Origin: a virus
DNA: 64,000 nt
Reading direction: 5' to 3' (one strand)
Virus record (IMG/VR): IMGVR_UViG_3300028920_000037
Location: 1-64,000 of that record
This document shows, piece by piece, positions 1 to 64,000 of this stretch; within the stretch, counting starts at the first letter, position 1, and every line of letters starts with the position of its first letter. The position numbers and the translations under genes were made by a program. Below the pieces are notes generated by a model. It made no database searches. It worked only from the letters and a program-made list of their open reading frames with translations, and was not told the DNA's origin.

Positions 1-1
1 G

Positions 2-706
2 AACATCCTCAATATGACAGATAAAGAGATCAGAGAGAATGCAGCAGGCGGCGGCGGAGGCGCTGGTGGAGGAGGCGGGGGAGGTAGCCTTGCTGGTGAC
101 CTCGGCGGTGGAGAAGATATCTTTGGCGGCGGCGACGAAAGCGGAGGAGACTTTGATCTTGGGGGTGACCTTGGCGGAGACGAAGCGGGCGGTGAAGAGG
201 ACACCACAGGAGGCGAAGAAGACGAAGAAGATCTCACTGCAGCTGATGATCATGATGAGGACGAAAACAACAATAGGATCCTTACGTCAGGAGACGACCA
301 AGGAAAGTCAGAACGACTACCTGTCAAGCCCAGCGCTCGAACTACGCACAATAGAAAGGTTCGATACGCTAAGAGCGGTCATACAGACGTTGGATTGGTT
401 GATTTTGCAAAGATGCTAAAACCAGATACGCTTGGTAGCGTCTATGATAGCGACTTCTTTAGGGTGTTTGGTAAGAATAGCGTCAGCGAAAGTGATGATC
501 GTACAACAAAAACAACGCTTGTCATGTCGCCAGATATTGTCTCGATGCTCGAGCGCATGAGGATCAAGGTTGGCATCAAGTCCAAGGGTTCTGTTTCGTC
601 TGGAAGCATCATCTCTGAAGGAATCGATGTCCAAGATGAGATCGATGTTACGCATACCGACGTCATCGACGGGCTAGATATTGATGATTGGAGAGAACAG
701 AAATGA
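2..706 (+). CDS. C-terminal part of probable portal protein (gp20-like), open at left edge
   Basis: The frame is open to the window edge. The codons before the first ATG (14) read N-I-L-N and continue M-T-D-K-E-I-R-E, which resembles the last helix of T4-type portal proteins (ILxMTDxEI). After it comes a Gly and Asp/Glu-rich tract to about residue 85, with GDLGG/GEDIFGGG repeats, then about 145 ordinary residues containing VMSPDIVSMLERMRIKVG. The position just before the prohead protease, scaffold and capsid genes is where gp20 lies in T4. The alternative is a separate acidic protein starting at ATG 14. The similar DDLGG repeats in the scaffold gene at 4549 suggest a shared disordered acidic linker. 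The portal call is inference from a short match plus gene order. Confidence 0.6.
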   Translation, partial: NILNMTDKEIRENAAGGGGGAGGGGGGGSLAGDLGGGEDIFGGGDESGGDFDLGGDLGGDEAGGEEDTTGGEEDEEDLTAADDHDEDENNNRILTSGDDQGKSERLPVKPSARTTHNRKVRYAKSGHTDVGLVDFAKMLKPDTLGSVYDSDFFRVFGKNSVSESDDRTTKTTLVMSPDIVSMLERMRIKVGIKSKGSVSSGSIISEGIDVQDEIDVTHTDVIDGLDIDDWREQK

Positions 707-1539
707 GCTCGCGAACCCACAACAAGAAGCGAAACGTGATCTTGGTGTACGAGTTCCTGATTCGAGCCATCTCGAAGGCGCTGATGGAAGACGACAAGCG
801 TCGTCAGGCCGCGGCGCTGAAGGTCATCAGGAGGAACTTCAAGCCAGGAACTGAACTCTACAAGGAGTTTAGGCTTGCAAATGCGATGTACACGTCGACG
901 GTCTCAACTTCTTCGGTCGCCTCATCGATCATGAGTGAGGCAAAGACCGCTGTGAGGGACATCGATGAGCGGAAGTTGAATCGAGAAAAATCGATCCTCA
1001 TCCGTGAGATCAACTATTCACTTGGACAGGACGTTTACGACGAACCGATTCCAGACTATACAATTCTGGCAACAATCCAGACGTTATTCAACGAGTGGCG
1101 TCGTACTTCTGACCTCGGTCGCCTTGCGGAATACGAAGACAAAGTGAATAGGTGGTTGGTCACTGAGAAGACGCGAGAGGAGACGCCCATTTCCGATCTA
1201 GATCCAGGCACGTCGCGTCTGATGACGAGCATCATCTCTCGCAAGCTCAACGAGAAGTACGCCGATAAGCTTACGTCAGAGCAGAAAGAGATCATCAGGA
1301 TCTATGCACTCAGTGAGGCGGCTGGAGCGGATACAAGGATCGAGGCGTTCCTCTCTGATATCAAGGAACGCCTCGAAATCCAGCTCGCTCATACAGATTC
1401 GAATGGAAAGCAGATCGATGAGATCAAGCAGATGCTTCTTGATGAGAACCTTGAGACCGTCGACGATGACACGATTACGAGGTTTATGCTGTACGTAAAG
1501 CTCGGTTCAGAGCTGACAGGAGGGAAGAATGTCCAATAA
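703..1539 (+). CDS. Unknown head-module protein, 278 aa
   Basis: I do not recognise this protein. ATG 703 overlaps the previous stop as ATGA and gives MSSRTHNKKRN; an earlier in-frame start at 688 is less likely. The protein is charged and predicted mostly helical, with no signal peptide or membrane segment. Notable segments are VILVYEFLIRAISKAL near the N-terminus and a C-terminal helical half rich in Lys, Glu and Ile. It sits between the portal-like end and the protease gene, where T4 carries the small core genes 67 and 68, so a role in head assembly is plausible. That is context only. Confidence 0.8.
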   Translation: MSSRTHNKKRNVILVYEFLIRAISKALMEDDKRRQAAALKVIRRNFKPGTELYKEFRLANAMYTSTVSTSSVASSIMSEAKTAVRDIDERKLNREKSILIREINYSLGQDVYDEPIPDYTILATIQTLFNEWRRTSDLGRLAEYEDKVNRWLVTEKTREETPISDLDPGTSRLMTSIISRKLNEKYADKLTSEQKEIIRIYALSEAAGADTRIEAFLSDIKERLEIQLAHTDSNGKQIDEIKQMLLDENLETVDDDTITRFMLYVKLGSELTGGKNVQ

Positions 1540-2182
1540 ACGCCTCCTGAGGTCATGGCCGACATTTGAAGAACCACCCAGGCGTATCAGCGAAGCTGCA
1601 AACGTATCGAAGGAAAAGGGACGTATCGTCCTGACAGGTATCCTTCAAAAGGCAGATACGTTGAATCAGAACGGTCGCATCTATCCGTGTTCGGTGTTGA
1701 GCAGAGAAGTTGAGAACTATCAGAAGTACATCCTTGAACGTCGTGCTACTGGAGAGCTTGATCATCCCGATTCTTCTGTCGTCAGTCTGAAGAACGCCAG
1801 TCACAACATCATCGAAGCTTGGATGGAAGGCAACGTTGTCTATGGTCGTGCCATGCTGCTGAATACGCCGTCCGGAAGGATCCTGCAAAATCTGCATGAG
1901 GACGGAATTAAGCTGGGCATCTCCTCGCGAGGTGTCGGTTCGACTGAGCGTGACGGTGACTACTACATTGTTCAGGACGATTTCCAACTGATCTGTTGGG
2001 ATTTTGTCAGCGAACCTTCAACGCCGGGTGCGTTCATGCTCCCGGAGCACGCAGCGTTCATGCCTGAGGGTATGGAAATCAAGGGAGAGATGACAATTGC
2101 TGAGCGCGTTCGAGAATCACGCGCGCCAGTAGATACGATAGATGCAATTGTGTCAGACCTTCTTTCAATGAGGAACAGGTGA
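1529..2182 (+). CDS. gp21: Prohead core protease, gp21-like
   Basis: This is a serine protease of the T4 gp21 / assemblin-like family, which cleaves scaffold and capsid N-termini during head maturation. Visible motifs are the early NQNGRIYP segment (47-53), the catalytic His in TGELDHPDSS (His79) and the nucleophile in GISSRG (Ser132/133). A conserved WDFVSEPSTPGA follows at 157-168. The length of 217 residues is near that of T4 gp21. ATG 1529 overlaps the upstream stop and follows GGAGGGAAG, a strong ribosome binding site. Its place upstream of the scaffold and capsid genes agrees with the call. Confidence 0.93.
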   Translation: MSNKRLLRSWPTFEEPPRRISEAANVSKEKGRIVLTGILQKADTLNQNGRIYPCSVLSREVENYQKYILERRATGELDHPDSSVVSLKNASHNIIEAWMEGNVVYGRAMLLNTPSGRILQNLHEDGIKLGISSRGVGSTERDGDYYIVQDDFQLICWDFVSEPSTPGAFMLPEHAAFMPEGMEIKGEMTIAERVRESRAPVDTIDAIVSDLLSMRNR

Positions 2183-2186
2183 AGAA

Positions 2187-2537
2187 ATGCCGCTAGGTAA
2201 CCCAAGTGAAGGATTCCAGAACGCTCAGGCGTACCAGGCACCTGGGCTTCCGTTCGTTCGTACGACATCGTCGCAGGAGCAGATCAAGTTTCCAAACGTA
2301 TCACGATCGATCCACGTCACCGCAGACGGTGGAGACGTTGCGGTGTACTTCGCAGAAAATGCGCCAGCCACTCGTCAGTTCACAGTGAAGTCGGGTACGA
2401 CGATAGAGCTATCTGTACGTGTGAAGGACCTATGGGTGAACCCTGCGTCTGCTGTGAGCGTGTTTGCAGCGCTAACGACAATTCCCAGAGATGCTATGCC
2501 TGTCTTGACGGGAAGCAACTGGGAAGGTATCGAGTGA
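2187..2537 (+). CDS. Small beta-rich protein, possible capsid decoration
   Basis: I do not recognise this 116-residue protein. It begins four bases after the protease stop with GGTGAAGAA before the ATG. The sequence alternates short hydrophobic strands with polar turns (HVTADGGDVAVYFAEN, RQFTVKSGTTIELSVRVKDLWV), as in a single beta-sandwich of the kind that decorates capsids or tails. It has no cysteines, membrane segment or signal peptide. The head-gene context suggests a virion protein. Its stop overlaps the GTG start of the deformylase, so the two are probably translationally coupled. Confidence 0.75.
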   Translation: MPLGNPSEGFQNAQAYQAPGLPFVRTTSSQEQIKFPNVSRSIHVTADGGDVAVYFAENAPATRQFTVKSGTTIELSVRVKDLWVNPASAVSVFAALTTIPRDAMPVLTGSNWEGIE

Positions 2538-3037
2538 TCGTCAAACATCCATCGAAGGTGCTCGAACGTACGTGCAAGGAAGTTTTTGATTTTAATATGG
2601 CTTGGCCTATTGGTGAGGTCATGCTTGGTGCCTTGTTTGATTCGAAGGATGCTGTAGGCCTTGCGGCACCGCAGCTGAACCATTCCATACGAGTGATTGT
2701 TGTTGATCCATTTCCGAAGTTCAAGGATGGGAAGAGGATTGCAAGTGAATCAACAAGGATCATGGTAAATCCTCGTGTGATGTTTGAGTCCGTCGAACGA
2801 GACGTTGCGCTCGAGGGATGTCTTTCTTTCCCTGGACTGCAAATTCCAGTCGATCGCCCGAGAGATGTTACAATAGAGTACATGTTTAGCGATGGAGACA
2901 CCTGTAAAGAGCTATTGAACGGATGGCATGCTCGTGTTGTGCAACACGAAATAGATCATCTTGACGGCGTGACGATTCTTAGCAAGGCAAACAGGCAGCT
3001 TCGTCGGTCGTATACGAAGAAGATGAGGGCACGATGA
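2534..3037 (+). CDS. def: Peptide deformylase
   Basis: This enzyme removes the formyl group from the N-terminal Met of nascent proteins and is metal dependent. All three family motifs are present: GLAAPQ (42-47), EGCLS (94-98, metal ligand Cys96) and QHEIDHLDG (137-145, His138, Glu139, His142). I chose the GTG at 2534, which overlaps the previous stop as GTGA and follows GGGAAGG, because the product then starts MIVKHPSKVL, matching normal deformylase N-termini. The longer frame from 2432 adds residues unlike the family. The length of 167 fits a complete, compact enzyme. Phage deformylases are known, for example in cyanophages; here the gene lies inside the capsid module. Confidence 0.95.
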   Translation: MIVKHPSKVLERTCKEVFDFNMAWPIGEVMLGALFDSKDAVGLAAPQLNHSIRVIVVDPFPKFKDGKRIASESTRIMVNPRVMFESVERDVALEGCLSFPGLQIPVDRPRDVTIEYMFSDGDTCKELLNGWHARVVQHEIDHLDGVTILSKANRQLRRSYTKKMRAR

Positions 3038-3483
3038 AGGTTACGAAGCAGCAGCTCAAGGCACTGATCAAGGAGTGTCTCGTTGAGATCCTTGTTGAAG
3101 GAATCGAAAAGTCGCATGCTGATGTTGTTGCTGAGGCAGCCGAACGTTCTCGAACTGTGTCTCAACGTCCTCGACAATCGCAACAGCAACCGCGTGGCCT
3201 GCAACCGAGACCTGCGCTACACGCTGCTGTCAATGAGGTTGCAGGCCACGACAATACGTTGAGAGGGATCCTGACTGACACGGTTGTCACAACGATGCCT
3301 GCACAGTATGCCGCCGAAGGTCCCATGGCAATGTCAGGTGCTGCAGCGTTAGTTGAGTCGACAGATTCAGCCACACCAGTTGAGGATGGCAACAGCGCAT
3401 GGGCTGACATGGCATTCAATACATCCCGTCCTGATCCAACGAAGATTCTTGCATTGGGATTCAATCCGTCGTCGCAGGCGTGA
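3034..3483 (+). CDS. Unknown prohead/virion-type protein with LKALIKE N-terminus
   Basis: The start overlaps the deformylase stop (ATGA). The N-terminus MKVTKQQLKALIKECLVEIL is an amphipathic helix of a type that recurs in this window (genes at 3562 and 39314). The rest is low complexity: a QPRQSQQQPRG stretch near residues 46-60, then Ala, Ser and Thr-rich sequence ending FNPSSQA. No enzyme motif is visible. The context between protease and scaffold suggests a prohead core or internal head protein whose N-terminus may be a targeting and cleavage segment. The coding sequence contains a perfect 14-bp inverted repeat (3193-3250). Confidence 0.75.
   Translation: MKVTKQQLKALIKECLVEILVEGIEKSHADVVAEAAERSRTVSQRPRQSQQQPRGLQPRPALHAAVNEVAGHDNTLRGILTDTVVTTMPAQYAAEGPMAMSGAAALVESTDSATPVEDGNSAWADMAFNTSRPDPTKILALGFNPSSQA
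3193..3250. repeat. Perfect 14-bp inverted repeat inside a coding gene
   Basis: The arms CGTGGCCTGCAACC (3193-3206) and GGTTGCAGGCCACG (3237-3250) are exact reverse complements around a 30-base spacer. They lie wholly inside the gene at 3034. No T-tract follows, so it is not a standard terminator. It could be an mRNA structure or a product of template switching. Confidence 0.85.
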
Positions 3484-3525
3484 CTAGCCGCTAGCGTAAA
3501 TCGGCGTAATCTCTGTGAGTGTACC

Positions 3526-3531
3526 TATTTA
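3526..3531 (+). promoter_or_regulatory. TATTTA late-promoter-like hexamer
   Basis: One of the recurring TA(G/T/C)TTA hexamers. It lies in the 78-base gap after the gene ending at 3483, 30 bases before the ATG at 3562, which has its own ribosome binding site (CAGGGAGACG). The promoter role is inferred from recurrence. Confidence 0.45.
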
Positions 3532-3561
3532 CTTGTAGCACACCCGCAGGGAGACGTACAA

Positions 3562-3861
3562 ATGATCAAGAAGATCCGCTTGGATGCCAAGGCGCTTCGC
3601 GCACTAGTTCTTGACGAAGCCAAGAAGTTCAGCAAGATGAAGGATGTTGATTCCGTTTCAGCAAAGGAAGTCGACGCTGACGAGCTTGCTAATACCTTGG
3701 AGAAGAAGCACGACTTCACGATGGAGGAGGCAAAGGATGCCGCCGTAGCCATCATTGAAGCTCGCCGGCTTAAGGAAGAGGAAGTGAAGCTCATCCAACG
3801 TATCAAGAAGGTTCGCACAAAGCGAGCAGAGATCGGTCGAAAGTTGGGAAGCATCCTGTAA
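3562..3861 (+). CDS. Small helical prohead-core-like protein
   Basis: This 99-residue, highly charged, all-helical protein starts MIKKIRLDAKALRALVLDEAK. That start closely parallels MKKVVKLDAKQLGALV of the gene at 39314. The C-terminal half (MEEAKDAAVAIIEARRLKEEEVKLIQRIKKVRTKRAEI) looks like a coiled coil. There are no cysteines or membrane segments. It lies just upstream of the scaffold and capsid genes, where T4 carries the small core proteins gp67/gp68, so a prohead core component is the best guess. The start is supported by GGGAGACGTACAAATG. Confidence 0.8.
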   Translation: MIKKIRLDAKALRALVLDEAKKFSKMKDVDSVSAKEVDADELANTLEKKHDFTMEEAKDAAVAIIEARRLKEEEVKLIQRIKKVRTKRAEIGRKLGSIL

Positions 3862-3871
3862 GGAGTAACAG

Positions 3872-4501
3872 ATGCCCGGACAAGGTAAGTACACAGCCTA
3901 TTACGATCAGGCGTTCACTGGAAACGAAGACAAGAAGACCAAACTAGAGGAGATCTACGCAAAGGGAGTTTTCACTGAGGGAGGACCATACAACCAGTCA
4001 GACGTGATCGAGACTGGAAACGAGCGTATCCTTGCGATCGGTGATGCTGAGTCTGGGACAGGGTTTCTGCAGAAGGGTGACGCCGGCATGTTTCCAGATG
4101 GCGTTTATATGGACTTCAGGGGTTCTCCAAACAACCCCGACGAAGCAGACATCTCGACTGTTGGGTGGAAGAAAGCGGGTGATCCGCTCAACGCGTACAC
4201 TCCAGACGTTCGTTCGCCTGGTCCGGCACCAGGTGTCGACCTGTCGAGTACAGACACAAGCACCATTTCCGTTAACGCAGATGCGTCCGGTGGAGACTCA
4301 CGTGATGAGGCGCCTGGCGACCTTTCAAATGTTGAGGTTCTTAACCCGAACTACGATCCTGCGGAATCTGACGCTGAGAAGTACGACAACAAGGGAACGA
4401 GGAACCCGATCCACACAGGTCGCAAGATTCATGAGGTCGCAGCTGTTTCTGTTGACAGGCCGTTGAAGCTTGGAGACTCGATGCACCACGCAGATGAGTG
4501 A
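3872..4501 (+). CDS. Unknown acidic protein, 209 aa
   Basis: I do not recognise this protein. It starts MPGQGKYTAYYDQAFTGN after AAGGAGTAACAG, a good ribosome binding site, 10 bases after the preceding stop. It is acidic, rich in Asp, Gly, Ser and Pro, with few hydrophobic runs, which suggests an extended or partly disordered protein. No motif, signal peptide or membrane segment is visible. The head-module position suggests a head or scaffold-associated protein. Confidence 0.75.
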   Translation: MPGQGKYTAYYDQAFTGNEDKKTKLEEIYAKGVFTEGGPYNQSDVIETGNERILAIGDAESGTGFLQKGDAGMFPDGVYMDFRGSPNNPDEADISTVGWKKAGDPLNAYTPDVRSPGPAPGVDLSSTDTSTISVNADASGGDSRDEAPGDLSNVEVLNPNYDPAESDAEKYDNKGTRNPIHTGRKIHEVAAVSVDRPLKLGDSMHHADE

Positions 4502-4519
4502 TCGTGTGCGATTGCGTCA

Positions 4520-4527
4520 TATAGTTA
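4520..4527 (+). promoter_or_regulatory. TATAGTTA late-promoter-like motif before scaffold gene
   Basis: TATAGTTA lies 21 bases before the scaffold ATG at 4549. The same eight bases occur immediately upstream of the tmRNA (11590-11597). A ribosome binding site (TAGGAG / ACGAGG) lies between motif and ATG. Confidence 0.5.
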
Positions 4528-4548
4528 GTCTCTAGGAGAACTACGAGG

Positions 4549-6435
4549 ATGCCAACGACTAAGGAGCTGTACACAGAGGCGCTTGCAGACGCTCGCAAGG
4601 TTCGTGAGGTCGCTGTCAAAGATGCTCAGATGTCTGTACTTGAGGCGCTGACGCCTCGGATTAGGAACCTTGTTGAAGAACAGCTCCTCGGTGAAGAGTC
4701 TGTTGAAGGACCGCCTCGTATCCCACCGGGTGAAGAGACAGATGCTGAGACATCTGCTGACCAGGGACCCGGCACTGGGGCTGCTATGGGCGACGTAGCG
4801 GTCGTTGCTACTGCACCTGTAGGTCCTGTTTCATCGGGTGAAGAGTCCCCGTGTTGTGCCGATGAAGGCATGGTTGGCGTCTCCGATCCAGTAGCTGCCA
4901 TCATCAGGCAGTTTGAACTGAACATCGAAGGGATTGCTGCCCTTCAGCCGCTCCTTGAGGCAACGAGAGAGGGTGGAACGAAGGAAATCGAGCTTGCAAT
5001 GTACAAGCTTGCTGAGGAAATAGGCCGTTTAAGGAAGGCAAATGCCGACCTCCTGCACACAGCAGCATTTGGTCGAAAAATCACTCAGATGATTTCTGGA
5101 ATGGAGAATATGTATGACTACGTGCAGGAGGTAGTTTCCGATCCTGCACTCAAGACTTCTCTGTCAGAGAAGCTTGAAACCCACTACCAGGAACTGAAGA
5201 CACTCCGAGAGGGTACGATGAAGAACCGAAATCGCAATCGCAAGTTGAATGAAGACGCCGAACTCGACGCGGTCGGTGGTTCTGAGGAAGGCGCCGGCGA
5301 AGAGACGAAGACTGTTTCTTTGAACGTTGATGTGCCCGTGGATTTGGCTGATGAGCTCGTTGATAGTCTTAGTGACATTGAAATCGAACTCGATGATGAA
5401 GGCGGCGATGACCTCGGTGGCGAAGACGACCTCGGTGGCGATGACCTCGGTGGTGGAGAAGATGATGTCCTCGACGTTGGTGGCGGAGAGGGTGAAGAGG
5501 AGGATGAATTGCAGCTCAACTCAGTACAACTTTCTGACGATACGATCGTCGAGATCGATGAGAATATGCTGCGCCGCGAGCTGAGCAGGGAGCGCAAACG
5601 CCTTAGCGAGGAGGGCTTCCCAACGCCTTCGGCAGACGGTGCAGGCGTCGATTCGGCCGCGATGGATGACTTCGGCGGTGGAGCAGACGAAGGTGAACCC
5701 TTCTCTGATCTGGATGTCGAAGCTGACTGGCCTGGCGCACGAAACGCATCGGCAACGACAGAGTCGACCCGCGCAGATCATGATTCGACACAGTCGATGA
5801 CTGAGATGGACGAGCCTCCTGTCGCTGAAGGTGAAGGCATGGAAGACGAAGGCGCGACCTGCGAGAGTCTCGAGAAGAAGCTCGCCTACGAATTCCGAGT
5901 CCAGAAAGCAGCCAAGTCGAAGGGTGCAGAGCTTAAGCGCGAAGGTGCCAAGGCACGCAATGCTCGAAACACCAAGGCGTTCCAGGCCGTGAAGGCAAGG
6001 TACGTTGCGGAAGCGAAGCGCTATAGGGAAAGCGTTGAGCGTGCAAAGCAAATTAAGGCCAGCCTCACTGAGGCCAAGGCAAGGGGCCGCTCGAATAGCG
6101 GTTCGAACGCGGACGGAGACATCCGCAAGAAGTTGGCAGAATCGAATCTGAACAACGTGAAGCTGCAGTATGCAAACAAGCTCCTGCAGACTCAACTCCC
6201 GAACGCAAAGAAGCTGCAGATCGTCGAGCAGCTCGATGAGGCTAAGTCTCCTCGCGAGGCAAAGCTGATCTTCGAGAGCTCAGTGAAGCTGCTTGGTTCG
6301 GGTGAAAAGCCGAACAACCAGCGCCAGGGTGCCGGCACGGCATCGAGGGCGACGCGCTCCGGCAGCGCATCACAGACGACCCTTAATGAGGGTTTCGAGA
6401 TCAACCGCTGGTCACGACTCGCGGGGATCAAGTAA
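4549..6435 (+). CDS. Major prohead scaffold (core) protein, gp22-like
   Basis: This 628-residue protein lies directly upstream of the capsid gene and is very acidic. Residues 1-45 and about 120-230 are helical and coiled-coil-like. Residues 235-320 are an Asp, Glu and Gly tract with DDLGG repeats, and about 430-560 is a Lys, Ala and Glu-rich helical region (KKLAYEFRVQKAAKSKGAEL). The C-terminus ends FEINRWSRLAGIK. Position, composition and coiled coils fit the scaffold that fills T4-type proheads and is degraded by the gp21 protease. T4 gp22 is much shorter, so this one is enlarged. The family call rests on context and composition, not a signature motif. Confidence 0.75.
   Translation: MPTTKELYTEALADARKVREVAVKDAQMSVLEALTPRIRNLVEEQLLGEESVEGPPRIPPGEETDAETSADQGPGTGAAMGDVAVVATAPVGPVSSGEESPCCADEGMVGVSDPVAAIIRQFELNIEGIAALQPLLEATREGGTKEIELAMYKLAEEIGRLRKANADLLHTAAFGRKITQMISGMENMYDYVQEVVSDPALKTSLSEKLETHYQELKTLREGTMKNRNRNRKLNEDAELDAVGGSEEGAGEETKTVSLNVDVPVDLADELVDSLSDIEIELDDEGGDDLGGEDDLGGDDLGGGEDDVLDVGGGEGEEEDELQLNSVQLSDDTIVEIDENMLRRELSRERKRLSEEGFPTPSADGAGVDSAAMDDFGGGADEGEPFSDLDVEADWPGARNASATTESTRADHDSTQSMTEMDEPPVAEGEGMEDEGATCESLEKKLAYEFRVQKAAKSKGAELKREGAKARNARNTKAFQAVKARYVAEAKRYRESVERAKQIKASLTEAKARGRSNSGSNADGDIRKKLAESNLNNVKLQYANKLLQTQLPNAKKLQIVEQLDEAKSPREAKLIFESSVKLLGSGEKPNNQRQGAGTASRATRSGSASQTTLNEGFEINRWSRLAGIK
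5407..5457 (+). repeat. Short tandem repeat coding DDLGG units in scaffold gene
   Basis: Imperfect tandem units of GA(T/C)GACCTCGGTGG(C/T) encode consecutive DDLGG/EDDLGG motifs. The same peptide motif appears in the probable portal C-terminus near the left edge. The tract could expand or contract by slippage. Confidence 0.7.
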
Positions 6436-6462
6436 CGATTCTGACCAATCACGGAGAAACAA

Positions 6463-8355
6463 ATGTCCAAGTACTTTACTCTAGAGCAGCTTAGCGAAGG
6501 CGTCATGGAGAGGCACGTCGGTGCCGAACGCTCCCGCCTCGTTGAGAAGTGGAGCCGTACGGGTCTCCTGCGAGGCCTCGAAGGCAAGCGTCGTGAAAGC
6601 ATGGCGCAGCTCCTCGAGAACCAGGCTGTCCAGGTCCTCAAGGAAAGCAACGCACTGTCGACTGGTGGAGCAGGCCTGACGTCGTCCGGCCAGATCCAGG
6701 GCTTCAGCAACATCGCATTCCCGATCGTCCGCCGAGTGTTCGGTGGCCTTGTCGCGAACGAACTGGTTTCAATCCAGCCGATGTCACTGCCTTCGGGCCT
6801 GATCTTCTACATCGACTACACCTACGGGTCAAACGTCGGTGGAGACGCTGGCGTCGACCTTTCGTCATCCTCGACGAATGAGACCTACACTCGTGGCCAG
6901 TCACTGTACAACAACCCAGCAGGTAGGGGAGTCCAGAGTGGTTCTCTTGCGGCGGGTGGTATGTACGACCTCGTCGGCTCGGGTTACTCAAAGGTTCATA
7001 CTGGTTCGACAGCTGTGACAGTCGCCACGACGGCAATCGGTGCATGGACCGGCGCGAATGACACATTCGTTTCCGGAACAACTGTTGCTGCATCGACTGA
7101 CTTCACGGGCTCAAACGCCCAGTACGTCAGCTACGATGGCCAGATTGCAAAGGACCTCGACCTTGGCACTCTCGATCTCACCTACGTCCACCTCGCGGTC
7201 ACGGACCTCGCTTCGGCGATTCCGACGGGCAACGTCCTCGACGTTGACCAGATCGCAGTCACTGGCCTTTCTGTCCCGGGCGGCGCTCAGGCATGGGGAG
7301 AGGCATACCAGGCAGGAACAGGTGTCCTCAACCTGCGTCGTCACAACAAGCGTGGTAACTTCTCTGGTGGTGTTTGGACTCCAAACCCGCTGAACGGTAC
7401 GCACGTTCAGATGGCGCTTCGTCTGTCAAACGGTGGTGGAGCTCCTCAGGTCGGTACGGCAACGGTTTCGATGGCGGTTGCAGATACAGTCCAGACAGGA
7501 GACGCCGTCGGTGCTACGCTGACGATCCCGTCCTTCGAGTCTGACTTTGGCGCGACTCCTTCGCCTTCGATCCCGGACATCGACATCAAGATCGAGACGA
7601 TCTCGATCACTGCAACAACCCGCAAGCTTCGTGCTCGCTGGACGCCGGAACTCGCACAGGACCTCAACGCATACCACAGCACGGATGCAGAGGTTGAGCT
7701 CACCAGCATCCTGTCTGAGCAGGTTGCGCTCGAGATCGACCGTGAGATCCTCCACGAGCTCCTCACGCAGGCCAACGGTGCAAACCTCTACTGGAGCCGC
7801 GCGCCTGGCAAGTTCGTCGATAAGGAGACAGGCAAGCCGATCCGGCTCGCGAACTCGCTGTCCGTGGGTCCTGCATTCACGGGTACGGTTCAGGATTGGT
7901 ACCAGACGCTGGTTGAGACCATCGTCGATGTCGCCAACACGATTCACAGGAAGACCCTCCGCGGCGCAGCCAACTTTGTTGTGACTGGTCCGGACGTCTG
8001 CACGATCCTGGAATCCAGCGTCCTCTACAAGCCGAAGTACACGATCGATGGTGAAGGCCAGGTCGGCAACCCGATGACAATCGGTGCCGAGGCGATCGGT
8101 ACTGTGTCGAATCGCTTCACGGTCTACAAGGACCCGTACTTCCCGCGTAACCGCATCCTTGTCGGTTTCAAGGGTGGAAGCTACCTCGAAACGGGCTTCG
8201 TATACGCACCTTACGTGCCGCTCATCGTCACCCCGACGATCTACGCACCTGAGGACTTCACGCCTCGCAAGGGTGTGATGACCCGCTACGGCAAGAAGAT
8301 GGTCAGGAGCGATTATTATGGGACCGTTACGATTTTGGACATGAACATAATTTGA
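6463..8355 (+). CDS. gp23: Major capsid protein, gp23-like
   Basis: This is the main shell protein of the T4-type head. Diagnostic segments are the N-terminal delta region (VEKWSRTGLLRGLEGKRRES, then MAQLLENQAVQVLKE), followed by IAFPIVRRVFGGLVANELVS and QPMSLPSG near residues 87-112. The C-terminus YYGTVTILDMN is also typical. The wording resembles divergent (far-T4, RM378-like) capsid proteins more than T4 itself. The protease of this family cuts after (L/I)xE; LKE at 59-61 is the likely maturation site, leaving a product that starts SNALSTGG. At 630 residues it is longer than T4 gp23. The start follows ACGGAGAAACAA. An intrinsic terminator lies 30 bases downstream. Confidence 0.95.
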   Translation: MSKYFTLEQLSEGVMERHVGAERSRLVEKWSRTGLLRGLEGKRRESMAQLLENQAVQVLKESNALSTGGAGLTSSGQIQGFSNIAFPIVRRVFGGLVANELVSIQPMSLPSGLIFYIDYTYGSNVGGDAGVDLSSSSTNETYTRGQSLYNNPAGRGVQSGSLAAGGMYDLVGSGYSKVHTGSTAVTVATTAIGAWTGANDTFVSGTTVAASTDFTGSNAQYVSYDGQIAKDLDLGTLDLTYVHLAVTDLASAIPTGNVLDVDQIAVTGLSVPGGAQAWGEAYQAGTGVLNLRRHNKRGNFSGGVWTPNPLNGTHVQMALRLSNGGGAPQVGTATVSMAVADTVQTGDAVGATLTIPSFESDFGATPSPSIPDIDIKIETISITATTRKLRARWTPELAQDLNAYHSTDAEVELTSILSEQVALEIDREILHELLTQANGANLYWSRAPGKFVDKETGKPIRLANSLSVGPAFTGTVQDWYQTLVETIVDVANTIHRKTLRGAANFVVTGPDVCTILESSVLYKPKYTIDGEGQVGNPMTIGAEAIGTVSNRFTVYKDPYFPRNRILVGFKGGSYLETGFVYAPYVPLIVTPTIYAPEDFTPRKGVMTRYGKKMVRSDYYGTVTILDMNII

Positions 8356-8384
8356 CATGAATGTCATCTGAACTTTCGCTTGAG

Positions 8385-8421
8385 CGCCCTAGCATGTCTA
8401 GGGCGTTCGCTTTATCTTTTT
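8385..8421 (+). terminator. Intrinsic terminator after the capsid gene
   Basis: A perfect 8-bp stem CGCCCTAG / CTAGGGCG with loop CATGT (8385-8405) is followed by TTCGCTTTATCTTTTT. It closes the capsid transcription unit and separates it from the homing endonuclease promoter. Confidence 0.85.
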
Positions 8422-8423
8422 AA

Positions 8424-8452
8424 TTGTCATTCAACTCTTGAAGTGGTATAAT
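8424..8452 (+). promoter_or_regulatory. Sigma70-type promoter with extended -10
   Basis: The -35 box TTGTCA (8424-8429), a 17-base spacer and a perfect -10 TATAAT (8447-8452) preceded by TGG make a near-consensus host promoter. The ATG of the homing endonuclease begins 7 bases after the -10, so the predicted transcript starts at or next to the start codon and would be leaderless. Confidence 0.75.
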
Positions 8453-8459
8453 ACAAACC

Positions 8460-9395
8460 ATGCAAGAGGAAACACTTTGTCGCGAGTGTGGACAGGAATT
8501 CGATACATCTGAACAGGTTCGTCGTCACTTAAGAAAACACAAGATGTCCTATAAAGATTACGTGTTGAAGTGGAAGTACGATAACATCAAACCAATTTGC
8601 AAGTGTGGTTGCGGCCAAGAGACGCTTTGGAACATAGCGTTGAAGGATTTTGCTGTTCACGTCCAAGGACATCACGCGTGGGGTTGTAAGAAGTCCGACG
8701 AAGAAAAGCAAAAAATTGGTCGCAAGAACAGCGAAAACATGAAGCGTTATTATGCTGAACATCATGATGAAGCAATGCGAAAAGTTGCGTTAATGAACGC
8801 GGCACATACACCAGAAGTTGAAGCAAAACGTATCAAAGCAACCCGTCGAGCCTACGAGACTATGTCGTTCGAAGACAAGCAGAAGTTTTCAGACAACACA
8901 AAAAAGCTCTGGAGAGAGTCTCGAGAACTCATGGATGCGGCACGTGAAAAAGCTGCTATAACGTTCAAAGAACGTGCTGCAAACGGTGAATATGACCTTG
9001 AAAGTCGTAACAGAAAGATTTCAAAAGCGATAACTCAACTGTACATCGACGGTGGACAAGCATGGGGCACGGGTCACTATACGTCTACAAAAACAGGAAA
9101 GACGATTTATCATCGTTCGTCTTGGGAGCTTCAATATGCTCAGCTGTTGGATGAAGATCCTGATGTACTAACATGGGAGTTTGAATGGGAAGGCATCCCA
9201 TATGAAATTGATGGTGTAATTCATCATTACGTTCCTGATTTTCACGTTGTGATGAATGATAAGTCTCACCTCTTTGTTGAGGTCAAGCCCCAGGCGCTTG
9301 TTGAAACTGATGTAAATGCGGCAAAACGCAATGCAGCACTAAGGGTATGTGAACACCGAGGGTGGAAGTACGTTTCATGGGCTCCTGTTGTATAA
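8460..9395 (+). CDS. Zinc-finger homing endonuclease with PD-(D/E)XK domain
   Basis: This is a probable free-standing homing endonuclease. It has an N-terminal C2H2 finger (Cys7, Cys10, His23, His27), then a CKCGCG...GHH cysteine module (47-72), a helical Lys-rich linker, and a C-terminal PD-(D/E)XK-type nuclease fold. Candidate catalytic residues are Glu223 (SSWE), Asp260 (VPDF) and Glu274-x-Lys276 (VEVKP). The base composition is visibly more AT-rich than the capsid gene, as expected of a recent invader. It follows the capsid terminator and has its own host-type promoter, with no ribosome binding site before the ATG. The first two modules are shared with the genes at 39667 and 42019. Confidence 0.85.
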   Translation: MQEETLCRECGQEFDTSEQVRRHLRKHKMSYKDYVLKWKYDNIKPICKCGCGQETLWNIALKDFAVHVQGHHAWGCKKSDEEKQKIGRKNSENMKRYYAEHHDEAMRKVALMNAAHTPEVEAKRIKATRRAYETMSFEDKQKFSDNTKKLWRESRELMDAAREKAAITFKERAANGEYDLESRNRKISKAITQLYIDGGQAWGTGHYTSTKTGKTIYHRSSWELQYAQLLDEDPDVLTWEFEWEGIPYEIDGVIHHYVPDFHVVMNDKSHLFVEVKPQALVETDVNAAKRNAALRVCEHRGWKYVSWAPVV

Positions 9396-9396
9396 T
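9391..9396 (+). promoter_or_regulatory. TATAAT -10-like box before DUF5662 gene
   Basis: TATAAT overlaps the stop codon of the endonuclease and lies 7 bases before the ATG at 9404. I see no -35 box at 16-18 bases. The same spacing is found at 8447, so leaderless transcription is possible, but the box could be a by-product of the Val-stop codons. Confidence 0.3.
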
Positions 9397-9403
9397 CCAT
9401 CAC

Positions 9404-9895
9404 ATGTCAAACGTCACGCAGGAAGACAAAGAAAGAAGCAAGCTACTTCAATTGCAGCATGTAATACTCGTCAGGGATTTGATGAACGAAGCCGTGATGG
9501 TCCTGCTTCGCAGAGCCGCGCTTCACGATAAGTCGAAGCTCGAGGAACCTGAGTTGTCCATATTTGCAGAATACGCCGGTCGTCTCAAGGGGCTTACATA
9601 CATGAGCGACGAGTACAGGCAGTGCCTCAAAGAGATGGCACCAGCGCTTGAACACCACTATGCCGCGAACCGACATCATCCTCAACACTTTCCAAACGGG
9701 ATCGATGATATGAACTTGTTTGATCTACTTGAGATGTTCATCGACTGGTACGCATCTACGAAAAGACATGACGATGGAGATATCAACGACAGCATTGACA
9801 AGAACAAGACACGGTTTGAGCTAAGCGACCAGCTTGAACGCATCCTGCGCAACACAATTGTAGAATTCGATCCAAGCGTTGAAGGAGATAGTTAG
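9404..9895 (+). CDS. DUF5662 family protein
   Basis: This 163-residue protein matches the DUF5662 pattern known from many phages. Visible pieces are RAALHDKSKLEEPE, YRQCLKEMAPALEHHYAANRHHPQHF and GIDDMNLFDLLEMFIDWYAS. The His and Asp arrangement (HD, HH, HHP, D-W) resembles an HD-type metal-dependent hydrolase, but no activity is established to my knowledge. I chose ATG 9404 (MSNVTQEDKER) over the longer frame from 9362, which overlaps the endonuclease end and has no family match. Confidence 0.85.
   Translation: MSNVTQEDKERSKLLQLQHVILVRDLMNEAVMVLLRRAALHDKSKLEEPELSIFAEYAGRLKGLTYMSDEYRQCLKEMAPALEHHYAANRHHPQHFPNGIDDMNLFDLLEMFIDWYASTKRHDDGDINDSIDKNKTRFELSDQLERILRNTIVEFDPSVEGDS
9889..9894 (+). 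promoter_or_regulatory. TAGTTA late-promoter-like hexamer
   Basis: The motif overlaps the stop region of the DUF5662 gene and lies 35 bases before the ATG at 9930. A ribosome binding site (GGGTGAAG) follows it. Confidence 0.35.
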
Positions 9896-9929
9896 ACAAG
9901 GGTTCCATGTTCACGGGTGAAGACAAGAT

Positions 9930-10625
9930 ATGACTGTTTACACTGATGAGGAAACGTACCTGGCAGGTGCGATAAAGGACCACGCTCAACGCCTCGCAAT
10001 GTTGGCAGTCGCCGGAGATGAGATTGGTCTGATGAACGAGCTCGATACGATGATCACCAGCGCGATCGGTGGTGGACGTCCAAAGAAGCGTGCTGAAGAT
10101 CCACGACGTCGCGTCATCAGGAACTTTGAGAAGCCATCGATACGCCAGCGTACCGAAGCTGTGATGTTTGAGTATGTTGACAAGGACGCCGTGGTTGCGG
10201 TCACAAAGATCCTCAGTGGAGAAGGATCGAAGGCAGCGAATTCAAGGATGCAGCTCGCCCAAAACATGCTTAGGGCGTACAATAGTGGGTCAAAGTCGTA
10301 CATTACAATGTTCAAGCGTGCGATTCAACTCATCAAAAAGCACCTCGGTCTACTGGAAGGCATAGACGAGTTTGAGGCCGTGAAGGCGCTTCTTCGCGAA
10401 GAGGAGAACAACGCTACGACAGCAGGTCCGTCCAAGGATAGAGATACCGGTGAGATCCTCTACCACCTCGACATGGCAACGCGTCACCTTGACGTCCTTG
10501 TCGACTATACGTTGATTGCTGGACACGAAGACGAGATCACGCAGATCTCGTCAGCAGTGCAACGGCTCGCCCAGGGACTCAGGTCAGAACTCGAGGCAAC
10601 TCGTACACCTTACGATGAGGTTTAA
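9930..10625 (+). CDS. Unknown helical protein, 231 aa
   Basis: I do not recognise this protein. It starts MTVYTDEETYLAGAIKDHAQ after a weak GGTGAAGACAAG site. It is soluble, mostly helical and charged, with no cysteines or membrane segments. A basic patch GGGRPKKRAEDPRRRVIRNFEKP (about 48-70) could bind nucleic acid. A regular helical C-terminus follows (HLDMATRHLDVLVDYTLIAGHEDEI). Neighbours are accessory genes, so context gives no function. Confidence 0.75.
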   Translation: MTVYTDEETYLAGAIKDHAQRLAMLAVAGDEIGLMNELDTMITSAIGGGRPKKRAEDPRRRVIRNFEKPSIRQRTEAVMFEYVDKDAVVAVTKILSGEGSKAANSRMQLAQNMLRAYNSGSKSYITMFKRAIQLIKKHLGLLEGIDEFEAVKALLREEENNATTAGPSKDRDTGEILYHLDMATRHLDVLVDYTLIAGHEDEITQISSAVQRLAQGLRSELEATRTPYDEV

Positions 10626-10982
10626 CGAGAACATTCGACAGATCGTTAGATAATTCTAAAGGTCCCATAAAGGGGACAATGGGCAAGGGTACACGAATTA
10701 TTTTGAGCCTTCTCGTGCCTTCTTGAGATGGCTTGTGTCGTTCGTTTGATACAACAAACGTACGCGGTGTAAGGTTTCTGTCTAAGACATACTGTTATGA
10801 TCTTTCATCGAGCCAGATCGGGACACTCAGAAGGGTCATCAACAAACACTTCAATTGTTGAACATCGGTCTGCTGTGGGATATATTTTGAATGTTTGTAG
10901 TCACACTGCTGCGATGTTGGCTTGAGGTACATCTGCAGAAGAGAATGTTTACATCGCACGAGATGTTTATGAAGTTCAACAA
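10626..10982. other. 357-base gap with small hairpins and no clear gene
   Basis: No convincing gene is present. A 15-codon frame starts at 10679 (MGKGTRIILSLLVPS) just after AAGGGG, and may be chance. Small hairpins occur at 10662-10677 (GTCCC/GGGAC) and 10743-10760 (CGTTTG/CAAACG). No tRNA T-loop sequence is visible. The length is unusual in so compact a genome, so an unrecognised RNA or regulatory region is possible. Confidence 0.5.
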
Positions 10983-11381
10983 ATGATAAAACTCACGCTG
11001 ACTCCAGAAGAGGTGGTTGCTCTGAACAACCACCTCGGCAAAAGGTTTTCCAGCGGGCCCAAACCACAAAGCGGGTCCGCTGACTCACAACTTCAATCGA
11101 TCTCAGCAAAGGTTGCGCAGATCATTGCGATCTCTGTAAAGTTTGCAGCGGAAGAGCTCATCAATATCGGAGTGTCACTGAACGACTCCCCAGAAGAGGC
11201 ACGGGTGGCGTTCAAACGCTTTCAGGCACAAGAATCAAAGAAGATCAGTGACCTGACACGTGCAAACAGGGACGTCGGTAGACAAGGCAGCAAGTTCCTG
11301 ACGCTCGACGACGAGAATAGCGATGAACCAAAACAGCAGTATCCTCAACGACAGCGTCGTCGTTCAAGACGTTCATCCTAG
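10983..11381 (+). CDS. Unknown protein with basic C-terminus, 132 aa
   Basis: I do not recognise this protein. It begins MIKLTLTPEEVVALNNHLGKRF. A helical middle (AKVAQIIAISVKFAAEELINIGV) leads to a disordered C-terminus ending in an Arg-rich run (QRQRRRSRRSS) that suggests nucleic-acid contact. No ribosome binding site is obvious before the ATG (GTTCAACAA). The gene lies between a long gap and the tmRNA. A protein-like antisense frame overlaps its 3' end. Confidence 0.65.
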   Translation: MIKLTLTPEEVVALNNHLGKRFSSGPKPQSGSADSQLQSISAKVAQIIAISVKFAAEELINIGVSLNDSPEEARVAFKRFQAQESKKISDLTRANRDVGRQGSKFLTLDDENSDEPKQQYPQRQRRRSRRSS

Positions 11382-11574
11382 TGTCAACGTTGACTCGTTT
11401 GTCCAGGCATAGCAGCTTGCTTCGAACGATAGCGATGTCTTCATCATCAGGATGAAACTTGGTCAGAAGACGCAGCGCGGTGAAGGCTTCAGGTGGACAA
11501 CGATCGTTGTGCTCAGATTGAAACGCCCGAAGATACGTATGTTGATCTGCTCGTGATCCATCACGGTGCAACAA
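11245..11574 (-). CDS. Doubtful antisense reading frame next to the tmRNA
   Basis: On the minus strand, the 228-base gap between 11382 and 11609 reads as plausible protein sequence (CPPEAFTALRLLTKFHPDDED, IAIVRSKLLCLDKRVNVD). It continues antisense through the end of the gene at 10983. No good start is present: the only ATG (11655) lies inside the tmRNA, and the TTG near 11577 has no ribosome binding site. It may be a decayed gene or chance; the coordinates are approximate. Confidence 0.2.
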   Translation of the reverse strand: MLHRDGSRADQHTYLRAFQSEHNDRCPPEAFTALRLLTKFHPDDEDIAIVRSKLLCLDKRVNVDTRMNVLNDDAVVEDTAVLVHRYSRRRASGTCCLVYRRPCLHVSGH

Positions 11575-11589
11575 GCGTTTCTGATGGCG

Positions 11590-11597
11590 TATAGTTA
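11590..11597 (+). promoter_or_regulatory. TATAGTTA motif just upstream of the tmRNA
   Basis: The motif ends 12 bases before the mature 5' end of the tmRNA. Because no start codon follows, it supports reading TATAGTTA as a promoter element and not as a translation signal. Identical to the motif before the scaffold gene. Confidence 0.55.
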
Positions 11598-11609
11598 GCT
11601 TTACGATAA

Positions 11610-11965
11610 GGGGCCGACTGGCTTCGACGTGGGAAGAGAAGGTAGGAACGATCACGTAGGGTTTCTGGGTACCCTTAACTGCTCAGGCGTAAACAACTGC
11701 GAACGATAACGCATTCGCTGACGTACCGCGAGCAATCGCTGCGTAAGCCGTCTCAGTGAATACGGCCTTTCGGTATCACTGAGGCGTCAATCCCAGAAAG
11801 GAAACCGGCGCGGTAAGGCTCATAATCCGCACGGTAAAATTTTGAGCTAGGATTGTTGCCTGCTGAATCGCAACAAACCCGCCGCAGGGTCAAGCGGCTA
11901 AGCGTGTGAACAAGGTTCTATTGGACTTTTTGCGGATTTGGGTTCGACTCCCAACGGTCCCGCCA
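11610..11965 (+). ncRNA. ssrA: One-piece transfer-messenger RNA
   Basis: The 5' end GGGGCCG pairs with CGGTCCC near the 3' end (7 bp, one G-U), followed by G-CCA (CCA encoded, 11963-11965). The 5' segment GGCTTCGACG is the tmRNA D-loop equivalent. TTGGG-TTCGACT-CCCAA at 11939-11955 is a perfect T arm. The tag frame starts at GCG 11699 and reads ANDNAFADVPRAIAA, ending TAA (11744-11746), with the usual A-N-D start and A-A end. At 356 bases the length is typical. tmRNA with SmpB rescues stalled ribosomes and tags the product for proteolysis; I see no smpB here, so host SmpB is presumably used. Confidence 0.96.
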
Positions 11966-12004
11966 ACTTCAATTAATAACGGTTCCAAAAGGAGTAAAAT
12001 TAAA

Positions 12005-12058
12005 ATGAGGACATGCCCAACGGTTTACAATTTGTATGCTGATCAACACAATTCATAG
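12005..12058 (+). CDS. 17-codon minigene after the tmRNA
   Basis: ATG 12005 follows AAAAGGAGTAAAATTAAA, one of the best ribosome binding sites in the window, with GGAG 10 bases upstream. The frame reads MRTCPTVYNLYADQHNS and stops. It has no recognisable function. It could be a real small peptide or a leader for the following hairpin. Confidence 0.4.
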   Translation: MRTCPTVYNLYADQHNS

Positions 12059-12076
12059 ATAGTTTAGTGGCGGTTT

Positions 12077-12106
12077 ACGCCCCCTTGTGGGGCGTTACCT
12101 TATTTA
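12077..12106 (+). terminator. Probable terminator overlapping a TATTTA motif
   Basis: ACGCCCC / GGGGCGT forms a 7-bp stem with loop CTTGT (12077-12095), followed by TACCTTATTTA. It would end the tmRNA/minigene transcript. The T-rich tail includes TATTTA, the promoter-like motif for the next gene. Confidence 0.55.
12101..12106 (+). promoter_or_regulatory. TATTTA late-promoter-like hexamer
   Basis: The motif lies 19 bases before the ATG at 12126 and just after a GC-rich hairpin. A ribosome binding site (CGGGAGAACG) follows. Confidence 0.45.
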
Positions 12107-12125
12107 TCGTTCGGGAGAACGATAA

Positions 12126-12311
12126 ATGTCAGCAACATCAGAACTTTTGGGTGAACGCGTCAGAGCACTCGAAACCTGCCTCGCAGAGGCAAAGGAACGA
12201 GGCGACGATGTGGAGGTCGCACGTCTTATGGCGGAGCGAGATCGGGTCAGCAGCAACTTCGCAAGCGCTACAAGTGCGCTCCGCGAGGGCAAGCAGCTAC
12301 TGAAGGGATGA
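12126..12311 (+). CDS. Small coiled-coil protein, 61 aa
   Basis: The ATG follows TCGGGAGAACGATAA, a good ribosome binding site. The product (MSATSELLGERVRALETCLAEAKERG...) is one long charged helix with heptad-like spacing of Leu, Val and Ala. It has no recognisable domain. It is co-transcribed with the next gene, four bases on. Confidence 0.7.
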   Translation: MSATSELLGERVRALETCLAEAKERGDDVEVARLMAERDRVSSNFASATSALREGKQLLKG

Positions 12312-12315
12312 GGAT

Positions 12316-12537
12316 ATGAACAACTCAGCAGACCTCTATCAACCGATTGTATCGTCTCGCGTCGGACCTCCACCCGTTGTGATTAGGACAGTCGTGACGC
12401 CGAGGAACGACGGTCTTGTCGAAGGCGTTCCACAGACCACACGTCGTGGAGAGGCGTACATCCTCCTGTCAGCCCTACCTGAAGAGCTTCGGCGTCGTGT
12501 TGAGTTAGCCGCTCAGGCGATCATTGCAGCAGGATAA
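12316..12537 (+). CDS. Unknown small protein, 73 aa
   Basis: The ATG follows GGGATGAGGAT. The N-terminal half is Pro and Val-rich and probably extended (SSRVGPPPVVIRTVVTPRND). The C-terminal half is helical (ALPEELRRRVELAAQAIIAAG). It converges with the minus-strand gene at 12513 with a 25-base overlap. I do not recognise it. Confidence 0.7.
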   Translation: MNNSADLYQPIVSSRVGPPPVVIRTVVTPRNDGLVEGVPQTTRRGEAYILLSALPEELRRRVELAAQAIIAAG

Positions 12538-13154
12538 CGCCCAGCGGCGTACGTAAACCACGAACGCTTGACCTTTGCAAGCGTCGCGATGACCATACGT
12601 TTGTCAACGCCACTGTTGAGCATCTTCCTAGCAAACGGAGTGATGCGGTCGTTGAACGCGACCTTGAATGGTCGACGTGTCTTCTTTGCGTTTAGATAAA
12701 CGTCACTGACGAATGCTTCTATCTCGTTGGGATCTGTGAGGTACCGTAGCATCTCGTTGGGATCGCCCGAAAGGGCATTGTCAGGATCGTAACCAGGTTC
12801 TGCGTCACCCCTCTTTAGTTGGAGAGAGTGTTCGTATTCGTGCCGTAACACGCTCCTGAGCTTGTGATACGTCTGTTCGTAGTGATCGGGTCCAAACGTT
12901 GGGCCCAACGATACGTCCAACGTCACGCAGTCCTCGTCCGTCATGGCGTTAAACCTGATGGGATCGCGTTGTCGATCGTCGAATCCAACCTTCGTCTGAA
13001 CCTCCCAGTCGTCCAACTCGTCTACGTTGTTCACGGGGGTTCCATCGAAGTTCTTGATATGATCAAATACGATTGCAACGGCAATGTTTGCCTTGCGCTC
13101 TGCGTACGACTCTGCAACGAGCACCCTTACATATCGCTCTAATAGCGACGACAT
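12513..13154 (-). CDS. HExxH metallopeptidase-like protein
   Basis: This 213-residue gene runs against its neighbours. The motif LRHEYEHS (His105, Glu106, His109) is a zincin HExxH site. No obvious third ligand can be assigned, though Asp and Glu residues follow (DPNEIEAFVSDVY). The N-terminus SLLERYVRVLVAES resembles ILREYVRMLVESD of the gene at 59363, a possible targeting segment. There is no signal peptide. A zincin could process virion or host proteins. Codon use looks like its neighbours, unlike the homing endonucleases, so it seems a resident gene. Confidence 0.8.
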   Translation of the reverse strand: MSSLLERYVRVLVAESYAERKANIAVAIVFDHIKNFDGTPVNNVDELDDWEVQTKVGFDDRQRDPIRFNAMTDEDCVTLDVSLGPTFGPDHYEQTYHKLRSVLRHEYEHSLQLKRGDAEPGYDPDNALSGDPNEMLRYLTDPNEIEAFVSDVYLNAKKTRRPFKVAFNDRITPFARKMLNSGVDKRMVIATLAKVKRSWFTYAAGRYPAAMIA

Positions 13155-13217
13155 GCATTTACATATGCACTCTCGCGCAACGACAATGTCCCTGGACGGA
13201 ATGAATGTTGTGTTGGC

Positions 13218-13223
13218 TATTTA
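13218..13223 (+). promoter_or_regulatory. TATTTA late-promoter-like hexamer
   Basis: The motif lies 19 bases before the ATG at 13243, in the divergent gap between the minus-strand peptidase-like gene and the endolysin pair. The site AAGGAGCG follows it. Confidence 0.45.
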
Positions 13224-13242
13224 ATCGCCAAGGAGCGCCAAG

Positions 13243-13743
13243 ATGGAAGATTTTACAGTGTCAGAAAAGTTAATCGATGCCGCAACATCCGCAAGGATGA
13301 CAGGTGACCTCCCAGGTGGGACAAACTACGAACAGGCACATCCTACTGTGCCTCTGTACTATGATCACAAGAGGTTAAAGCAGGTGATAGCGCTCGCTCG
13401 TGCAATCACGCCACCGTCTCAGCTGATGATGGCACAGTCGATCGCTCGAGAGGAGAGCGACAACTCGATCATTGTTGATGTCACTGGAATGTCGGGTATC
13501 GAAGCCGCGAATAAGGTGCTGACAATTGCAAGGGACAACCCCAAAAAGCACGTCTATCCGATCGACGTGTCTGAGGGATTGAAGGACATTGATGCATCTT
13601 CGATCGAAGAGTTTGAACATCAAACGATGGCACTGAACGTTGCGCTAAGCGTAAAGCGCGGTGTTTGCTCAATTGATGAGATTCCAAAACAGTATCAAAG
13701 CGAAGCCGCAGCGCTTCTCGGTGTGATCGGAGACGACGAATGA
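13243..13743 (+). CDS. Unknown protein upstream of endolysin, 166 aa
   Basis: I do not recognise this protein. It starts MEDFTVSEKLIDAATSARM after CCAAGGAGCGCCAAG. It looks like a compact alpha/beta protein (SIIVDVTGMSGIEAANKVLTIA, KHVYPIDVSEGLKDID). It overlaps the endolysin start by four bases (ATGA), so it is probably translationally coupled to it. No membrane segment is present, so it is not an obvious holin. Confidence 0.75.
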   Translation: MEDFTVSEKLIDAATSARMTGDLPGGTNYEQAHPTVPLYYDHKRLKQVIALARAITPPSQLMMAQSIAREESDNSIIVDVTGMSGIEAANKVLTIARDNPKKHVYPIDVSEGLKDIDASSIEEFEHQTMALNVALSVKRGVCSIDEIPKQYQSEAAALLGVIGDDE

Positions 13744-14534
13744 GGTTGCTCTTTAAGGGAATGCACGGCGAGGACGTTGCACGTTGGCAGTTGTTTCTCA
13801 GAGGTACAAATCCCTACAGTGAGGTCATCGTCAGTGGAGAATTTGACGATATCACTCATGAGGAGACGAAGGATTTTCAAGAGATCTACGGCCTCAAGTT
13901 GGATGGAAGGGTCGGAGGGAAGACGCTCGCCCGGGCCCTCGACAATGACTTTTACGTCTTTGATGAAGACGCTGACGTGGACTATCAGGATACATGGGGA
14001 CAACACTGGCCAGCTCCTCCAGATTTTTCTCCATTGAACTACAGCGAACGAGTGAAGCTGTTTGGCAGGTTTAGCTACAAACATACTCCGATCAAGGGAA
14101 TGCCAGAGCTGATCACCATCACTGACGGTTGGCAGTCAAAGAACGTGAAGTTCTTTGAAATCCCACAATTGGAAAACGTCCAGGGTGCGCCAAGAAACTG
14201 TCGAGTGCTTCTTCACCAAAAGGTGGGTGACCAGATCGTGCAGACCTTCAAGGACTGGGAGGACGCCCACCTCCATAACAAGGTCCTCGGTTGGGCGGGA
14301 TCGTTCGTGCCAAGGTTTGTGAGGGGATCAAGGCAGACGCTTTCGAACCATGCACATGCAACGGCGTTTGACATCAACGTCCCATGGAACCTGATGGGGC
14401 GTACACCTGCGTTGAAGGGCAAGAAGGGTTCAGTTCGCGAGCTTGTACGGATCGCAAACAATAACGGTCTTTACTGGGGTGGGCACTTTAAGCGACCCGA
14501 CGGTATGCACTTTGAGGTAGCTCGCGTCCTATAA
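13740..14534 (+). CDS. Endolysin: peptidoglycan-binding domain plus M15 peptidase
   Basis: Residues 1-65 (MRLLFKGMHGEDVARWQLFLRG...LKLDGRVGGKTLARAL) match a PG_binding_1 domain. The C-terminal third is an M15 (VanY-like) zinc peptidase: SNHAHATAFD gives His204 and Asp211, and DGMHFE gives His257. Such enzymes cut cross-link peptides in the cell wall at lysis or entry. There is no signal peptide, so it would need a holin or act from the virion. It stands at the head of the fibre gene block. The start overlaps the previous stop. Confidence 0.9.
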   Translation: MRLLFKGMHGEDVARWQLFLRGTNPYSEVIVSGEFDDITHEETKDFQEIYGLKLDGRVGGKTLARALDNDFYVFDEDADVDYQDTWGQHWPAPPDFSPLNYSERVKLFGRFSYKHTPIKGMPELITITDGWQSKNVKFFEIPQLENVQGAPRNCRVLLHQKVGDQIVQTFKDWEDAHLHNKVLGWAGSFVPRFVRGSRQTLSNHAHATAFDINVPWNLMGRTPALKGKKGSVRELVRIANNNGLYWGGHFKRPDGMHFEVARVL

Positions 14535-14582
14535 GAAGGTCATCGGGTATTCAAGTGTGTATTTTGGTGAAACGAGTGCCAG

Positions 14583-16400
14583 ATGACAGCGATTCGGGTC
14601 ATAGAAGAACATTGTGAACTTGGGGGCATCGGTGAGACGACACACGTAGAGATCGACAATCACATCAGTGGGTCGAGCTTTCTTATCCTGTCGTCATCAA
14701 CCGAACTGTCGCCGAACGCTCGTACCCTGTGCCTTGGGTACGGCCTCGTCTCTGACGATCATGGTCCACAAAATCAGTTCTGTATCTACCTTGATCCTGA
14801 CGTCTTTCCGATTCCATACAGGTCGCATTGGGACCAGGCTGACGGCACGAATGGATCACAGGCTGTTACTGAATCGTTGTCTCGTACGACTACGCGTATC
14901 TCGACTCCTGCAAACGGTGAAGGTGACCCATTCAAAACAGGGGGCTGGGCGGCATCGAACCGCGATACGCACATCTCAAGCCCATTTACGCTAACTACGC
15001 CTGATTCTGTTACTGGGTTTGGGTCTGGTAGCTTCTTTGACATAGCAATCGTTGATCCCGATGGTATTGCTGTACAAGGCTGGCGTACTCCCTACCTTTC
15101 TGGATCTGGTGTGTTCACAAGCGGCGCGTTTACGTTGACGCTGACAGGTTACGATGAAGACTCAGACAGGTTTGCAGCGACGGCGAGCATATCGATCGAC
15201 ATAGCATCAGCGCTATCAGAATCCGGCCGCTACTACGTAACCGCAACGCACTACACAGATCCTGCTACTGACAACATCGGTCCATTCACGTATACGCAAG
15301 AGGACGTTTTCTACGATAGCAACCCAACGACGCCGTCGATCGACGGTTCAGTAGGCATATCTGAAACGTCTGGTTCTGTCGTCACGCGCCATCTATCTGG
15401 AATCGAGTACTATACCCGTCCCAGTCACTTTACGGTTGCCATCAGCGGTGTGAACAACTTGAACGAGGACACGATCAGGACATCAGCGAACCTGGTGATC
15501 GTAGGTTCTGATTACGGGCTGTCTACGTTGTCGCACAGTCCGTTTGGTGCTGGGTCATCGTATTTTTCTGGGTGGTCGAATGACAACGACAATGTCAGCG
15601 CATCGTACCTGAGGACCGATTGGGAGATAACTCAGGCGAACTACAGGTACATTGGTCCTACTGCAAACGTGTCAGCATACCCTCGCGATCCTTGGAACAA
15701 CGGTACGACGAGGACGTCTGGAAACGATGACATTCTAATCGACACATACGGAATTTCATCAACGAATACGTACGAGCCTTTTAATGATGAGGACCGACGT
15801 CAGACGGAATCGTACAACAGTGGCTCATCATCCAGCGATTGGGATTCATCAAAGACGCTTGTATCTGGAGAGGCGCTGGTGTTCGGCGGCCAGCTGATGA
15901 TACCCGCGTTCTCGACATACATCAGGAGTGACGGTGCGAATTCAGCGAATGCCGATTGGACAGGATACAGGCCAGATGCGTCAGGAAGCAATCCTGATTA
16001 CTCGTCGTTGACAGGAAGCGCTTCCTACTACAGAACATTCCCAGACACAGTAGGATCAGACAGGGCGTCATTTACTGTTGTGATCAATGGTTCGTTTGCA
16101 AGTGGATCTGCGCTCGCGGATCTACAGTCCAACGCGCTCGAGATCGATATCAGGAAAGTTGCTGGTCTTGGTAACACAGGTTCATTGCACTCGTATCCAT
16201 TGAAGCTTCACGGTGCCGTATACAACTTTGCGACGTTTGACGACGGCGTGACAGATGGCCAGTGCAGAGAGGCAACATCATCTGGGAACACTATCAACGG
16301 AACGTTTGGAGGATTCGCGATGAACGATGGGATCTATGCAATGATCAGGATCAACGACTCAAACACAAAGCTGAGCAGCGTCTCGTGGACGTTCATCTGA
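14583..16400 (+). CDS. Large Ser/Thr/Gly-rich putative fibre or adhesin
   Basis: I do not recognise a specific family. The 605-residue product is rich in Ser, Thr, Gly, Asp and aromatic residues with repeating short beta-strand patterns (FTLTLTGYDEDSDRF, RYYVTATHYTDPATD), as in beta-sandwich adhesins. It has no membrane segments and almost no coiled coil. It is followed by other fibre-type genes, so a tail fibre or virion surface protein is likely. The start ATG 14583 has only a weak site upstream. Confidence 0.75.
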   Translation: MTAIRVIEEHCELGGIGETTHVEIDNHISGSSFLILSSSTELSPNARTLCLGYGLVSDDHGPQNQFCIYLDPDVFPIPYRSHWDQADGTNGSQAVTESLSRTTTRISTPANGEGDPFKTGGWAASNRDTHISSPFTLTTPDSVTGFGSGSFFDIAIVDPDGIAVQGWRTPYLSGSGVFTSGAFTLTLTGYDEDSDRFAATASISIDIASALSESGRYYVTATHYTDPATDNIGPFTYTQEDVFYDSNPTTPSIDGSVGISETSGSVVTRHLSGIEYYTRPSHFTVAISGVNNLNEDTIRTSANLVIVGSDYGLSTLSHSPFGAGSSYFSGWSNDNDNVSASYLRTDWEITQANYRYIGPTANVSAYPRDPWNNGTTRTSGNDDILIDTYGISSTNTYEPFNDEDRRQTESYNSGSSSSDWDSSKTLVSGEALVFGGQLMIPAFSTYIRSDGANSANADWTGYRPDASGSNPDYSSLTGSASYYRTFPDTVGSDRASFTVVINGSFASGSALADLQSNALEIDIRKVAGLGNTGSLHSYPLKLHGAVYNFATFDDGVTDGQCREATSSGNTINGTFGGFAMNDGIYAMIRINDSNTKLSSVSWTFI

Positions 16401-16408
16401 GGAGACAC

Positions 16409-16579
16409 ATGGAGAACAAGCATTATCCTGACGATGTCAAGTTTAAGCTCGATAAGGAACAGCGAAAGGTCATCATCAGTGTCAAGCTCGGTGATGACGC
16501 AGTGTTGTTGAAGCGTATGCCTGTCGAAGAGTTCAAGGTTCGCATCGACCAGATACGTCAAGAACTGGAGGAGCTGTAA
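16409..16579 (+). CDS. Small charged protein, 56 aa
   Basis: ATG 16409 lies 8 bases after the previous stop with TGAGGAGACAC before it, a strong ribosome binding site. This is better than the longer frame from 16262, which runs inside the upstream gene. The product (MENKHYPDDVKFKLDKEQRK...EEFKVRIDQIRQELEEL) has a short beta part and a C-terminal helix. Function unknown. Confidence 0.7.
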   Translation: MENKHYPDDVKFKLDKEQRKVIISVKLGDDAVLLKRMPVEEFKVRIDQIRQELEEL

Positions 16580-16599
16580 CTTCGGCTTGGTGAGTCACT

Positions 16600-17601
16600 G
16601 TGGGCTTCACAAATCAAGAACGAATCAACCTAAACTCTAAGGCTCTTGCTGCTAAGGTCCTCGACGCGAACGAGATTGCACAGTGGTATGAGTCACGCTT
16701 CCCGTTTGAGTTCGTTCTTGACGCAAAGAAGGTCTGGACAGAGGGAGACGCGCTCCGCGCAGCACCGGCGGCGAACGTAACGGTCGCTCGAGCCAATGCT
16801 TCAGGATCACTATCCGGCATCATTGAGGATAAAAGCCAACCAGCTGACGCTGTGAGGTTGACGCCTGTTCCTGGAACGAACAACTCTACGTACGTTGCAT
16901 ACGAAACTTTCAACGATCCCTCATCAGAGCGAGTTGACAACTGGTTACAACCGCAGCAAATACCCCAGTCGAACGGCGCTCCTTCGATTGGGTACTCTGT
17001 TGCGTTGTACGATGGGCATCCGTCTACGTCTGGAACGCTCGTCACGACGACAGACGGCCAGACAGGTACAGGAGTAAACAAGTCTGTCGGTTGGGTATGG
17101 GACTACGGCAACGGTTTGTTGTTCCTATCTGATGATTTTAGGGATACACTGACGTACGATGACGTCTGGGTCCTTGGTTTTCGGTACATTGGAAATACAG
17201 CGGCGGACATCTCAGGATCGAGCGGGAGTGAGGGTGCTCCTGATGACGCGCAGTACGTTGTCCTTCAACCTGACGTTGACCTCCCGAATGCCCGGCAGCT
17301 TGTCACAGGTTCCGGAATAAACATAACTGATAACGGGTCGACTGTTGAGGTTTCTGTCGATGCCGGATACATCAATTCGTTACAGGTTTGGAACGAAGTT
17401 CCATCAGGAAACGCCGATGGATTTAACACGTCGTTCAGCCTTGCAAACACGCCAAGCGGGTCAAACACGTTGATGCTATTTGTCAATGGTGTGCTTCAGT
17501 GTGAAGATGGAGACTACACTCTTACGGGAACTACGATATCGATGGCGTATTCCCCTAGGTCTGGAAGCAACATCCTCGCGACATACCCAAGGTTGTCCTA
17601 G
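16600..17601 (+). CDS. Putative tail fibre / virion structural protein, 333 aa
   Basis: The frame starts at GTG 16600 (MGFTNQERINLNSKALAAKVL). The N-terminal about 60 residues are helical and could dock to the tail. The rest is beta-rich with fibre-like segments: ARQLVTGSGINITDNG (about 230-245), and a C-terminal unit FNTSFSLANTPSGSNTLMLFVNGVLQ typical of phage fibre ends. A similar ending (IYLNGVLLYP) occurs in the next gene. No ribosome binding site is clear before the GTG. The structural role is inferred from composition and context. Confidence 0.75.
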   Translation: MGFTNQERINLNSKALAAKVLDANEIAQWYESRFPFEFVLDAKKVWTEGDALRAAPAANVTVARANASGSLSGIIEDKSQPADAVRLTPVPGTNNSTYVAYETFNDPSSERVDNWLQPQQIPQSNGAPSIGYSVALYDGHPSTSGTLVTTTDGQTGTGVNKSVGWVWDYGNGLLFLSDDFRDTLTYDDVWVLGFRYIGNTAADISGSSGSEGAPDDAQYVVLQPDVDLPNARQLVTGSGINITDNGSTVEVSVDAGYINSLQVWNEVPSGNADGFNTSFSLANTPSGSNTLMLFVNGVLQCEDGDYTLTGTTISMAYSPRSGSNILATYPRLS

Positions 17602-17631
17602 AACACAATTGTTTGCGCTTTGGCTGACTGA

Positions 17632-17637
17632 TACTTA
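17632..17637 (+). promoter_or_regulatory. TACTTA late-promoter-like hexamer
   Basis: The motif is in the 70-base gap before the gene at 17672, 34 bases upstream of its ATG. The ribosome binding site CTTGGAGAAT follows. Confidence 0.45.
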
Positions 17638-17671
17638 TCACAGTCGGAAAATCGGACTTGGAGAATACTAG

Positions 17672-19669
17672 ATGGCGGGACGTACGTTTATCTCTCAACC
17701 AGAGCAGATCTTTGCTACCGAAGAGTATCTTGACTCTCTTGCAGCGGGCTCAGGACTTGAGACTGGATCATTAACTCTTGAATATGACCTGAATGCGCTG
17801 CGTTCACAGGTCAAGAGGATCATGTGGACTGGCCTCTCAGGAAGCTGGTACGACGACATCACACCTACTTCGGGACCGCAGCGTGGTCTTAACCTCATGA
17901 GTTCGGACCTTTACGACTTCGAGCAGCAGAGGATCATTGTTCGTACACAGAAGATCATCTCTGGCGTCAATGTTCCTGCTTCGCAGAACTGGGCGTCTCT
18001 ATCGATCACCGGTTCGACGGCGCCTACGAATTTCATTGCAGTCGGTGTGACGACCCAAACGGGCTCAGTTGCAGCGGAGCTGGTGACGGGTTCCTACGAT
18101 GCATGGTCGAGCGTTGTTGTCGATGGTACAACTGCAATCTCTCCGAAGAACCTTGTCCTTGTCCGAAACGCAGCAAACGGCGAGATCATCCAGGATACTG
18201 CTAACGACAATAGGGACGTTTACGGGTTGATGCAGGTCGAGTTCGGGGCGACAGACGGAACGAACTACGACGATCTTGATCAGCGTGCTCAGATTTCGTT
18301 CGTCATTGAGGTCTCTGGAACGTTGACGGCATCTTCTGTCGCCGCGATTGAAAACAAGACTATCAACTACTCGTATCCGACAAGGGTTGCGTTGAGCGAG
18401 CTACCAGAAGACGCGATGCTCTCGAACCACGTCTTCTTGGATGTTCCTGTTGATGCGCTGAACCTTTCTGGCTACGCTCAACTGACAGATATCACCCTTG
18501 ATAGGGCGATTGATAACCAGGGCGCGACTCCAGTCACGCAGGACACGGACATCAACATTCAGATTGCCTCTGGATCAGCATGGAGGTACTACGACGAGGC
18601 AGGCACAGGCCTGTACATGGAAGTCGAGTCAGACTACCTCGGTCAGGGTTCTGCCGTTAGAGTTACAACTGACAACCTCATCTATTCTGGCGTCAATTCT
18701 GCACAGTTCCATCAGGGCCTGCAGGTCTATGATGACGAGCAACCAAACAAGATCATCTACATCAATACCGATCCTGGTGAGATCGGTTCGTCAGAGGACC
18801 TACACGTTGTCTCTGGAGATGGCTACGACCTGACGTTGTCAGGTGGGTTGAGCCTGCGTTTCATCGATTCTGGTTCGCTTGAATCAACATACAATGCAAA
18901 TGGAATCCTCTTCTCGTCGGGTACGTCAGAGTGGAACGACTTTGCAACATACTTCAGCGTTGATGAAACGATCCTTGGCGCATTCGTGACACTGTCGGGT
19001 GCGATCGATTCTCTCTCGTCATCGCTCAACGTGACATCACTTCAGGACGCGATTGATGAACAGGGAGCGACGCCAGTCGTCCTTGGAAACGACGTCTTTA
19101 TCAATGTAGGTGACCAGGTCTGGCAGTTCACTGACGATGGAAACAACGTCCTGCTGGTGTCAACGGCGTCTGTTGCCGTCAACTCTGACAACATCGCTTT
19201 GCTTTCGAATGGAAACCTTGAGTTTCTTGACTCTGGTTCATTAGAGAGCGCGTTTAGTGGAAGTACGATTCTCTTCTCGTCGGGAACGACCGAGTGGAAC
19301 GATTTTCACTCGTACTTTGGACCCGAGGCGACGATCCTGAACGCGTTTACATCGATCTCAGCATCGTTATCGGCATCGAGCGGTGGCAGAACAAGGACGA
19401 ACGGTGGAACGACACCTCCGCAGATTCCTGCAGGTACGAATATTGTTTATCCAACAAACATAGACGTCCAGTTCCCAGACCTTTCGGGTTACGACTTTAT
19501 CAATGACATCAACATCTATCTCAATGGTGTGCTCCTCTATCCGGCGCTCACGTCAGGCGAGGGCGACGTCTATCCAGGCGCCAGCCTTGCGAACGGAGAA
19601 CTGAGGTTTGAACAGAAGCTTCGCTCTGGTTCAATCATCACGGTTGAGACGTTTGGTCCGATCGCATAA
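17672..19669 (+). CDS. Putative tail fibre protein with internal duplication
   Basis: This 665-residue product is beta-rich and fibre-like. Two internal copies are obvious: AIDNQGATPVTQDTDINIQI (about 283-302) pairs with AIDEQGATPVVLGNDVFINV (about 458-477), and LRFIDSGSLEST...SSGTSEWNDFATYF pairs with LEFLDSGSLESA...SSGTTEWNDFHSYF. Each repeat is therefore about 175 residues long. The C-terminus ends in a IYLNGVLLYP unit like that of the previous fibre gene. The start follows ACTTGGAGAATACTAG. No enzyme motif is visible. Confidence 0.8.
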   Translation: MAGRTFISQPEQIFATEEYLDSLAAGSGLETGSLTLEYDLNALRSQVKRIMWTGLSGSWYDDITPTSGPQRGLNLMSSDLYDFEQQRIIVRTQKIISGVNVPASQNWASLSITGSTAPTNFIAVGVTTQTGSVAAELVTGSYDAWSSVVVDGTTAISPKNLVLVRNAANGEIIQDTANDNRDVYGLMQVEFGATDGTNYDDLDQRAQISFVIEVSGTLTASSVAAIENKTINYSYPTRVALSELPEDAMLSNHVFLDVPVDALNLSGYAQLTDITLDRAIDNQGATPVTQDTDINIQIASGSAWRYYDEAGTGLYMEVESDYLGQGSAVRVTTDNLIYSGVNSAQFHQGLQVYDDEQPNKIIYINTDPGEIGSSEDLHVVSGDGYDLTLSGGLSLRFIDSGSLESTYNANGILFSSGTSEWNDFATYFSVDETILGAFVTLSGAIDSLSSSLNVTSLQDAIDEQGATPVVLGNDVFINVGDQVWQFTDDGNNVLLVSTASVAVNSDNIALLSNGNLEFLDSGSLESAFSGSTILFSSGTTEWNDFHSYFGPEATILNAFTSISASLSASSGGRTRTNGGTTPPQIPAGTNIVYPTNIDVQFPDLSGYDFINDINIYLNGVLLYPALTSGEGDVYPGASLANGELRFEQKLRSGSIITVETFGPIA

Positions 19670-19692
19670 TAGCGCTTCCTAGTCCGTAAACT

Positions 19693-19730
19693 CTCGCCCA
19701 TGACGACTTACATTGTTCGTCATGGGCGAG
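19693..19730. repeat. Perfect 14-bp hairpin covering a start codon
   Basis: CTCGCCCATGACGA (19693-19706) and TCGTCATGGGCGAG (19717-19730) are exact reverse complements around a 10-base loop. The 3' arm contains the ATG (19722-19724) of the next gene. No T-tract follows, so a terminator role is unlikely; occlusion of the start in RNA is the simplest reading. Confidence 0.85.
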
Positions 19731-20447
19731 TATCATAATGGGCGCAAGACAGCCATCCACGCGGTTGGGTCGAAGGTTGAGCACAGGCTTGTTGAACAGG
19801 AAAAAGAGATTGTTCGGTTCACACACAAGATCGAAGCATTTGATGCCGCAGGCGAAAGGCTGAAGTCACTCATCATTCAGCTACGCCGCGAGATCACCAG
19901 TGGCAAGGTCCCTGTTAAGATGGGAGCTGAGGCTGAACGTTGGTTGAAGAAGGCTGCGGGCGACATCTATTCACTGCATGTGGAAACATCAGAATCAAAA
20001 CAGAAGGCGGAGGGTGCACATCTCGCGTTGAAGGAAACCGTCGAATCTCTCAAGAAGATGTTTGATGAGGAAGAACGCAAGAAGTCCGAGATAGAAGAGT
20101 GGGAGTCTCGTGACAACAAGACACTTGAGGATTTTAAGGAACGACCTATCGGTGCAGAGATCGAACCCGGCGCGCTGGTAATGGCACGAGAACATCGTAC
20201 GCAGATAGCGATCCAAGAGGAAGCGAAAGTTGCCGCCGCAAGAGAAAATACGTCGCAGCTTGAACTCGTTTATGATGAAAGAAAGAACGACGAGGGCACA
20301 CCAGAAAAGCCCGCACGGCGTAGGAGGAAGCCAAAGGCCGATGTTCAAGAGAATCTTGAACCAAAACCTCGAAGGACCCGCCGCCGCAAGAAGGGTCAAG
20401 GAGAGCAGGCACAGGTGGAGCCCCCTGCTGCGTCGCTTGATACTTAA
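19722..20447 (+). CDS. Coiled-coil protein with basic tail, start inside a hairpin
   Basis: ATG 19722 gives MGEYHNGRKTAIHAVGSKVE; an in-frame TTG at 19713 is the alternative. Residues about 10-180 are long charged helices (VEQEKEIVRFTHKIEAFDAAGERLKSLI, ETVESLKKMFDEEERKKSEIEEWESR), consistent with a coiled coil. The C-terminus is a Lys/Arg and Pro-rich tail (PARRRRKPKA, PRRTRRRKKG). There is no ribosome binding site in front of either start, and both lie in a perfect 14-bp stem-loop, suggesting translational control. It sits among fibre genes; a trimeric fibre connector or chaperone is possible but unproven. Confidence 0.7.
   Translation: MGEYHNGRKTAIHAVGSKVEHRLVEQEKEIVRFTHKIEAFDAAGERLKSLIIQLRREITSGKVPVKMGAEAERWLKKAAGDIYSLHVETSESKQKAEGAHLALKETVESLKKMFDEEERKKSEIEEWESRDNKTLEDFKERPIGAEIEPGALVMAREHRTQIAIQEEAKVAAARENTSQLELVYDERKNDEGTPEKPARRRRKPKADVQENLEPKPRRTRRRKKGQGEQAQVEPPAASLDT
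20441..20446 (+). promoter_or_regulatory. TACTTA motif 6 bases before an ATG without RBS
   Basis: TACTTA overlaps the stop of the coiled-coil gene and is followed by AGATCG and the ATG at 20453. No ribosome binding site is present. The spacing would place transcription start at the ATG, one of the leaderless candidates. Confidence 0.4.
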
Positions 20448-20452
20448 GATCG

Positions 20453-20776
20453 ATGTCCGGACGAACACCAGATAGTTTTCCAGGCGTAAGGCTTGATGAA
20501 GGAATCATCCTTGACCCTATCGTTTCCGCCTCGCAAGAAGGTGAGATGCGGTACATCTCAGGTTCGTTTTCATTCTATGATTCGCAGGGAGAGTTTAATC
20601 CAAGGTCCTCTGGTTCTATTCAGGAACAGACGGGTTCATTGCCCACGCCTCAAGCAGTTGGACAGGTATTGTTTGCGCTTACGACGGCATCATTTGATAG
20701 AGCATTGCCAATAACAAGCAAGAATGGGTGGTTAGCAAATAGAGGTGGATACCTCCTGGTTAGGAAAGATTCATAA
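20453..20776 (+). CDS. Unknown fibre-module protein, 107 aa
   Basis: I do not recognise this protein. The product MSGRTPDSFPGVRLDEGIILDP... is beta-rich, with Gly and Ser (YISGSFSFYDSQGEFNPRSSGS) and a C-terminal segment ITSKNGWLANRGGYLLVRKD. Its stop overlaps the next ATG (TAATG), which implies coupled translation in the fibre operon. It may be a small fibre-associated or connector protein. Confidence 0.7.
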   Translation: MSGRTPDSFPGVRLDEGIILDPIVSASQEGEMRYISGSFSFYDSQGEFNPRSSGSIQEQTGSLPTPQAVGQVLFALTTASFDRALPITSKNGWLANRGGYLLVRKDS

Positions 20777-21366
20777 TGTCATACTCTGGGTATCATGGCT
20801 CTCAGCAACCAGCGGACGGTATTCATTCGATTGCCGCGTGGTGGTTTGCGAACAATACTGATCGTGAAAACTTTTCACCGATTTACGGAGAACCGTTTAC
20901 CGCTGCCCAACTAACTTCTGACGATCTAGGAAAGGTCGCGTGGGTACATTCGGACGATAGCATTTGGTTGTTGAAGGCGACGACTCCAACGTGGGTTCAG
21001 ATATCATTTTCATCGGCAGACAACCAAGACGTTCTTGTCTTTGGCGCCTCGCGCGGCAATACGGCAACAAACATCTACCTCAGGTATCATCAGAACGTTC
21101 CTACGAATGTTTCTCCAATTGTCTCTCCATTTGATACTACGTTGATTGCAATATCAGCCTCCGGCGCGTCTGCGCAGACATGGCAGGCACAGGTACACTT
21201 GAGTGGTTCACTTGTAGCTGGGGCATACCTAGACATTAACGCTTCGCAGAACGCGTTTCGTAATGATCTTTCAATTGACTTCGATGCCGGCGACGCGATA
21301 GAGCTCTTCTGCTCGGGAACAGGCATACAGTTTCCAACGATAACGGCGTTCTTTAAGAAGAGGTAG
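20776..21366 (+). CDS. Putative fibre-associated protein, 196 aa
   Basis: The product starts MSYSGYHGSQQPADGIHSIAAWW and contains WVHSDDSIWLLKATTPTWVQIS, a pattern often seen in short phage fibre or virion attachment domains. The C-terminal half is a beta-sandwich-like stretch (WQAQVHLSGSLVAGAYLDINAS...IELFCSGTGIQFPTITAFFKKR). No enzyme motif is present. Coupled by TAATG to the gene before and two bases from the gene after. Confidence 0.72.
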   Translation: MSYSGYHGSQQPADGIHSIAAWWFANNTDRENFSPIYGEPFTAAQLTSDDLGKVAWVHSDDSIWLLKATTPTWVQISFSSADNQDVLVFGASRGNTATNIYLRYHQNVPTNVSPIVSPFDTTLIAISASGASAQTWQAQVHLSGSLVAGAYLDINASQNAFRNDLSIDFDAGDAIELFCSGTGIQFPTITAFFKKR

Positions 21367-21367
21367 G

Positions 21368-23683
21368 ATGGCACAATTTTTAGTTACAACGACCGGCACG
21401 CAGAATCCTGTTGTATTCACTGATTTGGGCGCTCGATCGATCTCGCACCCGACGACAGACCTTGATCTTTTGCTTGAGTTTTCTCTAGAGGAACTTAGGT
21501 TGTCGAGCGATGTTCAGGCCGCGCTGACGGCTGGATACATTACGGCAAAGGATGAAAACGATCAGGTTATCACGAACATTGCCACGCAACAGGTATGGGT
21601 TACACAGAAAACATTTGATTCTCACGCGCTCGATACGTCATCGAACCCTCACGGAGTAACACCAGCACAGATCGGCGCCGAGGTAACCGGTTCTGTGTCT
21701 GCATCCATCGATGCTCACCTGTCCGCAAGCAATCCACATCCCCAGTATACAAATGTATCGGAGTTTGTCGATGACGAGTTTCGATTGTTGTCGGCCGGAG
21801 ACCAGACAAAACAAATCCAATTCTTATTGTCAGCAATCTCATCTGGGACGACTAGGACACTTACGTTGCCAGATAAGGACATCACACTTAACTTCATTGA
21901 TAACATGGATACTGCCGTTACAGGTTCAGGTCACATATATCAGGTGCTTGCAGCCGACGGAAGTGGGAGCGTTGACTTCATTAGCCTAGCAACATCATAT
22001 GATGCCGTGGTTGCTCCCGACGGCTCGGGCGATTTTACGTCAATCGCCGCAGCGTTTGATGCTGGACATATAACCGTGTTTGCTCACGTTGGTACTTACG
22101 TAGAAACGTCAGACATCAACATACCACAAAACGGAGAGTTACACTGCGAAGAAGGAACGACAATCTCCTTTAACGGGCAACCGTATTCTATAAAGGTCGA
22201 TGCCGGCGCGGACATTGAAGTTTCTGGAACGATCACTGCAACATATGGTTCACCGGTGCTCGTTGGGTCGGGAACGACGTTTACAAATGCGTCAGTGGGA
22301 GACAATATCATAGTTGATGGTATCATCCTGCTTCCGGTCGTTGCGATCAATTCAGACACCCAACTTGTTGTTGCTTTAACATGGTTGGGCCCCAGCGCCT
22401 CTGGAATGACGTACCAGTTGCGTCCTACTCGTCGTTTTCGTTTGACTGGATTTTTGGTCACTGGATCAACAACGTTTGGATTGTGGATTCGCGGTGGATC
22501 GAGCTCGTTTATCTACAAAGTGTTGAGTATGGGCAACGCTGTAAATTTGAAGCTTGAGGAGTGCGCATCTGTACAGATTGATTCGTGTGCATTTTATAGC
22601 TCAACGTCAGGGGTCAATGTTGACATTAGCAGCTGTAGTTCTATTGTCTTTGATACCATTGCGTCAATTGCTGCCGCGGTGTGTGGGTTTAAGATCGAAA
22701 ATTCACAAACAACTGGCTTTAGCAAGATTTTTGCGGCGCTGAACAACTGCAATGGAATTACAGTAGGTGATGGTTGCGTAGGTACTGTTATTTCTGACTC
22801 CAACGTACGTCGAAATTTTTTGACGGGCGCAGCATTCCTTTCTGGCTCAGATAGGACGACGATTCATTCATTGTTGTCATTCGATAACGGCGGCGACGGT
22901 ATCTACCTCGCAGGGTCCAACACAGTATGCGAAGGTGCCGTTGTAACAGCAAACAGCGGCAGCGGAATTTTTTGCGGTCCGAATTCCTTGTTGTCGAACA
23001 GCAAGATCAATGAAAATGTTGGTGCTGGTATCAGTATTCAAGGAGACTCTTGCGTCATTACCTCGAATGAAGTACGAAACAACAACGGTAATGGTATCGA
23101 GATTCCAGAATCTGGAGACAGCGATTATTCCATCATTTTAGGTAATCGTGTCGCGAGCAACGGAGGCACAGGGATCTTTGTTGCAGACGGAAACATTGCA
23201 AACAAGATTGGCGTCAACTACGTTAATGGACACGTAACGAACGTAGACATCAATGATGATTCAACAATCATCATCATGGAAAATCTCATAGATGATCTAA
23301 CGCCGCAGCTAGGCGGAAATCTTGACGCGCAGAGCAAGAGCATCTATGACATCAAGCGAGCAAGCTTTGATCAAGAGTACGATATCGGCAATGTTTCTGG
23401 CTCTATGAGCGTCGATTGGTCGAACGGAAACATACAAGTCGCAACGCTGGTCGCCAATGTTACCTCTGTGACATTCTCAAGTTCTACGCCAGGAAGGTAT
23501 TCCCTAAGGGTCGTACAAGGTGGTTCAGGAGGTTATGCCTTGTCTGGTTGGTCATCTACCAAATGGAGACAAAGCCAGGTACCAGACATTAGCTCGGGCG
23601 CGGCGGGCGATGAGTATATCTTTACGTTTGAATACAGGGGTGTCTCACCTGGCTTTTACGGCGACGTTGATTCATGGAGATAA
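21368..23683 (+). CDS. Tailspike-like protein with parallel beta-helix
   Basis: The N-terminal third carries fibre motifs: SSNPHGVTPAQIGAEVTGS (about 95-113), a linker-type repeat of tail fibres, then SASNPHPQYTNVSEF. Residues about 215-640 form a right-handed parallel beta-helix pattern with short turns rich in Asn and Gly (VITSNEVRNNNGNGIEI, YLAGSNTVCEGAVVTANSGSGI), as in pectate-lyase and NosD-type tailspikes. The C-terminus is a beta domain (SVTFSSSTPGRYSLRVVQGG). It probably binds or degrades surface polysaccharide, but I cannot point to catalytic residues. Confidence 0.85.
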   Translation: MAQFLVTTTGTQNPVVFTDLGARSISHPTTDLDLLLEFSLEELRLSSDVQAALTAGYITAKDENDQVITNIATQQVWVTQKTFDSHALDTSSNPHGVTPAQIGAEVTGSVSASIDAHLSASNPHPQYTNVSEFVDDEFRLLSAGDQTKQIQFLLSAISSGTTRTLTLPDKDITLNFIDNMDTAVTGSGHIYQVLAADGSGSVDFISLATSYDAVVAPDGSGDFTSIAAAFDAGHITVFAHVGTYVETSDINIPQNGELHCEEGTTISFNGQPYSIKVDAGADIEVSGTITATYGSPVLVGSGTTFTNASVGDNIIVDGIILLPVVAINSDTQLVVALTWLGPSASGMTYQLRPTRRFRLTGFLVTGSTTFGLWIRGGSSSFIYKVLSMGNAVNLKLEECASVQIDSCAFYSSTSGVNVDISSCSSIVFDTIASIAAAVCGFKIENSQTTGFSKIFAALNNCNGITVGDGCVGTVISDSNVRRNFLTGAAFLSGSDRTTIHSLLSFDNGGDGIYLAGSNTVCEGAVVTANSGSGIFCGPNSLLSNSKINENVGAGISIQGDSCVITSNEVRNNNGNGIEIPESGDSDYSIILGNRVASNGGTGIFVADGNIANKIGVNYVNGHVTNVDINDDSTIIIMENLIDDLTPQLGGNLDAQSKSIYDIKRASFDQEYDIGNVSGSMSVDWSNGNIQVATLVANVTSVTFSSSTPGRYSLRVVQGGSGGYALSGWSSTKWRQSQVPDISSGAAGDEYIFTFEYRGVSPGFYGDVDSWR

Positions 23684-23686
23684 TTG

Positions 23687-25057
23687 ATGGCAATCACTAT
23701 TGATAGCGTCGTTGTTGATACTAATTCGAGTATTTCTACATGGAACAGGACGAACACCACCGTTGCCGGAGGTTCAAATCGTCGATTCATAGTAGGAGTC
23801 ATCATTGAAGACGCGTCAGCAGCCGTCGTACAGTCTGTCACGATAAACGGACAACCTCTCACTCAAGACGTTAGAGAGATCATCAGTTCAGGATTTTCAG
23901 CAATCGCCGAGGTTTGGTCGATCGGTGAGGCGGCATTACCTGTAGCCGGAAATTACACGTTGTCAGTCGTCTGTGACATTACTGTAGGTGAAATTGCGGT
24001 GTTTATCTGCAACGCCAATGGTGTGAAGGACCAGGACGCTGAGGCGACAACCGGCAACAATGCGACAAACGTTACTTCGATCAGCGATACAATAACAACA
24101 TTGACAGATGATGCGTTGATCTATAGCGTTTGTATAACGGGTGACGGTGGGCGCACATTGACACCAACGCAAGGCGGTCAAACGCTTCAGGGCCAGGCGG
24201 ACATGTCATCGTGTGAGGGTGCTGTGAGTACCCAAATAACAACGACGGCTGGCAACTATACGCACGGGTTTACGGGTCCTTCTCAAAGCAATCGTATGGC
24301 GATTGCCTTGGCGGCGTATGAAAAGTACGTAGAAAGCGAACCAACAACGCCTCAGGTCGTCGATTCGTTTACCGGATCATCGACTGGAACTACGCTGGAT
24401 ATAACTGTTGATGTAAATTCATATTCAAATAGGGTCTTTGGAGCGTTCATCACATCATTAGGCAGCAATTCGACCAACAACGCAATCAGTTCTGTTGTTT
24501 TGGATCCAGGCGGGTACAGCGTTAGTTTGACGCAGGCGTTTACACAACAGAGCGGTTTGCGGTTTGGATGGAACGCACGTTCGAGCGTTTGGTACATGCT
24601 AGACAGCGCTATGCCCACACCTGGGTCGTATACGCTGAGGATTACGTCAGCTGGAACACCACGTGCTATGCTGGCGACGGTGATGTCGCTTAGGTCTACC
24701 AAGCAGGAGGCTCCATTTGCGACCGCAGGGACAGGTACAATCATTAGTACGTCATCGATATCAACAAACATCAATACTAGCCCGAACAGCACGGCTCTAC
24801 TCGTAGATGTTGATACAGTCTATGGAACAGATCAAACCGGAACTTCGGGCGCCGGTCAGACAACCACGGCTGATCTATTCACGACGTACACAAATCACTT
24901 TACGAGCTATAAAACCGTATCATCGATTGGAACGTATCCGATGTCGTGGAATTTTTCTGGTACTACGTGGGCACAGGCGCACTCTGTTGTTGCGTTTGCC
25001 GTAGCACCCATTACGGCAATAGAACACTATGCAACCTGGTTTGGAGGAGGATTCTGA
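23687..25057 (+). CDS. Putative fibre protein with two beta domains
   Basis: I chose ATG 23687 (MAITIDSVVVDTNSSI), three bases after the upstream stop; a TTG codon directly before it is less likely. The product appears to be two related beta-sandwich domains: residues 1-210 (VVVDTNSSI...ALAAYEK) and about 220-450 (VVDSFTGSS...VVAFAVAP). Both have the pattern strand, NRRF/NRVFG, strand, GNYT/GSYT, then AI/AFAV. It is rich in Ser, Thr, Asn and Gly, as expected of exposed fibres. It shares a TGATG junction with the next gene. Confidence 0.75.
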   Translation: MAITIDSVVVDTNSSISTWNRTNTTVAGGSNRRFIVGVIIEDASAAVVQSVTINGQPLTQDVREIISSGFSAIAEVWSIGEAALPVAGNYTLSVVCDITVGEIAVFICNANGVKDQDAEATTGNNATNVTSISDTITTLTDDALIYSVCITGDGGRTLTPTQGGQTLQGQADMSSCEGAVSTQITTTAGNYTHGFTGPSQSNRMAIALAAYEKYVESEPTTPQVVDSFTGSSTGTTLDITVDVNSYSNRVFGAFITSLGSNSTNNAISSVVLDPGGYSVSLTQAFTQQSGLRFGWNARSSVWYMLDSAMPTPGSYTLRITSAGTPRAMLATVMSLRSTKQEAPFATAGTGTIISTSSISTNINTSPNSTALLVDVDTVYGTDQTGTSGAGQTTTADLFTTYTNHFTSYKTVSSIGTYPMSWNFSGTTWAQAHSVVAFAVAPITAIEHYATWFGGGF

Positions 25058-26109
25058 TGGGCACTTGGTCTGGAGAAACATACTCAGCAACGTACATTGA
25101 GACAAAAAACAACAAGGTAAACGCTGCAGCGCTAGAACATCAAGTTCGCTATAGCCACTCGCTTGGATTGGGAACGATTAAGACGACAACGTTTAACTTT
25201 TTGAACGATGATAAGTCTGGAGAGAATGTTCATCTTCATTTTTGGAACGTTCCGACAGAAACCGAAAAGTTGGTCGTCGCCAACATAGTTGCTCAGCACG
25301 ATGGTACGCCCATCGATCAAAACGTCATAAAGATTGATATGCCTGCTGAGCCAGACGGACGTCTTTTGACTACGCCAACACCGGCTCCTTTGGCGTGGAA
25401 CATCATTTATACTAGTCATAGCGATGATCTCGTTCAGTATGCTGCGTACGTTGCGGCCGGTGGGTTTCATCCTAACGGTTCTGGAAGATGTAGTGGACCG
25501 GTACTACAAATAAATCCGCCAGGCAATGCATCGCAGCCTAATGACTTTGTTGATGGTGAATTTTCATACGCAGAGACTGTATTGATTCATGATGGTGAAT
25601 TGCATTGGGAGCCTGGCATCATAGACGGAGGCGAATGGACTAACGAAGACTGGGTCAGCGTCGGTGCGAGGTTTCCCCCGAGCGAAGTTATTTCGGGAGG
25701 TGAGGCAAACGCCGTCCTACAGGAGCTCGTCCCTAGTTCAGGGATGTACATAGTGATCCCCGTTCCGGAGGGGGCGGGTACACATCAAGTCACAAAGGCG
25801 GTCCCTGTACCTGTTGCTGATCGAATGTTACGTACTGGATTTTGGACGTGGGACTTTGAAAAAGGGCCAGCTGTAACGGCAAATCGATCACAGGACGGTA
25901 CACACAATCTCTACACGTTTCAGACTCCAGACGCGTGGTTTATGTCTCGAGTCTCAACGGTAGGCGTGCTGAAAAGCTTCCTTCCAGACGCGTATCGCGT
26001 TGAAGCGATACATCCGGCATGGAAAGTTGTTGTTCGAGCGTATAAAAGCTCGATTGGCACAGGAAGATTGACTGGTAGGATGACACTGTTCAGGAAGAAC
26101 GTAACATGA
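25057..26109 (+). CDS. Unknown structural-type protein, 350 aa
   Basis: ATG 25057 overlaps the upstream stop as TGATG and gives MGTWSGETYSATYIETKNNK. The longer frame from 24946 is an artefact with a Cys-rich lead. The sequence is beta-rich with no obvious family. Residues such as HLHFWNVPTETEKLVVANIV and HDGELHWEPG suggest a globular domain. It lies between a fibre gene and the patatin gene, overlapping the latter by four bases. It could be an adhesin or an enzyme-bearing fibre part. Confidence 0.72.
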   Translation: MGTWSGETYSATYIETKNNKVNAAALEHQVRYSHSLGLGTIKTTTFNFLNDDKSGENVHLHFWNVPTETEKLVVANIVAQHDGTPIDQNVIKIDMPAEPDGRLLTTPTPAPLAWNIIYTSHSDDLVQYAAYVAAGGFHPNGSGRCSGPVLQINPPGNASQPNDFVDGEFSYAETVLIHDGELHWEPGIIDGGEWTNEDWVSVGARFPPSEVISGGEANAVLQELVPSSGMYIVIPVPEGAGTHQVTKAVPVPVADRMLRTGFWTWDFEKGPAVTANRSQDGTHNLYTFQTPDAWFMSRVSTVGVLKSFLPDAYRVEAIHPAWKVVVRAYKSSIGTGRLTGRMTLFRKNVT

Positions 26110-26996
26110 CGAGGGCTCTAGTTTTAAGTGGTGGTGGAGCAAAGGGTGCCTATCAGGTGGGTGTTATTATGCATCTAATGGGTGATCTTCATAGAGAATA
26201 TGACATCTTTACAGGTGTTTCTGTTGGTGCAATCAACGCTGCTGCGGTATCACAGCACCTTGGTACGATGACACCCCATCAGGCCTCCACGTGGCTTAGA
26301 GATTTTTGGGTGTCCACGGTCAAGGATAACACTTCAGTTTACAGGAAGCGTTTTTTGTGGGAGCTTGCAGCGCTCTGGAGCACCTCAGCCTATTCGACAA
26401 AACCACTTCAGAGATTGGTGTATGAAAACATTGACCTCGATCTTTTAAAGGGTTCTGGTAAGAAGGTTGCAGTCGGCGCAGTTAGCCTTGATACGGGTGA
26501 TTATGCCTATGGCCGTGAGTATAATCCGTACTTCAAAGATTGGATCCTTGCAAGCGCAGCGTTTCCGATCTTTTTAGAACCTATTAAGATCGATGGGCAG
26601 CTTTGGACTGACGGAGGCCTGAAGCGTGTCACTCCATTAGCTGAAGCGATTCGTCTTGGTGCCGACGAAGTTGATGTCATCATGTGTTCAAATTGGGAAC
26701 TCCCAATCCCATGGGAGACAGGAAAAAAGTGGCAGTTCTGGAAGCGCGCAGCATTCCCAGCACAGGTCTTGCGTATCATGAAGATTTACAACGATCAGAT
26801 CCTTGAAATGGATATCAAGATTACTGGGATGAAGAATGAGCTTGCTCAGGCAAATCCGAAGTATCGCCATGTGAAGATAAACCTTATTAGACCAAATAAA
26901 ATACTCATGGATGATTCTTTGCAGTTTTCAAATGCAGAGGTGAAGAGGTTGATCAGCCTCGGTTACAGGGACGCAACTAACACCGTCGTGGTATAA
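26106..26996 (+). CDS. Patatin-like phospholipase
   Basis: This is a member of the patatin-like phospholipase family (Ser-Asp dyad lipid hydrolases). The N-terminus carries LVLSGGGAKGAYQVGV (oxyanion glycines 9-11), then the nucleophile elbow GVSVG (Ser39) and the Asp motif WTDGG (Asp169). The length of 296 fits a single catalytic domain; no signal peptide or membrane anchor is seen. The ATG overlaps the previous stop (ATGA), so it belongs to the fibre operon. It could act on the host membrane at lysis or entry, or be a cytoplasmic effector. No partner gene of a defence system is adjacent. Confidence 0.92.
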   Translation: MTRALVLSGGGAKGAYQVGVIMHLMGDLHREYDIFTGVSVGAINAAAVSQHLGTMTPHQASTWLRDFWVSTVKDNTSVYRKRFLWELAALWSTSAYSTKPLQRLVYENIDLDLLKGSGKKVAVGAVSLDTGDYAYGREYNPYFKDWILASAAFPIFLEPIKIDGQLWTDGGLKRVTPLAEAIRLGADEVDVIMCSNWELPIPWETGKKWQFWKRAAFPAQVLRIMKIYNDQILEMDIKITGMKNELAQANPKYRHVKINLIRPNKILMDDSLQFSNAEVKRLISLGYRDATNTVVV

Positions 26997-26997
26997 T
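26992..26997 (+). promoter_or_regulatory. TGG-TATAAT extended -10-like box
   Basis: TATAAT preceded by TGG lies at the end of the patatin gene, 6 bases before the GTG start at 27004, with no -35 and no ribosome binding site. The spacing matches the promoter at 8447. It may arise by chance from the Val-Val-stop codons. Confidence 0.3.
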
Positions 26998-27003
26998 TGA
27001 ATA

Positions 27004-27459
27004 GTGAGCCTACTTCAGTTACGTAGCGTAAACTTTGGACGTTCGTTTTCGAATTTGACTGGTTCGACGGGCGTGGGCTACACGTTGCTAAGTACGACAG
27101 GTGCTGAGTACCAGGCTCGTACGACGACGGGCGTTTATCAGGCTGTTTCGGGAAGCGGGCTCTACTCAGCAAACATTTCGTTCCCAGACGACTGGAACGG
27201 TCAGGTTGTTTGGGACACGGGGACCGTGTTTACGGGTTCGTGTGGTGGGCCAAAGTACGCCATCGAACAGTACAACTACGAAGAGAACAACCCAAAGGTT
27301 GATGATATATTCAATATTGAATATGGCCGTTGGCGTATTGTCAATGATCAGATGATTTTCTATCTTGATGACAATACGACAGAAGTTGCAAGGTTTGACC
27401 TGTATGATGAGAACGGGCTTCCGACCGTAGACGCTGTGTTCGAGCGTAGGAGGGTCTAG
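27004..27459 (+). CDS. Unknown tail-module protein, 151 aa
   Basis: The frame opens at GTG 27004 (MSLLQLRSVNFGRSFSNLTG). It is beta-rich with repeated Gly and Thr (VGYTLLSTTGAEYQARTTTGVYQ) and resembles small virion proteins that carry a beta-sandwich followed by an exposed strand region. A C-terminal part reads RWRIVNDQMIFYLDDNTTEVARFDL. No ribosome binding site precedes the GTG. Its stop overlaps the GTG of the next gene (TAGTG). Confidence 0.7.
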   Translation: MSLLQLRSVNFGRSFSNLTGSTGVGYTLLSTTGAEYQARTTTGVYQAVSGSGLYSANISFPDDWNGQVVWDTGTVFTGSCGGPKYAIEQYNYEENNPKVDDIFNIEYGRWRIVNDQMIFYLDDNTTEVARFDLYDENGLPTVDAVFERRRV

Positions 27460-27806
27460 TGCCTGTCAACAAGGTCGTGACGCGTGGGTTTGGTCCTGCA
27501 CGTGACGGTGTCGGTAATCGAGCCGGTCCTGTGACGCGGGGATACGGTGGGCGCTTCATTAAGCAGATCGTCGAGCTCGTTGTTCGAAGGATACATGGTC
27601 GTTCTGGTCGAAAGAGCCATGAGGATGTTAATGAACTCGTCGTTTACGCAAAACTCATCGAAGTAAACGATCATGAGCCCAAACGAAAGATCGAGGGTTG
27701 GGTCAAGGTAAATGTCTCAGGAGAGTACGTCAGATCGTTAGTCGAACACATTACCTCGAAGGTGAAGGACGTCTGGGTCTCTGTGACGCGTGTCATCAGG
27801 GACTAG
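27459..27806 (+). CDS. Unknown protein, 115 aa
   Basis: GTG 27459 overlaps the upstream stop. The product MPVNKVVTRGFGPARDGVGNRAG has a Gly and Arg-rich N-terminus and then a helical/beta part (GRFIKQIVELVVRRIHGRSG, YVRSLVEHITSKVKDVWVSVTRV). It is basic. No family is recognised. The position between the fibre block and neck genes suggests a structural or assembly role. Confidence 0.65.
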   Translation: MPVNKVVTRGFGPARDGVGNRAGPVTRGYGGRFIKQIVELVVRRIHGRSGRKSHEDVNELVVYAKLIEVNDHEPKRKIEGWVKVNVSGEYVRSLVEHITSKVKDVWVSVTRVIRD

Positions 27807-27810
27807 GGAA

Positions 27811-27816
27811 TAGTTA
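27811..27816 (+). promoter_or_regulatory. TAGTTA motif 6 bases before an ATG without RBS
   Basis: TAGTTATCTGCC precedes the ATG at 27823 directly. No ribosome binding site is present, and the spacing matches the motif at 20441. Confidence 0.42.
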
Positions 27817-27822
27817 TCTGCC

Positions 27823-28425
27823 ATGCAGCCGCTGAAAGAAACCATCGAATTAAACATCGATGAGTCAAACGAGCTACTCTTCAAGGTACAGGTCGAAGGA
27901 AACGATGTGGCACCAGCACGTGTCAGGTTGGTGTGTGAAGGGGAAGATATCTCGTACCATTTCAATGGTGAAGGTACAGATGAGCCTGGAATCGTGCAGT
28001 TTGTGATCCCGAACATGACCGGACGCATCAAGGAAGGCGTCTATTCTTCGTCTGTCGAAGTTCTGATTGACAACAGGTACTTTGCGCCCGTTCAGTTTGA
28101 CTTGCAATTCAAGCAACCGGTCAAGGTCACTGCAGAGTCTGTAAGCGTACCGAAAAAGCGTGCCAGCAGGAAGCGGGACGTAACCGTCTCAGCGTCGCCT
28201 GTCCTTGTTGAGAAGAGCGATCGTAGGCCAAAGGTCGAGCCAACACCCACACCGAAGCCGCTTCAGATCGCCGAAGGCCGAAGGGCCCGCAAGGTAAAGA
28301 TCGAGGAAACGCTTGCAAAGCTTCCACGAGACAAGCCTGGTAAAAAGGACGAAGGACCGATCTCAGACGGCGAACTCCGCGATCTCATTGAGTCGATGAC
28401 TCGTAATGTCCTCAAGGAAAAGTGA
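27823..28425 (+). CDS. Beta domain plus basic tail, 200 aa, unknown
   Basis: Residues 1-105 look like one beta-sandwich (IELNIDESNELLFKVQVEGND...VEVLIDNRYFAPVQFDLQF). Residues 110-170 are Lys, Arg and Pro-rich and probably disordered (PKKRASRKRD, KVEPTPTPKPLQ). The C-terminus is a helix (DGELRDLIESMTRNVLKEK). No family is recognised. It begins the neck/tail transcription unit. Its TGA abuts the ATG of the small gene at 28425. Confidence 0.72.
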   Translation: MQPLKETIELNIDESNELLFKVQVEGNDVAPARVRLVCEGEDISYHFNGEGTDEPGIVQFVIPNMTGRIKEGVYSSSVEVLIDNRYFAPVQFDLQFKQPVKVTAESVSVPKKRASRKRDVTVSASPVLVEKSDRRPKVEPTPTPKPLQIAEGRRARKVKIEETLAKLPRDKPGKKDEGPISDGELRDLIESMTRNVLKEK

Positions 28426-28601
28426 TGTCATACGTGCTTAGGGTCTTCGTCAGAGAGGTCATTAAAAAGTGCAAAAGGAGTGATGCGAAGGACGGTGAAA
28501 ATGTCTGTCTCTATACAAAAGACGGTAAACACCTCCTCGGCAGGCACAAGACGAAGAAGGACGCGTACGACCAGGAGTATGCGATCAAGCAGCACAAGTA
28601 A
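28425..28601 (+). CDS. Small conserved-looking phage protein, 58 aa
   Basis: The ATG at 28425 overlaps the preceding TGA by one base (TGATG) and the frame ends at TAA 28599-28601. The product starts MSYVLRVFVREVIKKCKRSD and contains CLYTKDGKHLLGRHKTKKDA followed by YDQEYAIKQHK. The second part resembles small phage proteins with a KDGxxLLGxHxTKxxAxxQExAI pattern. The N-terminal LRVFVREVI resembles the LREYVRxLV segment of genes at 12513 and 59363. It fills the gap between the 27823 and 28614 genes. Confidence 0.7.
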   Translation: MSYVLRVFVREVIKKCKRSDAKDGENVCLYTKDGKHLLGRHKTKKDAYDQEYAIKQHK

Positions 28602-28613
28602 TACCTAATCTCG

Positions 28614-29813
28614 ATGGCAAGTTTCATCGATACAGTCAGGCCGACGCCGTTCGGATATTTCGACGCAGACGTTGACTTTCAAACTGCTGCAGATCCGATG
28701 GTCACGTTTGTTAAGCGCCGCCTTGGTGATGACATCCTTTCCGTCGAGCTGACGAGAAAGCAGATCTGGGCGTGCTTTGAGGAGGCGTCGCTCGAGTACG
28801 CTCGACTCATTCAAGAGCTCAGGATCAAGAGCGACCTTGTCCAAGTACTCGGTCGTCCTACAGGAAGCTCTGACTACACGAACAAGTACCCTCAACAGAC
28901 GCTTGAGTACCTGATGAGAATGGCTGAACCGTATGCCACTGCGGCACAGGTCGGTGGAAGCTACAATGCGGAGCTTGGATACTTCGAGATTGAATCGGGC
29001 CGGCAGGATTACAATATCTACACGGAGCTGATGTCAGACACGTCGCCGGGCGTTCCTGTGTTCGATACGCTTCCAACAGGTTCACGTGGTAAGATGCGTA
29101 TCGCCGAGGTGTTTCACTTTGAACCTCTCGCTGCACAGCAGATGCTCCTCAACGCGTCGAACATCACGAATTTCCTGGCGACAAATTTCAATTACGAGAG
29201 CTATGTGAACAGCACTGTGTTCTACGTACTGCCCGTGTTCGAGGACGTCCTTCGTCGCGGCATGCTCGAGGAGGCGTTTCGCGTCAGGCGTTCGCACTAC
29301 AGCTGGGAGATCATCGGTACGAACCTGCGTATTTACCCTATCCCATCGACGACGCTGAACCTCGGTAAGCTCTATGTGAGGGTCATCCCACGCATCGACC
29401 CGCTGAATCCAGCGTTCAGTGATACGCTTCCAAACGGCGGTGATGATTCGATTAGCGGCGTAAGTGGACCTCACAACGCACCGTACTCGATCATTCCGTA
29501 CGCCTCGATTACAGAACCTGGTCGACAATGGATCAGGCAGTACACACTCGCGCTGTGCACTGTCACGCTTGGAAGGGTCAGAAGCAAGATCAAGACGATT
29601 CCAATTCCAAATGCCGATCTTGTCCTCGATGGTGAGCAGCTCGTCTCCGAAGGCAGAGAGGACCTTGAAAAGCTCTCTGATCAGCTGAAAGAATGGCTCG
29701 CAGAGATGACAAACGAGAAGCTTGCTGAAAGAGAGGCGAACCTCGCTGAGTCGATCAATAGGCAGCTGCGTTTCGTCCCGATCCCAGGTGGAAAAGCGAT
29801 ATCCATCTATTGA
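28614..29813 (+). CDS. Neck protein, gp13-like
   Basis: The C-terminal region (WIRQYTLALCTVTLGRVRSKIKTIPIPNADLVLDG) matches the pattern of T4-type gp13 neck proteins: a helix ending in an IPIPG-like turn and a LDGxxL segment. The N-terminal half (FVKRRLGDDILSVELTRKQIWACFEEASLEYARLI) is also typical. At 399 residues it is longer than T4 gp13 (309). The next gene is gp14-like, the same order as in T4. The ATG lacks a ribosome binding site and is preceded by TACCTAATCTCG, a weak relative of the TAxTTA motif. Confidence 0.75.
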   Translation: MASFIDTVRPTPFGYFDADVDFQTAADPMVTFVKRRLGDDILSVELTRKQIWACFEEASLEYARLIQELRIKSDLVQVLGRPTGSSDYTNKYPQQTLEYLMRMAEPYATAAQVGGSYNAELGYFEIESGRQDYNIYTELMSDTSPGVPVFDTLPTGSRGKMRIAEVFHFEPLAAQQMLLNASNITNFLATNFNYESYVNSTVFYVLPVFEDVLRRGMLEEAFRVRRSHYSWEIIGTNLRIYPIPSTTLNLGKLYVRVIPRIDPLNPAFSDTLPNGGDDSISGVSGPHNAPYSIIPYASITEPGRQWIRQYTLALCTVTLGRVRSKIKTIPIPNADLVLDGEQLVSEGREDLEKLSDQLKEWLAEMTNEKLAEREANLAESINRQLRFVPIPGGKAISIY

Positions 29814-29824
29814 GGCACAGGTCC

Positions 29825-29830
29825 TAGTTA
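29825..29830 (+). promoter_or_regulatory. TAGTTA motif 7 bases before an ATG without RBS
   Basis: TAGTTATCACCGG lies directly before the ATG at 29838. It resembles TAGTTATCTGCC before the gene at 27823, and again no ribosome binding site is present. Confidence 0.42.
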
Positions 29831-29837
29831 TCACCGG

Positions 29838-30506
29838 ATGGCTCGTCTTTTTTTGACACAGCGCGAAGTAGACTTCATTTCTGACATCACGAAGGAAGTC
29901 GTGAAGGATGTCGTGGGCCAGAAGATCTACTACTACCCAATTTCAGAAGAAAGGACGCAGGCACATCCTGTTTATGATGAAGCGATCCGAAAGATCTTCG
30001 ATCAGCCGATCGAGATCGAGGCGCTGATCGACAACTCGTTCGAGAAGGATACTGTCATCAACCAGTTCGGTATCGACAAGGACTACAAGATTGAGGTCTT
30101 CATCCACTACAGGGACATGATCGAACGCGGAATCCAGTGTAGCATCGGAGACTTCTTCACGTTCTCAGACGTCATCTTTGAGGTCACTGAGGTACGTGTC
30201 ATGCGAAACATCTACGGTCTAGCAGAACATCCAGAAGGTGTCAGACTCGTTGGTTCACCCGCACGTCAGGAGTCGATCGATATCTATATCAAGGGTCCAA
30301 CAGACATCGGATACTCGGACGATGATGCTGTTCAGAAGACGTTTGTGCAGCAGCGCGGTTACGAGTCGAACGAGCTCGGCGACACCGCCGACCAGCGAGC
30401 GCTTGTTGATAACGGCGTGCTTGATCCTCCGTTGACGGGACCGAAGCAGGTATCGGAGAAGGGTGACGTGAAGGGCAGGAACGCGTTTTACGGTGAAGAG
30501 GATTGA
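29838..30506 (+). CDS. Neck / head completion protein, gp14-like
   Basis: The N-terminal part (GQKIYYYPISEERTQAHPVYDEAIRKIF) is a hallmark of gp14-type neck proteins in T4-like phages. It is followed by the EVFIHYRDMIERGIQCSIGDFFTF segment (roughly 90-115). The C-terminal 60 residues are polar and probably disordered. At 222 residues it is close to T4 gp14 (256). It shares a TGATG junction with the next gene. Confidence 0.75.
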   Translation: MARLFLTQREVDFISDITKEVVKDVVGQKIYYYPISEERTQAHPVYDEAIRKIFDQPIEIEALIDNSFEKDTVINQFGIDKDYKIEVFIHYRDMIERGIQCSIGDFFTFSDVIFEVTEVRVMRNIYGLAEHPEGVRLVGSPARQESIDIYIKGPTDIGYSDDDAVQKTFVQQRGYESNELGDTADQRALVDNGVLDPPLTGPKQVSEKGDVKGRNAFYGEED

Positions 30507-31801
30507 TGACGACTAGGTTTACAGCGAATAGTAGCGGTCTACGTTCTGGATACGACAATGCGAACGTTTCGACGGACGTAACGATCCCTGCGTGTGGTGT
30601 CGAAGACGTTGATGTTGCTGTCTTTAGTCTTTTCAATGAGGAGATCCCGCTCCAGGTGTCAGCAAAGGAGGGCCTGAAGCGCGCAAAGGTCATATTTGCA
30701 GCCGGAGAGAAGTGGGCTGTCATCAAGAAAAAGAAGGACATCCGAGACAGACAGGGGCGACTGATCCTGCCACTCGTGACAGTCGGAAGGACGAACATCG
30801 TCCAAGATCCAGTTCAAGACATCACAGGACGTGGCATCAACCAACAGACAGGTGAGCTTAGGGTCCTGCGTAGGTTATCGAAGAACGATAGGACCTATCA
30901 GAACCTCATCAATAGGCTGTTTATCAAGAACCAGATGAACCTAGCAGTGAATCCCGACCAGGGTGTATCACCGCTGCCCGGACAGCTGACAACGACACGC
31001 ACAGTCGGTGACCTTGCGGCAAATCCAGACATCGTTGACGGAGCGTACCTCGCTCCTGTCAGGAACGACAACGTCTGGGAGACAATAACCATTCCAGCAC
31101 CTCAGTTCTTCACCGCGAACTACGAGGTGACGTTCTGGACGCAGTACACGGCACACATGACCGAAATGGTTCAGATGTTCATTGCAGCCCAGCTTCCGCA
31201 GGGTAACGCGTTTAGGATCTCGAACCCTGCGAATGACGGGTACTGGTTCGTTGCGAACGTTGAAGGGAACGAATACAATCCTGAGAACAACTTCGACAAC
31301 ATGTTTGAACAGGAAAGGGTGATCAAGTACACGTTCAACCTGAGGGTACCTGCATACGTTCTTGCAACTGATACACCCGGAGCGCCTATTCCTGTCAGGC
31401 GAAACCTCAGTGCGACAAGTATTGAGTTCGAGTCTGCAATCGGTGATGTTACAAAGTCTGACGCGACCGGTGACGACGATCCCTGGTTCGGAGCAGATGA
31501 TCCAACGCTTCCATACGATACGGATACACCTGAACGCCTACTTGGTATCGACAAGCGTAGGACCGGACATCCTCGGCTCGGCATCAGGACAAACGTACAT
31601 CCAGACGATCCTGCGCTTCGTAGTTATCCTCGAGGAACGACTCCGGCAAAGTACCTAAAGGTCCGCGTTGTTGGGCAGGATGGGAACGTAGGAATCAGAA
31701 ATGTTCGTATAACATCTACGAATCCACATACAGGTGAGTCGACGTTCTCCGCTCGAGACCTAACGCTGGGCGGATTCTCCTTGGTTGTCGTAGACGAGTG
31801 A
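30506..31801 (+). CDS. Tail terminator / sheath stabilizer, gp15-like
   Basis: ATG 30506 overlaps the upstream stop. The middle region (ANYEVTFWTQYTAHMTEMVQMFIAAQLP, then FNLRVPAYVLA) follows the pattern of T4 gp15 (YELSIFTRYEDDMFQIVEQIL, EWSLTFEVNGWMYPP). The N-terminal part VFSLFNEEIPLQVSAKEG is followed by a basic KKKKDIRDRQGRLILPLVTV segment. The C-terminal about 100 residues form an extra domain (YLKVRVVGQDGNVGIRNVRITSTNP). At 431 residues it is longer than T4 gp15 (272). Gene order 13-14-15-18 supports the call. Confidence 0.78.
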   Translation: MTTRFTANSSGLRSGYDNANVSTDVTIPACGVEDVDVAVFSLFNEEIPLQVSAKEGLKRAKVIFAAGEKWAVIKKKKDIRDRQGRLILPLVTVGRTNIVQDPVQDITGRGINQQTGELRVLRRLSKNDRTYQNLINRLFIKNQMNLAVNPDQGVSPLPGQLTTTRTVGDLAANPDIVDGAYLAPVRNDNVWETITIPAPQFFTANYEVTFWTQYTAHMTEMVQMFIAAQLPQGNAFRISNPANDGYWFVANVEGNEYNPENNFDNMFEQERVIKYTFNLRVPAYVLATDTPGAPIPVRRNLSATSIEFESAIGDVTKSDATGDDDPWFGADDPTLPYDTDTPERLLGIDKRRTGHPRLGIRTNVHPDDPALRSYPRGTTPAKYLKVRVVGQDGNVGIRNVRITSTNPHTGESTFSARDLTLGGFSLVVVDE

Positions 31802-31825
31802 ACGGTCTTTTGGCTTCGTCGTCAA

Positions 31826-31831
31826 TACTTA
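31826..31831 (+). promoter_or_regulatory. TACTTA late-promoter-like hexamer before sheath gene
   Basis: The motif is 34 bases before the ATG at 31866, with TTAAGGAGAACGG between them. It lies in a 64-base gap after the gp15-like gene. Confidence 0.48.
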
Positions 31832-31865
31832 TTCGAGATTCCTCACCGTTGTTAAGGAGAACGGC

Positions 31866-34800
31866 ATGCCTGAGCAGACTTTTAGGTCCCCAAATTTCTT
31901 TGAGAGGGAAATTAACCTCTCAGCGCCCGCAGTAGGCGGTCCTGTCGGGACTCCGGCGGGTGTCATCGGTACATCGAACAGGGGACCGGCATTCGTGCCT
32001 GTTACTGTTGCCAAGATGACTGAATTTGAAGAGGTCTTTGGCACACTCGATCCGAAGAAGTTCGGGCCGTACGCAGTGAACGAATTCCTGAAACACAAGA
32101 CTGCCCTGACCTTCCTGAGGGTCTTGGGTGCGGGTGCGAATGAATCCGAAGGTGACATCCTCGCCTATGAGACGACCGGCCGCGTGCGTAACGCAGGTCT
32201 AAAGGTCGAAGGTATTTCACCGGCGATTTCAGGTTCCGATGGTCAAGATAGCAGGCACACCGGAGTCGTGCAGTTCATCTCAGCTCGGCACCAGGTGACT
32301 GTAAACGAGGCATACGGAAACCCGATGTTTACCGATAACAACTCGGTGAGTGGAACAATTATCAACCTTGTTCGAGGTATGATAATCACGCCAACCGGGT
32401 CGAGGGTCATGGTGCTGGGCGGCGATGAACAGGTTACTACAGCATCATTTGTTCTGTCGGCTTCGAATACAGCGCCCTATGATTATGCTGCAACAGGATC
32501 CATTTTTGCGCCCGATAAGTTCAAACTTATCATTTCGTCTACGTTGGGCAATGTGTTCTACAACACAGACGGTCAGGCGGGTATCAAGATCTTTACTGCG
32601 TCACTTGATCCATCATCGGACGACTACTACGCCAAGATCCTCAACACCGATCCCGATAGGCTGATAACCGATCAACATGTCCTCTACGCAGACTTCCCGG
32701 TCGATGCAGAAGTGGCCGCGGCAGTTGATGTTGGAATCCTCTCTGGCACTGCAGGTACGACAGATTCTGGTGGCGAGACGACAACCTCGTTTAGAGCGCT
32801 TTTCGGTGCGTTCGATACGAGGTACACGACCCCGAAGACAACGTGGTTCATTTCGCAGCCGTTCGGCAACACCGAATACGACCTATTCTACTTCGAGACG
32901 CTCGACGACGGCGAGTATGCGAACAAGCTATTTAAGGTCTCAATCTCAAACATCCAGAAGTCTGTAGACGATTCGAACCCGTACGGAACCTTCAACGTTG
33001 AGATCAGGTCCTGGGAAGATACTGATACGAATCCTCGGGTCCTTGAACTCTTCCCAAACTGCTCGCTCGATCCAAAGTCAGACAATTACGTTGCGAAGGT
33101 CATCGGTGATAGGAAGATCTATTACAACTTTGATGCAACAGTAGAATCAGAACGTCGTGTTGCTACAAGTGGAAGGTATTCGAATGTTTCGAAGTACGTT
33201 CGCATTAGGATGGCAGACCAGGTCGATCGTAAGGTCATTCCTGGAGAGGCGCTTCCGTTTGGATTCCGCGGCGCGAAGGTTTTGAAGACCACTCCATACA
33301 ACAGGGACTATGATGTCACCGCCGACGAGGCGAGGGTAGCTGGCGTCCTTTCGGGTGACGGTGAGGCGCTTTCTGGTTCGATCCTACCGCCTGTACCGAT
33401 GAGGTTCAAGGTTACCCGTGGAGAGAGGCTTAATGGTGGTGGATTTGTCGGTGCGCCGAGTGTTACTGAGCTTGCGAACTCAATCTTCTATTGGGGTGTC
33501 AGGTTTGAGAGGCTGACAGATGTTCTCAATCCGAACATCATCACCGAGAAGAACGCGCTCCTTGAGAACTACACCAAGTTCCTCGGCATCGAGAAGCTTG
33601 ATGTCCTTGTGACAGGTTCTGGTGCGGACGACTTCAACCATAATAAGTTCTCGCTTTCCAAGGTTGCTCTCGCGGCTGGTACAGTTTCCGATCTTACAGC
33701 GTCTGTGAACGATCATATGAAGGAAGCAGCGTACTTCAGGAACGGCAAGCTCGACCTTACGAGATACACAGTTCTTGATAATTCAAATTCATCTGGAAGC
33801 TGGAACAGGATGACCTTTGCAACGCTGCTTACGGAAGGTACAGCCGCAGAGTTTAATAGGTACAGCCCGTACGCCAAGTTCACGAACTTCTTCCAGGGAG
33901 GATACGACGGCGTCAACTTCCTCGATCGTGATGCGCGAAGGATGAACGACAAGTCAACATCGTTCGAGGCAAACGGTGGTGCAGAAGCAACGTACACGAG
34001 CCCAGGCTATGCGACGAACATGAATGGAACGGGACAGGACAACTCGAACGTCGCATCGTACAAAGCAGCGATCAATATCATGACCGATCCAATGATCGTG
34101 AACCACAACGTGCTTGTCGTCCCAGGCATCAGGGAATCGTTCCTTACAGATTTCGCGTCCGATTCAGTGAGGGACTACGGTCTGGCATACTACGTTATGG
34201 ACATTGCGTCCTACAATGATGATGCGGCACGACTCTACGATGACGATACTTCAAGGCCGTCTGTCATCAAGACGTCAGCTCAGTTCGAGAGCCGCGTCGT
34301 TGACAACAACTTCGTGGGAACATATTGGCCAGACATCGTCATCGACGACGAGGTGAATAACCGTCGTGTTGCAGTTCCTGCTTCGATCGCAGCTGTCGGT
34401 GCCTTGGGCTTCAACGACAAGGTCAGGTACCCGTGGTTTGCGCCGGCTGGATTCAATAGGGCATCACTTGACTTCGTCAAGAATGTCAAGGTTCGCCTGA
34501 ACGTCGGTGACCGTGATACCCTCTACGATGCACGCATCAACCCGATCGCCACCTTCCCACGCCAGGGATTCGCGATCTGGGGGCAGAAGACGTTGCAGAT
34601 TAACAAGAGCGCCCTCGACCGCGTCAACGTACGTCGAATGCTGCTCGAGGTCAAGCGTATCATCATCAATATCGCTCGTCGCATCACCTTTGAGCAGAAC
34701 ACGCCAGAGGTCAGGAACAACTTTGTTGCACAGTCAACGCTGCAGCTTGGTGTGATCCAGGCACAGGCGGGAATCGAACAGTTCAAGGTCGTGATGAACG

Positions 34801-34931
34801 AATCGAACAACACACAGGAAGACATCGATCTGAACAGGCTCAACGGTCGCGTTGTGGTCGTGCCGACGAGGACAATCGAATTCATTGCGATTGACTTCAT
34901 TGTGACCCGCGCCGGCGTGGAGTTCGTGTGA
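31866..34931 (+). CDS. gp18: Tail sheath protein, gp18-like, copy 1
   Basis: This 1021-residue product is a T4-type contractile sheath protein. The N-terminus reads FFEREINLSAPAVGGPVGTP then GVIGTSNRGPAFVPVTV, the family signature. The C-terminal core is also typical: WFAPAGFNRASLDFVKNV, NPIATFPRQGFAIWGQKTLQ, and INKSALDRVNVRRMLLEVKR, ending VVVPTRTIEFIAIDFIVTRAGVEFV. T4 gp18 has 659 residues; the extra length lies in a large middle insertion, probably outer decoration domains. The ribosome binding site is TTAAGGAGAACGG. A second paralogue follows at 35198. Confidence 0.95.
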   Translation: MPEQTFRSPNFFEREINLSAPAVGGPVGTPAGVIGTSNRGPAFVPVTVAKMTEFEEVFGTLDPKKFGPYAVNEFLKHKTALTFLRVLGAGANESEGDILAYETTGRVRNAGLKVEGISPAISGSDGQDSRHTGVVQFISARHQVTVNEAYGNPMFTDNNSVSGTIINLVRGMIITPTGSRVMVLGGDEQVTTASFVLSASNTAPYDYAATGSIFAPDKFKLIISSTLGNVFYNTDGQAGIKIFTASLDPSSDDYYAKILNTDPDRLITDQHVLYADFPVDAEVAAAVDVGILSGTAGTTDSGGETTTSFRALFGAFDTRYTTPKTTWFISQPFGNTEYDLFYFETLDDGEYANKLFKVSISNIQKSVDDSNPYGTFNVEIRSWEDTDTNPRVLELFPNCSLDPKSDNYVAKVIGDRKIYYNFDATVESERRVATSGRYSNVSKYVRIRMADQVDRKVIPGEALPFGFRGAKVLKTTPYNRDYDVTADEARVAGVLSGDGEALSGSILPPVPMRFKVTRGERLNGGGFVGAPSVTELANSIFYWGVRFERLTDVLNPNIITEKNALLENYTKFLGIEKLDVLVTGSGADDFNHNKFSLSKVALAAGTVSDLTASVNDHMKEAAYFRNGKLDLTRYTVLDNSNSSGSWNRMTFATLLTEGTAAEFNRYSPYAKFTNFFQGGYDGVNFLDRDARRMNDKSTSFEANGGAEATYTSPGYATNMNGTGQDNSNVASYKAAINIMTDPMIVNHNVLVVPGIRESFLTDFASDSVRDYGLAYYVMDIASYNDDAARLYDDDTSRPSVIKTSAQFESRVVDNNFVGTYWPDIVIDDEVNNRRVAVPASIAAVGALGFNDKVRYPWFAPAGFNRASLDFVKNVKVRLNVGDRDTLYDARINPIATFPRQGFAIWGQKTLQINKSALDRVNVRRMLLEVKRIIINIARRITFEQNTPEVRNNFVAQSTLQLGVIQAQAGIEQFKVVMNESNNTQEDIDLNRLNGRVVVVPTRTIEFIAIDFIVTRAGVEFV

Positions 34932-35128
34932 TAATGTTCTACGTTTATGTTGACTATCGTGAGGATTCAGGCGAGCCCTTTTATGTTGGAAAATGTAAGA
35001 GAGCTCGCGTTGACGACTATGTTCGACGTAATCGTAAGTGGCATAATATTGCTGATTTTGCGGTACGTGGTTCAAAATCAAAATTTTTGTTTGAATGGGC
35101 AAAACGGCTTGGGGTTACTGGCGAATGA
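34928..35128 (+). pseudogene. Remnant of a GIY-YIG homing endonuclease
   Basis: The frame starts at the end of sheath copy 1 and reads FYVYVDYREDSGEPFYVGKC, the GIY-YIG N-terminal pattern, followed by RRNRKWHNIADFAVRG. It stops after 66 residues, far short of a working enzyme (no catalytic Glu region and no DNA-binding domain). Another frame (34947-35210) continues with no family match. It lies exactly between the two sheath genes and is AT-richer than either. A decayed homing endonuclease is the simplest reading. Confidence 0.7.
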
Positions 35129-35197
35129 CATGGAAGCACGTGCCATGACGTCTAAAAGGTTGATGGCACAATATCTAGTAGATAATCGGAGGCAATT

Positions 35198-38100
35198 TTG
35201 GCACAACTGAGATTCGGAAGCGCGGGCGTAACTGCAAGGGAAATCGATCTCTCAGCGCCGGTGAAGAGGTCACCGGTCGGAGTGCCCGCAGGTGTCATCG
35301 GAACGACAACGCGGGGCCCAGCATTCGTACCCATCACCGTCGGCCTGACGGACGACTTCTTTGCCAAGTTTGGTGCTACCGACGGTGAGAAGTTCGGCCC
35401 GCTTGCGGTCGTCGAGTGGTTGAGGAACGCCGGAGCGGTGACGTACATTCGCGTCATGGGAGTCGGCGATGGTCGCAAGAGGGTTACCGATGGTGTCCTC
35501 GCAGGTTCAGTCACGAACGCAGGGTTCGTCGTTGGTGAAGAGGAACCGAGGGAGACCGACGGCGCGCTTTCACCGAACCCGTACGCAAACGCAGGTGGAT
35601 CATCAGGAAGGACCTACTTCCTTGGTTGCCTCATGAGTGAGTCGGCCGGTTCGACGGTGTTCAGCTACGCCGGTCTGCATGATTCTGGCAACGATCCCAA
35701 CGCGCTTCCAATCGTTCGAGGCGTCCTGATGACGCCTTCGGGGGTCATCGCCAAGCTCGAGTCTTCCGGCACGATCGGAGCGTCAGCTCCGAATGCAGAC
35801 CTAATCGCCTCTGAGACGACGGCCACCGGTTCGGTCACGGGTTCTGTCACTCTGATGGAAGGCAACACTGCGAAGCAGGAGTTCGTTGTCCTGCTGAACG
35901 GACACAAGGGTACGGACACGCTGTATCCGAACGTTCTGACGGCGTCGTTCGATATGACGGCTCCGAACTATTTCGCGAACGTGTTCAACACGGATCCATA
36001 CAACTTCCAGAAGGCGGGTCACTGCCTCTACACCTACTGGGACGTTCACAGCGCCACAGCAACGGTGACGGGTTCGGGTATCTCGGTTTCTGGATCGTCT
36101 GCAGTTGCCGAGCTTGCGTTCTTGGCGAATGGTGCGCTTGACAGAAATGTCGGCAACTCTGAGGTTCCGAACTACGAAAACTTCGAAGATAGGTTCTCAT
36201 ACGCCAAGACGCCTTGGCTGGTCTCGCAGCGCTTTGGTGGAACGAGGTACAACCTCTTTAGGCTCCACGCATTGGATGCTGGTGCGGATATTTCGTCAGT
36301 CTACAAGTTCTCGATTGAAAACCTTGTAAACTCGACAGACCCGAATAACAAGTACGGTTCATTCGACCTTGTCATCCGAGATTGGAATGACAGGGATACA
36401 GACCAGATTCCAGTCGAGGCATGGAGAGGTCTCACGCTCGATCCGAACTCTGATCGATACATTGCAAGGGTTGTCGGTGACGCGTTCGGGTTCTTCGACT
36501 TCGACAGGACTGAGTCAGAGCAGAAGCTCGTTGTTGAGGGACAGTACGAGAACCAGTCGAACATCGTCAGGGTCGAGGTCGCAACATCAGTTGAGAACGA
36601 AGCAGTCGATCCGACAGCCCTTCCAATCGGCGTCCGTGGTCCTTACCACCTTGTGACATCAGGTTCCGCACCACTCGCAACAGGATCCGCTGACAACAGC
36701 TGGATCAAGAACGCTGTCACTCCACCTATCCCGTTCAGGTCAGACATCACTCAGGGTTCGGGAGCAAAGCAGTCTGTACAGGCCCAGTACTACTGGGGCT
36801 ATCAGTTCGAGCATGTCACCAGCCTCACTACTCCGAATGCATCGACGTTGAAGAACAAGTCGATGAAGGCTCACGTGAAGTTCTTCCCGAGCTTTATGAC
36901 GAACACGATGAACTTCGTGGTCGGTGATAACGAGGGCACAGTCGATACGGCAGCGAACGGAATCGTCGACGCTGATAGATTCAACAGGGGACTGTTCACG
37001 CTCGAAAACCTCCAGGTCGTCACGAGCTCTGCGGGTACTGCTGACCCGAACGCTTGGGCATCGGCAGTCTACGTCAGGGATGGTAACATCACTGCAGACG
37101 ATTCAGCAAAGACACGAAGGCTTCAGACGTCAGATTTTACTCAGCCGAATAGGCGCTTCCTGAAGTTCAACTTCTTCATGCAGGGTGGCTTCGACGGAAC
37201 GAACATCTTTGACAGAGACGAGGCTGCGTTGACAAACAACGCAGTCCGTGCCGATATCGACGATGTTGGTCGAGGCCAGAACAACGGTCCGAACGTCAGG
37301 GCGTTCGTCAAGGCGATCGACATCATGAGCAACGTTGTTGCGACAGACATCCAGCTGCTTGCGATCCCAGGCATCCGTACCCCGCTTGTCACCAACTACG
37401 CTGTCGAGCAGACGGAGGCTCGCTTCGATGCCATGTACATCATGGACATCGAGGAGATGGACACCCAGAACAACCGCGTCAGGTCAGGTTCACAGCCAGT
37501 GTCGGTGTCGTACACCTCGACGGACTTTGCATCACGTGCGATGGACAATAGCTTCGGTGCAGCGTACTTCCCAGACGTCCTCTTGACCGATCCGATGACA
37601 GAGACAAACCTCTTCGTCCCACCTTCGGTCGTCGTCTTGGGTGCGATGGCTCTGAACGATGCGGTTGGACACCCATGGTTCGCTCCAGCAGGTTTCACAC
37701 GTGGTGCGCTTCCGACGGCACTCGAGACGAGAGTGCAGCTCAGCAAGGACAACATGGACGCGTTGTACGACGTGAACATCAACCCGCTAACGAGCTTTCC
37801 GGGCAACGCACAGTCGGGTACAAACCCAAAGGGTGGTGTCATCGTCTGGGGACAGCGTACCCTGCAACAGGCGGCATCTGCACTCGATCGTGTCAACGTG
37901 CGTCGCCTCCTGATCGACATCAGGCGCCAGGTCAGACTGATCGCTAATACGATCGTCTTTGAACCGAATCGAGAGGCGACGCTTGCGAAATTCTCTGCCG
38001 CGGTCACTCCGCGCCTGCAGAGAGTCCAGGCGCTCTCTGGGCTCGAGAGGTTCAGGGTCGTGATCGATTCAAGCACAACGACCCAGCAGGATATTGAACA

Positions 38101-38200
38101 GAATACAATTCGGGGCAAGATTTTTGTCCAACCTACGAAAACGGTTGAGTTTGTATCGCTGGACTTCGTGGTGGCAAATAATATTCAACAGGTTCAGTAA
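35198..38200 (+). CDS. gp18: Tail sheath protein, gp18-like, copy 2
   Basis: The 1000-residue product is paralogous to copy 1: N-terminus AREIDLSAPVKRSPVGVPAG / VIGTTTRGPAFVPITV, and C-terminal core PWFAPAGFTRGALP, NPLTSFPGN...GGVIVWGQRTLQ, ALDRVNVRRLLIDIRRQ, ending KTVEFVSLDFVVAN. I chose TTG 35198 because CGGAGG lies 7 bases upstream and the product begins in register with copy 1. The middle domains differ considerably from copy 1. Both copies keep the sheath core, so both may be functional. Confidence 0.93.
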   Translation: MAQLRFGSAGVTAREIDLSAPVKRSPVGVPAGVIGTTTRGPAFVPITVGLTDDFFAKFGATDGEKFGPLAVVEWLRNAGAVTYIRVMGVGDGRKRVTDGVLAGSVTNAGFVVGEEEPRETDGALSPNPYANAGGSSGRTYFLGCLMSESAGSTVFSYAGLHDSGNDPNALPIVRGVLMTPSGVIAKLESSGTIGASAPNADLIASETTATGSVTGSVTLMEGNTAKQEFVVLLNGHKGTDTLYPNVLTASFDMTAPNYFANVFNTDPYNFQKAGHCLYTYWDVHSATATVTGSGISVSGSSAVAELAFLANGALDRNVGNSEVPNYENFEDRFSYAKTPWLVSQRFGGTRYNLFRLHALDAGADISSVYKFSIENLVNSTDPNNKYGSFDLVIRDWNDRDTDQIPVEAWRGLTLDPNSDRYIARVVGDAFGFFDFDRTESEQKLVVEGQYENQSNIVRVEVATSVENEAVDPTALPIGVRGPYHLVTSGSAPLATGSADNSWIKNAVTPPIPFRSDITQGSGAKQSVQAQYYWGYQFEHVTSLTTPNASTLKNKSMKAHVKFFPSFMTNTMNFVVGDNEGTVDTAANGIVDADRFNRGLFTLENLQVVTSSAGTADPNAWASAVYVRDGNITADDSAKTRRLQTSDFTQPNRRFLKFNFFMQGGFDGTNIFDRDEAALTNNAVRADIDDVGRGQNNGPNVRAFVKAIDIMSNVVATDIQLLAIPGIRTPLVTNYAVEQTEARFDAMYIMDIEEMDTQNNRVRSGSQPVSVSYTSTDFASRAMDNSFGAAYFPDVLLTDPMTETNLFVPPSVVVLGAMALNDAVGHPWFAPAGFTRGALPTALETRVQLSKDNMDALYDVNINPLTSFPGNAQSGTNPKGGVIVWGQRTLQQAASALDRVNVRRLLIDIRRQVRLIANTIVFEPNREATLAKFSAAVTPRLQRVQALSGLERFRVVIDSSTTTQQDIEQNTIRGKIFVQPTKTVEFVSLDFVVANNIQQVQ

Positions 38201-38222
38201 AGCAAACATTCTAAAATTGTTG

Positions 38223-38258
38223 GAAGGCGATGATTATGTCATCGCCTTCTTGTATTTT
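38223..38258 (+). terminator. Strong intrinsic terminator after sheath copy 2
   Basis: GAAGGCGATGA (38223-38233) and TCATCGCCTTC (38239-38249) form a perfect 11-bp stem with loop TTATG, followed by TTGTATTTT. It ends the neck/sheath unit. Confidence 0.9.
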
Positions 38259-38272
38259 AATATTATTGTGTT

Positions 38273-39199
38273 ATGTACGGTATCATTTATGTCATAACAA
38301 ATAACGTAAACGATAAAAAGTATGTTGGATTAACAACAAAAACGATTGAAGCTCGTTTCAAACAACACCAGCGAACTGCAAACAGAGGTAGCAAATATCC
38401 AATTCATTGTGCAATTCGCAAATATGGCATTGAAAATTTCACGTATGATGTCATACAAGAGTGCAGTACGTTTGATGAACTTAACGCAGCAGAAATCGAT
38501 TGGATAGCAAAGCTTTGCACAATCGAACAAGGTTATAACATCTGTGAAGGCGGAAGAGGTGTTCGAGGTACAGGAATTTGGGTCCATTCTGAAGATGCAA
38601 AAAGAAAAATTTCGATCGGAAATTCTGGAAAGGTACGTTCCCAAGAGACAAAGAAGAAGATCTCAGAATCAGTGAAACGAATAATGACAAAAGATCATAG
38701 GTTGAAGTGTACCTTAGGGTTGAGAACTCCAGAAGCGAGAAAAAAAATTGAAGAGAACAACTACGCCAAGCGAAGAAAGCCTGTGTACAGGTATAGTACG
38801 TTCGGTACTTACCTTGGTAGCTTTACGTGTTGTAGGGATGCAGGTAAAAGGTGTGAGGCAAATGCATCAAATATTCTTCAATGTTGTCATGGTAGAATTC
38901 CAACGGTACACGATAGTTTTTGGTCATTTGTTCCTTTAGATGACAACGATATAAAAAGACGTCAAGTATTTCTTGTTAAGTACAGGAAGCGCTGCGCAGT
39001 TGCTGCAATAAAGGATGATGTGGTCGTTGGCATCTTTACGTCTGCTAAGATTACTGCACGTTTTGGATTTTCACCACAGCAGGTAAAAAGGTCAATCAAG
39101 GGTTCCTGTAGGGATCATAAAGGCTACACGTGGAAGAAGGTCGCTAAATTAAGCGATAATGAACAGTTACAACTATTAGACGCAGTTTTTTGTGATTGA
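38273..39199 (+). CDS. GIY-YIG homing endonuclease with NUMOD repeats
   Basis: The N-terminus is a GIY-YIG nuclease: MYGIIYVITNNVNDKKYVGL (GIIY at 3-6, YVG at 17-19), the catalytic region RFKQHQR near 28, and the conserved Glu in AAEIDWIAKL. It is followed by DNA-binding NUMOD3-like repeats (HSEDAKRKISIGNSGKVRSQETKKKISES) and a NUMOD1-like segment (KPVYRYSTFGTYLGSFTCC). Sampled lines run near 40% G+C against about 57% in the sheath gene. It stands right after the sheath terminator. TATTAT occurs 6 bases before the ATG and there is no ribosome binding site. Confidence 0.9.
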   Translation: MYGIIYVITNNVNDKKYVGLTTKTIEARFKQHQRTANRGSKYPIHCAIRKYGIENFTYDVIQECSTFDELNAAEIDWIAKLCTIEQGYNICEGGRGVRGTGIWVHSEDAKRKISIGNSGKVRSQETKKKISESVKRIMTKDHRLKCTLGLRTPEARKKIEENNYAKRRKPVYRYSTFGTYLGSFTCCRDAGKRCEANASNILQCCHGRIPTVHDSFWSFVPLDDNDIKRRQVFLVKYRKRCAVAAIKDDVVVGIFTSAKITARFGFSPQQVKRSIKGSCRDHKGYTWKKVAKLSDNEQLQLLDAVFCD

Positions 39200-39267
39200 C
39201 GTTGCCCACAACCACAAAGAGACTTACAAAATCATCAAGCGGATTTGCGTGGTGATATATTGTCGAA

Positions 39268-39273
39268 TAGTTA
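39268..39273 (+). promoter_or_regulatory. TAGTTA late-promoter-like hexamer
   Basis: The motif is 40 bases before the ATG at 39314, in the gap after the GIY-YIG gene. The site CAACGAGGAAAC lies between. Confidence 0.42.
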
Positions 39274-39313
39274 ACCTAGCAGGTCCAGTGATCGGCAACG
39301 AGGAAACTGACAC

Positions 39314-39670
39314 ATGAAGAAAGTCGTGAAGCTTGATGCAAAGCAGCTCGGGGCGTTGGTCACGGGTATCGTCAAAGAGGAACGCCAGAAGATCGCGTCG
39401 GTAAAGGGCGGCGTGATCCGGATGACAGAGGCCAACCTCCGTAGGATCGTCCGTGAGGAACTGACCGAGATGCTCGGTACGCAGCCTCATGGTGTTGAAT
39501 TCAAGTCGGGTCAAGGTCAGAAGGGTCCGCTTGCGGGTGCAATGGATGACGCAAAGGTCGATCAACTCGCAAGCAAGCTCTCTGGGTTTGACCTCTCAGA
39601 CGAGGAGATCGACGCGCTCGTCAGCAAGCTCAAGGCAGAGGCGAGGAAGCGTCGCGGTCGACGCATCTAA
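39314..39670 (+). CDS. Small prohead/virion-type helical protein, 118 aa
   Basis: The N-terminus MKKVVKLDAKQLGALVTGIV matches MIKKIRLDAKALRALVLDEA of the gene at 3562. A second amphipathic segment follows (RMTEANLRRIVREELTEML, about 37-55). The middle is polar, and the C-terminus is basic and helical (KLKAEARKRRGRRI). A shared prohead or virion targeting segment is plausible; no enzyme motif is seen. It is preceded by GAGGAAACTGAC. Its stop overlaps the minus-strand endonuclease by four bases. Confidence 0.75.
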   Translation: MKKVVKLDAKQLGALVTGIVKEERQKIASVKGGVIRMTEANLRRIVREELTEMLGTQPHGVEFKSGQGQKGPLAGAMDDAKVDQLASKLSGFDLSDEEIDALVSKLKAEARKRRGRRI

Positions 39671-41334
39671 ACAGCAAGTGAATAGACGAGGTTTGAACAT
39701 CCCCAGATCTTAACAACACCTGCCTGTTCGGCTACCTGGGCCTCTGTGAGGCCCAGAGATTTATTTGCTCGGTACTTGAACCGGTCATATCGGTTAGTAA
39801 AATCAGTCCACCAGAAGCGAGGTGATGTACTCGAGACGTACTTGAATCCTGCTTGTTCGTAGCTTCTGTTCGTGCCACTAAGACGAGTATCAACGTACGT
39901 AATGATGTTAGACATTGCATTTTCACGCGCATAGCCAATCGCAACGCGTACAAGCCTGCTGAGTCCACCTGGTACAGATACAAACGTTTTTGTTGCTGAC
40001 CTTGCTATCTCCAACATACCAGCGTATTTTTTGTGAACAGGTTGCCTAAGAGAGATTGCACAGACAATTTGATCGTTGTATTTTAGGCCCCATGCAATCC
40101 TACACGCGACGTCACCATCAAGGTGATTTTCATTGAAGAATTTCTTTCTTTCGGCGCGAGGAAGTCTGACGACTGTACACTTCCTCGCGCCGATCTTCGT
40201 AGGGGTCTTGCCAAGGCGGTGCATGATTGTGCTTTCAACGATGCGCCTGTTGTTCATCCAATCATCTTGGAATACATGAAGCAAACGAATGTTTTTATCG
40301 ACACAGCTTTGCGTCTTGTTTGCGTGATAGATCTTGCTTTTAAACAATATCGAATGCCAGTAAAGTCCGTTGTATTCGATTGCAAACCCGTGCGAGGGAA
40401 CAAAAATATCGAGCTCTAGCTTGCCTGCGAACGTCTTTCTATCGTTTGTTATGACGTTCTGGCCGCCCACGACGCTTCGAACAAACTGGTCGATCTGGCC
40501 CTGGGTCGCGCTTCCGGCAGGAGTACAGTTCCAACACCTTCCATATTGGAGCTGTCGGAGCGATGATGTAAAGTTGGTTCCACAGGTCTTGCACTTGACC
40601 TCGATCACGCGAGATGCGTCATTGACGTATTCATCTAGGCCACCGACGACTTCGAGCGTATCATGGACCTCGATCCTACCGACGATCTCATCGTGTTGGA
40701 GGCGCTTGATACCATCAAGGTACTCTCTAAGGGACTTCTCATTTAGCTTCAACGAGACCCTTGCGGCCATGTCTGCAACACGTTCGTCTGTGTCCTTTGT
40801 AAGCCCCCTGGTCCAAGGGGCGCATTCTCCAGTCGTGTACTTCTGTTTCAACGTGTCAGCTGCTTCTGCAACGCGTTCGTCTGTCTCTTTTGTCAGGCCT
40901 TTGGACCAACACGTTAGCCTGCCTTCATCAAAGGCTGCCTTTCTTCCGATTGATGTTGCCTTGGCTCGAGATGCAACACGTTCGTCTGTCTCCTTAGTCA
41001 GGCCCTTTGCCCAACCTGTCCTACCGGTCAGGCTCGCCGAACGTTTTTGGGCGATCTTTTTGGCTTCTTCTTCTGAATATACGTCGTAGATTCGAGCGTT
41101 GTGTCCCTTAAGCAATCGAGCATATCCATGCCTCCAGTTCAACCATGCAGTCTGCGATCCACAACCACAGGCACACATGTTCGTCCTTGTGTCATCGAGC
41201 CTCAACCATTCGTCCTGTGGTACGATGCCGTGAACGTCTATGAGATGTTTTTCGAAGAATGTAATTCTCTTGGTTGAGAATCCACAGATGTGGCACTTCA
41301 CCGGTTCAAGAGACCTTCCTTTAACAGCACCCAT
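39667..41334 (-). CDS. Zinc-finger homing endonuclease, Vsr-like (EDxHD) type
   Basis: This 555-residue minus-strand gene starts with a C2H2 finger (CHICG...HLIDVH) and the CACGCG...GHN module. It has three NUMOD-like repeats around GLTKETDERVA (about 110-190), and a four-Cys zinc motif (CKTCGT...CWNCTP). The C-terminal half carries a Vsr-like nuclease: LELDIFVPSHGFAIEYNGLYWHS and LLHVFQDDW supply the E, D, H and D of the EDxHD group (I-Bth0305I type). A large added domain follows (RIAWGLKYNDQIVCAISLRQP). It is oriented opposite to the tail operon, between the small gene at 39314 and the tail tube. The ribosome binding site is GAAAGGTAAG. Confidence 0.88.
   Translation of the reverse strand: MGAVKGRSLEPVKCHICGFSTKRITFFEKHLIDVHGIVPQDEWLRLDDTRTNMCACGCGSQTAWLNWRHGYARLLKGHNARIYDVYSEEEAKKIAQKRSASLTGRTGWAKGLTKETDERVASRAKATSIGRKAAFDEGRLTCWSKGLTKETDERVAEAADTLKQKYTTGECAPWTRGLTKDTDERVADMAARVSLKLNEKSLREYLDGIKRLQHDEIVGRIEVHDTLEVVGGLDEYVNDASRVIEVKCKTCGTNFTSSLRQLQYGRCWNCTPAGSATQGQIDQFVRSVVGGQNVITNDRKTFAGKLELDIFVPSHGFAIEYNGLYWHSILFKSKIYHANKTQSCVDKNIRLLHVFQDDWMNNRRIVESTIMHRLGKTPTKIGARKCTVVRLPRAERKKFFNENHLDGDVACRIAWGLKYNDQIVCAISLRQPVHKKYAGMLEIARSATKTFVSVPGGLSRLVRVAIGYARENAMSNIITYVDTRLSGTNRSYEQAGFKYVSSTSPRFWWTDFTNRYDRFKYRANKSLGLTEAQVAEQAGVVKIWGCSNLVYSLAV
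40151..40193. repeat. Perfect 15-bp inverted repeat inside the homing endonuclease
   Basis: TCGGCGCGAGGAAGT (40151-40165) and ACTTCCTCGCGCCGA (40179-40193) are exact reverse complements around a 13-base loop. They lie inside the coding region, near ARKCTVVRLPRAERKKF. No T-tract follows on either strand. A strong mRNA hairpin would form. Confidence 0.88.
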
Positions 41335-41409
41335 CGATTCTTACCTTTCGATTTGAATTAACATCTACTACAATTTTGTGTAGTGTTTAGTACATTTTTT
41401 TGTGTACAC

Positions 41410-41415
41410 TATTTA
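41410..41415 (+). promoter_or_regulatory. TATTTA late-promoter-like hexamer before tail tube
   Basis: The motif lies 43 bases before the ATG at 41459, in the divergent gap with the minus-strand endonuclease; a ribosome binding site (TTTGGAGAAT) follows. The gap also has an AT-rich hairpin ACTACA/TGTAGT (about 41371-41388). Confidence 0.45.
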
Positions 41416-41458
41416 CTACTATCGCAGGTGACGTTGCTCTGCGGTTTGGAGAATAACA

Positions 41459-41950
41459 ATGCCAGCAGAGACACTTGATGTAACATCGATGCTCCCTAAC
41501 AAATTCGAGCCAAAGCGAAAAAACCGATGGGTTTTGATGGTCGAAGGTATTGACGCATACATCTGCAAGACCACTGCGCGCCCGACCTACGAGACCGAGG
41601 AGATCGAAGTCCCGTTTGTTAACTCGCGTAGGTACCTCGCAGGGCCAACCAAGTTTGCAACGATGACCGTGACGCTTCACGATCCAATCGCGCCTTCAGG
41701 CGCTCAGCAGGTCATGGAATGGATCAGGCTTCACTTTGAGTCGGTTTCAGGCCGTGCTGGCTATGCTGACTTCTACAAGAGGGACATCCAACTGAAGGTT
41801 CTGGATCCGATCGGTACTGTTGTGGAACTTTGGGATATCAAAGGCGCATTCATCACAAACGCGACATTCGGAGAACTGACGTACGAGGACGGAACTCTCA
41901 CGGAAATCTCACTTACGCTCAGGTACGATAACGCGGTTTTGCAATTTTAA
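41459..41950 (+). CDS. gp19: Tail tube protein, gp19-like
   Basis: The 163-residue product equals T4 gp19 in length. It begins MPAETLDVTSMLPNKFEPKR, then RWVLMVEGIDAYICKTTARP. The tube signature EEIEVPFVNSRRYLAGPTKF follows, then MTVTLHDPIAPSGAQQVMEW, and it ends LTEISLTLRYDNAVLQF. These are the features of T4-type tail tube monomers that stack into the inner tube. It normally follows the sheath gene; here two homing endonucleases and a small gene separate them. The ribosome binding site is TTTGGAGAATAAC. Confidence 0.95.
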   Translation: MPAETLDVTSMLPNKFEPKRKNRWVLMVEGIDAYICKTTARPTYETEEIEVPFVNSRRYLAGPTKFATMTVTLHDPIAPSGAQQVMEWIRLHFESVSGRAGYADFYKRDIQLKVLDPIGTVVELWDIKGAFITNATFGELTYEDGTLTEISLTLRYDNAVLQF

Positions 41951-41956
41951 TGAGAG

Positions 41957-41962
41957 TATAAT
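41957..41962 (+). promoter_or_regulatory. TATAAT box upstream of the HNH gene
   Basis: TATAAT lies 57 bases before the ATG at 42019, just after the tail tube stop. No matching -35 box is seen at normal spacing. It could drive the HNH gene; the evidence is weak. Confidence 0.25.
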
Positions 41963-42018
41963 TCTTATCAAAACCATACGTCAGTATATTTTCTGGTCCA
42001 TTGTGGTTATTTTACTGC

Positions 42019-42669
42019 ATGGACCAGAGTGATATCGACTGTCAGTACTGTGGGAAAGAGTTCAAATCATTGAACTCGTTGCGTATTCATACGAGTAAAC
42101 TTCACAAGAAGTCATCGGAGCAGGTCTATATCGACATGTTCTGCGATGGAAAACATCCAACATGCAAGTGTGGATGTGGTCAATCGACGAAGTTTTGGAC
42201 TTTACAACGTGGATTTGCTGATTTTGTTCGTGGCCATCAGTCTCGTGTCAAAAACAACTGGGGACACAACAAGGAAGCGCTCGAACGTTCGCAGCAGGCA
42301 CGCCGTGAGATGCATGATCGTGGTGAGATCAAAATCTGGAATCGTGGTAAAACAAAAGAAACAGATGATCGTATTGTGGCGTATGGAGAAAAGCTAAAGG
42401 AAACATTTAAGGTTGATGTTTGTGAACGACAAAAACGTTCACAACGAATGACAAAGAATCGCTTAACAAAGATCGTGCCAGATTTAAAGGGTAAAAATCA
42501 TCCTCAATGGAAAGGCGGTGTTTCCGCTCTTCAGCCTATCGTTCGTGCTCGTCTTCATTTGTCTTGGGTCTATCCGATCCTCAAGCGTGATCAGTTTACA
42601 TGTCAACGTTGTGGATCAACGAAGGAACTTTGCGTTCATCATTCTGGCGTAAGATTCCCTCGCCCGTGA
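42019..42669 (+). pseudogene. Zinc-finger HNH homing endonuclease, truncated at the C-terminus
   Basis: The product starts with a C2H2 finger (CQYCGKEFKSLNSLRIHTSKLH), then the CKCGCG...GHQ module, a GKTKETDDR repeat, a NUMOD3-like KGKNHPQWKGG, and an HNH start: LKRDQFTCQRCGSTKELCVHH. The sequence then stops after SGVRFPRP. A complete HNH needs an Asn and a distal His with CxxC about 20-30 residues further on; these are missing, so it is probably inactive. The frame ends in GTGA overlapping the next gene, as if the 3' part was deleted. I chose ATG 42019 over the TTG at 42001. Confidence 0.75.
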
Positions 42670-42929
42670 AGTTCGCGACCCAATACGGTTTCCCTCTGGG
42701 CGGGTCCCTCCTTGAGATTGAGCCGATCGAGGGCGAGTCCACCCTGTTTCGGGTCGACATACGTGCGTTCAACTTTCTGCGCCTTCCTGCCGAGCAAGTT
42801 GAGAATCGCGCGAGAACCTATTGGTCAGGTGTCACTATTAGACATGATCCACTAAACATTGAAGTTCTTCTTGAAGGATCATTTGTGATTCGTTCGATTC
42901 AATATTTACAACATGGACCTCCTCATTGA
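42666..42929 (+). CDS. Unknown small tail/baseplate protein, 87 aa
   Basis: GTG 42666 overlaps the HNH stop and gives MKFATQYGFPLGGSLLEIEPIEG. The frame extends further upstream inside the HNH gene to 42600, but that part lacks sense. The protein is beta-rich (STLFRVDIRAFNFLRLP, NIEVLLEGSFVIRSIQYL). No family is recognised. It sits between the tube and baseplate genes. Its end overlaps the next gene by 17 bases. Confidence 0.6.
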   Translation: MKFATQYGFPLGGSLLEIEPIEGESTLFRVDIRAFNFLRLPAEQVENRARTYWSGVTIRHDPLNIEVLLEGSFVIRSIQYLQHGPPH

Positions 42930-43131
42930 ATACATCAAGGAGATCGTATCGATCCTACAAGAGTATCAACGCAAAGAGGATGTCATGCAGATGCTTCAGG
43001 CTGACATCGCAAGCAGGATTAAAGCCGGCGAGATCTCTGACGATGAAGGCGTTCGAGAGTATGTTGCGACCGTGCAGATGGCTGCGAACGCACTAAAGGA
43101 TGTCCCACTCATGGCGTTCAAGGTTCGTTGA
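42913..43131 (+). CDS. Unknown small helical protein, 72 aa
   Basis: The product (MDLLIEYIKEIVSILQEYQRKED...) is helical and charged. It ends VPLMAFKVR-stop. After the TGA the same frame stays open for 38 codons and encodes a hydrophobic segment (see 43132). No family is recognised. It overlaps the upstream gene; no separate ribosome binding site is clear. Confidence 0.6.
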   Translation: MDLLIEYIKEIVSILQEYQRKEDVMQMLQADIASRIKAGEISDDEGVREYVATVQMAANALKDVPLMAFKVR

Positions 43132-43248
43132 AGGGTCATTGAGGCCCACAGGGCGCTCACGGTTTATTCTACGCTCGTCAGATGGATTGTTCCATTGGTC
43201 AGGGATTGGTTTATCTGGTGGGCTCGAGTTAGCATATTTGTTGTCTGA
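43132..43248 (+). other. Open hydrophobic extension after a TGA
   Basis: Directly after the TGA of the gene at 42913 the frame reads RVIEAHRALTVYSTLVRWIV then PLVRDWFIWWARVSIFVV and stops at 43246-43248. The second half could span or lie on a membrane. No ATG or GTG is present, so expression would need TGA readthrough or an ATT/TTG start. It is otherwise an unexplained 188-base gap. Confidence 0.3.
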
Positions 43249-43264
43249 CTTGTGATAGCATGCG

Positions 43265-43270
43265 TATTTA
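43265..43270 (+). promoter_or_regulatory. TATTTA motif that helps set the start of the baseplate gene
   Basis: The motif lies 49 bases before the ATG at 43320. If it is the promoter, the apparent start at 43260 cannot be used, which agrees with the ribosome binding site AAGAGGAAA just before 43320. Confidence 0.4.
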
Positions 43271-43319
43271 CGCCTCGGGTCGGGTTGCTTACAATTGCGA
43301 AGGCTCAAGAGGAAATCAC

Positions 43320-44285
43320 ATGTCAGACGACCGAAAGTCAAAGAACGAAGTTTTTCAAGGCGGCAAGGGTGAAGTTCCGCCTGCGGTACAGCAGCACATC
43401 GAAGCAATCTCAAAGATGTCAGGCGACGGTGACACGCCTGCGGCGGCACCTGCTCCTCGACCTGTGATCAGGACACCTGACGGAGTTGGTGCCAACGAGA
43501 ACATCATGGACATGTTGCAGAGGGACTTTGGAATCAAGATCCCGACAGAATCTGTCCCGCTACCTTCGCGAGGCCTGCTCTACCCACCGCAGCATCCGTT
43601 TCACAGGCGAGAGGTCGTTGACATCAAGATGATGACAGCTGTCGAGGAAGACATCCTCACCAGCCAGTCGCTCCTCAAGAAGGGGACGGTCATCACCGAG
43701 CTGATCAAGTCGTGTCTCGTCGACAACGTGAACCCGAACGACCTCCTTTCCGGCGATCGCAACGCGCTTATGATCGCAATCAGGATCACAGGCTACGGCG
43801 CGAGGTACGACGGAGAGGTCACGTGTTCAGAGTGTGGTGCAAAGACCCCTCGGGACTTCAACCTCGCAGACCTCGACATCAAATCCCTGAAGATCGAACC
43901 AGCAGTTGAAGGTCAGAACGTCTTTGACTTCAAGCTTCCCAGGCTCAAGGCACCCGTACAGTTCAGGTTCCTCACCGGACGTGACGAGGAGGACATCCTC
44001 AAGACGTCAGAGCGTCAGAAGAAGCTAGGTATCTCTCAGGACAACCTTGTCACGACAAACCTCATCCACAGCATCGTTTCCGTGAACGGTGTCGATGATA
44101 GAGCAAAGCTTTCTCACTTCGTCAGGATGATGCCGGCGAGCGATTCAAACGACCTGCGTAGGTACATCAAGGAGAACGAGCCTGGTGTTGACATGAAGGT
44201 CGAATCGGAGTGCAAGGCCTGTGGCCACGTCGAGGAGGTAGCGATGCCGATCGGCGTGACGTTTCTTTGGCCTAACGCCGAGTGA
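43320..44285 (+). CDS. Baseplate protein of T4_baseplate (gp26-like) family
   Basis: I chose ATG 43320 (MSDDRKSKNEVFQGG), preceded by CAAGAGGAAATCAC. After an N-terminal disordered part, VPLPSRGLLYPPQHPFHRREVVDIKMMTAVEEDIL (about 78-115) matches the T4 base plate protein family. It continues KGTVITELIKSC and DRNALMIAIRITGYG. A two-CxxC zinc ribbon is visible: CSECG (about 168-172) and CKACGH near the C-terminus. The length (321) exceeds T4 gp26 (208). It directly precedes the tape-measure block. A frameshift into the next frame is possible near its end. Confidence 0.82.
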   Translation: MSDDRKSKNEVFQGGKGEVPPAVQQHIEAISKMSGDGDTPAAAPAPRPVIRTPDGVGANENIMDMLQRDFGIKIPTESVPLPSRGLLYPPQHPFHRREVVDIKMMTAVEEDILTSQSLLKKGTVITELIKSCLVDNVNPNDLLSGDRNALMIAIRITGYGARYDGEVTCSECGAKTPRDFNLADLDIKSLKIEPAVEGQNVFDFKLPRLKAPVQFRFLTGRDEEDILKTSERQKKLGISQDNLVTTNLIHSIVSVNGVDDRAKLSHFVRMMPASDSNDLRRYIKENEPGVDMKVESECKACGHVEEVAMPIGVTFLWPNAE

Positions 44286-44316
44286 TAAGGAAGATGTCTA
44301 CTTAGAACCCGCCTTC

Positions 44317-44538
44317 ATGCTGATGTACTACGGCGGGTTCCTCTGGTCAGAGTACCAGAGGTTGCCTGTCATCTACAAGAGATGGTTCGCTGAACGTCTC
44401 GTCAAGGAGATCAATAGATCCAGCGAGGAAGGTGATGCAACGCAGTCACGAGCTGCACACCACAATTCCCCCGAACAGCGCGCGCTGCAGAACAGAGTCC
44501 GCCAGCAGTCACCTGCGAGGCTGAGGCGCTTTACATGA
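44317..44538 (+). CDS. Small protein, possible frameshift-made tail assembly chaperone
   Basis: From ATG 44317 the product reads MLMYYGGFLWSEYQRLPVIYKRWFAER. The frame is open upstream to 44260 without any normal start codon, and that part (DKEDVYLEPAF) also looks like coding. No ribosome binding site is near the ATG. The pattern YYGGFxWSExxxLPxxxRRWF is like small proteins found before tape-measure genes. It could be made by +1 frameshifting from the baseplate gene or by reinitiation. Confidence 0.65.
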   Translation: MLMYYGGFLWSEYQRLPVIYKRWFAERLVKEINRSSEEGDATQSRAAHHNSPEQRALQNRVRQQSPARLRRFT

Positions 44539-44540
44539 GA

Positions 44541-44546
44541 TAGTTA
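44541..44546 (+). promoter_or_regulatory. TAGTTA motif 11 bases before an ATG
   Basis: The motif lies just after the stop at 44538 and is followed by CTTGAAGCGCC and ATG 44558, without a clear ribosome binding site. Confidence 0.4.
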
Positions 44547-44557
44547 CTTGAAGCGCC

Positions 44558-44815
44558 ATGAAAGAAATGAGCAACAAGGCTCGCATCCTAAATGCAGCAG
44601 CGGGCACATGGGTCTTCGGGGGTCAAGACATCGGGTTCACCGGGAACAAACGACAGGTTGAGGTTGCATTAAAGGCGACAATCGCCACACGTAGGTTCAA
44701 GGATGAGCTTGAAAGATCGGGGGCGACCACGCGTTCGATCATGGAAGCACTTCACAGGAAGCACGAGGCATCCCGAGAGTTTGAGAGAGAGTTTGGAGTG
44801 AAGTGGCTGCTGTGA
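44558..44815 (+). CDS. Unknown small protein before the tape measure, 85 aa
   Basis: The frame starts MKEMSNKARILNAAAGTWVF; a second in-frame ATG (44567) gives MSNKARIL. The N-terminal part is compact (AAGTWVFGGQDIGFTGN) and the rest helical (ALKATIATRRFKDELERSGAT). No family is recognised. The place between the chaperone-like ORF and the tape measure suggests a tail assembly role. GAGGTAAG at the 3' end serves the next gene. Confidence 0.68.
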   Translation: MKEMSNKARILNAAAGTWVFGGQDIGFTGNKRQVEVALKATIATRRFKDELERSGATTRSIMEALHRKHEASREFEREFGVKWLL

Positions 44816-44829
44816 GGTAAGTACAGAAC

Positions 44830-47800
44830 GTGGCAGTCGATCCCAAAGAACTGAGAGAGGTCGCAAAGGCCGCTGATGCCGCTGCTGATAACATCAGAAG
44901 CGCAACTGAAGCGTTGTCTGAGCAGGCGTCTGTCGTCGCATCGCTTACAGAGGCCTACAAGGCGTTCTCATCGGCAGAGGTGACGCAGCAGGTCGTTGAT
45001 CTGACGTCTGCGCTACGTGATCTGTCTCCGATCGCTGATGAGGTCGCAAAGAGGACAAAATCAACGTCATCCTCTCTGAGGACGATGTCAAAGAACGTCG
45101 AAGGCGTAGACGCGACCGTAACGACGCTTACGGGTAGGATGAAGGACCTTTCATCCGCATTGCTTGGGCTAAATAAGGACGCCCAAGACGGGATGTTCGA
45201 TCCCAAGAAGATCAAGGATCTGAACGACGACCAGTCGAAGATGCAGAAGACCCTTGTATCCATACATGACACCCTCAAGGACATGAAGGACAATGTCGAA
45301 GGGTTTGGTAAGGGTGTCATCGACTCTGCACGCAGTGTCAAGGACCTCGGGAATACGCAGGGCATGCTCAACGACATGTCTGACAGCATTCTCGGGACGA
45401 GCGACGCGCTCAAGGAAACGAAAACGTCGTCAGAACAAACTGGATCATCGCTGCGGGGTCTAGAGACGAGCCTGCTCGCTGCAGCAGCAACGGGAAATAC
45501 GTTTACAGGCGCGTTGCTCGGGATAGCAACAGAGTCCAAGCTCGGTCAAAGGGCCTTGAAGTGGCTTGGTAATACGGCGTCAAAGCCGCTTACGGCGGGC
45601 ATAGGTGCGGCGATTGGCGCTGTCACAGGTCTGACTTCGGGCCTGATGGGAATCGCACGAGCGACAAAGACGGTCGGCGGATTCTTTGCAAACATGATCG
45701 GCTGGGCGTTCAAGCTCGGCGCAGCAATCATAGCAATCCCAGTCAGGTTCCTTGGTGGACTCGTTGAGATGGCGGCGTCGATGAACATGGGCGCCGCCGA
45801 ATACCTGCGACAGATCGAAGAAGTCAGAGACAAGTTCGGTAACTTCCGCGTGGGTCAGTCGCAGGCGATCAAGGAGATGCAGAAGTCGTTCGCCAAGACT
45901 ACTGAAACTGGCTTGAACGCGTATCGCATCTATGGCTACCTTCACGAGCGCCTGAAGATGATCACCGAGCTCGTTGAAGGTCTTGGCGCCACGTGGGGTG
46001 TCTTCCAGGATGAGTTTGCCCGAGACGGGTTCCTACAGGCAAAGAGGATCGATGAGTTTAGGATGGGCCTCGGTCTTTCTCATGAGCAGTTGAAGTCGAC
46101 GCTCATGATGTCAAAGGCAATGGGTAAGTCTGCTGGCGGCACGCTTACTGACCTGACGAAGCACGTCAAGGGATATGCAAAGACGCTGAACATCAGCCAC
46201 AAGACTTTGACTCGCGACATCGCTGATGCATTGAAGGACGCGGGCAGGTTCGGTGGAATAGCGATCCAGGCGATCGCAAGGGCGTCTGCGTACGCACGGG
46301 CGTTGGGCCACGAGCTCAAAGAGATTGCAGGCGTCCTTGACGCGTTCGAAACGTTTGACACAGCGGCAGAAGGCGCTGCAAAGCTCGCGCAATCGTTCGG
46401 TGCGACGGTAGACGCGTTCAAGCTCGTATCAGCTCAGTCACCTGATGAGATGATCCAGCACCTCCGTGATTCGTTCTTTGCGGCTGGCAAGTCCGCAGAA
46501 AACCTCACGCGACAGGAATTGAAGCTACTGTCTCAGCAGACAGGATTAAACGAAGAGGTCGCCAGGTCGGTTTTCTCGATGCAGAACCAGGGTCGTTCCG
46601 TCGACGAGCTGAAGAAGAAGCAGGAAGAGCAGGAGAACGCGCAGGTCACTCAAGCCAAGGCGCTGCGCTCTCTCGCTGATGACATCAAGCGTCTCGTGAA
46701 GGAGATGCAGCCCCTAAAGAAGTCATTCGTCAGCATGTTCATCGACGGTATGAAGAAGGGCGTGATGCGTTCGAAGGAGTTCCTCGGTCTGATGTTCAAG
46801 ATCAGGAGGGGACTGATTCTTACGTGGCGCGAGGGTTTCAAGCTCGGTCGAGTGATCATCGGGCAGGTGCCCGCATTGAAGAAACTCTTTGAAGGCCTGC
46901 ACGCGTTCTTTGACCCGTCGAAGTACAAGAACCTTGCAGCAAAGATGAGGCACATCCTCCTTGATTTCTTCAAGGGCAACGGCGGTGTGTCCGACATGCT
47001 TCACAAGGCACAGGAGGCGTTTACCCATTTCTTCAACATCCAGAACCCTGCAGCAAAGAAGATGATCGAGGGCGCCAAGATGATCATGAAGCGAGTTGCC
47101 GCCGCGATCGCTGAGGGTATCACATGGGTGTCTCAACAGCTCGTCGTCGGTTTAAAGTACATCGCTGGACTCATCTCAGGGAAGAATTCGGGTGACCTTG
47201 CGCTTGCAGGAACGTTCGGTGGTCAGGCGCTTGGGTTCCTGTACGACATCCTCAAGCCGGTGATAGACGCTGTCGTTGATGCTGCTCCGCTCCTATTGAA
47301 TGCGCTAGTCGATCTCATTGTTGTCGCCGGCCAGCGCCTGTGGACAGAGGTCAAGAAGGACCCCGTAAGAGGGATCCTCATAACGACAGCAAAGTACCTT
47401 GCGACTGGACTTGCGATTGCGATCGGCACAAAGATGCTGATGGGAATGGTTGCTGGCGCAATGACGTCTCTTGTCGTCGGTGGCATCAACAAGATGATCA
47501 CAGGCCCAGGGAGTAAGGCAATCTCGTCAGCGGGTTCGAGCCTAGCGTCTAAGTCAGCAAAGGCAGCAAGCGCAATGCCGAAGGGTGGCGCGGCGCTTGG
47601 ACACCAGACGGGTGGAATCATCGGAGGATGGGTCACAGCTGCAAAGCGTGCAAGGAAGGTGACGATACCAGGTCTTGTCAAGCTGTTCCTTGTTATCGCG
47701 ACTATCGGTGCTGGCCTCGGTGCTGGTGTCTACCTCCTCGCAAAGGGTTTGAAGGTCGCGTTGGCTGAACTGAAGCCCGCTCTTCAGACACCTGGTGATG

Positions 47801-50250
47801 TCGTTGCAATGATTTCTCTTGTCACGACGATGCTCGTCGGTTCTACGCTCGCTGCAAACGCAGCAAAGGCCGTCAAGCCGACATACATGTTGAAGATGAG
47901 CCTCGTTTTGGTCGCCGTCGGCGCAGCACTCGCTGTCGGCGGTGTCATGCTTGCCAAGGGCGTCAAGCAGATGGTCAAGGAACTCGGCGGCGTTTCGATC
48001 GTTGAGATGGGTAAGGTCATGATCGGCCTCGCGGGATTCATGGCGTTGACTGTCGGCGTTGCTGCGGGTGCTGCACTGGTTGGTAAGATCGGAGATCCGA
48101 CGAGCATCGCGATCGGTGGCCTTGTCATCGGTGTATTGGGAGTCTTCATGGTCGGCCTTCTTGTGCTGATCGGTGGCGTCGTTGCAACAATGAAGAAGTG
48201 GGGCGTGTCTGCTCAGGCGATGCTCGCTGCAACGAAGGCGATGCAGGCACTTGCAATGACGATGCTCATAATGATACCTGTCGTGCTCGCTGCAACTGCG
48301 CTCGGTGCCGCGATCGTCGCGACAAGCGGCGTCCTGGCCGTCGCAATGGCTGCAGGGTTGCAGGTTATCGCTGCCGGTGTGGCATCGCTCGCTGCGATGG
48401 CAATGTCTATCACCAAGGACCTGAACAACATGAAGGAGGCACCTGGCCTCGAGCGCAAAGCGCAGGTGTTCACGTCGGTGATGGGCGCGATCAACAACAT
48501 GGTCAGCATCCTTGCAAAGATCATGAAGGAGATGTCACCAGGCCTGACCGACCTCGTCAATGTTTTGAGGGGCGGTGACATCGACTCGCGCATCAAGAGC
48601 ACGACCAAGTTTATTGAGATCCTTTTACCAGAGATTCGCAGCATCGTCAAGCAGGTCATGACGGTGATCAAGGACCTTTCGAGCGGTCCCGATACGATGC
48701 TGAAGGGTGCGGAAATCTTTGCAAACATCCTTCAGGCTCTCGGTACCTTTACTCAGGCACTGGTTCCTCCAAAGGAACTTATGGAGAAAAAGACCGTCAA
48801 GTACGGGATCCTTGCCAATGAGATATCAACTGTAACGTCCTCTGCGTCTAACTTCACGGAAAAGATTTCTGGGTCTGTGAAGGAATTCATGGGTCAGATC
48901 ATTGGATTCATCAAAGAGATCACGACGTTGCCGATCTCCGATGAGATGCTCCAGCAAGGAATTCCGGCGATCACAAACATCTTGAGGGCTACGGCCGGCC
49001 TGATGTCAGCGTTGGTCCCTGACGCGAATACACTTCAGCAGTTTAGAGAGACAAGAGAGGCGTCGTCTAAAATCGGTATCATGGTTGATGAACACAAGAA
49101 CATCACTAAGACGCTGAACGTCGGTGCGCTCAAGAACATGCTCGACAGTACAAAGGAGAACTTTAAGGAACTGATCAAGTTCCTTACGAACGCAAGCTTC
49201 ACAAAGTTCCTGAACGACGCTGCGAAAGTTGCAGACAACGAGACAAAGATCAAGTCACTGTCCGCGGTCGGAAACATCATGGGTGCCATCGCGTCTGTAA
49301 TTCAGTCGCTTGCGAAGGCTGGCAGGCAGCAGAGCGTCGGAAACATTGACGCGTCTGGTGAGGGAGCGAACGTAATCATCAGGTTCCCAAAGACTGAAGG
49401 TATCAATACAACATTGAAGGAACTTTCAAAGGATCAAGGTGGCATCGCAAAGATGTTCAACCTCATCAAGAAGCTGTCAAAGGGGCTCAGCGTTGACGAA
49501 AAGCTTCAAAGCGATCTTGAAGTTCTCGGAAAGATCTTTGCGTCGATAGGAGACATCTCGAAGTTTATGAGTACGGTCTCTGCGCTGTCAAAGGGCAAAA
49601 AGGTTGCAGGGGTTACAGAGGACGCACTTAAGAAGGTTGTTGCTCCGGTGAAGCTGCTGGGAAGCTTCATCGACCAGCTTGCCGGTTCAGGTAGCGCATC
49701 GATCTCAAAGATCATCGACAAGGTTAAGACCGTTTCAGTCGGCGGCGAAGGCAGCACCGCGGCAATCGAAAACATGGCAAAGATGACAGGTGTCATCAAA
49801 CAGGCGGACGAGATGCTAGGACAGGTCCAGAGGATCGCCGGAAGGTCATTCAAGAAGGACATCGTTGAAAAGGGGCTTGTACCTGCGCTTGAAGCTGTTG
49901 GTAAGATGGTCGAATCTGTCAATGAAATGAACAAGGCATTGAGCAGTGTTCAGGCCGGTAAGGCGAAGGTCGAGGTTGGCCTACGCAAGGTTGCAGGCGA
50001 GATGGGTGTCGGCGGAAAGGCAAACTATTCGATTCGTAACAACCCGATCAACATACACCTTGCGATCCAGGTTGAGATGCAGGCCGCTGAGCTCGAAAGG
50101 GTCATCGTGTTCAGGAAGGACAGCGTGATCAGGGACCAATTGAAGTGGGTACGTGGTTCGGAACTTCGTGAGGACAAGGGACCTTGGACACGCGATCAGG
50201 CAGACCTCGATGGACCTGGAAAGAACTACATCAGGCACACCGCGAATTGA
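44830..50250 (+). CDS. Tape measure protein, 1806 aa
   Basis: GTG 44830 (MAVDPKELREVAKAADAAAD) follows GAGGTAAG. The product has the hallmarks of a tape measure: N-terminal coiled-coil heptads (1-200), a first hydrophobic cluster (about 215-320, GLMGIARATKTVGGFFANM), and long helical segments. A large series of membrane-like helices follows at about 840-1200 (GVYLLAKGLKVAL, VLVAVGAALAVGGVMLAKG, IGVLGVFMVGLLVLIGG). At about 0.15 nm per residue it predicts a tail near 270 nm, much longer than in T4. No lysozyme or peptidase motif is obvious. The gene lies between small tail-assembly genes and baseplate genes, the usual place. Confidence 0.92.
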   Translation: MAVDPKELREVAKAADAAADNIRSATEALSEQASVVASLTEAYKAFSSAEVTQQVVDLTSALRDLSPIADEVAKRTKSTSSSLRTMSKNVEGVDATVTTLTGRMKDLSSALLGLNKDAQDGMFDPKKIKDLNDDQSKMQKTLVSIHDTLKDMKDNVEGFGKGVIDSARSVKDLGNTQGMLNDMSDSILGTSDALKETKTSSEQTGSSLRGLETSLLAAAATGNTFTGALLGIATESKLGQRALKWLGNTASKPLTAGIGAAIGAVTGLTSGLMGIARATKTVGGFFANMIGWAFKLGAAIIAIPVRFLGGLVEMAASMNMGAAEYLRQIEEVRDKFGNFRVGQSQAIKEMQKSFAKTTETGLNAYRIYGYLHERLKMITELVEGLGATWGVFQDEFARDGFLQAKRIDEFRMGLGLSHEQLKSTLMMSKAMGKSAGGTLTDLTKHVKGYAKTLNISHKTLTRDIADALKDAGRFGGIAIQAIARASAYARALGHELKEIAGVLDAFETFDTAAEGAAKLAQSFGATVDAFKLVSAQSPDEMIQHLRDSFFAAGKSAENLTRQELKLLSQQTGLNEEVARSVFSMQNQGRSVDELKKKQEEQENAQVTQAKALRSLADDIKRLVKEMQPLKKSFVSMFIDGMKKGVMRSKEFLGLMFKIRRGLILTWREGFKLGRVIIGQVPALKKLFEGLHAFFDPSKYKNLAAKMRHILLDFFKGNGGVSDMLHKAQEAFTHFFNIQNPAAKKMIEGAKMIMKRVAAAIAEGITWVSQQLVVGLKYIAGLISGKNSGDLALAGTFGGQALGFLYDILKPVIDAVVDAAPLLLNALVDLIVVAGQRLWTEVKKDPVRGILITTAKYLATGLAIAIGTKMLMGMVAGAMTSLVVGGINKMITGPGSKAISSAGSSLASKSAKAASAMPKGGAALGHQTGGIIGGWVTAAKRARKVTIPGLVKLFLVIATIGAGLGAGVYLLAKGLKVALAELKPALQTPGDVVAMISLVTTMLVGSTLAANAAKAVKPTYMLKMSLVLVAVGAALAVGGVMLAKGVKQMVKELGGVSIVEMGKVMIGLAGFMALTVGVAAGAALVGKIGDPTSIAIGGLVIGVLGVFMVGLLVLIGGVVATMKKWGVSAQAMLAATKAMQALAMTMLIMIPVVLAATALGAAIVATSGVLAVAMAAGLQVIAAGVASLAAMAMSITKDLNNMKEAPGLERKAQVFTSVMGAINNMVSILAKIMKEMSPGLTDLVNVLRGGDIDSRIKSTTKFIEILLPEIRSIVKQVMTVIKDLSSGPDTMLKGAEIFANILQALGTFTQALVPPKELMEKKTVKYGILANEISTVTSSASNFTEKISGSVKEFMGQIIGFIKEITTLPISDEMLQQGIPAITNILRATAGLMSALVPDANTLQQFRETREASSKIGIMVDEHKNITKTLNVGALKNMLDSTKENFKELIKFLTNASFTKFLNDAAKVADNETKIKSLSAVGNIMGAIASVIQSLAKAGRQQSVGNIDASGEGANVIIRFPKTEGINTTLKELSKDQGGIAKMFNLIKKLSKGLSVDEKLQSDLEVLGKIFASIGDISKFMSTVSALSKGKKVAGVTEDALKKVVAPVKLLGSFIDQLAGSGSASISKIIDKVKTVSVGGEGSTAAIENMAKMTGVIKQADEMLGQVQRIAGRSFKKDIVEKGLVPALEAVGKMVESVNEMNKALSSVQAGKAKVEVGLRKVAGEMGVGGKANYSIRNNPINIHLAIQVEMQAAELERVIVFRKDSVIRDQLKWVRGSELREDKGPWTRDQADLDGPGKNYIRHTAN

Positions 50251-50262
50251 TATGATTAGGGC

Positions 50263-50556
50263 ATGTTTGATGAAGACGAACTCATCAAGAGGTTCAAGCA
50301 AAACAGGCTCTATAAGGATGCGATCTCACGGTTGACGGCCGATGAAGCAAGATACGTTGAGGAAAGCGTCGAGGCGTTTTATCGTACGATGATCAGGTCA
50401 CTCGCTCCGTTCGGAGCGCGTCTTGGTTCAGACCCAGAATTTCTCAAAGGCATGCAGGAGGAGCTCGATCGTCGCGCAGGTGTAGTTACTCAGAGAAAGA
50501 GTGACGAACCTGTGTCGATGACGTCCGAAAAGGACGGCAAGAAGAGAGATGCCTGA
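50263..50556 (+). CDS. Unknown small tail protein, 97 aa
   Basis: The product MFDEDELIKRFKQNRLYKDA is helical and charged, with a disordered C-terminal tail (TSEKDGKKRDA). No family is recognised. No ribosome binding site is visible before the ATG (ATGATTAGGGC). It overlaps the start of the next gene by eight bases. Confidence 0.65.
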   Translation: MFDEDELIKRFKQNRLYKDAISRLTADEARYVEESVEAFYRTMIRSLAPFGARLGSDPEFLKGMQEELDRRAGVVTQRKSDEPVSMTSEKDGKKRDA

Positions 50557-53500
50557 TTCTACGAACAATAACATCACGAATGAGCCTGGGTTTGTCATAG
50601 AACCTGATGAGGAACGTCGTGTTCTTGTAAACGATCCTGATAGGAATGACGATATCCAAAAGGAAACCGTTATTCGTATCGGACAGTACTTGAGCGATCT
50701 GACGAACGCAAAAGTAGGTTCTTCTACACATGAAAACAGCTATCCGATCGACAGGTCTGTCGTCGAAAGATCGACTCATGATAGCACGACTGGCCGTCCT
50801 GCTGCGCTTGCTGATGCGGAAAATTCAAGAACGTATGTCGCTCGTGAGGGAGCAACAGGTACGGTCATTGACGGCACACTCCAACAACCTGATCCAGGAA
50901 TCATCGGTCTCAACGATACGTGGCAGAGGGGCGAAACAAACGAACGTGATGTTCAGGACGGACACGAACTGCTTCCCGGCGCGGTCGAACAGACGAGTCC
51001 GGTTAGGACAATCCAGTCCGCAATCCTATCGAACAACAGGTTCAATACAGACCTCAGGCTCAACGAAACGGTTGCCGCCGGTGGTCGTTCCGCACCACGC
51101 AACGGATTTAATCCGACAATCAGGCTTCCAGATCCGAATTCAAGGGCTGAATCGTTAGGAAAGTACAACAGGGGCGTTGAGGATACGACATACAACAACC
51201 TCGCAAAGATCGGTATGATCCTGTCGCTTAGGGGTTCAGGTGAAGTCGGATCCAACAGCAGCGGATACAATCCATTGAACGGTGGTGAGGAGGCAAAGGC
51301 GATCCTACCGTCTCCTGCACAGCTCGGTATCGATAGAACTGAGTGGGAGAAACTATCCGTCTCAGATGTCATGAGGCAGATGTCAAACGCAGATATCTCT
51401 GACGGAGCGTTGATCGATATCGCAGAGAAGAGCTGGGGCGTGATGAACAACATCTACGACCCATTTGACGGAATCACGGCAACAGGCATGCCGATCCTTG
51501 CATTTACGCTCATTCTCGCGATGCTCGCAGTTGCCGAGCTGATCTCAACGCTTGTTGGATTGATTAGTCCGGGCAAGCCAGTGAACGCGCCGACGCTTCA
51601 CACGAACGGCCGTGCAGTATTCGGCAGATGGAAGTCAGACCTGCCCGGTGATGCGCCAAGGGGTTCGTCGTTCGGTCCAACGTTGAACTTTGACTTTCCG
51701 CCTCCGGTGGGAGAAATCCTCGGTATACATGAAACAGCATACCCGTTCGGCGATTCACTCAAAAAAGGAACGTACCTGTTCTTTGGTATTGAGGCATCAG
51801 CGAGCGGTGTCGTAGGAGCGGCTGTCGGCGCCGCCGCGTCATCGTTTGGGTTGGGAGGACTTGTTGAAGAGACGCCATCGGCACCGGGATACAACGCGGT
51901 GTTTTGTCGCGCTGTGATGCGCTCAACGCTTTTGATCATCGATTCGATGAAACAGCTCGCTTCATCGCCGAACTTCATCTCAGGCGTCAAGAATTTTCTC
52001 AACATCTTTGAGGTCATCAAGCGCAGCAAGCTTATCGCGGCGATCAACGTATTCACAACGCTCGGCGACAACGCGCTTAGGCAGTCGCCTGCTGATGATG
52101 TCTCGTCTGACGGGTTGATCTATACGTCAAAGATCGATGCAATCAAGAACGATGATCCCGGTGCAACGATCTCAAAGAGCAAACTTCAGGGAACAAACAA
52201 GCTTGCATGGGCAGGTAACAGGACGCATTCATCGTTCCTGATGCCACAAACGGTGTTCGGTCTTAGCATTGCAATCGCAAACTCCAACAACCAAGGCGCG
52301 TTTGGTGGACCCGGTACGCAGGTCCTTCCTGCAGAATCGTGGTCAAAGCACCATGTTGCAATCGTTCAACCTGAGTCGCCGTCATCGATTGCCTCTGCCG
52401 GTGCAAAGATCCCGCAGGTCAGCGATGATCCAGACGGAGTATCAGTTGAAAACATTGAAAAGTTGCTCGAGGCTGAGTACGTCCCATTCTACATGCATGA
52501 CCTGCGGACAAACGAAATCGTCAGCTTCCACGCATTTTTGACTGCACTCAATGAGGACTTTGCACCTGGGTGGGAGACGAGTGATGGATACGGTCGCGTC
52601 GATCCGGTTAGCATTTACAAGAATACGACGCGAAAGATCAACATTAGCTTCTGGATTGTGTCAACGGGAGCGAACGACTTCAATGACATGTGGACGAAGA
52701 TCAACAAGCTCGTGACGTTCGTTTACCCACAGTTTTCGCGTGGAAGGAAGCTGTCCGTTAAGGACAAGTGGCAGTTCACCATGCCGTTTAGCCAGATCAT
52801 GACATCATCACCGATCATTAGGCTGCGTATCGGTGACCTTGTTAGATCGAACTACTCGAGGTTCAATATCGCAAGGGTATTTGGGCTTACGGATCCTGAC
52901 ACGAAGCTCGATGGTTCTGACATAAATCTTGAAGTCAATCAGGCGGGATTGATTGCCCTACAGGGATTGTTTTGGTCGTTGAAGAAGGCACCGTGGACGC
53001 GCAAAGAACACATGTACGTCATCAAGAACGATGGCGTGAATATCGCGGCAGACCAAGGTATCTCTCTTAGTGTACCGATCCCGGTCGTCGGTTCGAGCGG
53101 AGAACCTGCAGGACAACCATGGAAGATTCCGATGGATCTTCTTCCTTACTATAAGCTGACCGCAGAGGGGCCAGCTACGCTATCGTCACAGTCATCTGCT
53201 TTGAGTGTGAACGTAAGTCTCGGTGGAGGCGGGGGCGGAGGAAGCGAACCTGACATTCCCGCAGGTATGTTCAAAATTGAGGCAATGACTTCGAGCGAGC
53301 TTCATGAAAACTATGGGTATTCGTTCGCCGACCTAGGACGTATCACCAAACGTATCAAAGACTTTGAAGACAACGGGGGAAACGCTGAGAAGACGAAGGA
53401 CAGGAGGTACATCGTTCCTACGTCGATGATTGACATTGCGCCGCTATCGAAGCGAAAGATCATCGATGAAGCGAATCTCATTGCAACAGACGCCGCCGAC

Positions 53501-53785
53501 TCGATCGTCGAATTCCTGAACCCAGAAAAGAATGCTATCGTGAAGTCTTTCGAAGAGACGGGCGGCATGGGACTTGCGTGTAGGGTAGATTCGCTTTCGT
53601 TTGATTGGCTTGATCAGACGATGTGGGAAACGAGCACACCAGGAGCAGTGGCGCCAAACCGAGTCAAGGCAACGATGTCGTTCACAGCGATCCATGACAT
53701 CGCTCCTGGTCTAGACCATCAAGGTTACAACAGAGGTCCCATATATCCAGTTGGACCGTGGAACACTCGCATCGTAAGGGGATAG
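50549..53785 (+). CDS. Large tail/baseplate protein with a membrane-like segment, 1078 aa
   Basis: The N-terminal about 300 residues are polar and extended. A hydrophobic stretch lies at about 313-339 (MPILAFTLILAMLAVAELIS), another at about 410-435 (GVVGAAVGAAASSFGLGG). The second half has a structured tail domain: YVPFYMHDLRTNEIVSFHAF, then GRVDPVSIYKNTTRKINISF and DMWTKINKLVTFVYPQFSRG, a pattern I associate with tail hub proteins of T4-like marine phages. A Gly run (LGGGGGGGSE) links to the C-terminal part. It stands next to the tape measure and LysM-type genes. Confidence 0.75.
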   Translation: MPDSTNNNITNEPGFVIEPDEERRVLVNDPDRNDDIQKETVIRIGQYLSDLTNAKVGSSTHENSYPIDRSVVERSTHDSTTGRPAALADAENSRTYVAREGATGTVIDGTLQQPDPGIIGLNDTWQRGETNERDVQDGHELLPGAVEQTSPVRTIQSAILSNNRFNTDLRLNETVAAGGRSAPRNGFNPTIRLPDPNSRAESLGKYNRGVEDTTYNNLAKIGMILSLRGSGEVGSNSSGYNPLNGGEEAKAILPSPAQLGIDRTEWEKLSVSDVMRQMSNADISDGALIDIAEKSWGVMNNIYDPFDGITATGMPILAFTLILAMLAVAELISTLVGLISPGKPVNAPTLHTNGRAVFGRWKSDLPGDAPRGSSFGPTLNFDFPPPVGEILGIHETAYPFGDSLKKGTYLFFGIEASASGVVGAAVGAAASSFGLGGLVEETPSAPGYNAVFCRAVMRSTLLIIDSMKQLASSPNFISGVKNFLNIFEVIKRSKLIAAINVFTTLGDNALRQSPADDVSSDGLIYTSKIDAIKNDDPGATISKSKLQGTNKLAWAGNRTHSSFLMPQTVFGLSIAIANSNNQGAFGGPGTQVLPAESWSKHHVAIVQPESPSSIASAGAKIPQVSDDPDGVSVENIEKLLEAEYVPFYMHDLRTNEIVSFHAFLTALNEDFAPGWETSDGYGRVDPVSIYKNTTRKINISFWIVSTGANDFNDMWTKINKLVTFVYPQFSRGRKLSVKDKWQFTMPFSQIMTSSPIIRLRIGDLVRSNYSRFNIARVFGLTDPDTKLDGSDINLEVNQAGLIALQGLFWSLKKAPWTRKEHMYVIKNDGVNIAADQGISLSVPIPVVGSSGEPAGQPWKIPMDLLPYYKLTAEGPATLSSQSSALSVNVSLGGGGGGGSEPDIPAGMFKIEAMTSSELHENYGYSFADLGRITKRIKDFEDNGGNAEKTKDRRYIVPTSMIDIAPLSKRKIIDEANLIATDAADSIVEFLNPEKNAIVKSFEETGGMGLACRVDSLSFDWLDQTMWETSTPGAVAPNRVKATMSFTAIHDIAPGLDHQGYNRGPIYPVGPWNTRIVRG

Positions 53786-53786
53786 G

Positions 53787-54080
53787 ATGTCAGTCAGTAG
53801 GTACATTTCTGCACCGAGGTTGTCGTTGGGCCGAAGCCTTGGTACGACGCGCACAATCTCGGCGATACGTTCAGCTGTCGCAAAGGGAAACCTCAAGTGT
53901 AAGACGATCATTGTTCGTGGTAGGGAACGCCTCGATACGATCTCATATGATGTCTACAAGGACGGACGTTACTGGTGGATCCTCGCCGCAGCATCAAACA
54001 TTGGATGGGGACTTCAGGTCCCGCCTGGTACTGTTGTCAAGGTTCCAAACCTTCAAGAGGCCTTATCATTTGTGATCTAA
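53787..54080 (+). CDS. LysM-type baseplate protein, gp53-like
   Basis: The C-terminal half (RGRERLDTISYDVYKDGRYW and WILAAASNIGWGLQVPPGTV) is a LysM-like motif as in T4 gp53 and tail protein X: a two-helix LDxIS...YxDxxYWWILAxAN core with a PPGTVVKVP ending. Such proteins join baseplate wedges or bind the tail hub. The ATG follows one base after the previous stop. The length of 97 is shorter than T4 gp53 (196). Confidence 0.8.
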   Translation: MSVSRYISAPRLSLGRSLGTTRTISAIRSAVAKGNLKCKTIIVRGRERLDTISYDVYKDGRYWWILAAASNIGWGLQVPPGTVVKVPNLQEALSFVI

Positions 54081-54081
54081 C

Positions 54082-57000
54082 ATGCCAATACCAGCAGGAC
54101 TACGTCAATTCTTCAGGATGGTCGAAACGGCAGACATCTTTGCTGCAAAGCAGATGGCCGATTCGGACGCCTATGACCGCGCATTGAAGTCAGGTGCGGG
54201 GGAGGATACGTATGCTGTCCAGGGAGTCGCTGGATTCTATCACTACCTTTTGAGCATCATGATCGAAGCGGATGCTCGAGGAGTGTATCCGATCAGAACG
54301 TTGATGGAAGTCGTTGCAGAACGTATGAAGAACGGCATCCAGAATGGTGATAAGAACATTCCGGTTGCCGACGAGCTTCTGAAGACTGTGCTTTTTGCGC
54401 TGCGCATGTATTCAACGAAGGGTAAGTTTGTTATCAATGATGCCGACATGTTGTTTCAGAATTCGTACGCTGCTCACGAGGGCGCAAAGCAGATCGACAA
54501 CCTCGTAGAGATCATGGGATGGACAGACGATCAGGTTGAAGAGAACAGCGAAATCGGTGTTGTGCTTGCGACAACACCGCTCGTTACACCACACATGCGT
54601 AACGTAGACAACATCCAGTTCTGGTTGAACAGCATTCCGTCGTATGCTGCTTCACGAATGATGCCGTACTTCGATGTCAAGTTTCAGTTTCAACGCGACC
54701 AAGGAGACGAAGAAGAGGCCGCAAACACAACGTTTGGTCTTCTGAAGTTCCTTGAAGGAGCACAACTGTCTTTTCCTGAGGATTCTGCGAACAAGGCGAT
54801 GTTCGATGGAAACCACTACAGCGGTGAACAGATCGCGGCAGCGGAACAGGATGCTCCACGTCACAATCACCATTACCGTGCGGGTATGGAGGTTTTTCTT
54901 TCACCGCAGACATTGGTGAATCCGAATCCTGAAGGCCACAACGACAGGTACGTTGATGTCATAGATAGGTTTCGACCGCTTGCGAGTCTAAAGTCAGCAG
55001 ACATCAACATTCAACCGTTGATTGGATTCATGACGTACAAGAACGGAACATTGACGTTCGTTGTACACGATCGTTCGCGTCTTCACGAGATCGCCGATAT
55101 GATCAGACCGCAGCTGTTCAAGGGGACAACGTTGTGGCTAACATACGGTTGGCGTCACCCTGAAGAACTTAACAATCCGTTTGCAAACTTCATCAACCAG
55201 ACGATGCTTGTTCGTGAAGCGTTTATGGTTGTTAATGCTGAGTTTTCGTTTGACAATGTCGGTCAGGTCGAGGTAAAGCTTCACATTGCAACTCAGGGTG
55301 CACGCACCGCAGAGGTCACAAGCATCGTCGGTGAGAACAACGAAATCGATAGACAGCTTCGACAACTTGAAGACATCAGACGTAGGATCGAACACATCAA
55401 GCAGAGATTGAACCTTGTACCTCCACATGGCGTCAAGGATGAAGTTAGGGCGTATGAGCTCTTGGATGCTGCAGCGCGAGGCGCGCAGCCTGACATGGAA
55501 AAGAACGAGCTTAAGAAGGCGCTGAAGGCATTGAAGTCGTTATTGAATACTTCGGCTGCCGATGACGCGCTCGCTGCCGAACTGAACAACGTCCAGACCG
55601 CGCTCGAGAAGATGTACAGCGCAAAATCTAATGAAGACACTAAGGAAGGCTTCAACTTTGAGAATCTGAAGAACACATACGAGCAGGTCATCGCCGACAA
55701 GTTCGCAAACCTATCTTCCACGCCTGATCCATGGAAGATGACCGAAGATACTGTGCAGGCCGCTGTCGACGCCGGCGAAATACCAGATGGATTCGTTGAT
55801 CAAGAGCTGCTTGGACAGTACAAGTTTGCCGATGATCCAAAGAACGCCATCGCAAACATTCAGATGCAAAATAGGGTCGTTTCGTTTGGCAAGCTGTTCA
55901 TGATGTTTGTCGGTAACGCAATAGCAAACCTTGAAGAGGTCGATGAGGTTCAGGTCTGGTTTTACAAGCTAAACGATCACTGTGGTCCTGCAAGCGGAAT
56001 CAACATCGCGTCGTTTCCGATCGAGGTGGCGTCGTTCCTCAGGAAGTACAACGACTATGTCTTTAGAAAGAGGTCTCAGCGTGTTTCTGTGAAGGAATTC
56101 ATGAGCATCCTCATCGGGACGCAGTTTGGAGATGTCAGGGGTCTTGGATATGGGATGAGAAACTTCTACGAACCCTACGATCCCAAGAACATCGATCCAA
56201 AGGTGAAGAAAGGACAGCAAAAGGCGCTTGAGAGCGCTGTGAAAGAACGTCAGCTCAAATACGGTGTGTTTCAGAAGCCGGCGCTTCAGGTGTTCATTGA
56301 GACTGTTCACGCTAGGACGGACAAGACGTCATCTGGAATCGACCTCCTGCAGCTGCTCGACTACGTTGACTCACCAGATGCCCAGAAGTTCGGTGCCTCT
56401 CCTTCGGCGGCGGCGGGTTCATACAAACGTGTGATGCGCATCCACATTTACGACAAGGCGATGAATCCGTATCCTGCAGAGAGTCACATGCTTCGTGACA
56501 AGTTAGGAAACATCCTGGAGATCCCTGGCGGCAAGACAGGCGAATCATTCTACAACAAGCTGATCGACATCCAGCGACGTTGGGGTTCTGACAACGAGAA
56601 CGCTGAGAACGCGGCACGAAATCTTGTCCTCTACAGGGGAGGGACGGAAACAGAACCTGGTACCGTTAGGTTCAAGACGCACGACATCCAACCCAACGAA
56701 GGTGACGGCGTAAACGTAAGACAGCAGTTGACAGAGATGATATCGCGACGCATGCCGTCGATCTACTACGGGAACAACGGAACTGTGATCCACAACGCGT
56801 CGCTATCGACGAAGGCGGATTCACGTGTATCGACGATCAACATGATCAGGCCCGTTGGAAATCAGGTGACGATGCAACCGAACGGTGCGGCAGTCGGCAA
56901 CCTACCCGTGAGAGTCATTCCCGCGACAATGAACATGTCGTCGCTTGGTTGTCCACTTTGCGCACCTGCCCAGCTCTACTATTTTGATTTCAACACAGGA

Positions 57001-57168
57001 ACGACGGTTGATAACCTCTACATCCTTACGCATGTGAATCATACGTTTGGTCCTGGAAAGTTTGAAACGAGCTGGCAGTTCGGGTATTCTGACGGTTACG
57101 CTCGATACGAAAACCTTCCGACGATCATGGCGAACTTTGCGAAGGAAGTCGAAGAGTTCAATGCCTGA
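54082..57168 (+). CDS. Large baseplate hub-type protein, 1028 aa
   Basis: The ATG follows the preceding stop by one base. Residues about 320-400 form a compact domain (IGFMTYKNGTLTFVVHDRSR, WLTYGWRHPEELNNPFANF). A helical, coiled-coil-like insertion follows (about 415-540). The C-terminal part has CPLCAPAQLYYFDFNTGTTV, LYILTHVNHTFGPGKFETSW and QFGYSDGYARYEN, typical of hub proteins that line the tail tip. No lysozyme or metalloprotease motif is visible. It is the last structural gene before the DNA-metabolism genes. It may combine hub functions that T4 divides between gp27 and others, but this is inference. Confidence 0.75.
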   Translation: MPIPAGLRQFFRMVETADIFAAKQMADSDAYDRALKSGAGEDTYAVQGVAGFYHYLLSIMIEADARGVYPIRTLMEVVAERMKNGIQNGDKNIPVADELLKTVLFALRMYSTKGKFVINDADMLFQNSYAAHEGAKQIDNLVEIMGWTDDQVEENSEIGVVLATTPLVTPHMRNVDNIQFWLNSIPSYAASRMMPYFDVKFQFQRDQGDEEEAANTTFGLLKFLEGAQLSFPEDSANKAMFDGNHYSGEQIAAAEQDAPRHNHHYRAGMEVFLSPQTLVNPNPEGHNDRYVDVIDRFRPLASLKSADINIQPLIGFMTYKNGTLTFVVHDRSRLHEIADMIRPQLFKGTTLWLTYGWRHPEELNNPFANFINQTMLVREAFMVVNAEFSFDNVGQVEVKLHIATQGARTAEVTSIVGENNEIDRQLRQLEDIRRRIEHIKQRLNLVPPHGVKDEVRAYELLDAAARGAQPDMEKNELKKALKALKSLLNTSAADDALAAELNNVQTALEKMYSAKSNEDTKEGFNFENLKNTYEQVIADKFANLSSTPDPWKMTEDTVQAAVDAGEIPDGFVDQELLGQYKFADDPKNAIANIQMQNRVVSFGKLFMMFVGNAIANLEEVDEVQVWFYKLNDHCGPASGINIASFPIEVASFLRKYNDYVFRKRSQRVSVKEFMSILIGTQFGDVRGLGYGMRNFYEPYDPKNIDPKVKKGQQKALESAVKERQLKYGVFQKPALQVFIETVHARTDKTSSGIDLLQLLDYVDSPDAQKFGASPSAAAGSYKRVMRIHIYDKAMNPYPAESHMLRDKLGNILEIPGGKTGESFYNKLIDIQRRWGSDNENAENAARNLVLYRGGTETEPGTVRFKTHDIQPNEGDGVNVRQQLTEMISRRMPSIYYGNNGTVIHNASLSTKADSRVSTINMIRPVGNQVTMQPNGAAVGNLPVRVIPATMNMSSLGCPLCAPAQLYYFDFNTGTTVDNLYILTHVNHTFGPGKFETSWQFGYSDGYARYENLPTIMANFAKEVEEFNA

Positions 57169-57211
57169 TTTATCGCCTGTAGTGTAGATGTATGCAGTGT
57201 AAAATTCCACG

Positions 57212-58453
57212 GTGCACTATCTGATAGACTGTGATGTTCTAGGAACGCGAGAACACCTTGTTGTCGTAGGTGACAAAAACGGTAGCAAGGCTCGCTGGAT
57301 AAACTACGTACCAGAAGGTGTCTGGTACCTTTCGGGAAAGCTGAAGGACGATGGATGGTGTCTTGATACGTTGCTGCGCCTGAATCACATCAACATCGAC
57401 CTTCTACCGGACGAGAGGTACAAGAACGTCATCGAGACGGTGATGTCAGGATCGAATGTTTCGCCTCCTTGGTCAAAAGTGATGAAGCGTGGCCATCACA
57501 TAGACCACGTCAAAAAAATCGTTGACCAGATCAATGAGGCCATAAGCAGTCTTGATGAAAGTTATTACAGGGACACGTGGGTGCCTGAGACGGCAATATT
57601 CGATCGTCTAAACCCTGCCTACATTGATGAGGCGCTTTGGCGAGAATGGATGCTCCGTGAGGTTGGAAACAAGCATGTCATCAAGACGTTCAAGCCCACG
57701 GACGGCGTGGCGCGTCACGTTGAGTACAACAGGTTTGGAACACGCACTGGTCGCCTTACGGTCGCCCGCGGGCCGAACATACTGACGCTTCGCAAGGACG
57801 CGAGGAACATCGTCAAATCGCGTTATCCGTTTGGATCAGTCGCGATGTACGACTTTTCTGCGCTCGAGGTCAGGCTCGTACTGTACGAAGCAGGGTATAG
57901 GTGCGACGATGTTGACCTCTACGGATTCCTGAGGGACGAGCTCTACAAGGGAAAGGTCGAGAGGGACGCCATCAAGCAGGCAGTCATTTCGGAGCTCTAC
58001 GGACAGAACAAGTTTGCACTCGGCGACAACCTTGGGATAGGTGGAAAGGTTCTTGATAGGTTCGTGCGCAAGATCAAGACGTACTTTCAGTTTGATAACC
58101 TCAAAAAGAGGACGAAGGATGGTTACGTCTCTACGGGATACGTGACAAACAGGTATGGTCGTCATATCACAATCGATGAACCGCTAGATCACATCATTTT
58201 CAATTCATACGTCCAGTCAACCGGTGTTGATGTGACGCTTCTCGGTTTTGAAGAGCTATGCAAGCGGTTGCCAGAAGGATGTGTTCCTCTGTACCTTTTG
58301 CATGACGCGTTGCTCATAGACTGCCCCAGCTTTGATGCGCTTGAAAAGGTCATCTGGCTAAAGGTGCCCGGTTACGTGCAGCGATGGCCCTTGAAACTTG
58401 AACAAGTGTCCGTTAATGGAGTATGTTCGCAAGAAGAGGCACAAGATGACTAA
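57212..58453 (+). CDS. Family A DNA polymerase, palm/fingers only
   Basis: The 413-residue product has the family A core: TGRL (179-182), motif A DFSALEVR (Asp214, Glu219, Arg221), motif B with Arg251, Lys255 and Tyr263-Gly264, the GRH segment near 316, and motif C HDA (His364, Asp365). The usual HDE Glu is Ala here, and the motif B Phe/Tyr position is Ile. The N-terminal about 165 residues have no 3'-5' exonuclease motifs, so proofreading would need another gene. T4 itself uses a family B enzyme. The start is GTG 57212 without a ribosome binding site; TAAAAT lies 11-16 bases upstream. Confidence 0.85.
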   Translation: MHYLIDCDVLGTREHLVVVGDKNGSKARWINYVPEGVWYLSGKLKDDGWCLDTLLRLNHINIDLLPDERYKNVIETVMSGSNVSPPWSKVMKRGHHIDHVKKIVDQINEAISSLDESYYRDTWVPETAIFDRLNPAYIDEALWREWMLREVGNKHVIKTFKPTDGVARHVEYNRFGTRTGRLTVARGPNILTLRKDARNIVKSRYPFGSVAMYDFSALEVRLVLYEAGYRCDDVDLYGFLRDELYKGKVERDAIKQAVISELYGQNKFALGDNLGIGGKVLDRFVRKIKTYFQFDNLKKRTKDGYVSTGYVTNRYGRHITIDEPLDHIIFNSYVQSTGVDVTLLGFEELCKRLPEGCVPLYLLHDALLIDCPSFDALEKVIWLKVPGYVQRWPLKLEQVSVNGVCSQEEAQDD

Positions 58454-59069
58454 AAAAATGCAAGAAATCACACCAGAAGAAATCAATGAGAACTTTGAAA
58501 AGTTCACTGGTTTTTTGCAGAAGCTTGAGGACACTCCCGATAGAAAGGGGGCAGCGCTTCAGATGTGTGATGAGCTCGGTGAACGCCTTGCCCTCTGTCC
58601 GGCATCAGGCAGGCTCGACTATCACAACTGCTTTCCAGGCGGACTTGTTGAGCATTCGAATCGTGTTCTCGGCAATGGGCTCAGGCTTCGCAAGCAGTTC
58701 TCGAGCGTAGAAATGGTTCCTACGTCATCATTGATCATTGGGTGCCTCTTCCATGATCTAGGCAAGGTGGGCGACCTCACAGACGACTACTATATCCCTC
58801 AAGATAGTGATTGGCATCGTGATAAGCTTGGTGAGTTTTACAAGGTCAATACCGAGATGAAATATATGACCGTTCCTCACAGGAGCGTGTTCCTATGTCA
58901 ACACTTCGGGCTGCGTCTTACACATGATGAGATGGTCGCGATTCTGATCCATGATGGACAGTACGTCGATGATAATAAATCGTACAAGATGAAAGAACCC
59001 GCCCTTGCTGACATCGTTCATTTGGCTGACTACCTTGCTGGCAAGGAAGAGAAAGGTATGCTTGTATGA
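58446..59069 (+). CDS. HD-domain phosphohydrolase
   Basis: ATG 58446 (MTKKMQEITPEEINENFEKF) overlaps the polymerase end and follows AAGAAGAGG. The HD motif is clear: His70 (GGLVEHSNRV), His103-Asp104 (CLFHDLGKVG), later His169-Asp170 (LIHDGQY) and Asp195 (HLADYLAG). HD enzymes hydrolyse nucleotides or cyclic nucleotides; beside a polymerase a nucleotide-pool or RNA-primer role is possible. The substrate cannot be inferred. Its stop overlaps the next start (ATGA). Confidence 0.9.
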   Translation: MTKKMQEITPEEINENFEKFTGFLQKLEDTPDRKGAALQMCDELGERLALCPASGRLDYHNCFPGGLVEHSNRVLGNGLRLRKQFSSVEMVPTSSLIIGCLFHDLGKVGDLTDDYYIPQDSDWHRDKLGEFYKVNTEMKYMTVPHRSVFLCQHFGLRLTHDEMVAILIHDGQYVDDNKSYKMKEPALADIVHLADYLAGKEEKGMLV

Positions 59070-59311
59070 TCTACGAAAATGTTGTTGTTGAGCTCGATGG
59101 AACGCGAAACACGCAGGATATCATCGATGAGTTTACGTCTCATGGAGCGACCGTCTCACCCGATGAGACAGATCCTGACGTGTTGTATGTCTCAGGCGTT
59201 CCTCATGACCTTGTTGATTATGTTGAAGGGATCGCGGAATACGCCCCCTTTGACGGAGACACAAAGGATATGCTTGACACTTTTGAAGCGATTCAAGACG
59301 AAGAATTGTAG
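59066..59311 (+). CDS. Unknown small acidic protein, 81 aa
   Basis: It starts within the end of the HD gene (ATGA) after GAAAGGTATGC. The product MIYENVVVELDGTRNTQDII is acidic, with an alpha/beta pattern (VVVELDG...VLYVSGVPHDLVDYVEGI). No family is recognised. It is probably translationally coupled with the HD hydrolase. Confidence 0.7.
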   Translation: MIYENVVVELDGTRNTQDIIDEFTSHGATVSPDETDPDVLYVSGVPHDLVDYVEGIAEYAPFDGDTKDMLDTFEAIQDEEL

Positions 59312-59324
59312 TTCAAACAGTACA

Positions 59325-59357
59325 AAATATCGCCACAAGCTTCATGGTGCGATATTT
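59325..59357. repeat. 9-bp inverted repeat whose 3' arm holds a TATTTA motif
   Basis: AAATATCGC (59325-59333) and GCGATATTT (59349-59357) are perfect complements with a 15-base loop. The 3' arm includes most of TATTTA (59353-59358), the promoter-like motif before the GTG at 59363. Confidence 0.7.
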
Positions 59358-59358
59358 A
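59353..59358 (+). promoter_or_regulatory. TATTTA motif 4 bases before a GTG start
   Basis: TATTTA-TACC-GTG places the motif closer to the start than in any other case here. There is no ribosome binding site. Confidence 0.4.
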
Positions 59359-59362
59359 TACC

Positions 59363-59611
59363 GTGCGCTATGGCATTCTGAGAGAGTACGTTCGGATGCT
59401 CGTGGAGTCTGATGTAGACGATCCACGTGTGCCCGATCAGCCGTTTGATCCGGACGACATCGATAGCCAAGGCGACGTTGATTCTGAGGAAGACAAAGAG
59501 AAGCAGCTTAGAGGCAAAGAAGAGGTAGACGAGTTTTGTGCTGTCGGTGGTGCCGGAGGCCCACAGATCATGGGACACGTTGGAGCGGAAAACGGACGAC
59601 GCAGGAAATAG
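59363..59611 (+). CDS. Small acidic protein with LREYVR N-terminus, 82 aa
   Basis: The frame opens at GTG 59363. The N-terminal helix ILREYVRMLVESD closely resembles LLERYVRVLVAES of the minus-strand peptidase-like protein (12513). The rest is acidic and disordered (DDPRVPDQPFDPDDIDSQGD) with a Gly-rich end (CAVGGAGGPQIMGHVG). It may be a virion-directed protein. The absence of a ribosome binding site and the TATTTA motif suggest leaderless translation. Confidence 0.6.
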   Translation: MRYGILREYVRMLVESDVDDPRVPDQPFDPDDIDSQGDVDSEEDKEKQLRGKEEVDEFCAVGGAGGPQIMGHVGAENGRRRK

Positions 59612-59614
59612 TTA
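59609..59614 (+). promoter_or_regulatory. TAGTTA late-promoter-like hexamer
   Basis: The motif overlaps the stop of the gene at 59363 and lies 31 bases before the methyltransferase ATG (59646). Confidence 0.42.
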
Positions 59615-59645
59615 ACACTCGCGCAGCATGAGGTAAAAATAGGGC

Positions 59646-60266
59646 ATGGCTACAAAGCGGGCATTTACACCGTACGACGCGGATCTTGAGAAGCGTACGT
59701 ACGACGCAGCATACTACGAGAATCACGTCAAGTACTACGAGAAGGGCATTCCGTTCTTTGAATCGTACGTACGAGACAACTTTGAGTTTGAATCGATCGC
59801 TGATTGTGGTTGCGGAACGGGTGCCTTCGTCGCCGGGTTCCAAGACGACAAGAAGGTCTTTGGATTCGACTATTCTAACGGCTCAAAGGAAGTTACATTT
59901 CTCAAACCTGAAAACTTCCATGAGGCTGACCTTACTGAATCAGGTGCAACGGCGATCGCGCAGGGGGTCGACATCGTGATCTCGCTTGAGGTGTATGAAC
60001 ACATCAAACCGGCGTTTGAGGACAACTACCTTGAAAACGTTTTCGGTCTTGGCGCAAAACACGTCATCATCAGCTGCGCACCACCTAAGCAGTGGGGACG
60101 ACATCACTACAACTGCAAGTCAACAGATGAGGTCAAGGAAACGGTTGGAGAAAAGTTTCCTCAGTATGAGATCGACGAAGAGCGCACCGAAGCGTTCAAG
60201 AGGATCAAGAAGCTTGCGTCATTCTATCGTAAGAACACAATGGTCTTTCGTAAGAAGGGCGTCTGA
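59646..60266 (+). CDS. SAM-dependent methyltransferase
   Basis: The class I methyltransferase motif I is clear: IADCGCGTGAFVAGF (about 51-65), with an acidic residue in the next strand (VFGFDYSNGS). The motif IV region reads VDIVISLEVYEHIKPAFEDN. The pattern resembles small-molecule or general class I methyltransferases; no DPPY/NPPF motif of DNA adenine or cytosine enzymes is present. The substrate is unknown. It lies just upstream of the SSB and recombinase genes. Confidence 0.85.
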   Translation: MATKRAFTPYDADLEKRTYDAAYYENHVKYYEKGIPFFESYVRDNFEFESIADCGCGTGAFVAGFQDDKKVFGFDYSNGSKEVTFLKPENFHEADLTESGATAIAQGVDIVISLEVYEHIKPAFEDNYLENVFGLGAKHVIISCAPPKQWGRHHYNCKSTDEVKETVGEKFPQYEIDEERTEAFKRIKKLASFYRKNTMVFRKKGV

Positions 60267-60314
60267 ACATAAACAAACGGATAAAGTAAGGTAAAAGAAC
60301 CGAAAGGAACAAAG

Positions 60315-61232
60315 ATGGCAATCGATCTTGAAGCAATTCGACGGAAGATGGAAAAACTTGGTGGAAAGCGCTCAGGAGTCCAGCTGTGGAAGCCGACGGA
60401 ACCCGGCGACTACAGGATAAGGGCCCTTCCATGGCCAGACGCTCTCACCGCAGACGGTACACCGTTTGTTGAGCGTTACTTCTACTACATTGGTGACAAT
60501 AGCGGAATCCTCGCACCAAAGCAGTTCGGCGAAGAAGATCCAGTCGCAGTTCTTATCGATGCACTGTTTAAGTCAGGTGAAGAAAGCGATCGTACGATCG
60601 CGAAGAAGCTACTGCCCAAGATGAGAGCGTACCTTCCGGTCATCGTCAAAGGTGAGGAAGATAAAGGCGTTCAGATCTACTCGTTCAATAGGGACGCGTA
60701 CAAACGTCTTTTGTCGTTCTTTATCAACGAAGAGATCGGTGACTTCCTCGATCCGCTTGATGGCTTTGACCTCACCGTCACCTTGACCGACAACGGACGT
60801 AGGTGGAAGGATAGGACAATGTACGATCAGACGATCGATGTATCGCGCTGGCCGTCGCCGCTATCAAAGTGGTTTGATGGTGACGAGGACAAGACCGAAG
60901 AAGTCCTGAAGAAGCTTCCAAACGTTGATGATCTCTATACCAACGCACGCAAGACGCCTGCTGAGGTTAAGGAAATCCTTGATAAGTGGCTGGCTGGTGA
61001 CGAAGAGGATACCGGCGAAGGCACGACTCGCGGCAAGAAGGAAGATGCGAAGCCTGAAAAGATCTCTGAGGGTAAGGGCGACAAGTCGGAGCCAGACGAT
61101 GAAAAGAAGGCTCCTGATGACGAGAAGCCCAAGGCACGCAAGCGTCGCGTCAAGAAGTCAGATTCTGACGATGTTGGTGAGGAAACGAGCCAATCGCTCG
61201 ACGAGGCGTTCGACGAGTTAATGGACGAGTAA
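60315..61232 (+). CDS. Single-stranded DNA-binding protein, gp32-like
   Basis: The ATG follows CGAAAGGAACAAAG. The N-terminal basic stretch (MAIDLEAIRRKMEKLGGKRS) and the core (LWKPTEPGDYRIRALPWPDA, YFYYIGDNSG, IYSFNRDAYKRLLSFFINEE) follow the layout of T4 gp32-type proteins. The C-terminus is a Lys/Glu linker ending in an acidic tip (SQSLDEAFDELMDE). T4 gp32 has a His-Cys3 zinc site; no cysteines appear in this core, so the zinc finger seems lost. At 305 residues it is about the size of gp32 (301). It lies upstream of the RecA-like gene. Confidence 0.85.
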   Translation: MAIDLEAIRRKMEKLGGKRSGVQLWKPTEPGDYRIRALPWPDALTADGTPFVERYFYYIGDNSGILAPKQFGEEDPVAVLIDALFKSGEESDRTIAKKLLPKMRAYLPVIVKGEEDKGVQIYSFNRDAYKRLLSFFINEEIGDFLDPLDGFDLTVTLTDNGRRWKDRTMYDQTIDVSRWPSPLSKWFDGDEDKTEEVLKKLPNVDDLYTNARKTPAEVKEILDKWLAGDEEDTGEGTTRGKKEDAKPEKISEGKGDKSEPDDEKKAPDDEKPKARKRRVKKSDSDDVGEETSQSLDEAFDELMDE

Positions 61233-61247
61233 GGCCTGACGTTGGAA

Positions 61248-61273
61248 GCTGCGCGGTACTTGTACCGCGCAGC
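61248..61273. repeat. GC-rich hairpin after the SSB gene
   Basis: GCTGCGCGGT (61248-61257) and ACCGCGCAGC (61264-61273) form a perfect 10-bp stem around ACTTGT, 15 bases after the SSB stop. No T-tract follows, so it could stabilise or partially terminate the SSB mRNA. Confidence 0.75.
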
Positions 61274-61319
61274 ACGTCTATGCCTGAAGTGCGTGTGCAC
61301 GCCATGCAAGAGGACGAAA

Positions 61320-61595
61320 ATGGTCAGGAAAGACGTTTACAAGGTGATCGATGGTGAAAGGACGTACCAAGACGAGAAGTGGGGTGATACACTGTCTGGC
61401 GGACGTCCTGGAAACGGTGAGAGATCCGTCGACGAATTTGTATGCTATATCGCGGGATACACTAACGACATGGTGAAGGTTGCAAGTCACTTCGGAGATA
61501 CACAAGCAAAGCTTGATGTGATGCGAAAGGTCGCAGGTCTGTGCGTTGCCTGCTTCGAACAGCATGGTTGTCCAGAACGTAGGGTAGAGGAGTAA
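61320..61595 (+). CDS. Unknown conserved-type protein, 91 aa
   Basis: I chose ATG 61320 (MVRKDVYKVIDGERTYQDEK) over the upstream frame at 61242, which runs through the hairpin. The pattern ERTYQDEKW...EFVCYIAGYTND...MRKVAGLCVACFEQHG is one I associate with small phage and bacterial proteins of unknown activity (all-helical; sometimes near nucleotide metabolism genes). No catalytic claim is made. It sits between SSB and RecA genes. Confidence 0.78.
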   Translation: MVRKDVYKVIDGERTYQDEKWGDTLSGGRPGNGERSVDEFVCYIAGYTNDMVKVASHFGDTQAKLDVMRKVAGLCVACFEQHGCPERRVEE

Positions 61596-61597
61596 AG

Positions 61598-62842
61598 ATG
61601 GCGGCGAAAAAGAAGAAGGAACCTCAACTTGAACTTGATCCGACTGACGACATTGCAAAGGCCCTTATCAAGGACCTGAACAAGGAATTCGGCACCAGGA
61701 TCGCTTACAATCTTGCTGAAGCGTCTGCTCCGACGATCGTGAAGCACTGGATCGGCACAGGATCGCTGATGCTCAACTACGCCATTGCTAACAAACGTGG
61801 TGGAGGATATCCGGGTGGTCGCATTATCGAAGTCTCTGGTCTTGCGTCGACAGGAAAGTCACACCTTGCCTACGAGGCGGCACGGACTGTACAGCGACTC
61901 GGCGGCCTTGTTATCTACGTTGATACGGAGAACGCAACGCCTGTTGATAAGCTCGGAAGCATGGGAATCGATGTCAAGAAGCGCTTCGTTTATGTTGATA
62001 CGCATTGCACTGAAGAGGTCCTCACGGTGATCGATTCGATTATCAGGAAGGCGAAGTCTGTCTCAGGAAACATCCCGATCCTTGCGATCTGGGACTCTGT
62101 CGCTGCGACGGCACCGAAGGCAGAACTCGAAGGTGAGTATGATCAGAACACAGTCGGACTGCAAGCGAGGACCCTCAGCAAAGGCATGAGGAAGATCGTC
62201 GGCGTGTTGGGTGAGCACGGTGTCACGCTTCTGTGCATCAACCAGCTTCGCACGAAGATCGGTGTGAACTTTGGTGATCCATATGTGACTCCGGGCGGCG
62301 CAGCGATACCGTTCCATTCCTCAGTCCGTGTCAGGCTTACTGGCGAAGGTTCTCCGGTCAAGGACAAGTTTGGCAACGTCATCGGTATCAGGGTGCCGTT
62401 GAAGATCATGAAGAACAAGGTTGGCCCTCCGTTCAGGAACTTCTCGATCGAGATCCACTTCGGCAAGGGGATTGTGGAGACGGATGCCTTGATCGACGTT
62501 GGGATCGAGTACTGTGTCAAGCACGGTTCTGTACGACGCGACGGCAAGCTCCTGTCGATGACGGGCAAGGGAAAGCCCTGGAAGACGTTCATGGTCACGA
62601 CTGAAGACGGAGAGGTCCTGCTCGAAAAAAAGTTCCAGAAGGATTCGTTCGACAGCCTCTTGTACAATGAACCGGGCGTCAGCGACCTCATGTTGGAGTT
62701 CTACGACGGTGTACTCACGGTCGTTTACGGTGATGCAGATGTTGCCGAAGAAGATCTAAATCCAGAGACAGACGAAGAGGATATGGGCGAAGAGGAGAAC
62801 GTCAAGGCGACCAAGGAAGTGGAAGATGCTGCGGAGCTATGA
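61598..62842 (+). CDS. uvsX: RecA/UvsX-type recombinase
   Basis: The ATG follows GAGGAGTAAAG. The Walker A motif GLASTGKS (81-88) and a hydrophobic Walker B strand ending IPILAIWDS are clear. Then come the DNA-binding loop region (KAELEGEYDQNTVGLQARTL), TLLCINQLRTKIGVNFGDPY and the segment VRVRLTGEGSP. The C-terminus is acidic (EEDLNPETDEEDMGEEEN). At 414 residues it is close to T4 UvsX (391). It forms filaments on ssDNA for recombination-dependent replication; the SSB gene nearby is its normal partner. The dut frame starts inside its last 17 bases. Confidence 0.95.
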   Translation: MAAKKKKEPQLELDPTDDIAKALIKDLNKEFGTRIAYNLAEASAPTIVKHWIGTGSLMLNYAIANKRGGGYPGGRIIEVSGLASTGKSHLAYEAARTVQRLGGLVIYVDTENATPVDKLGSMGIDVKKRFVYVDTHCTEEVLTVIDSIIRKAKSVSGNIPILAIWDSVAATAPKAELEGEYDQNTVGLQARTLSKGMRKIVGVLGEHGVTLLCINQLRTKIGVNFGDPYVTPGGAAIPFHSSVRVRLTGEGSPVKDKFGNVIGIRVPLKIMKNKVGPPFRNFSIEIHFGKGIVETDALIDVGIEYCVKHGSVRRDGKLLSMTGKGKPWKTFMVTTEDGEVLLEKKFQKDSFDSLLYNEPGVSDLMLEFYDGVLTVVYGDADVAEEDLNPETDEEDMGEEENVKATKEVEDAAEL

Positions 62843-63304
62843 AGACATCAACAGGCAGCTGCATCCGAACGTTGGTGCTGTAGACGTTCACATCGAATCA
62901 CCCGATCTCGTTCCGACGCTGGGATCTGAACAGGCGGCTGGTTACGATATCAAGTCGAAAGAGGACTATGTTCTGAAACCAGGAGAGCGTAGGCTCTTTA
63001 GGCAGGTGTGTTTCTAAAGCTTCCTGATGAACTTGCGGCCATGGTTTGTTCGCGTTCGGGGCTGGCCCTTAAGAAGGGCGTTTACGTGCTGAACTCACCA
63101 GGCATCATCGATACAGACTATCGTGGTGAGATCGGCGCGATCCTACACAACGTAGGTGTCAACGCCGCGATGATTCAACGTGGTGATAGAATTGCTCAGC
63201 TCGTGTTCTTCCCGCGCTTCATCGTGCGGGGTGTAGAGATACCCCTTAGCGCGCTTGAAGATTCTTCTCGAGGTGCCGGTGGGTTCGGAAGCACCGGAGA
63301 GTGA
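62826..63304 (+). CDS. dut: dUTPase interrupted by a -1 frameshift
   Basis: Two frames together give a complete trimeric dUTPase. Frame one (62826-63017) has motif 1 EQAAGYDIKS and KPGERRLFRQ, then a premature TAA. Frame two carries FLKLPDELAAMVCSRSGLAL (motif 2), GVYVLNSPGIIDTDYRGEIG (motif 3), GDRIAQLVF (motif 4) and RGAGGFGSTG (motif 5). Joining after AGG at 63000-63002 with a -1 step gives LFRAGVFLKLP, which matches the family (LxPTGxFLxLP). One extra G in the GG run would restore the frame. Either a frameshift mutation, a sequencing error or programmed frameshifting; no classic slippery heptamer is evident. Confidence 0.88.
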
Positions 63305-63570
63305 TGCCTGTTCATCCAACAAGAGTTGAGGTCTCTATCGAGCTTGAAGACCTTGCGCGAAGAGTCGCAGACCTCAGGTATGATGCGTTGGCGAGGTTCC
63401 TTGGGAACCTTGTCTGTGAGCTTTCGTCGGATGCCTCGAAGGACGAGGTGAGGGGCAGAAAACAGCTTGCGGCAAAGATGGACAACGCAATCAGAAACCT
63501 GAGGTTTGCTCGCTCGCATATGGACGAGGCGTGGCGTGTTTGTGCGCCACGCATGGATGAAGGTAAATGA
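63304..63570 (+). CDS. Unknown small helical protein, 88 aa
   Basis: ATG 63304 overlaps the dut stop (TGATG); an in-frame GTG directly before is the alternative. The product (MPVHPTRVEVSIELEDLARR...) is helical with the pattern LARRVADLRYDALARFLGNL and ends MDEAWRVCAPRMDEG. No family function is known to me. The 3' end carries an 8-bp hairpin (63529-63552, GCGTGGCG / CGCCACGC). Confidence 0.75.
   Translation: MPVHPTRVEVSIELEDLARRVADLRYDALARFLGNLVCELSSDASKDEVRGRKQLAAKMDNAIRNLRFARSHMDEAWRVCAPRMDEGK
63529..63552. repeat. 8-bp GC-rich hairpin near the end of the small gene
   Basis: GCGTGGCG and CGCCACGC pair perfectly with an 8-base loop, ending 18 bases before the last base of the stop codon at 63570. 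It may protect or terminate the transcript facing the minus-strand endonuclease. Confidence 0.6.
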
Positions 63571-63622
63571 TAGTTCTGGAAGAACTTTTAAAAGATCATA
63601 AACCTTCGATCATTGATGTTAG

Positions 63623-64000
63623 TCAGGTTTCTTCATTTTCAAAGAAGCGTCGTTTTGCATCGCGCATTTTACGCCTTGTTTCTTCAGAGTGTCTTTTGCC
63701 TGTCATTGGTGCGTTTTCTCGCATCCATTGTGAATGTTTTTGAGAATGTTTTTCAAAAAAACCGTTCGCTCGCTTTGTTGCTACTGCTCGAACAGCAAGT
63801 TCTTTGCGTAATCCTGGATGTTCCTCGTTGAATTTCTGGCAGCTTTCTGAAATCTTCCTACGACGTGGAGCAGGTATCTTTCGACCTCGTTGCGCATCAC
63901 TGATCTTTTTACGTTGTTCAACGGGCATAGGACCGTGCTTACGTCCTTTGAGCTTTTGAGCTGATTTCTTGCCACAACCTGCTATGATCTTGCGTGCGTA
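63623..64000 (-). CDS. C-terminal part of a homing endonuclease, open at right edge
   Basis: On the minus strand the frame is open from the window edge; 24 codons precede the first ATG (63928) and read YARKIIAGCGKKSAQKLKGR. The sequence carries NUMOD3-like DNA-binding repeats: GRKHGPMPVEQRKKISDAQR, GRKIPAPRRRKISESCQKF, and GKRHSEETRRKMRDAKRRF near the C-terminus. The nuclease domain must lie beyond the window. It is AT-rich and opposite to the dut operon, like the minus-strand endonuclease at 39667. Confidence 0.8.
   Translation of the reverse strand, partial: YARKIIAGCGKKSAQKLKGRKHGPMPVEQRKKISDAQRGRKIPAPRRRKISESCQKFNEEHPGLRKELAVRAVATKRANGFFEKHSQKHSQWMRENAPMTGKRHSEETRRKMRDAKRRFFENEET

Follow-up and report, generated by a model that had tools for sequence, protein, structure and literature searches.

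Can a phage-encoded tmRNA remain a ribosome-rescue molecule when its acceptor stem carries no standard signal for alanine? This question is raised by the virus record IMGVR_UViG_3300028920_000037 (140,495 bp), the first 64 kb of which, here called the window, were analysed. Reviews describe a G-U pair at the third acceptor position of tmRNA as completely conserved or as present in all ssrA sequences; G3:U70 is the main signal for alanyl-tRNA synthetase (AlaRS), and by these reviews AlaRS is hence the sole synthetase acting on tmRNA (PMC3985003, PMC3968760). Phage-borne tmRNA has already been described, and one survey counts it in 402 of 18,146 phage genomes, or 2.3% (PMC9004378). A preliminary description of this DNA, which called tmRNA rare in phages, was right that it is uncommon, but the kind is known and recurs in this phage group. 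The tmRNA of the window belongs to this known kind, and what is new is its acceptor variant.

Genomic context

The structural genes of the phage are T4-like and include a Gp23 capsid protein, a tail sheath and a T4 baseplate protein; gp32-like and RecA proteins and a DnaE-type polymerase are also encoded in the record. Among named phages the relatives of the capsid and sheath proteins are distant, the best of them spanning Microcystis and Flavobacterium phages. The phage record yielded no tRNA gene other than the tmRNA, no AlaRS gene and, in its possibly incomplete 140 kb, no SmpB gene. The 73-aa protein encoded downstream of the tmRNA had no match in a Pfam search; its gene is the first shared gene 3' of the tmRNA in five relatives, and it is kept 3' of the slot whether or not a relative carries a tmRNA.

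Two other loci deserve mention. At 8460-9395 the window encodes a protein of the head-closure type whose C-terminal domain is a TnsA-like nuclease; the protein is very variable among relatives (22-42% identity, versus 60-78% for the capsid protein). DNA polymerase III alpha seems to be in two parts in record G000 (about 91.5-100.1 kb; L003 9525-11792 and 16780-18108): a frame of 755 aa has the PHP and NTPase domains, and one of 442 aa, some 5 kb on, has an HHH_6 domain, with a 654-aa HTH frame between the two.

Identification and fold of the tmRNA

The preliminary description proposed a tmRNA that the phage encodes and that has a tag of its own, and this is confirmed. ARAGORN and Rfam place the gene at exactly 11610-11965, among phage genes that have phage relatives; it is the only RNA gene that ARAGORN finds in the window, with the tag ANDNAFADVPRAIAA followed by a stop and a coding part at gene positions 90-137. 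The match to RF00023, the sole Rfam match across the 64 kb, covers the model at full length (1-374) in one piece and scores 94.3 bits (gathering score 47, E 1.9e-35), a value that falls among those of tmRNAs from sister phages (57-125 bits). The features of the family are thus present, namely a covariance-model score above the cut-off, a tRNA-like domain, and a tag frame with an alanine resume codon and a stop (Table 1).

The best combined pseudoknot score is 146, against 67.6 +/- 25.7 in 200 dinucleotide shuffles, one of which is as high. The PK3 helix GGCTCA/TGAGCT was also recovered by this search, while PK3 as a whole knot was drawn by eye. A minimum-free-energy calculation gave a weak z-score (-1.31), as expected when the program cannot draw the pseudoknots of such an RNA. 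The stretch 11610-11965 is a genuine one-piece tmRNA.

Table 1. Features of the tmRNA and its surroundings in the window
Feature	Positions	Strand	Basis or remark
Major capsid protein Gp23, T4-type	6463-8355	+	Pfam PF07068, E 2e-73; upstream syntenic anchor
One-piece tmRNA (ssrA)	11610-11965	+	ARAGORN; Rfam RF00023
Acceptor 5' strand GGGGCCG	11610-11616	+	7/7 pairs with 11955-11961
PK1, 11657-11661/11673-11677 and 11664-11671/11680-11687	11657-11687	+	pseudoknot search against shuffles
Tag reading frame, resume codon GCG (alanine), stop TAA	11699-11746	+	ARAGORN
PK2, 11749-11759/11776-11786 and 11766-11771/11796-11801	11749-11801	+	pseudoknot search against shuffles
PK3, 11805-11813/11827-11834 (mismatch) and GGCTCA 11817-11822/TGAGCT 11843-11848	11805-11848	+	drawn by eye
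PK4, TTGTTGC 11853-11859/GCAACAA 11870-11876 and CTGC 11860-11863/GCAG 11884-11887	11853-11888	+	by eye only
T-arm TTGGG/TTCGACT/CCCAA	11938-11954	+	5/5 pairs; loop fits TTCRA
Sequence as assembled, GGTCCCGCCA	within 11950-11970		
Acceptor 3' strand CGGTCCC; 3:70 G-C, 4:69 G-U	11955-11961	+	sequence
Discriminator G73 and encoded CCA (usual: A73)	11962-11965	+	sequence
Terminator-like hairpin	12077-12095	+	about 110 bases 3' of the tmRNA; 3 sites found versus 1.2 expected, weak
73-aa protein, function unassigned	12316-12537	+	tblastn, 42-57% identity in relatives
Endolysin (peptidoglycan-binding and peptidase M15)	13740-14534	+	downstream syntenic anchor, found in relatives

Acceptor stem

The two ends of the gene form the pairs G1-C72, G2-C71, G3-C70, G4-U69, C5-G68, C6-G67 and G7-C66, with G73 as discriminator. 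The findings that the preliminary description held would speak against it, an absent covariance-model hit or unpaired acceptor ends, did not occur, and the acceptor stem, T arm, CCA and tag that it saw are all there; it had overlooked the absence of both G3:U70 and A73. Like RF00023, the molecule has a full-length match to the model, a tRNA-like domain, a tag frame, predicted pseudoknots and an encoded CCA; unlike it, it has G-C at 3:70, a wobble one pair inward at 4:69, and G73 for A73. The standard alanine identity signal (G3:U70, A73) is lost. The tmRNA itself stands, but its normal charging with alanine, which had been presumed, is in doubt because the acceptor is without the alanine identity pair. 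A stem one pair shorter, in which the G-U would be the third pair from the end, was rejected, as the encoded CCA and the 5-bp T-stem fix the register, although the 5' end of this tmRNA may conceivably be aberrant.

Relatives and lineage

In the capsid relatives the tmRNA lies 2-3.5 kb 3' of the capsid gene, the same slot as in the window, and in five of them it is upstream of the 73-aa gene. Matches to tmRNA turned up in 8 of the 33 relatives by capsid and in 8 of the 32 by endolysin, and seven in each set are above the Rfam cut-off, most of these records being fragments. The window tmRNA belongs to a phage-specific lineage with ANDN tags, carried by a T4-like phage. It shares with the syntenic tmRNAs of capsid relatives (L376-L382, with tags such as ANDNxxAPLALAA) a position that follows the capsid gene and precedes the 73-aa gene, and the ANDN start of the tag; unlike the window, these have other tags and other PK1 and PK2 sequences, keep G3:U70 and form a separate branch. 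The FastTree phylogeny, a quick and rough one (65-70% identity, no support values shown), groups the window with L473, L475, L474, L466, L023 and L065, apart from the syntenic set, so that this slot may have received a tmRNA repeatedly, or the copy of the window may be a replacement.

Although integration into ssrA is common (PMC11915505), it is highly improbable that a host ssrA was acquired at a prophage attachment site, since the gene is complete and in one piece, lies in the structural module of capsid and endolysin and has syntenic relatives in phages. Searching 50,697 phage records by blastn with the tmRNA gave no match, which also speaks against this origin; the first 25 kb of the window, L473 and L379 likewise had no match in these records. 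Searches for relatives by the 605-aa neighbour protein and by a tag-based pattern returned none.

The nearest relative in the tree is the tmRNA of L473, on a 437-kb viral contig (G055), which has the acceptor GGGGCCG/CGGCUCC-A and the tag ANDNAIADQAIAA. Three transitions, C69U, U70C and A73G, separate the 3' acceptor side of the window from it and leave the stem paired at seven of seven positions. Since L473 has the same 5' strand but retains G3:U70 and A73, the comparison indicates that the canonical acceptor is ancestral and that of the window derived. Among 17 tmRNAs compared, 16 keep G3:U70; in one of them, L380, the stem is altered to GCGCUGG/CCAGUGC and the pair is still kept.

Some relatives are unusual elsewhere in the molecule. 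T-loops without TTCRA were seen in L382 1501-1876 (-), L479 1501-1867 (+) and L381 1501-1869 (+), all with G3:U70; the loop is GGCAGTA in two different contigs and ATCATTC in the third. L475 1501-1861 (-) is a phage tmRNA with a U73 discriminator and without encoded CCA, and the same tmRNA adjoins a small tRNA cluster in L465/L467.

Outside the acceptor, the T-stem pairs 49:65 and 50:64 are U-A in the window versus C-G in L473 and most relatives, with both sides changed in a compensatory manner. In 12 aligned codons the tag shows six synonymous differences from that of L473 and one non-synonymous, besides an indel, and the differences are biased to third positions (P about 0.007). With these compensatory pairs, the predicted pseudoknots and the mostly synonymous tag differences, the rest of the molecule looks selected. 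The constraint in T-stem and tag shows a lineage that has been functional, and it says nothing of the present copy after the acceptor change, because it spans both branches since the divergence from L473.

Conservation of G3:U70 in other tmRNAs

Viral contigs were surveyed with a pattern leaving positions 70 and 73 free, each tmRNA being aligned by its T-loop. G3:U70 is present in 92 of the 93 distinct tmRNAs obtained (91 with A73 and one with U73), and the window has the only G3-C70 and the only G73. With 13 further relatives, all 105 other viral-contig tmRNAs examined keep the pair. Patterns requiring C70 retrieved no tmRNA from 2.9 million viral contigs within the length and motif limits; they gave 36 and 1 matches, none identified as a tmRNA, and those examined were tRNAs or chance. 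No second phage with this acceptor was found among the viral contigs scanned.

The C70 patterns had at least 120 matches in bacterial genomes, and two real G3-C70 tmRNAs were among the matches listed. Both have A73: L262 3035-3402 (-), from an isolate of Oceanitalea stevensii, and L294 114-467 (-), from a Nitrospinales MAG. Each is the sole tmRNA of its genome, and their relatives are normal, with G3:U70 in 36 of 36. These are isolated single changes, and therefore single losses of G3:U70 happen; positions 69, 70 and 73 were found altered in concert in the window tmRNA only.

These exceptions, together with the fact that the variant is known from a single sequence, are what favours a copy that lost its function recently or was misassembled at the 3' end. 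Three changes that all fall inside the charging signal and all leave the stem paired speak against such an accident, as do the remaining fold and a covariance score typical of sister phages, and the bacterial cases differ in being single changes with A73 retained. A broken or mis-sequenced copy is accordingly rather improbable, and we rank it second.

Charging and possible roles

We favour a working rescue RNA of a phage-specific lineage that is charged by a non-standard route, to which we give a probability of about one half; its expression, charging and use in rescue are inferred. The preliminary description, in which the phage might sustain ribosome rescue late in infection or redirect tagged proteins by a tag unlike the host's, is supported in part, as to the tmRNA and its tag, and both of these roles are putative. 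During infection the tmRNA would most likely act on stalled ribosomes and on the nascent chains in them, rescuing the former and tagging the latter, with SmpB, EF-Tu and proteases supplied by the host. The acceptor no longer follows the standard alanine code on the branch of the window (G3:U70 to G3-C70, wobble at G4:U69, A73 to G73), and the role in trans-translation would have been retained. According to one review, which cites Nameki 1999, alanine is not strictly needed and maybe no absolute prerequisite for trans-translation, and an E. coli tmRNA switched to histidine is described (PMC3985003).

Charging might proceed by two routes. One is a host AlaRS that tolerates the shifted wobble, perhaps aided by SmpB. 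A sub-case of the favoured reading, not exclusive of it, is that the tmRNA is ordinarily alanine-charged and that G4:U69 and G73 have little effect in its host. In E. coli, G73 alone does no more than modulate alanylation, and some mitochondrial tRNAs have their alanine wobble elsewhere, at G5:U68 or G2:U71 (PMC6451123); archaeal and eukaryal AlaRS can charge G4:U69 tRNAs (PMC7302879). The precedents for a moved wobble are non-bacterial, however, for the bacterial AlaRS charging is reported to be confined to RNAs with G3:U70 (PMC7302879), and selection has held every other tmRNA of the group to this pair, so we consider ordinary alanylation doubtful.

The other route would be another synthetase. 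Of the bacterial identity sets, that of serine is closer to the window acceptor than that of alanine, with G73, C72, G2-C71 and R4-Y69 all present (PMC9976931), a weak indication as only G73 is new relative to L473. SerRS would be the best candidate, because the acceptor fits this set and serine identity needs no anticodon. Further features of tRNA-Ser are a long variable arm and C11-G24; SerRS normally requires the long variable arm, and tmRNA has no tRNA variable arm. This missing arm and the reported strictness of AlaRS count against non-standard charging, a reading that rests on one metagenomic sequence and that we still hold at even odds.

The loss of alanine identity beside an intact SmpB-binding tRNA-like domain would also suit an uncharged decoy, which folds and binds SmpB (perhaps also S1 or the ribosome) and, not being alanylated, sequesters SmpB and blocks host trans-translation; G3:U70 is said to be required by bacterial AlaRS (PMC7302879). 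A precedent is mycobacteriophage DS6A, whose tmRNA consists of the tRNA-like domain only and possibly interferes with host tmRNA; such molecules are reported to inhibit tmRNA whether chargeable or not (PMC4131195, PMC11915505). DS6A, as described there, has no tag frame, whereas the window tmRNA has all parts. A decoy has no use for a tag, yet the tag frame and its AIAA end are conserved relative to L473, and all other phage tmRNAs of the group keep G3:U70. We regard the decoy as unlikely and place it third, after the broken or mis-sequenced copy, with the non-standardly charged rescue RNA first.

Significance among phage tmRNAs

As in the phages Melnitz and Bxz1, the latter a mycobacteriophage, a whole ssrA gene is carried by the phage (PMC9004378, PMC4131195). 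The Melnitz tmRNA, unlike that of the window, is two-piece and accompanied by a glutamine riboswitch, and loss of alanine identity is not reported for tmRNAs of the Melnitz and Bxz1 type in the available portions of PMC9004378 and PMC4131195. As a possibility more tentative than the rescue role, the amino-acid identity of this natural tmRNA may have been switched or abolished. It would then be either the first tmRNA that a synthetase besides AlaRS charges, with serine as the best guess, or a decoy of full length and with a tag that jams ribosome rescue in the host. A phage tmRNA keeping all but the alanine signal would be a natural test of the need for alanine in trans-translation, or of phage decoys against ribosome rescue, and the lineage of ANDN-tag tmRNAs in uncultivated T4-like phages would be a comparative set for why phages retain tmRNA.
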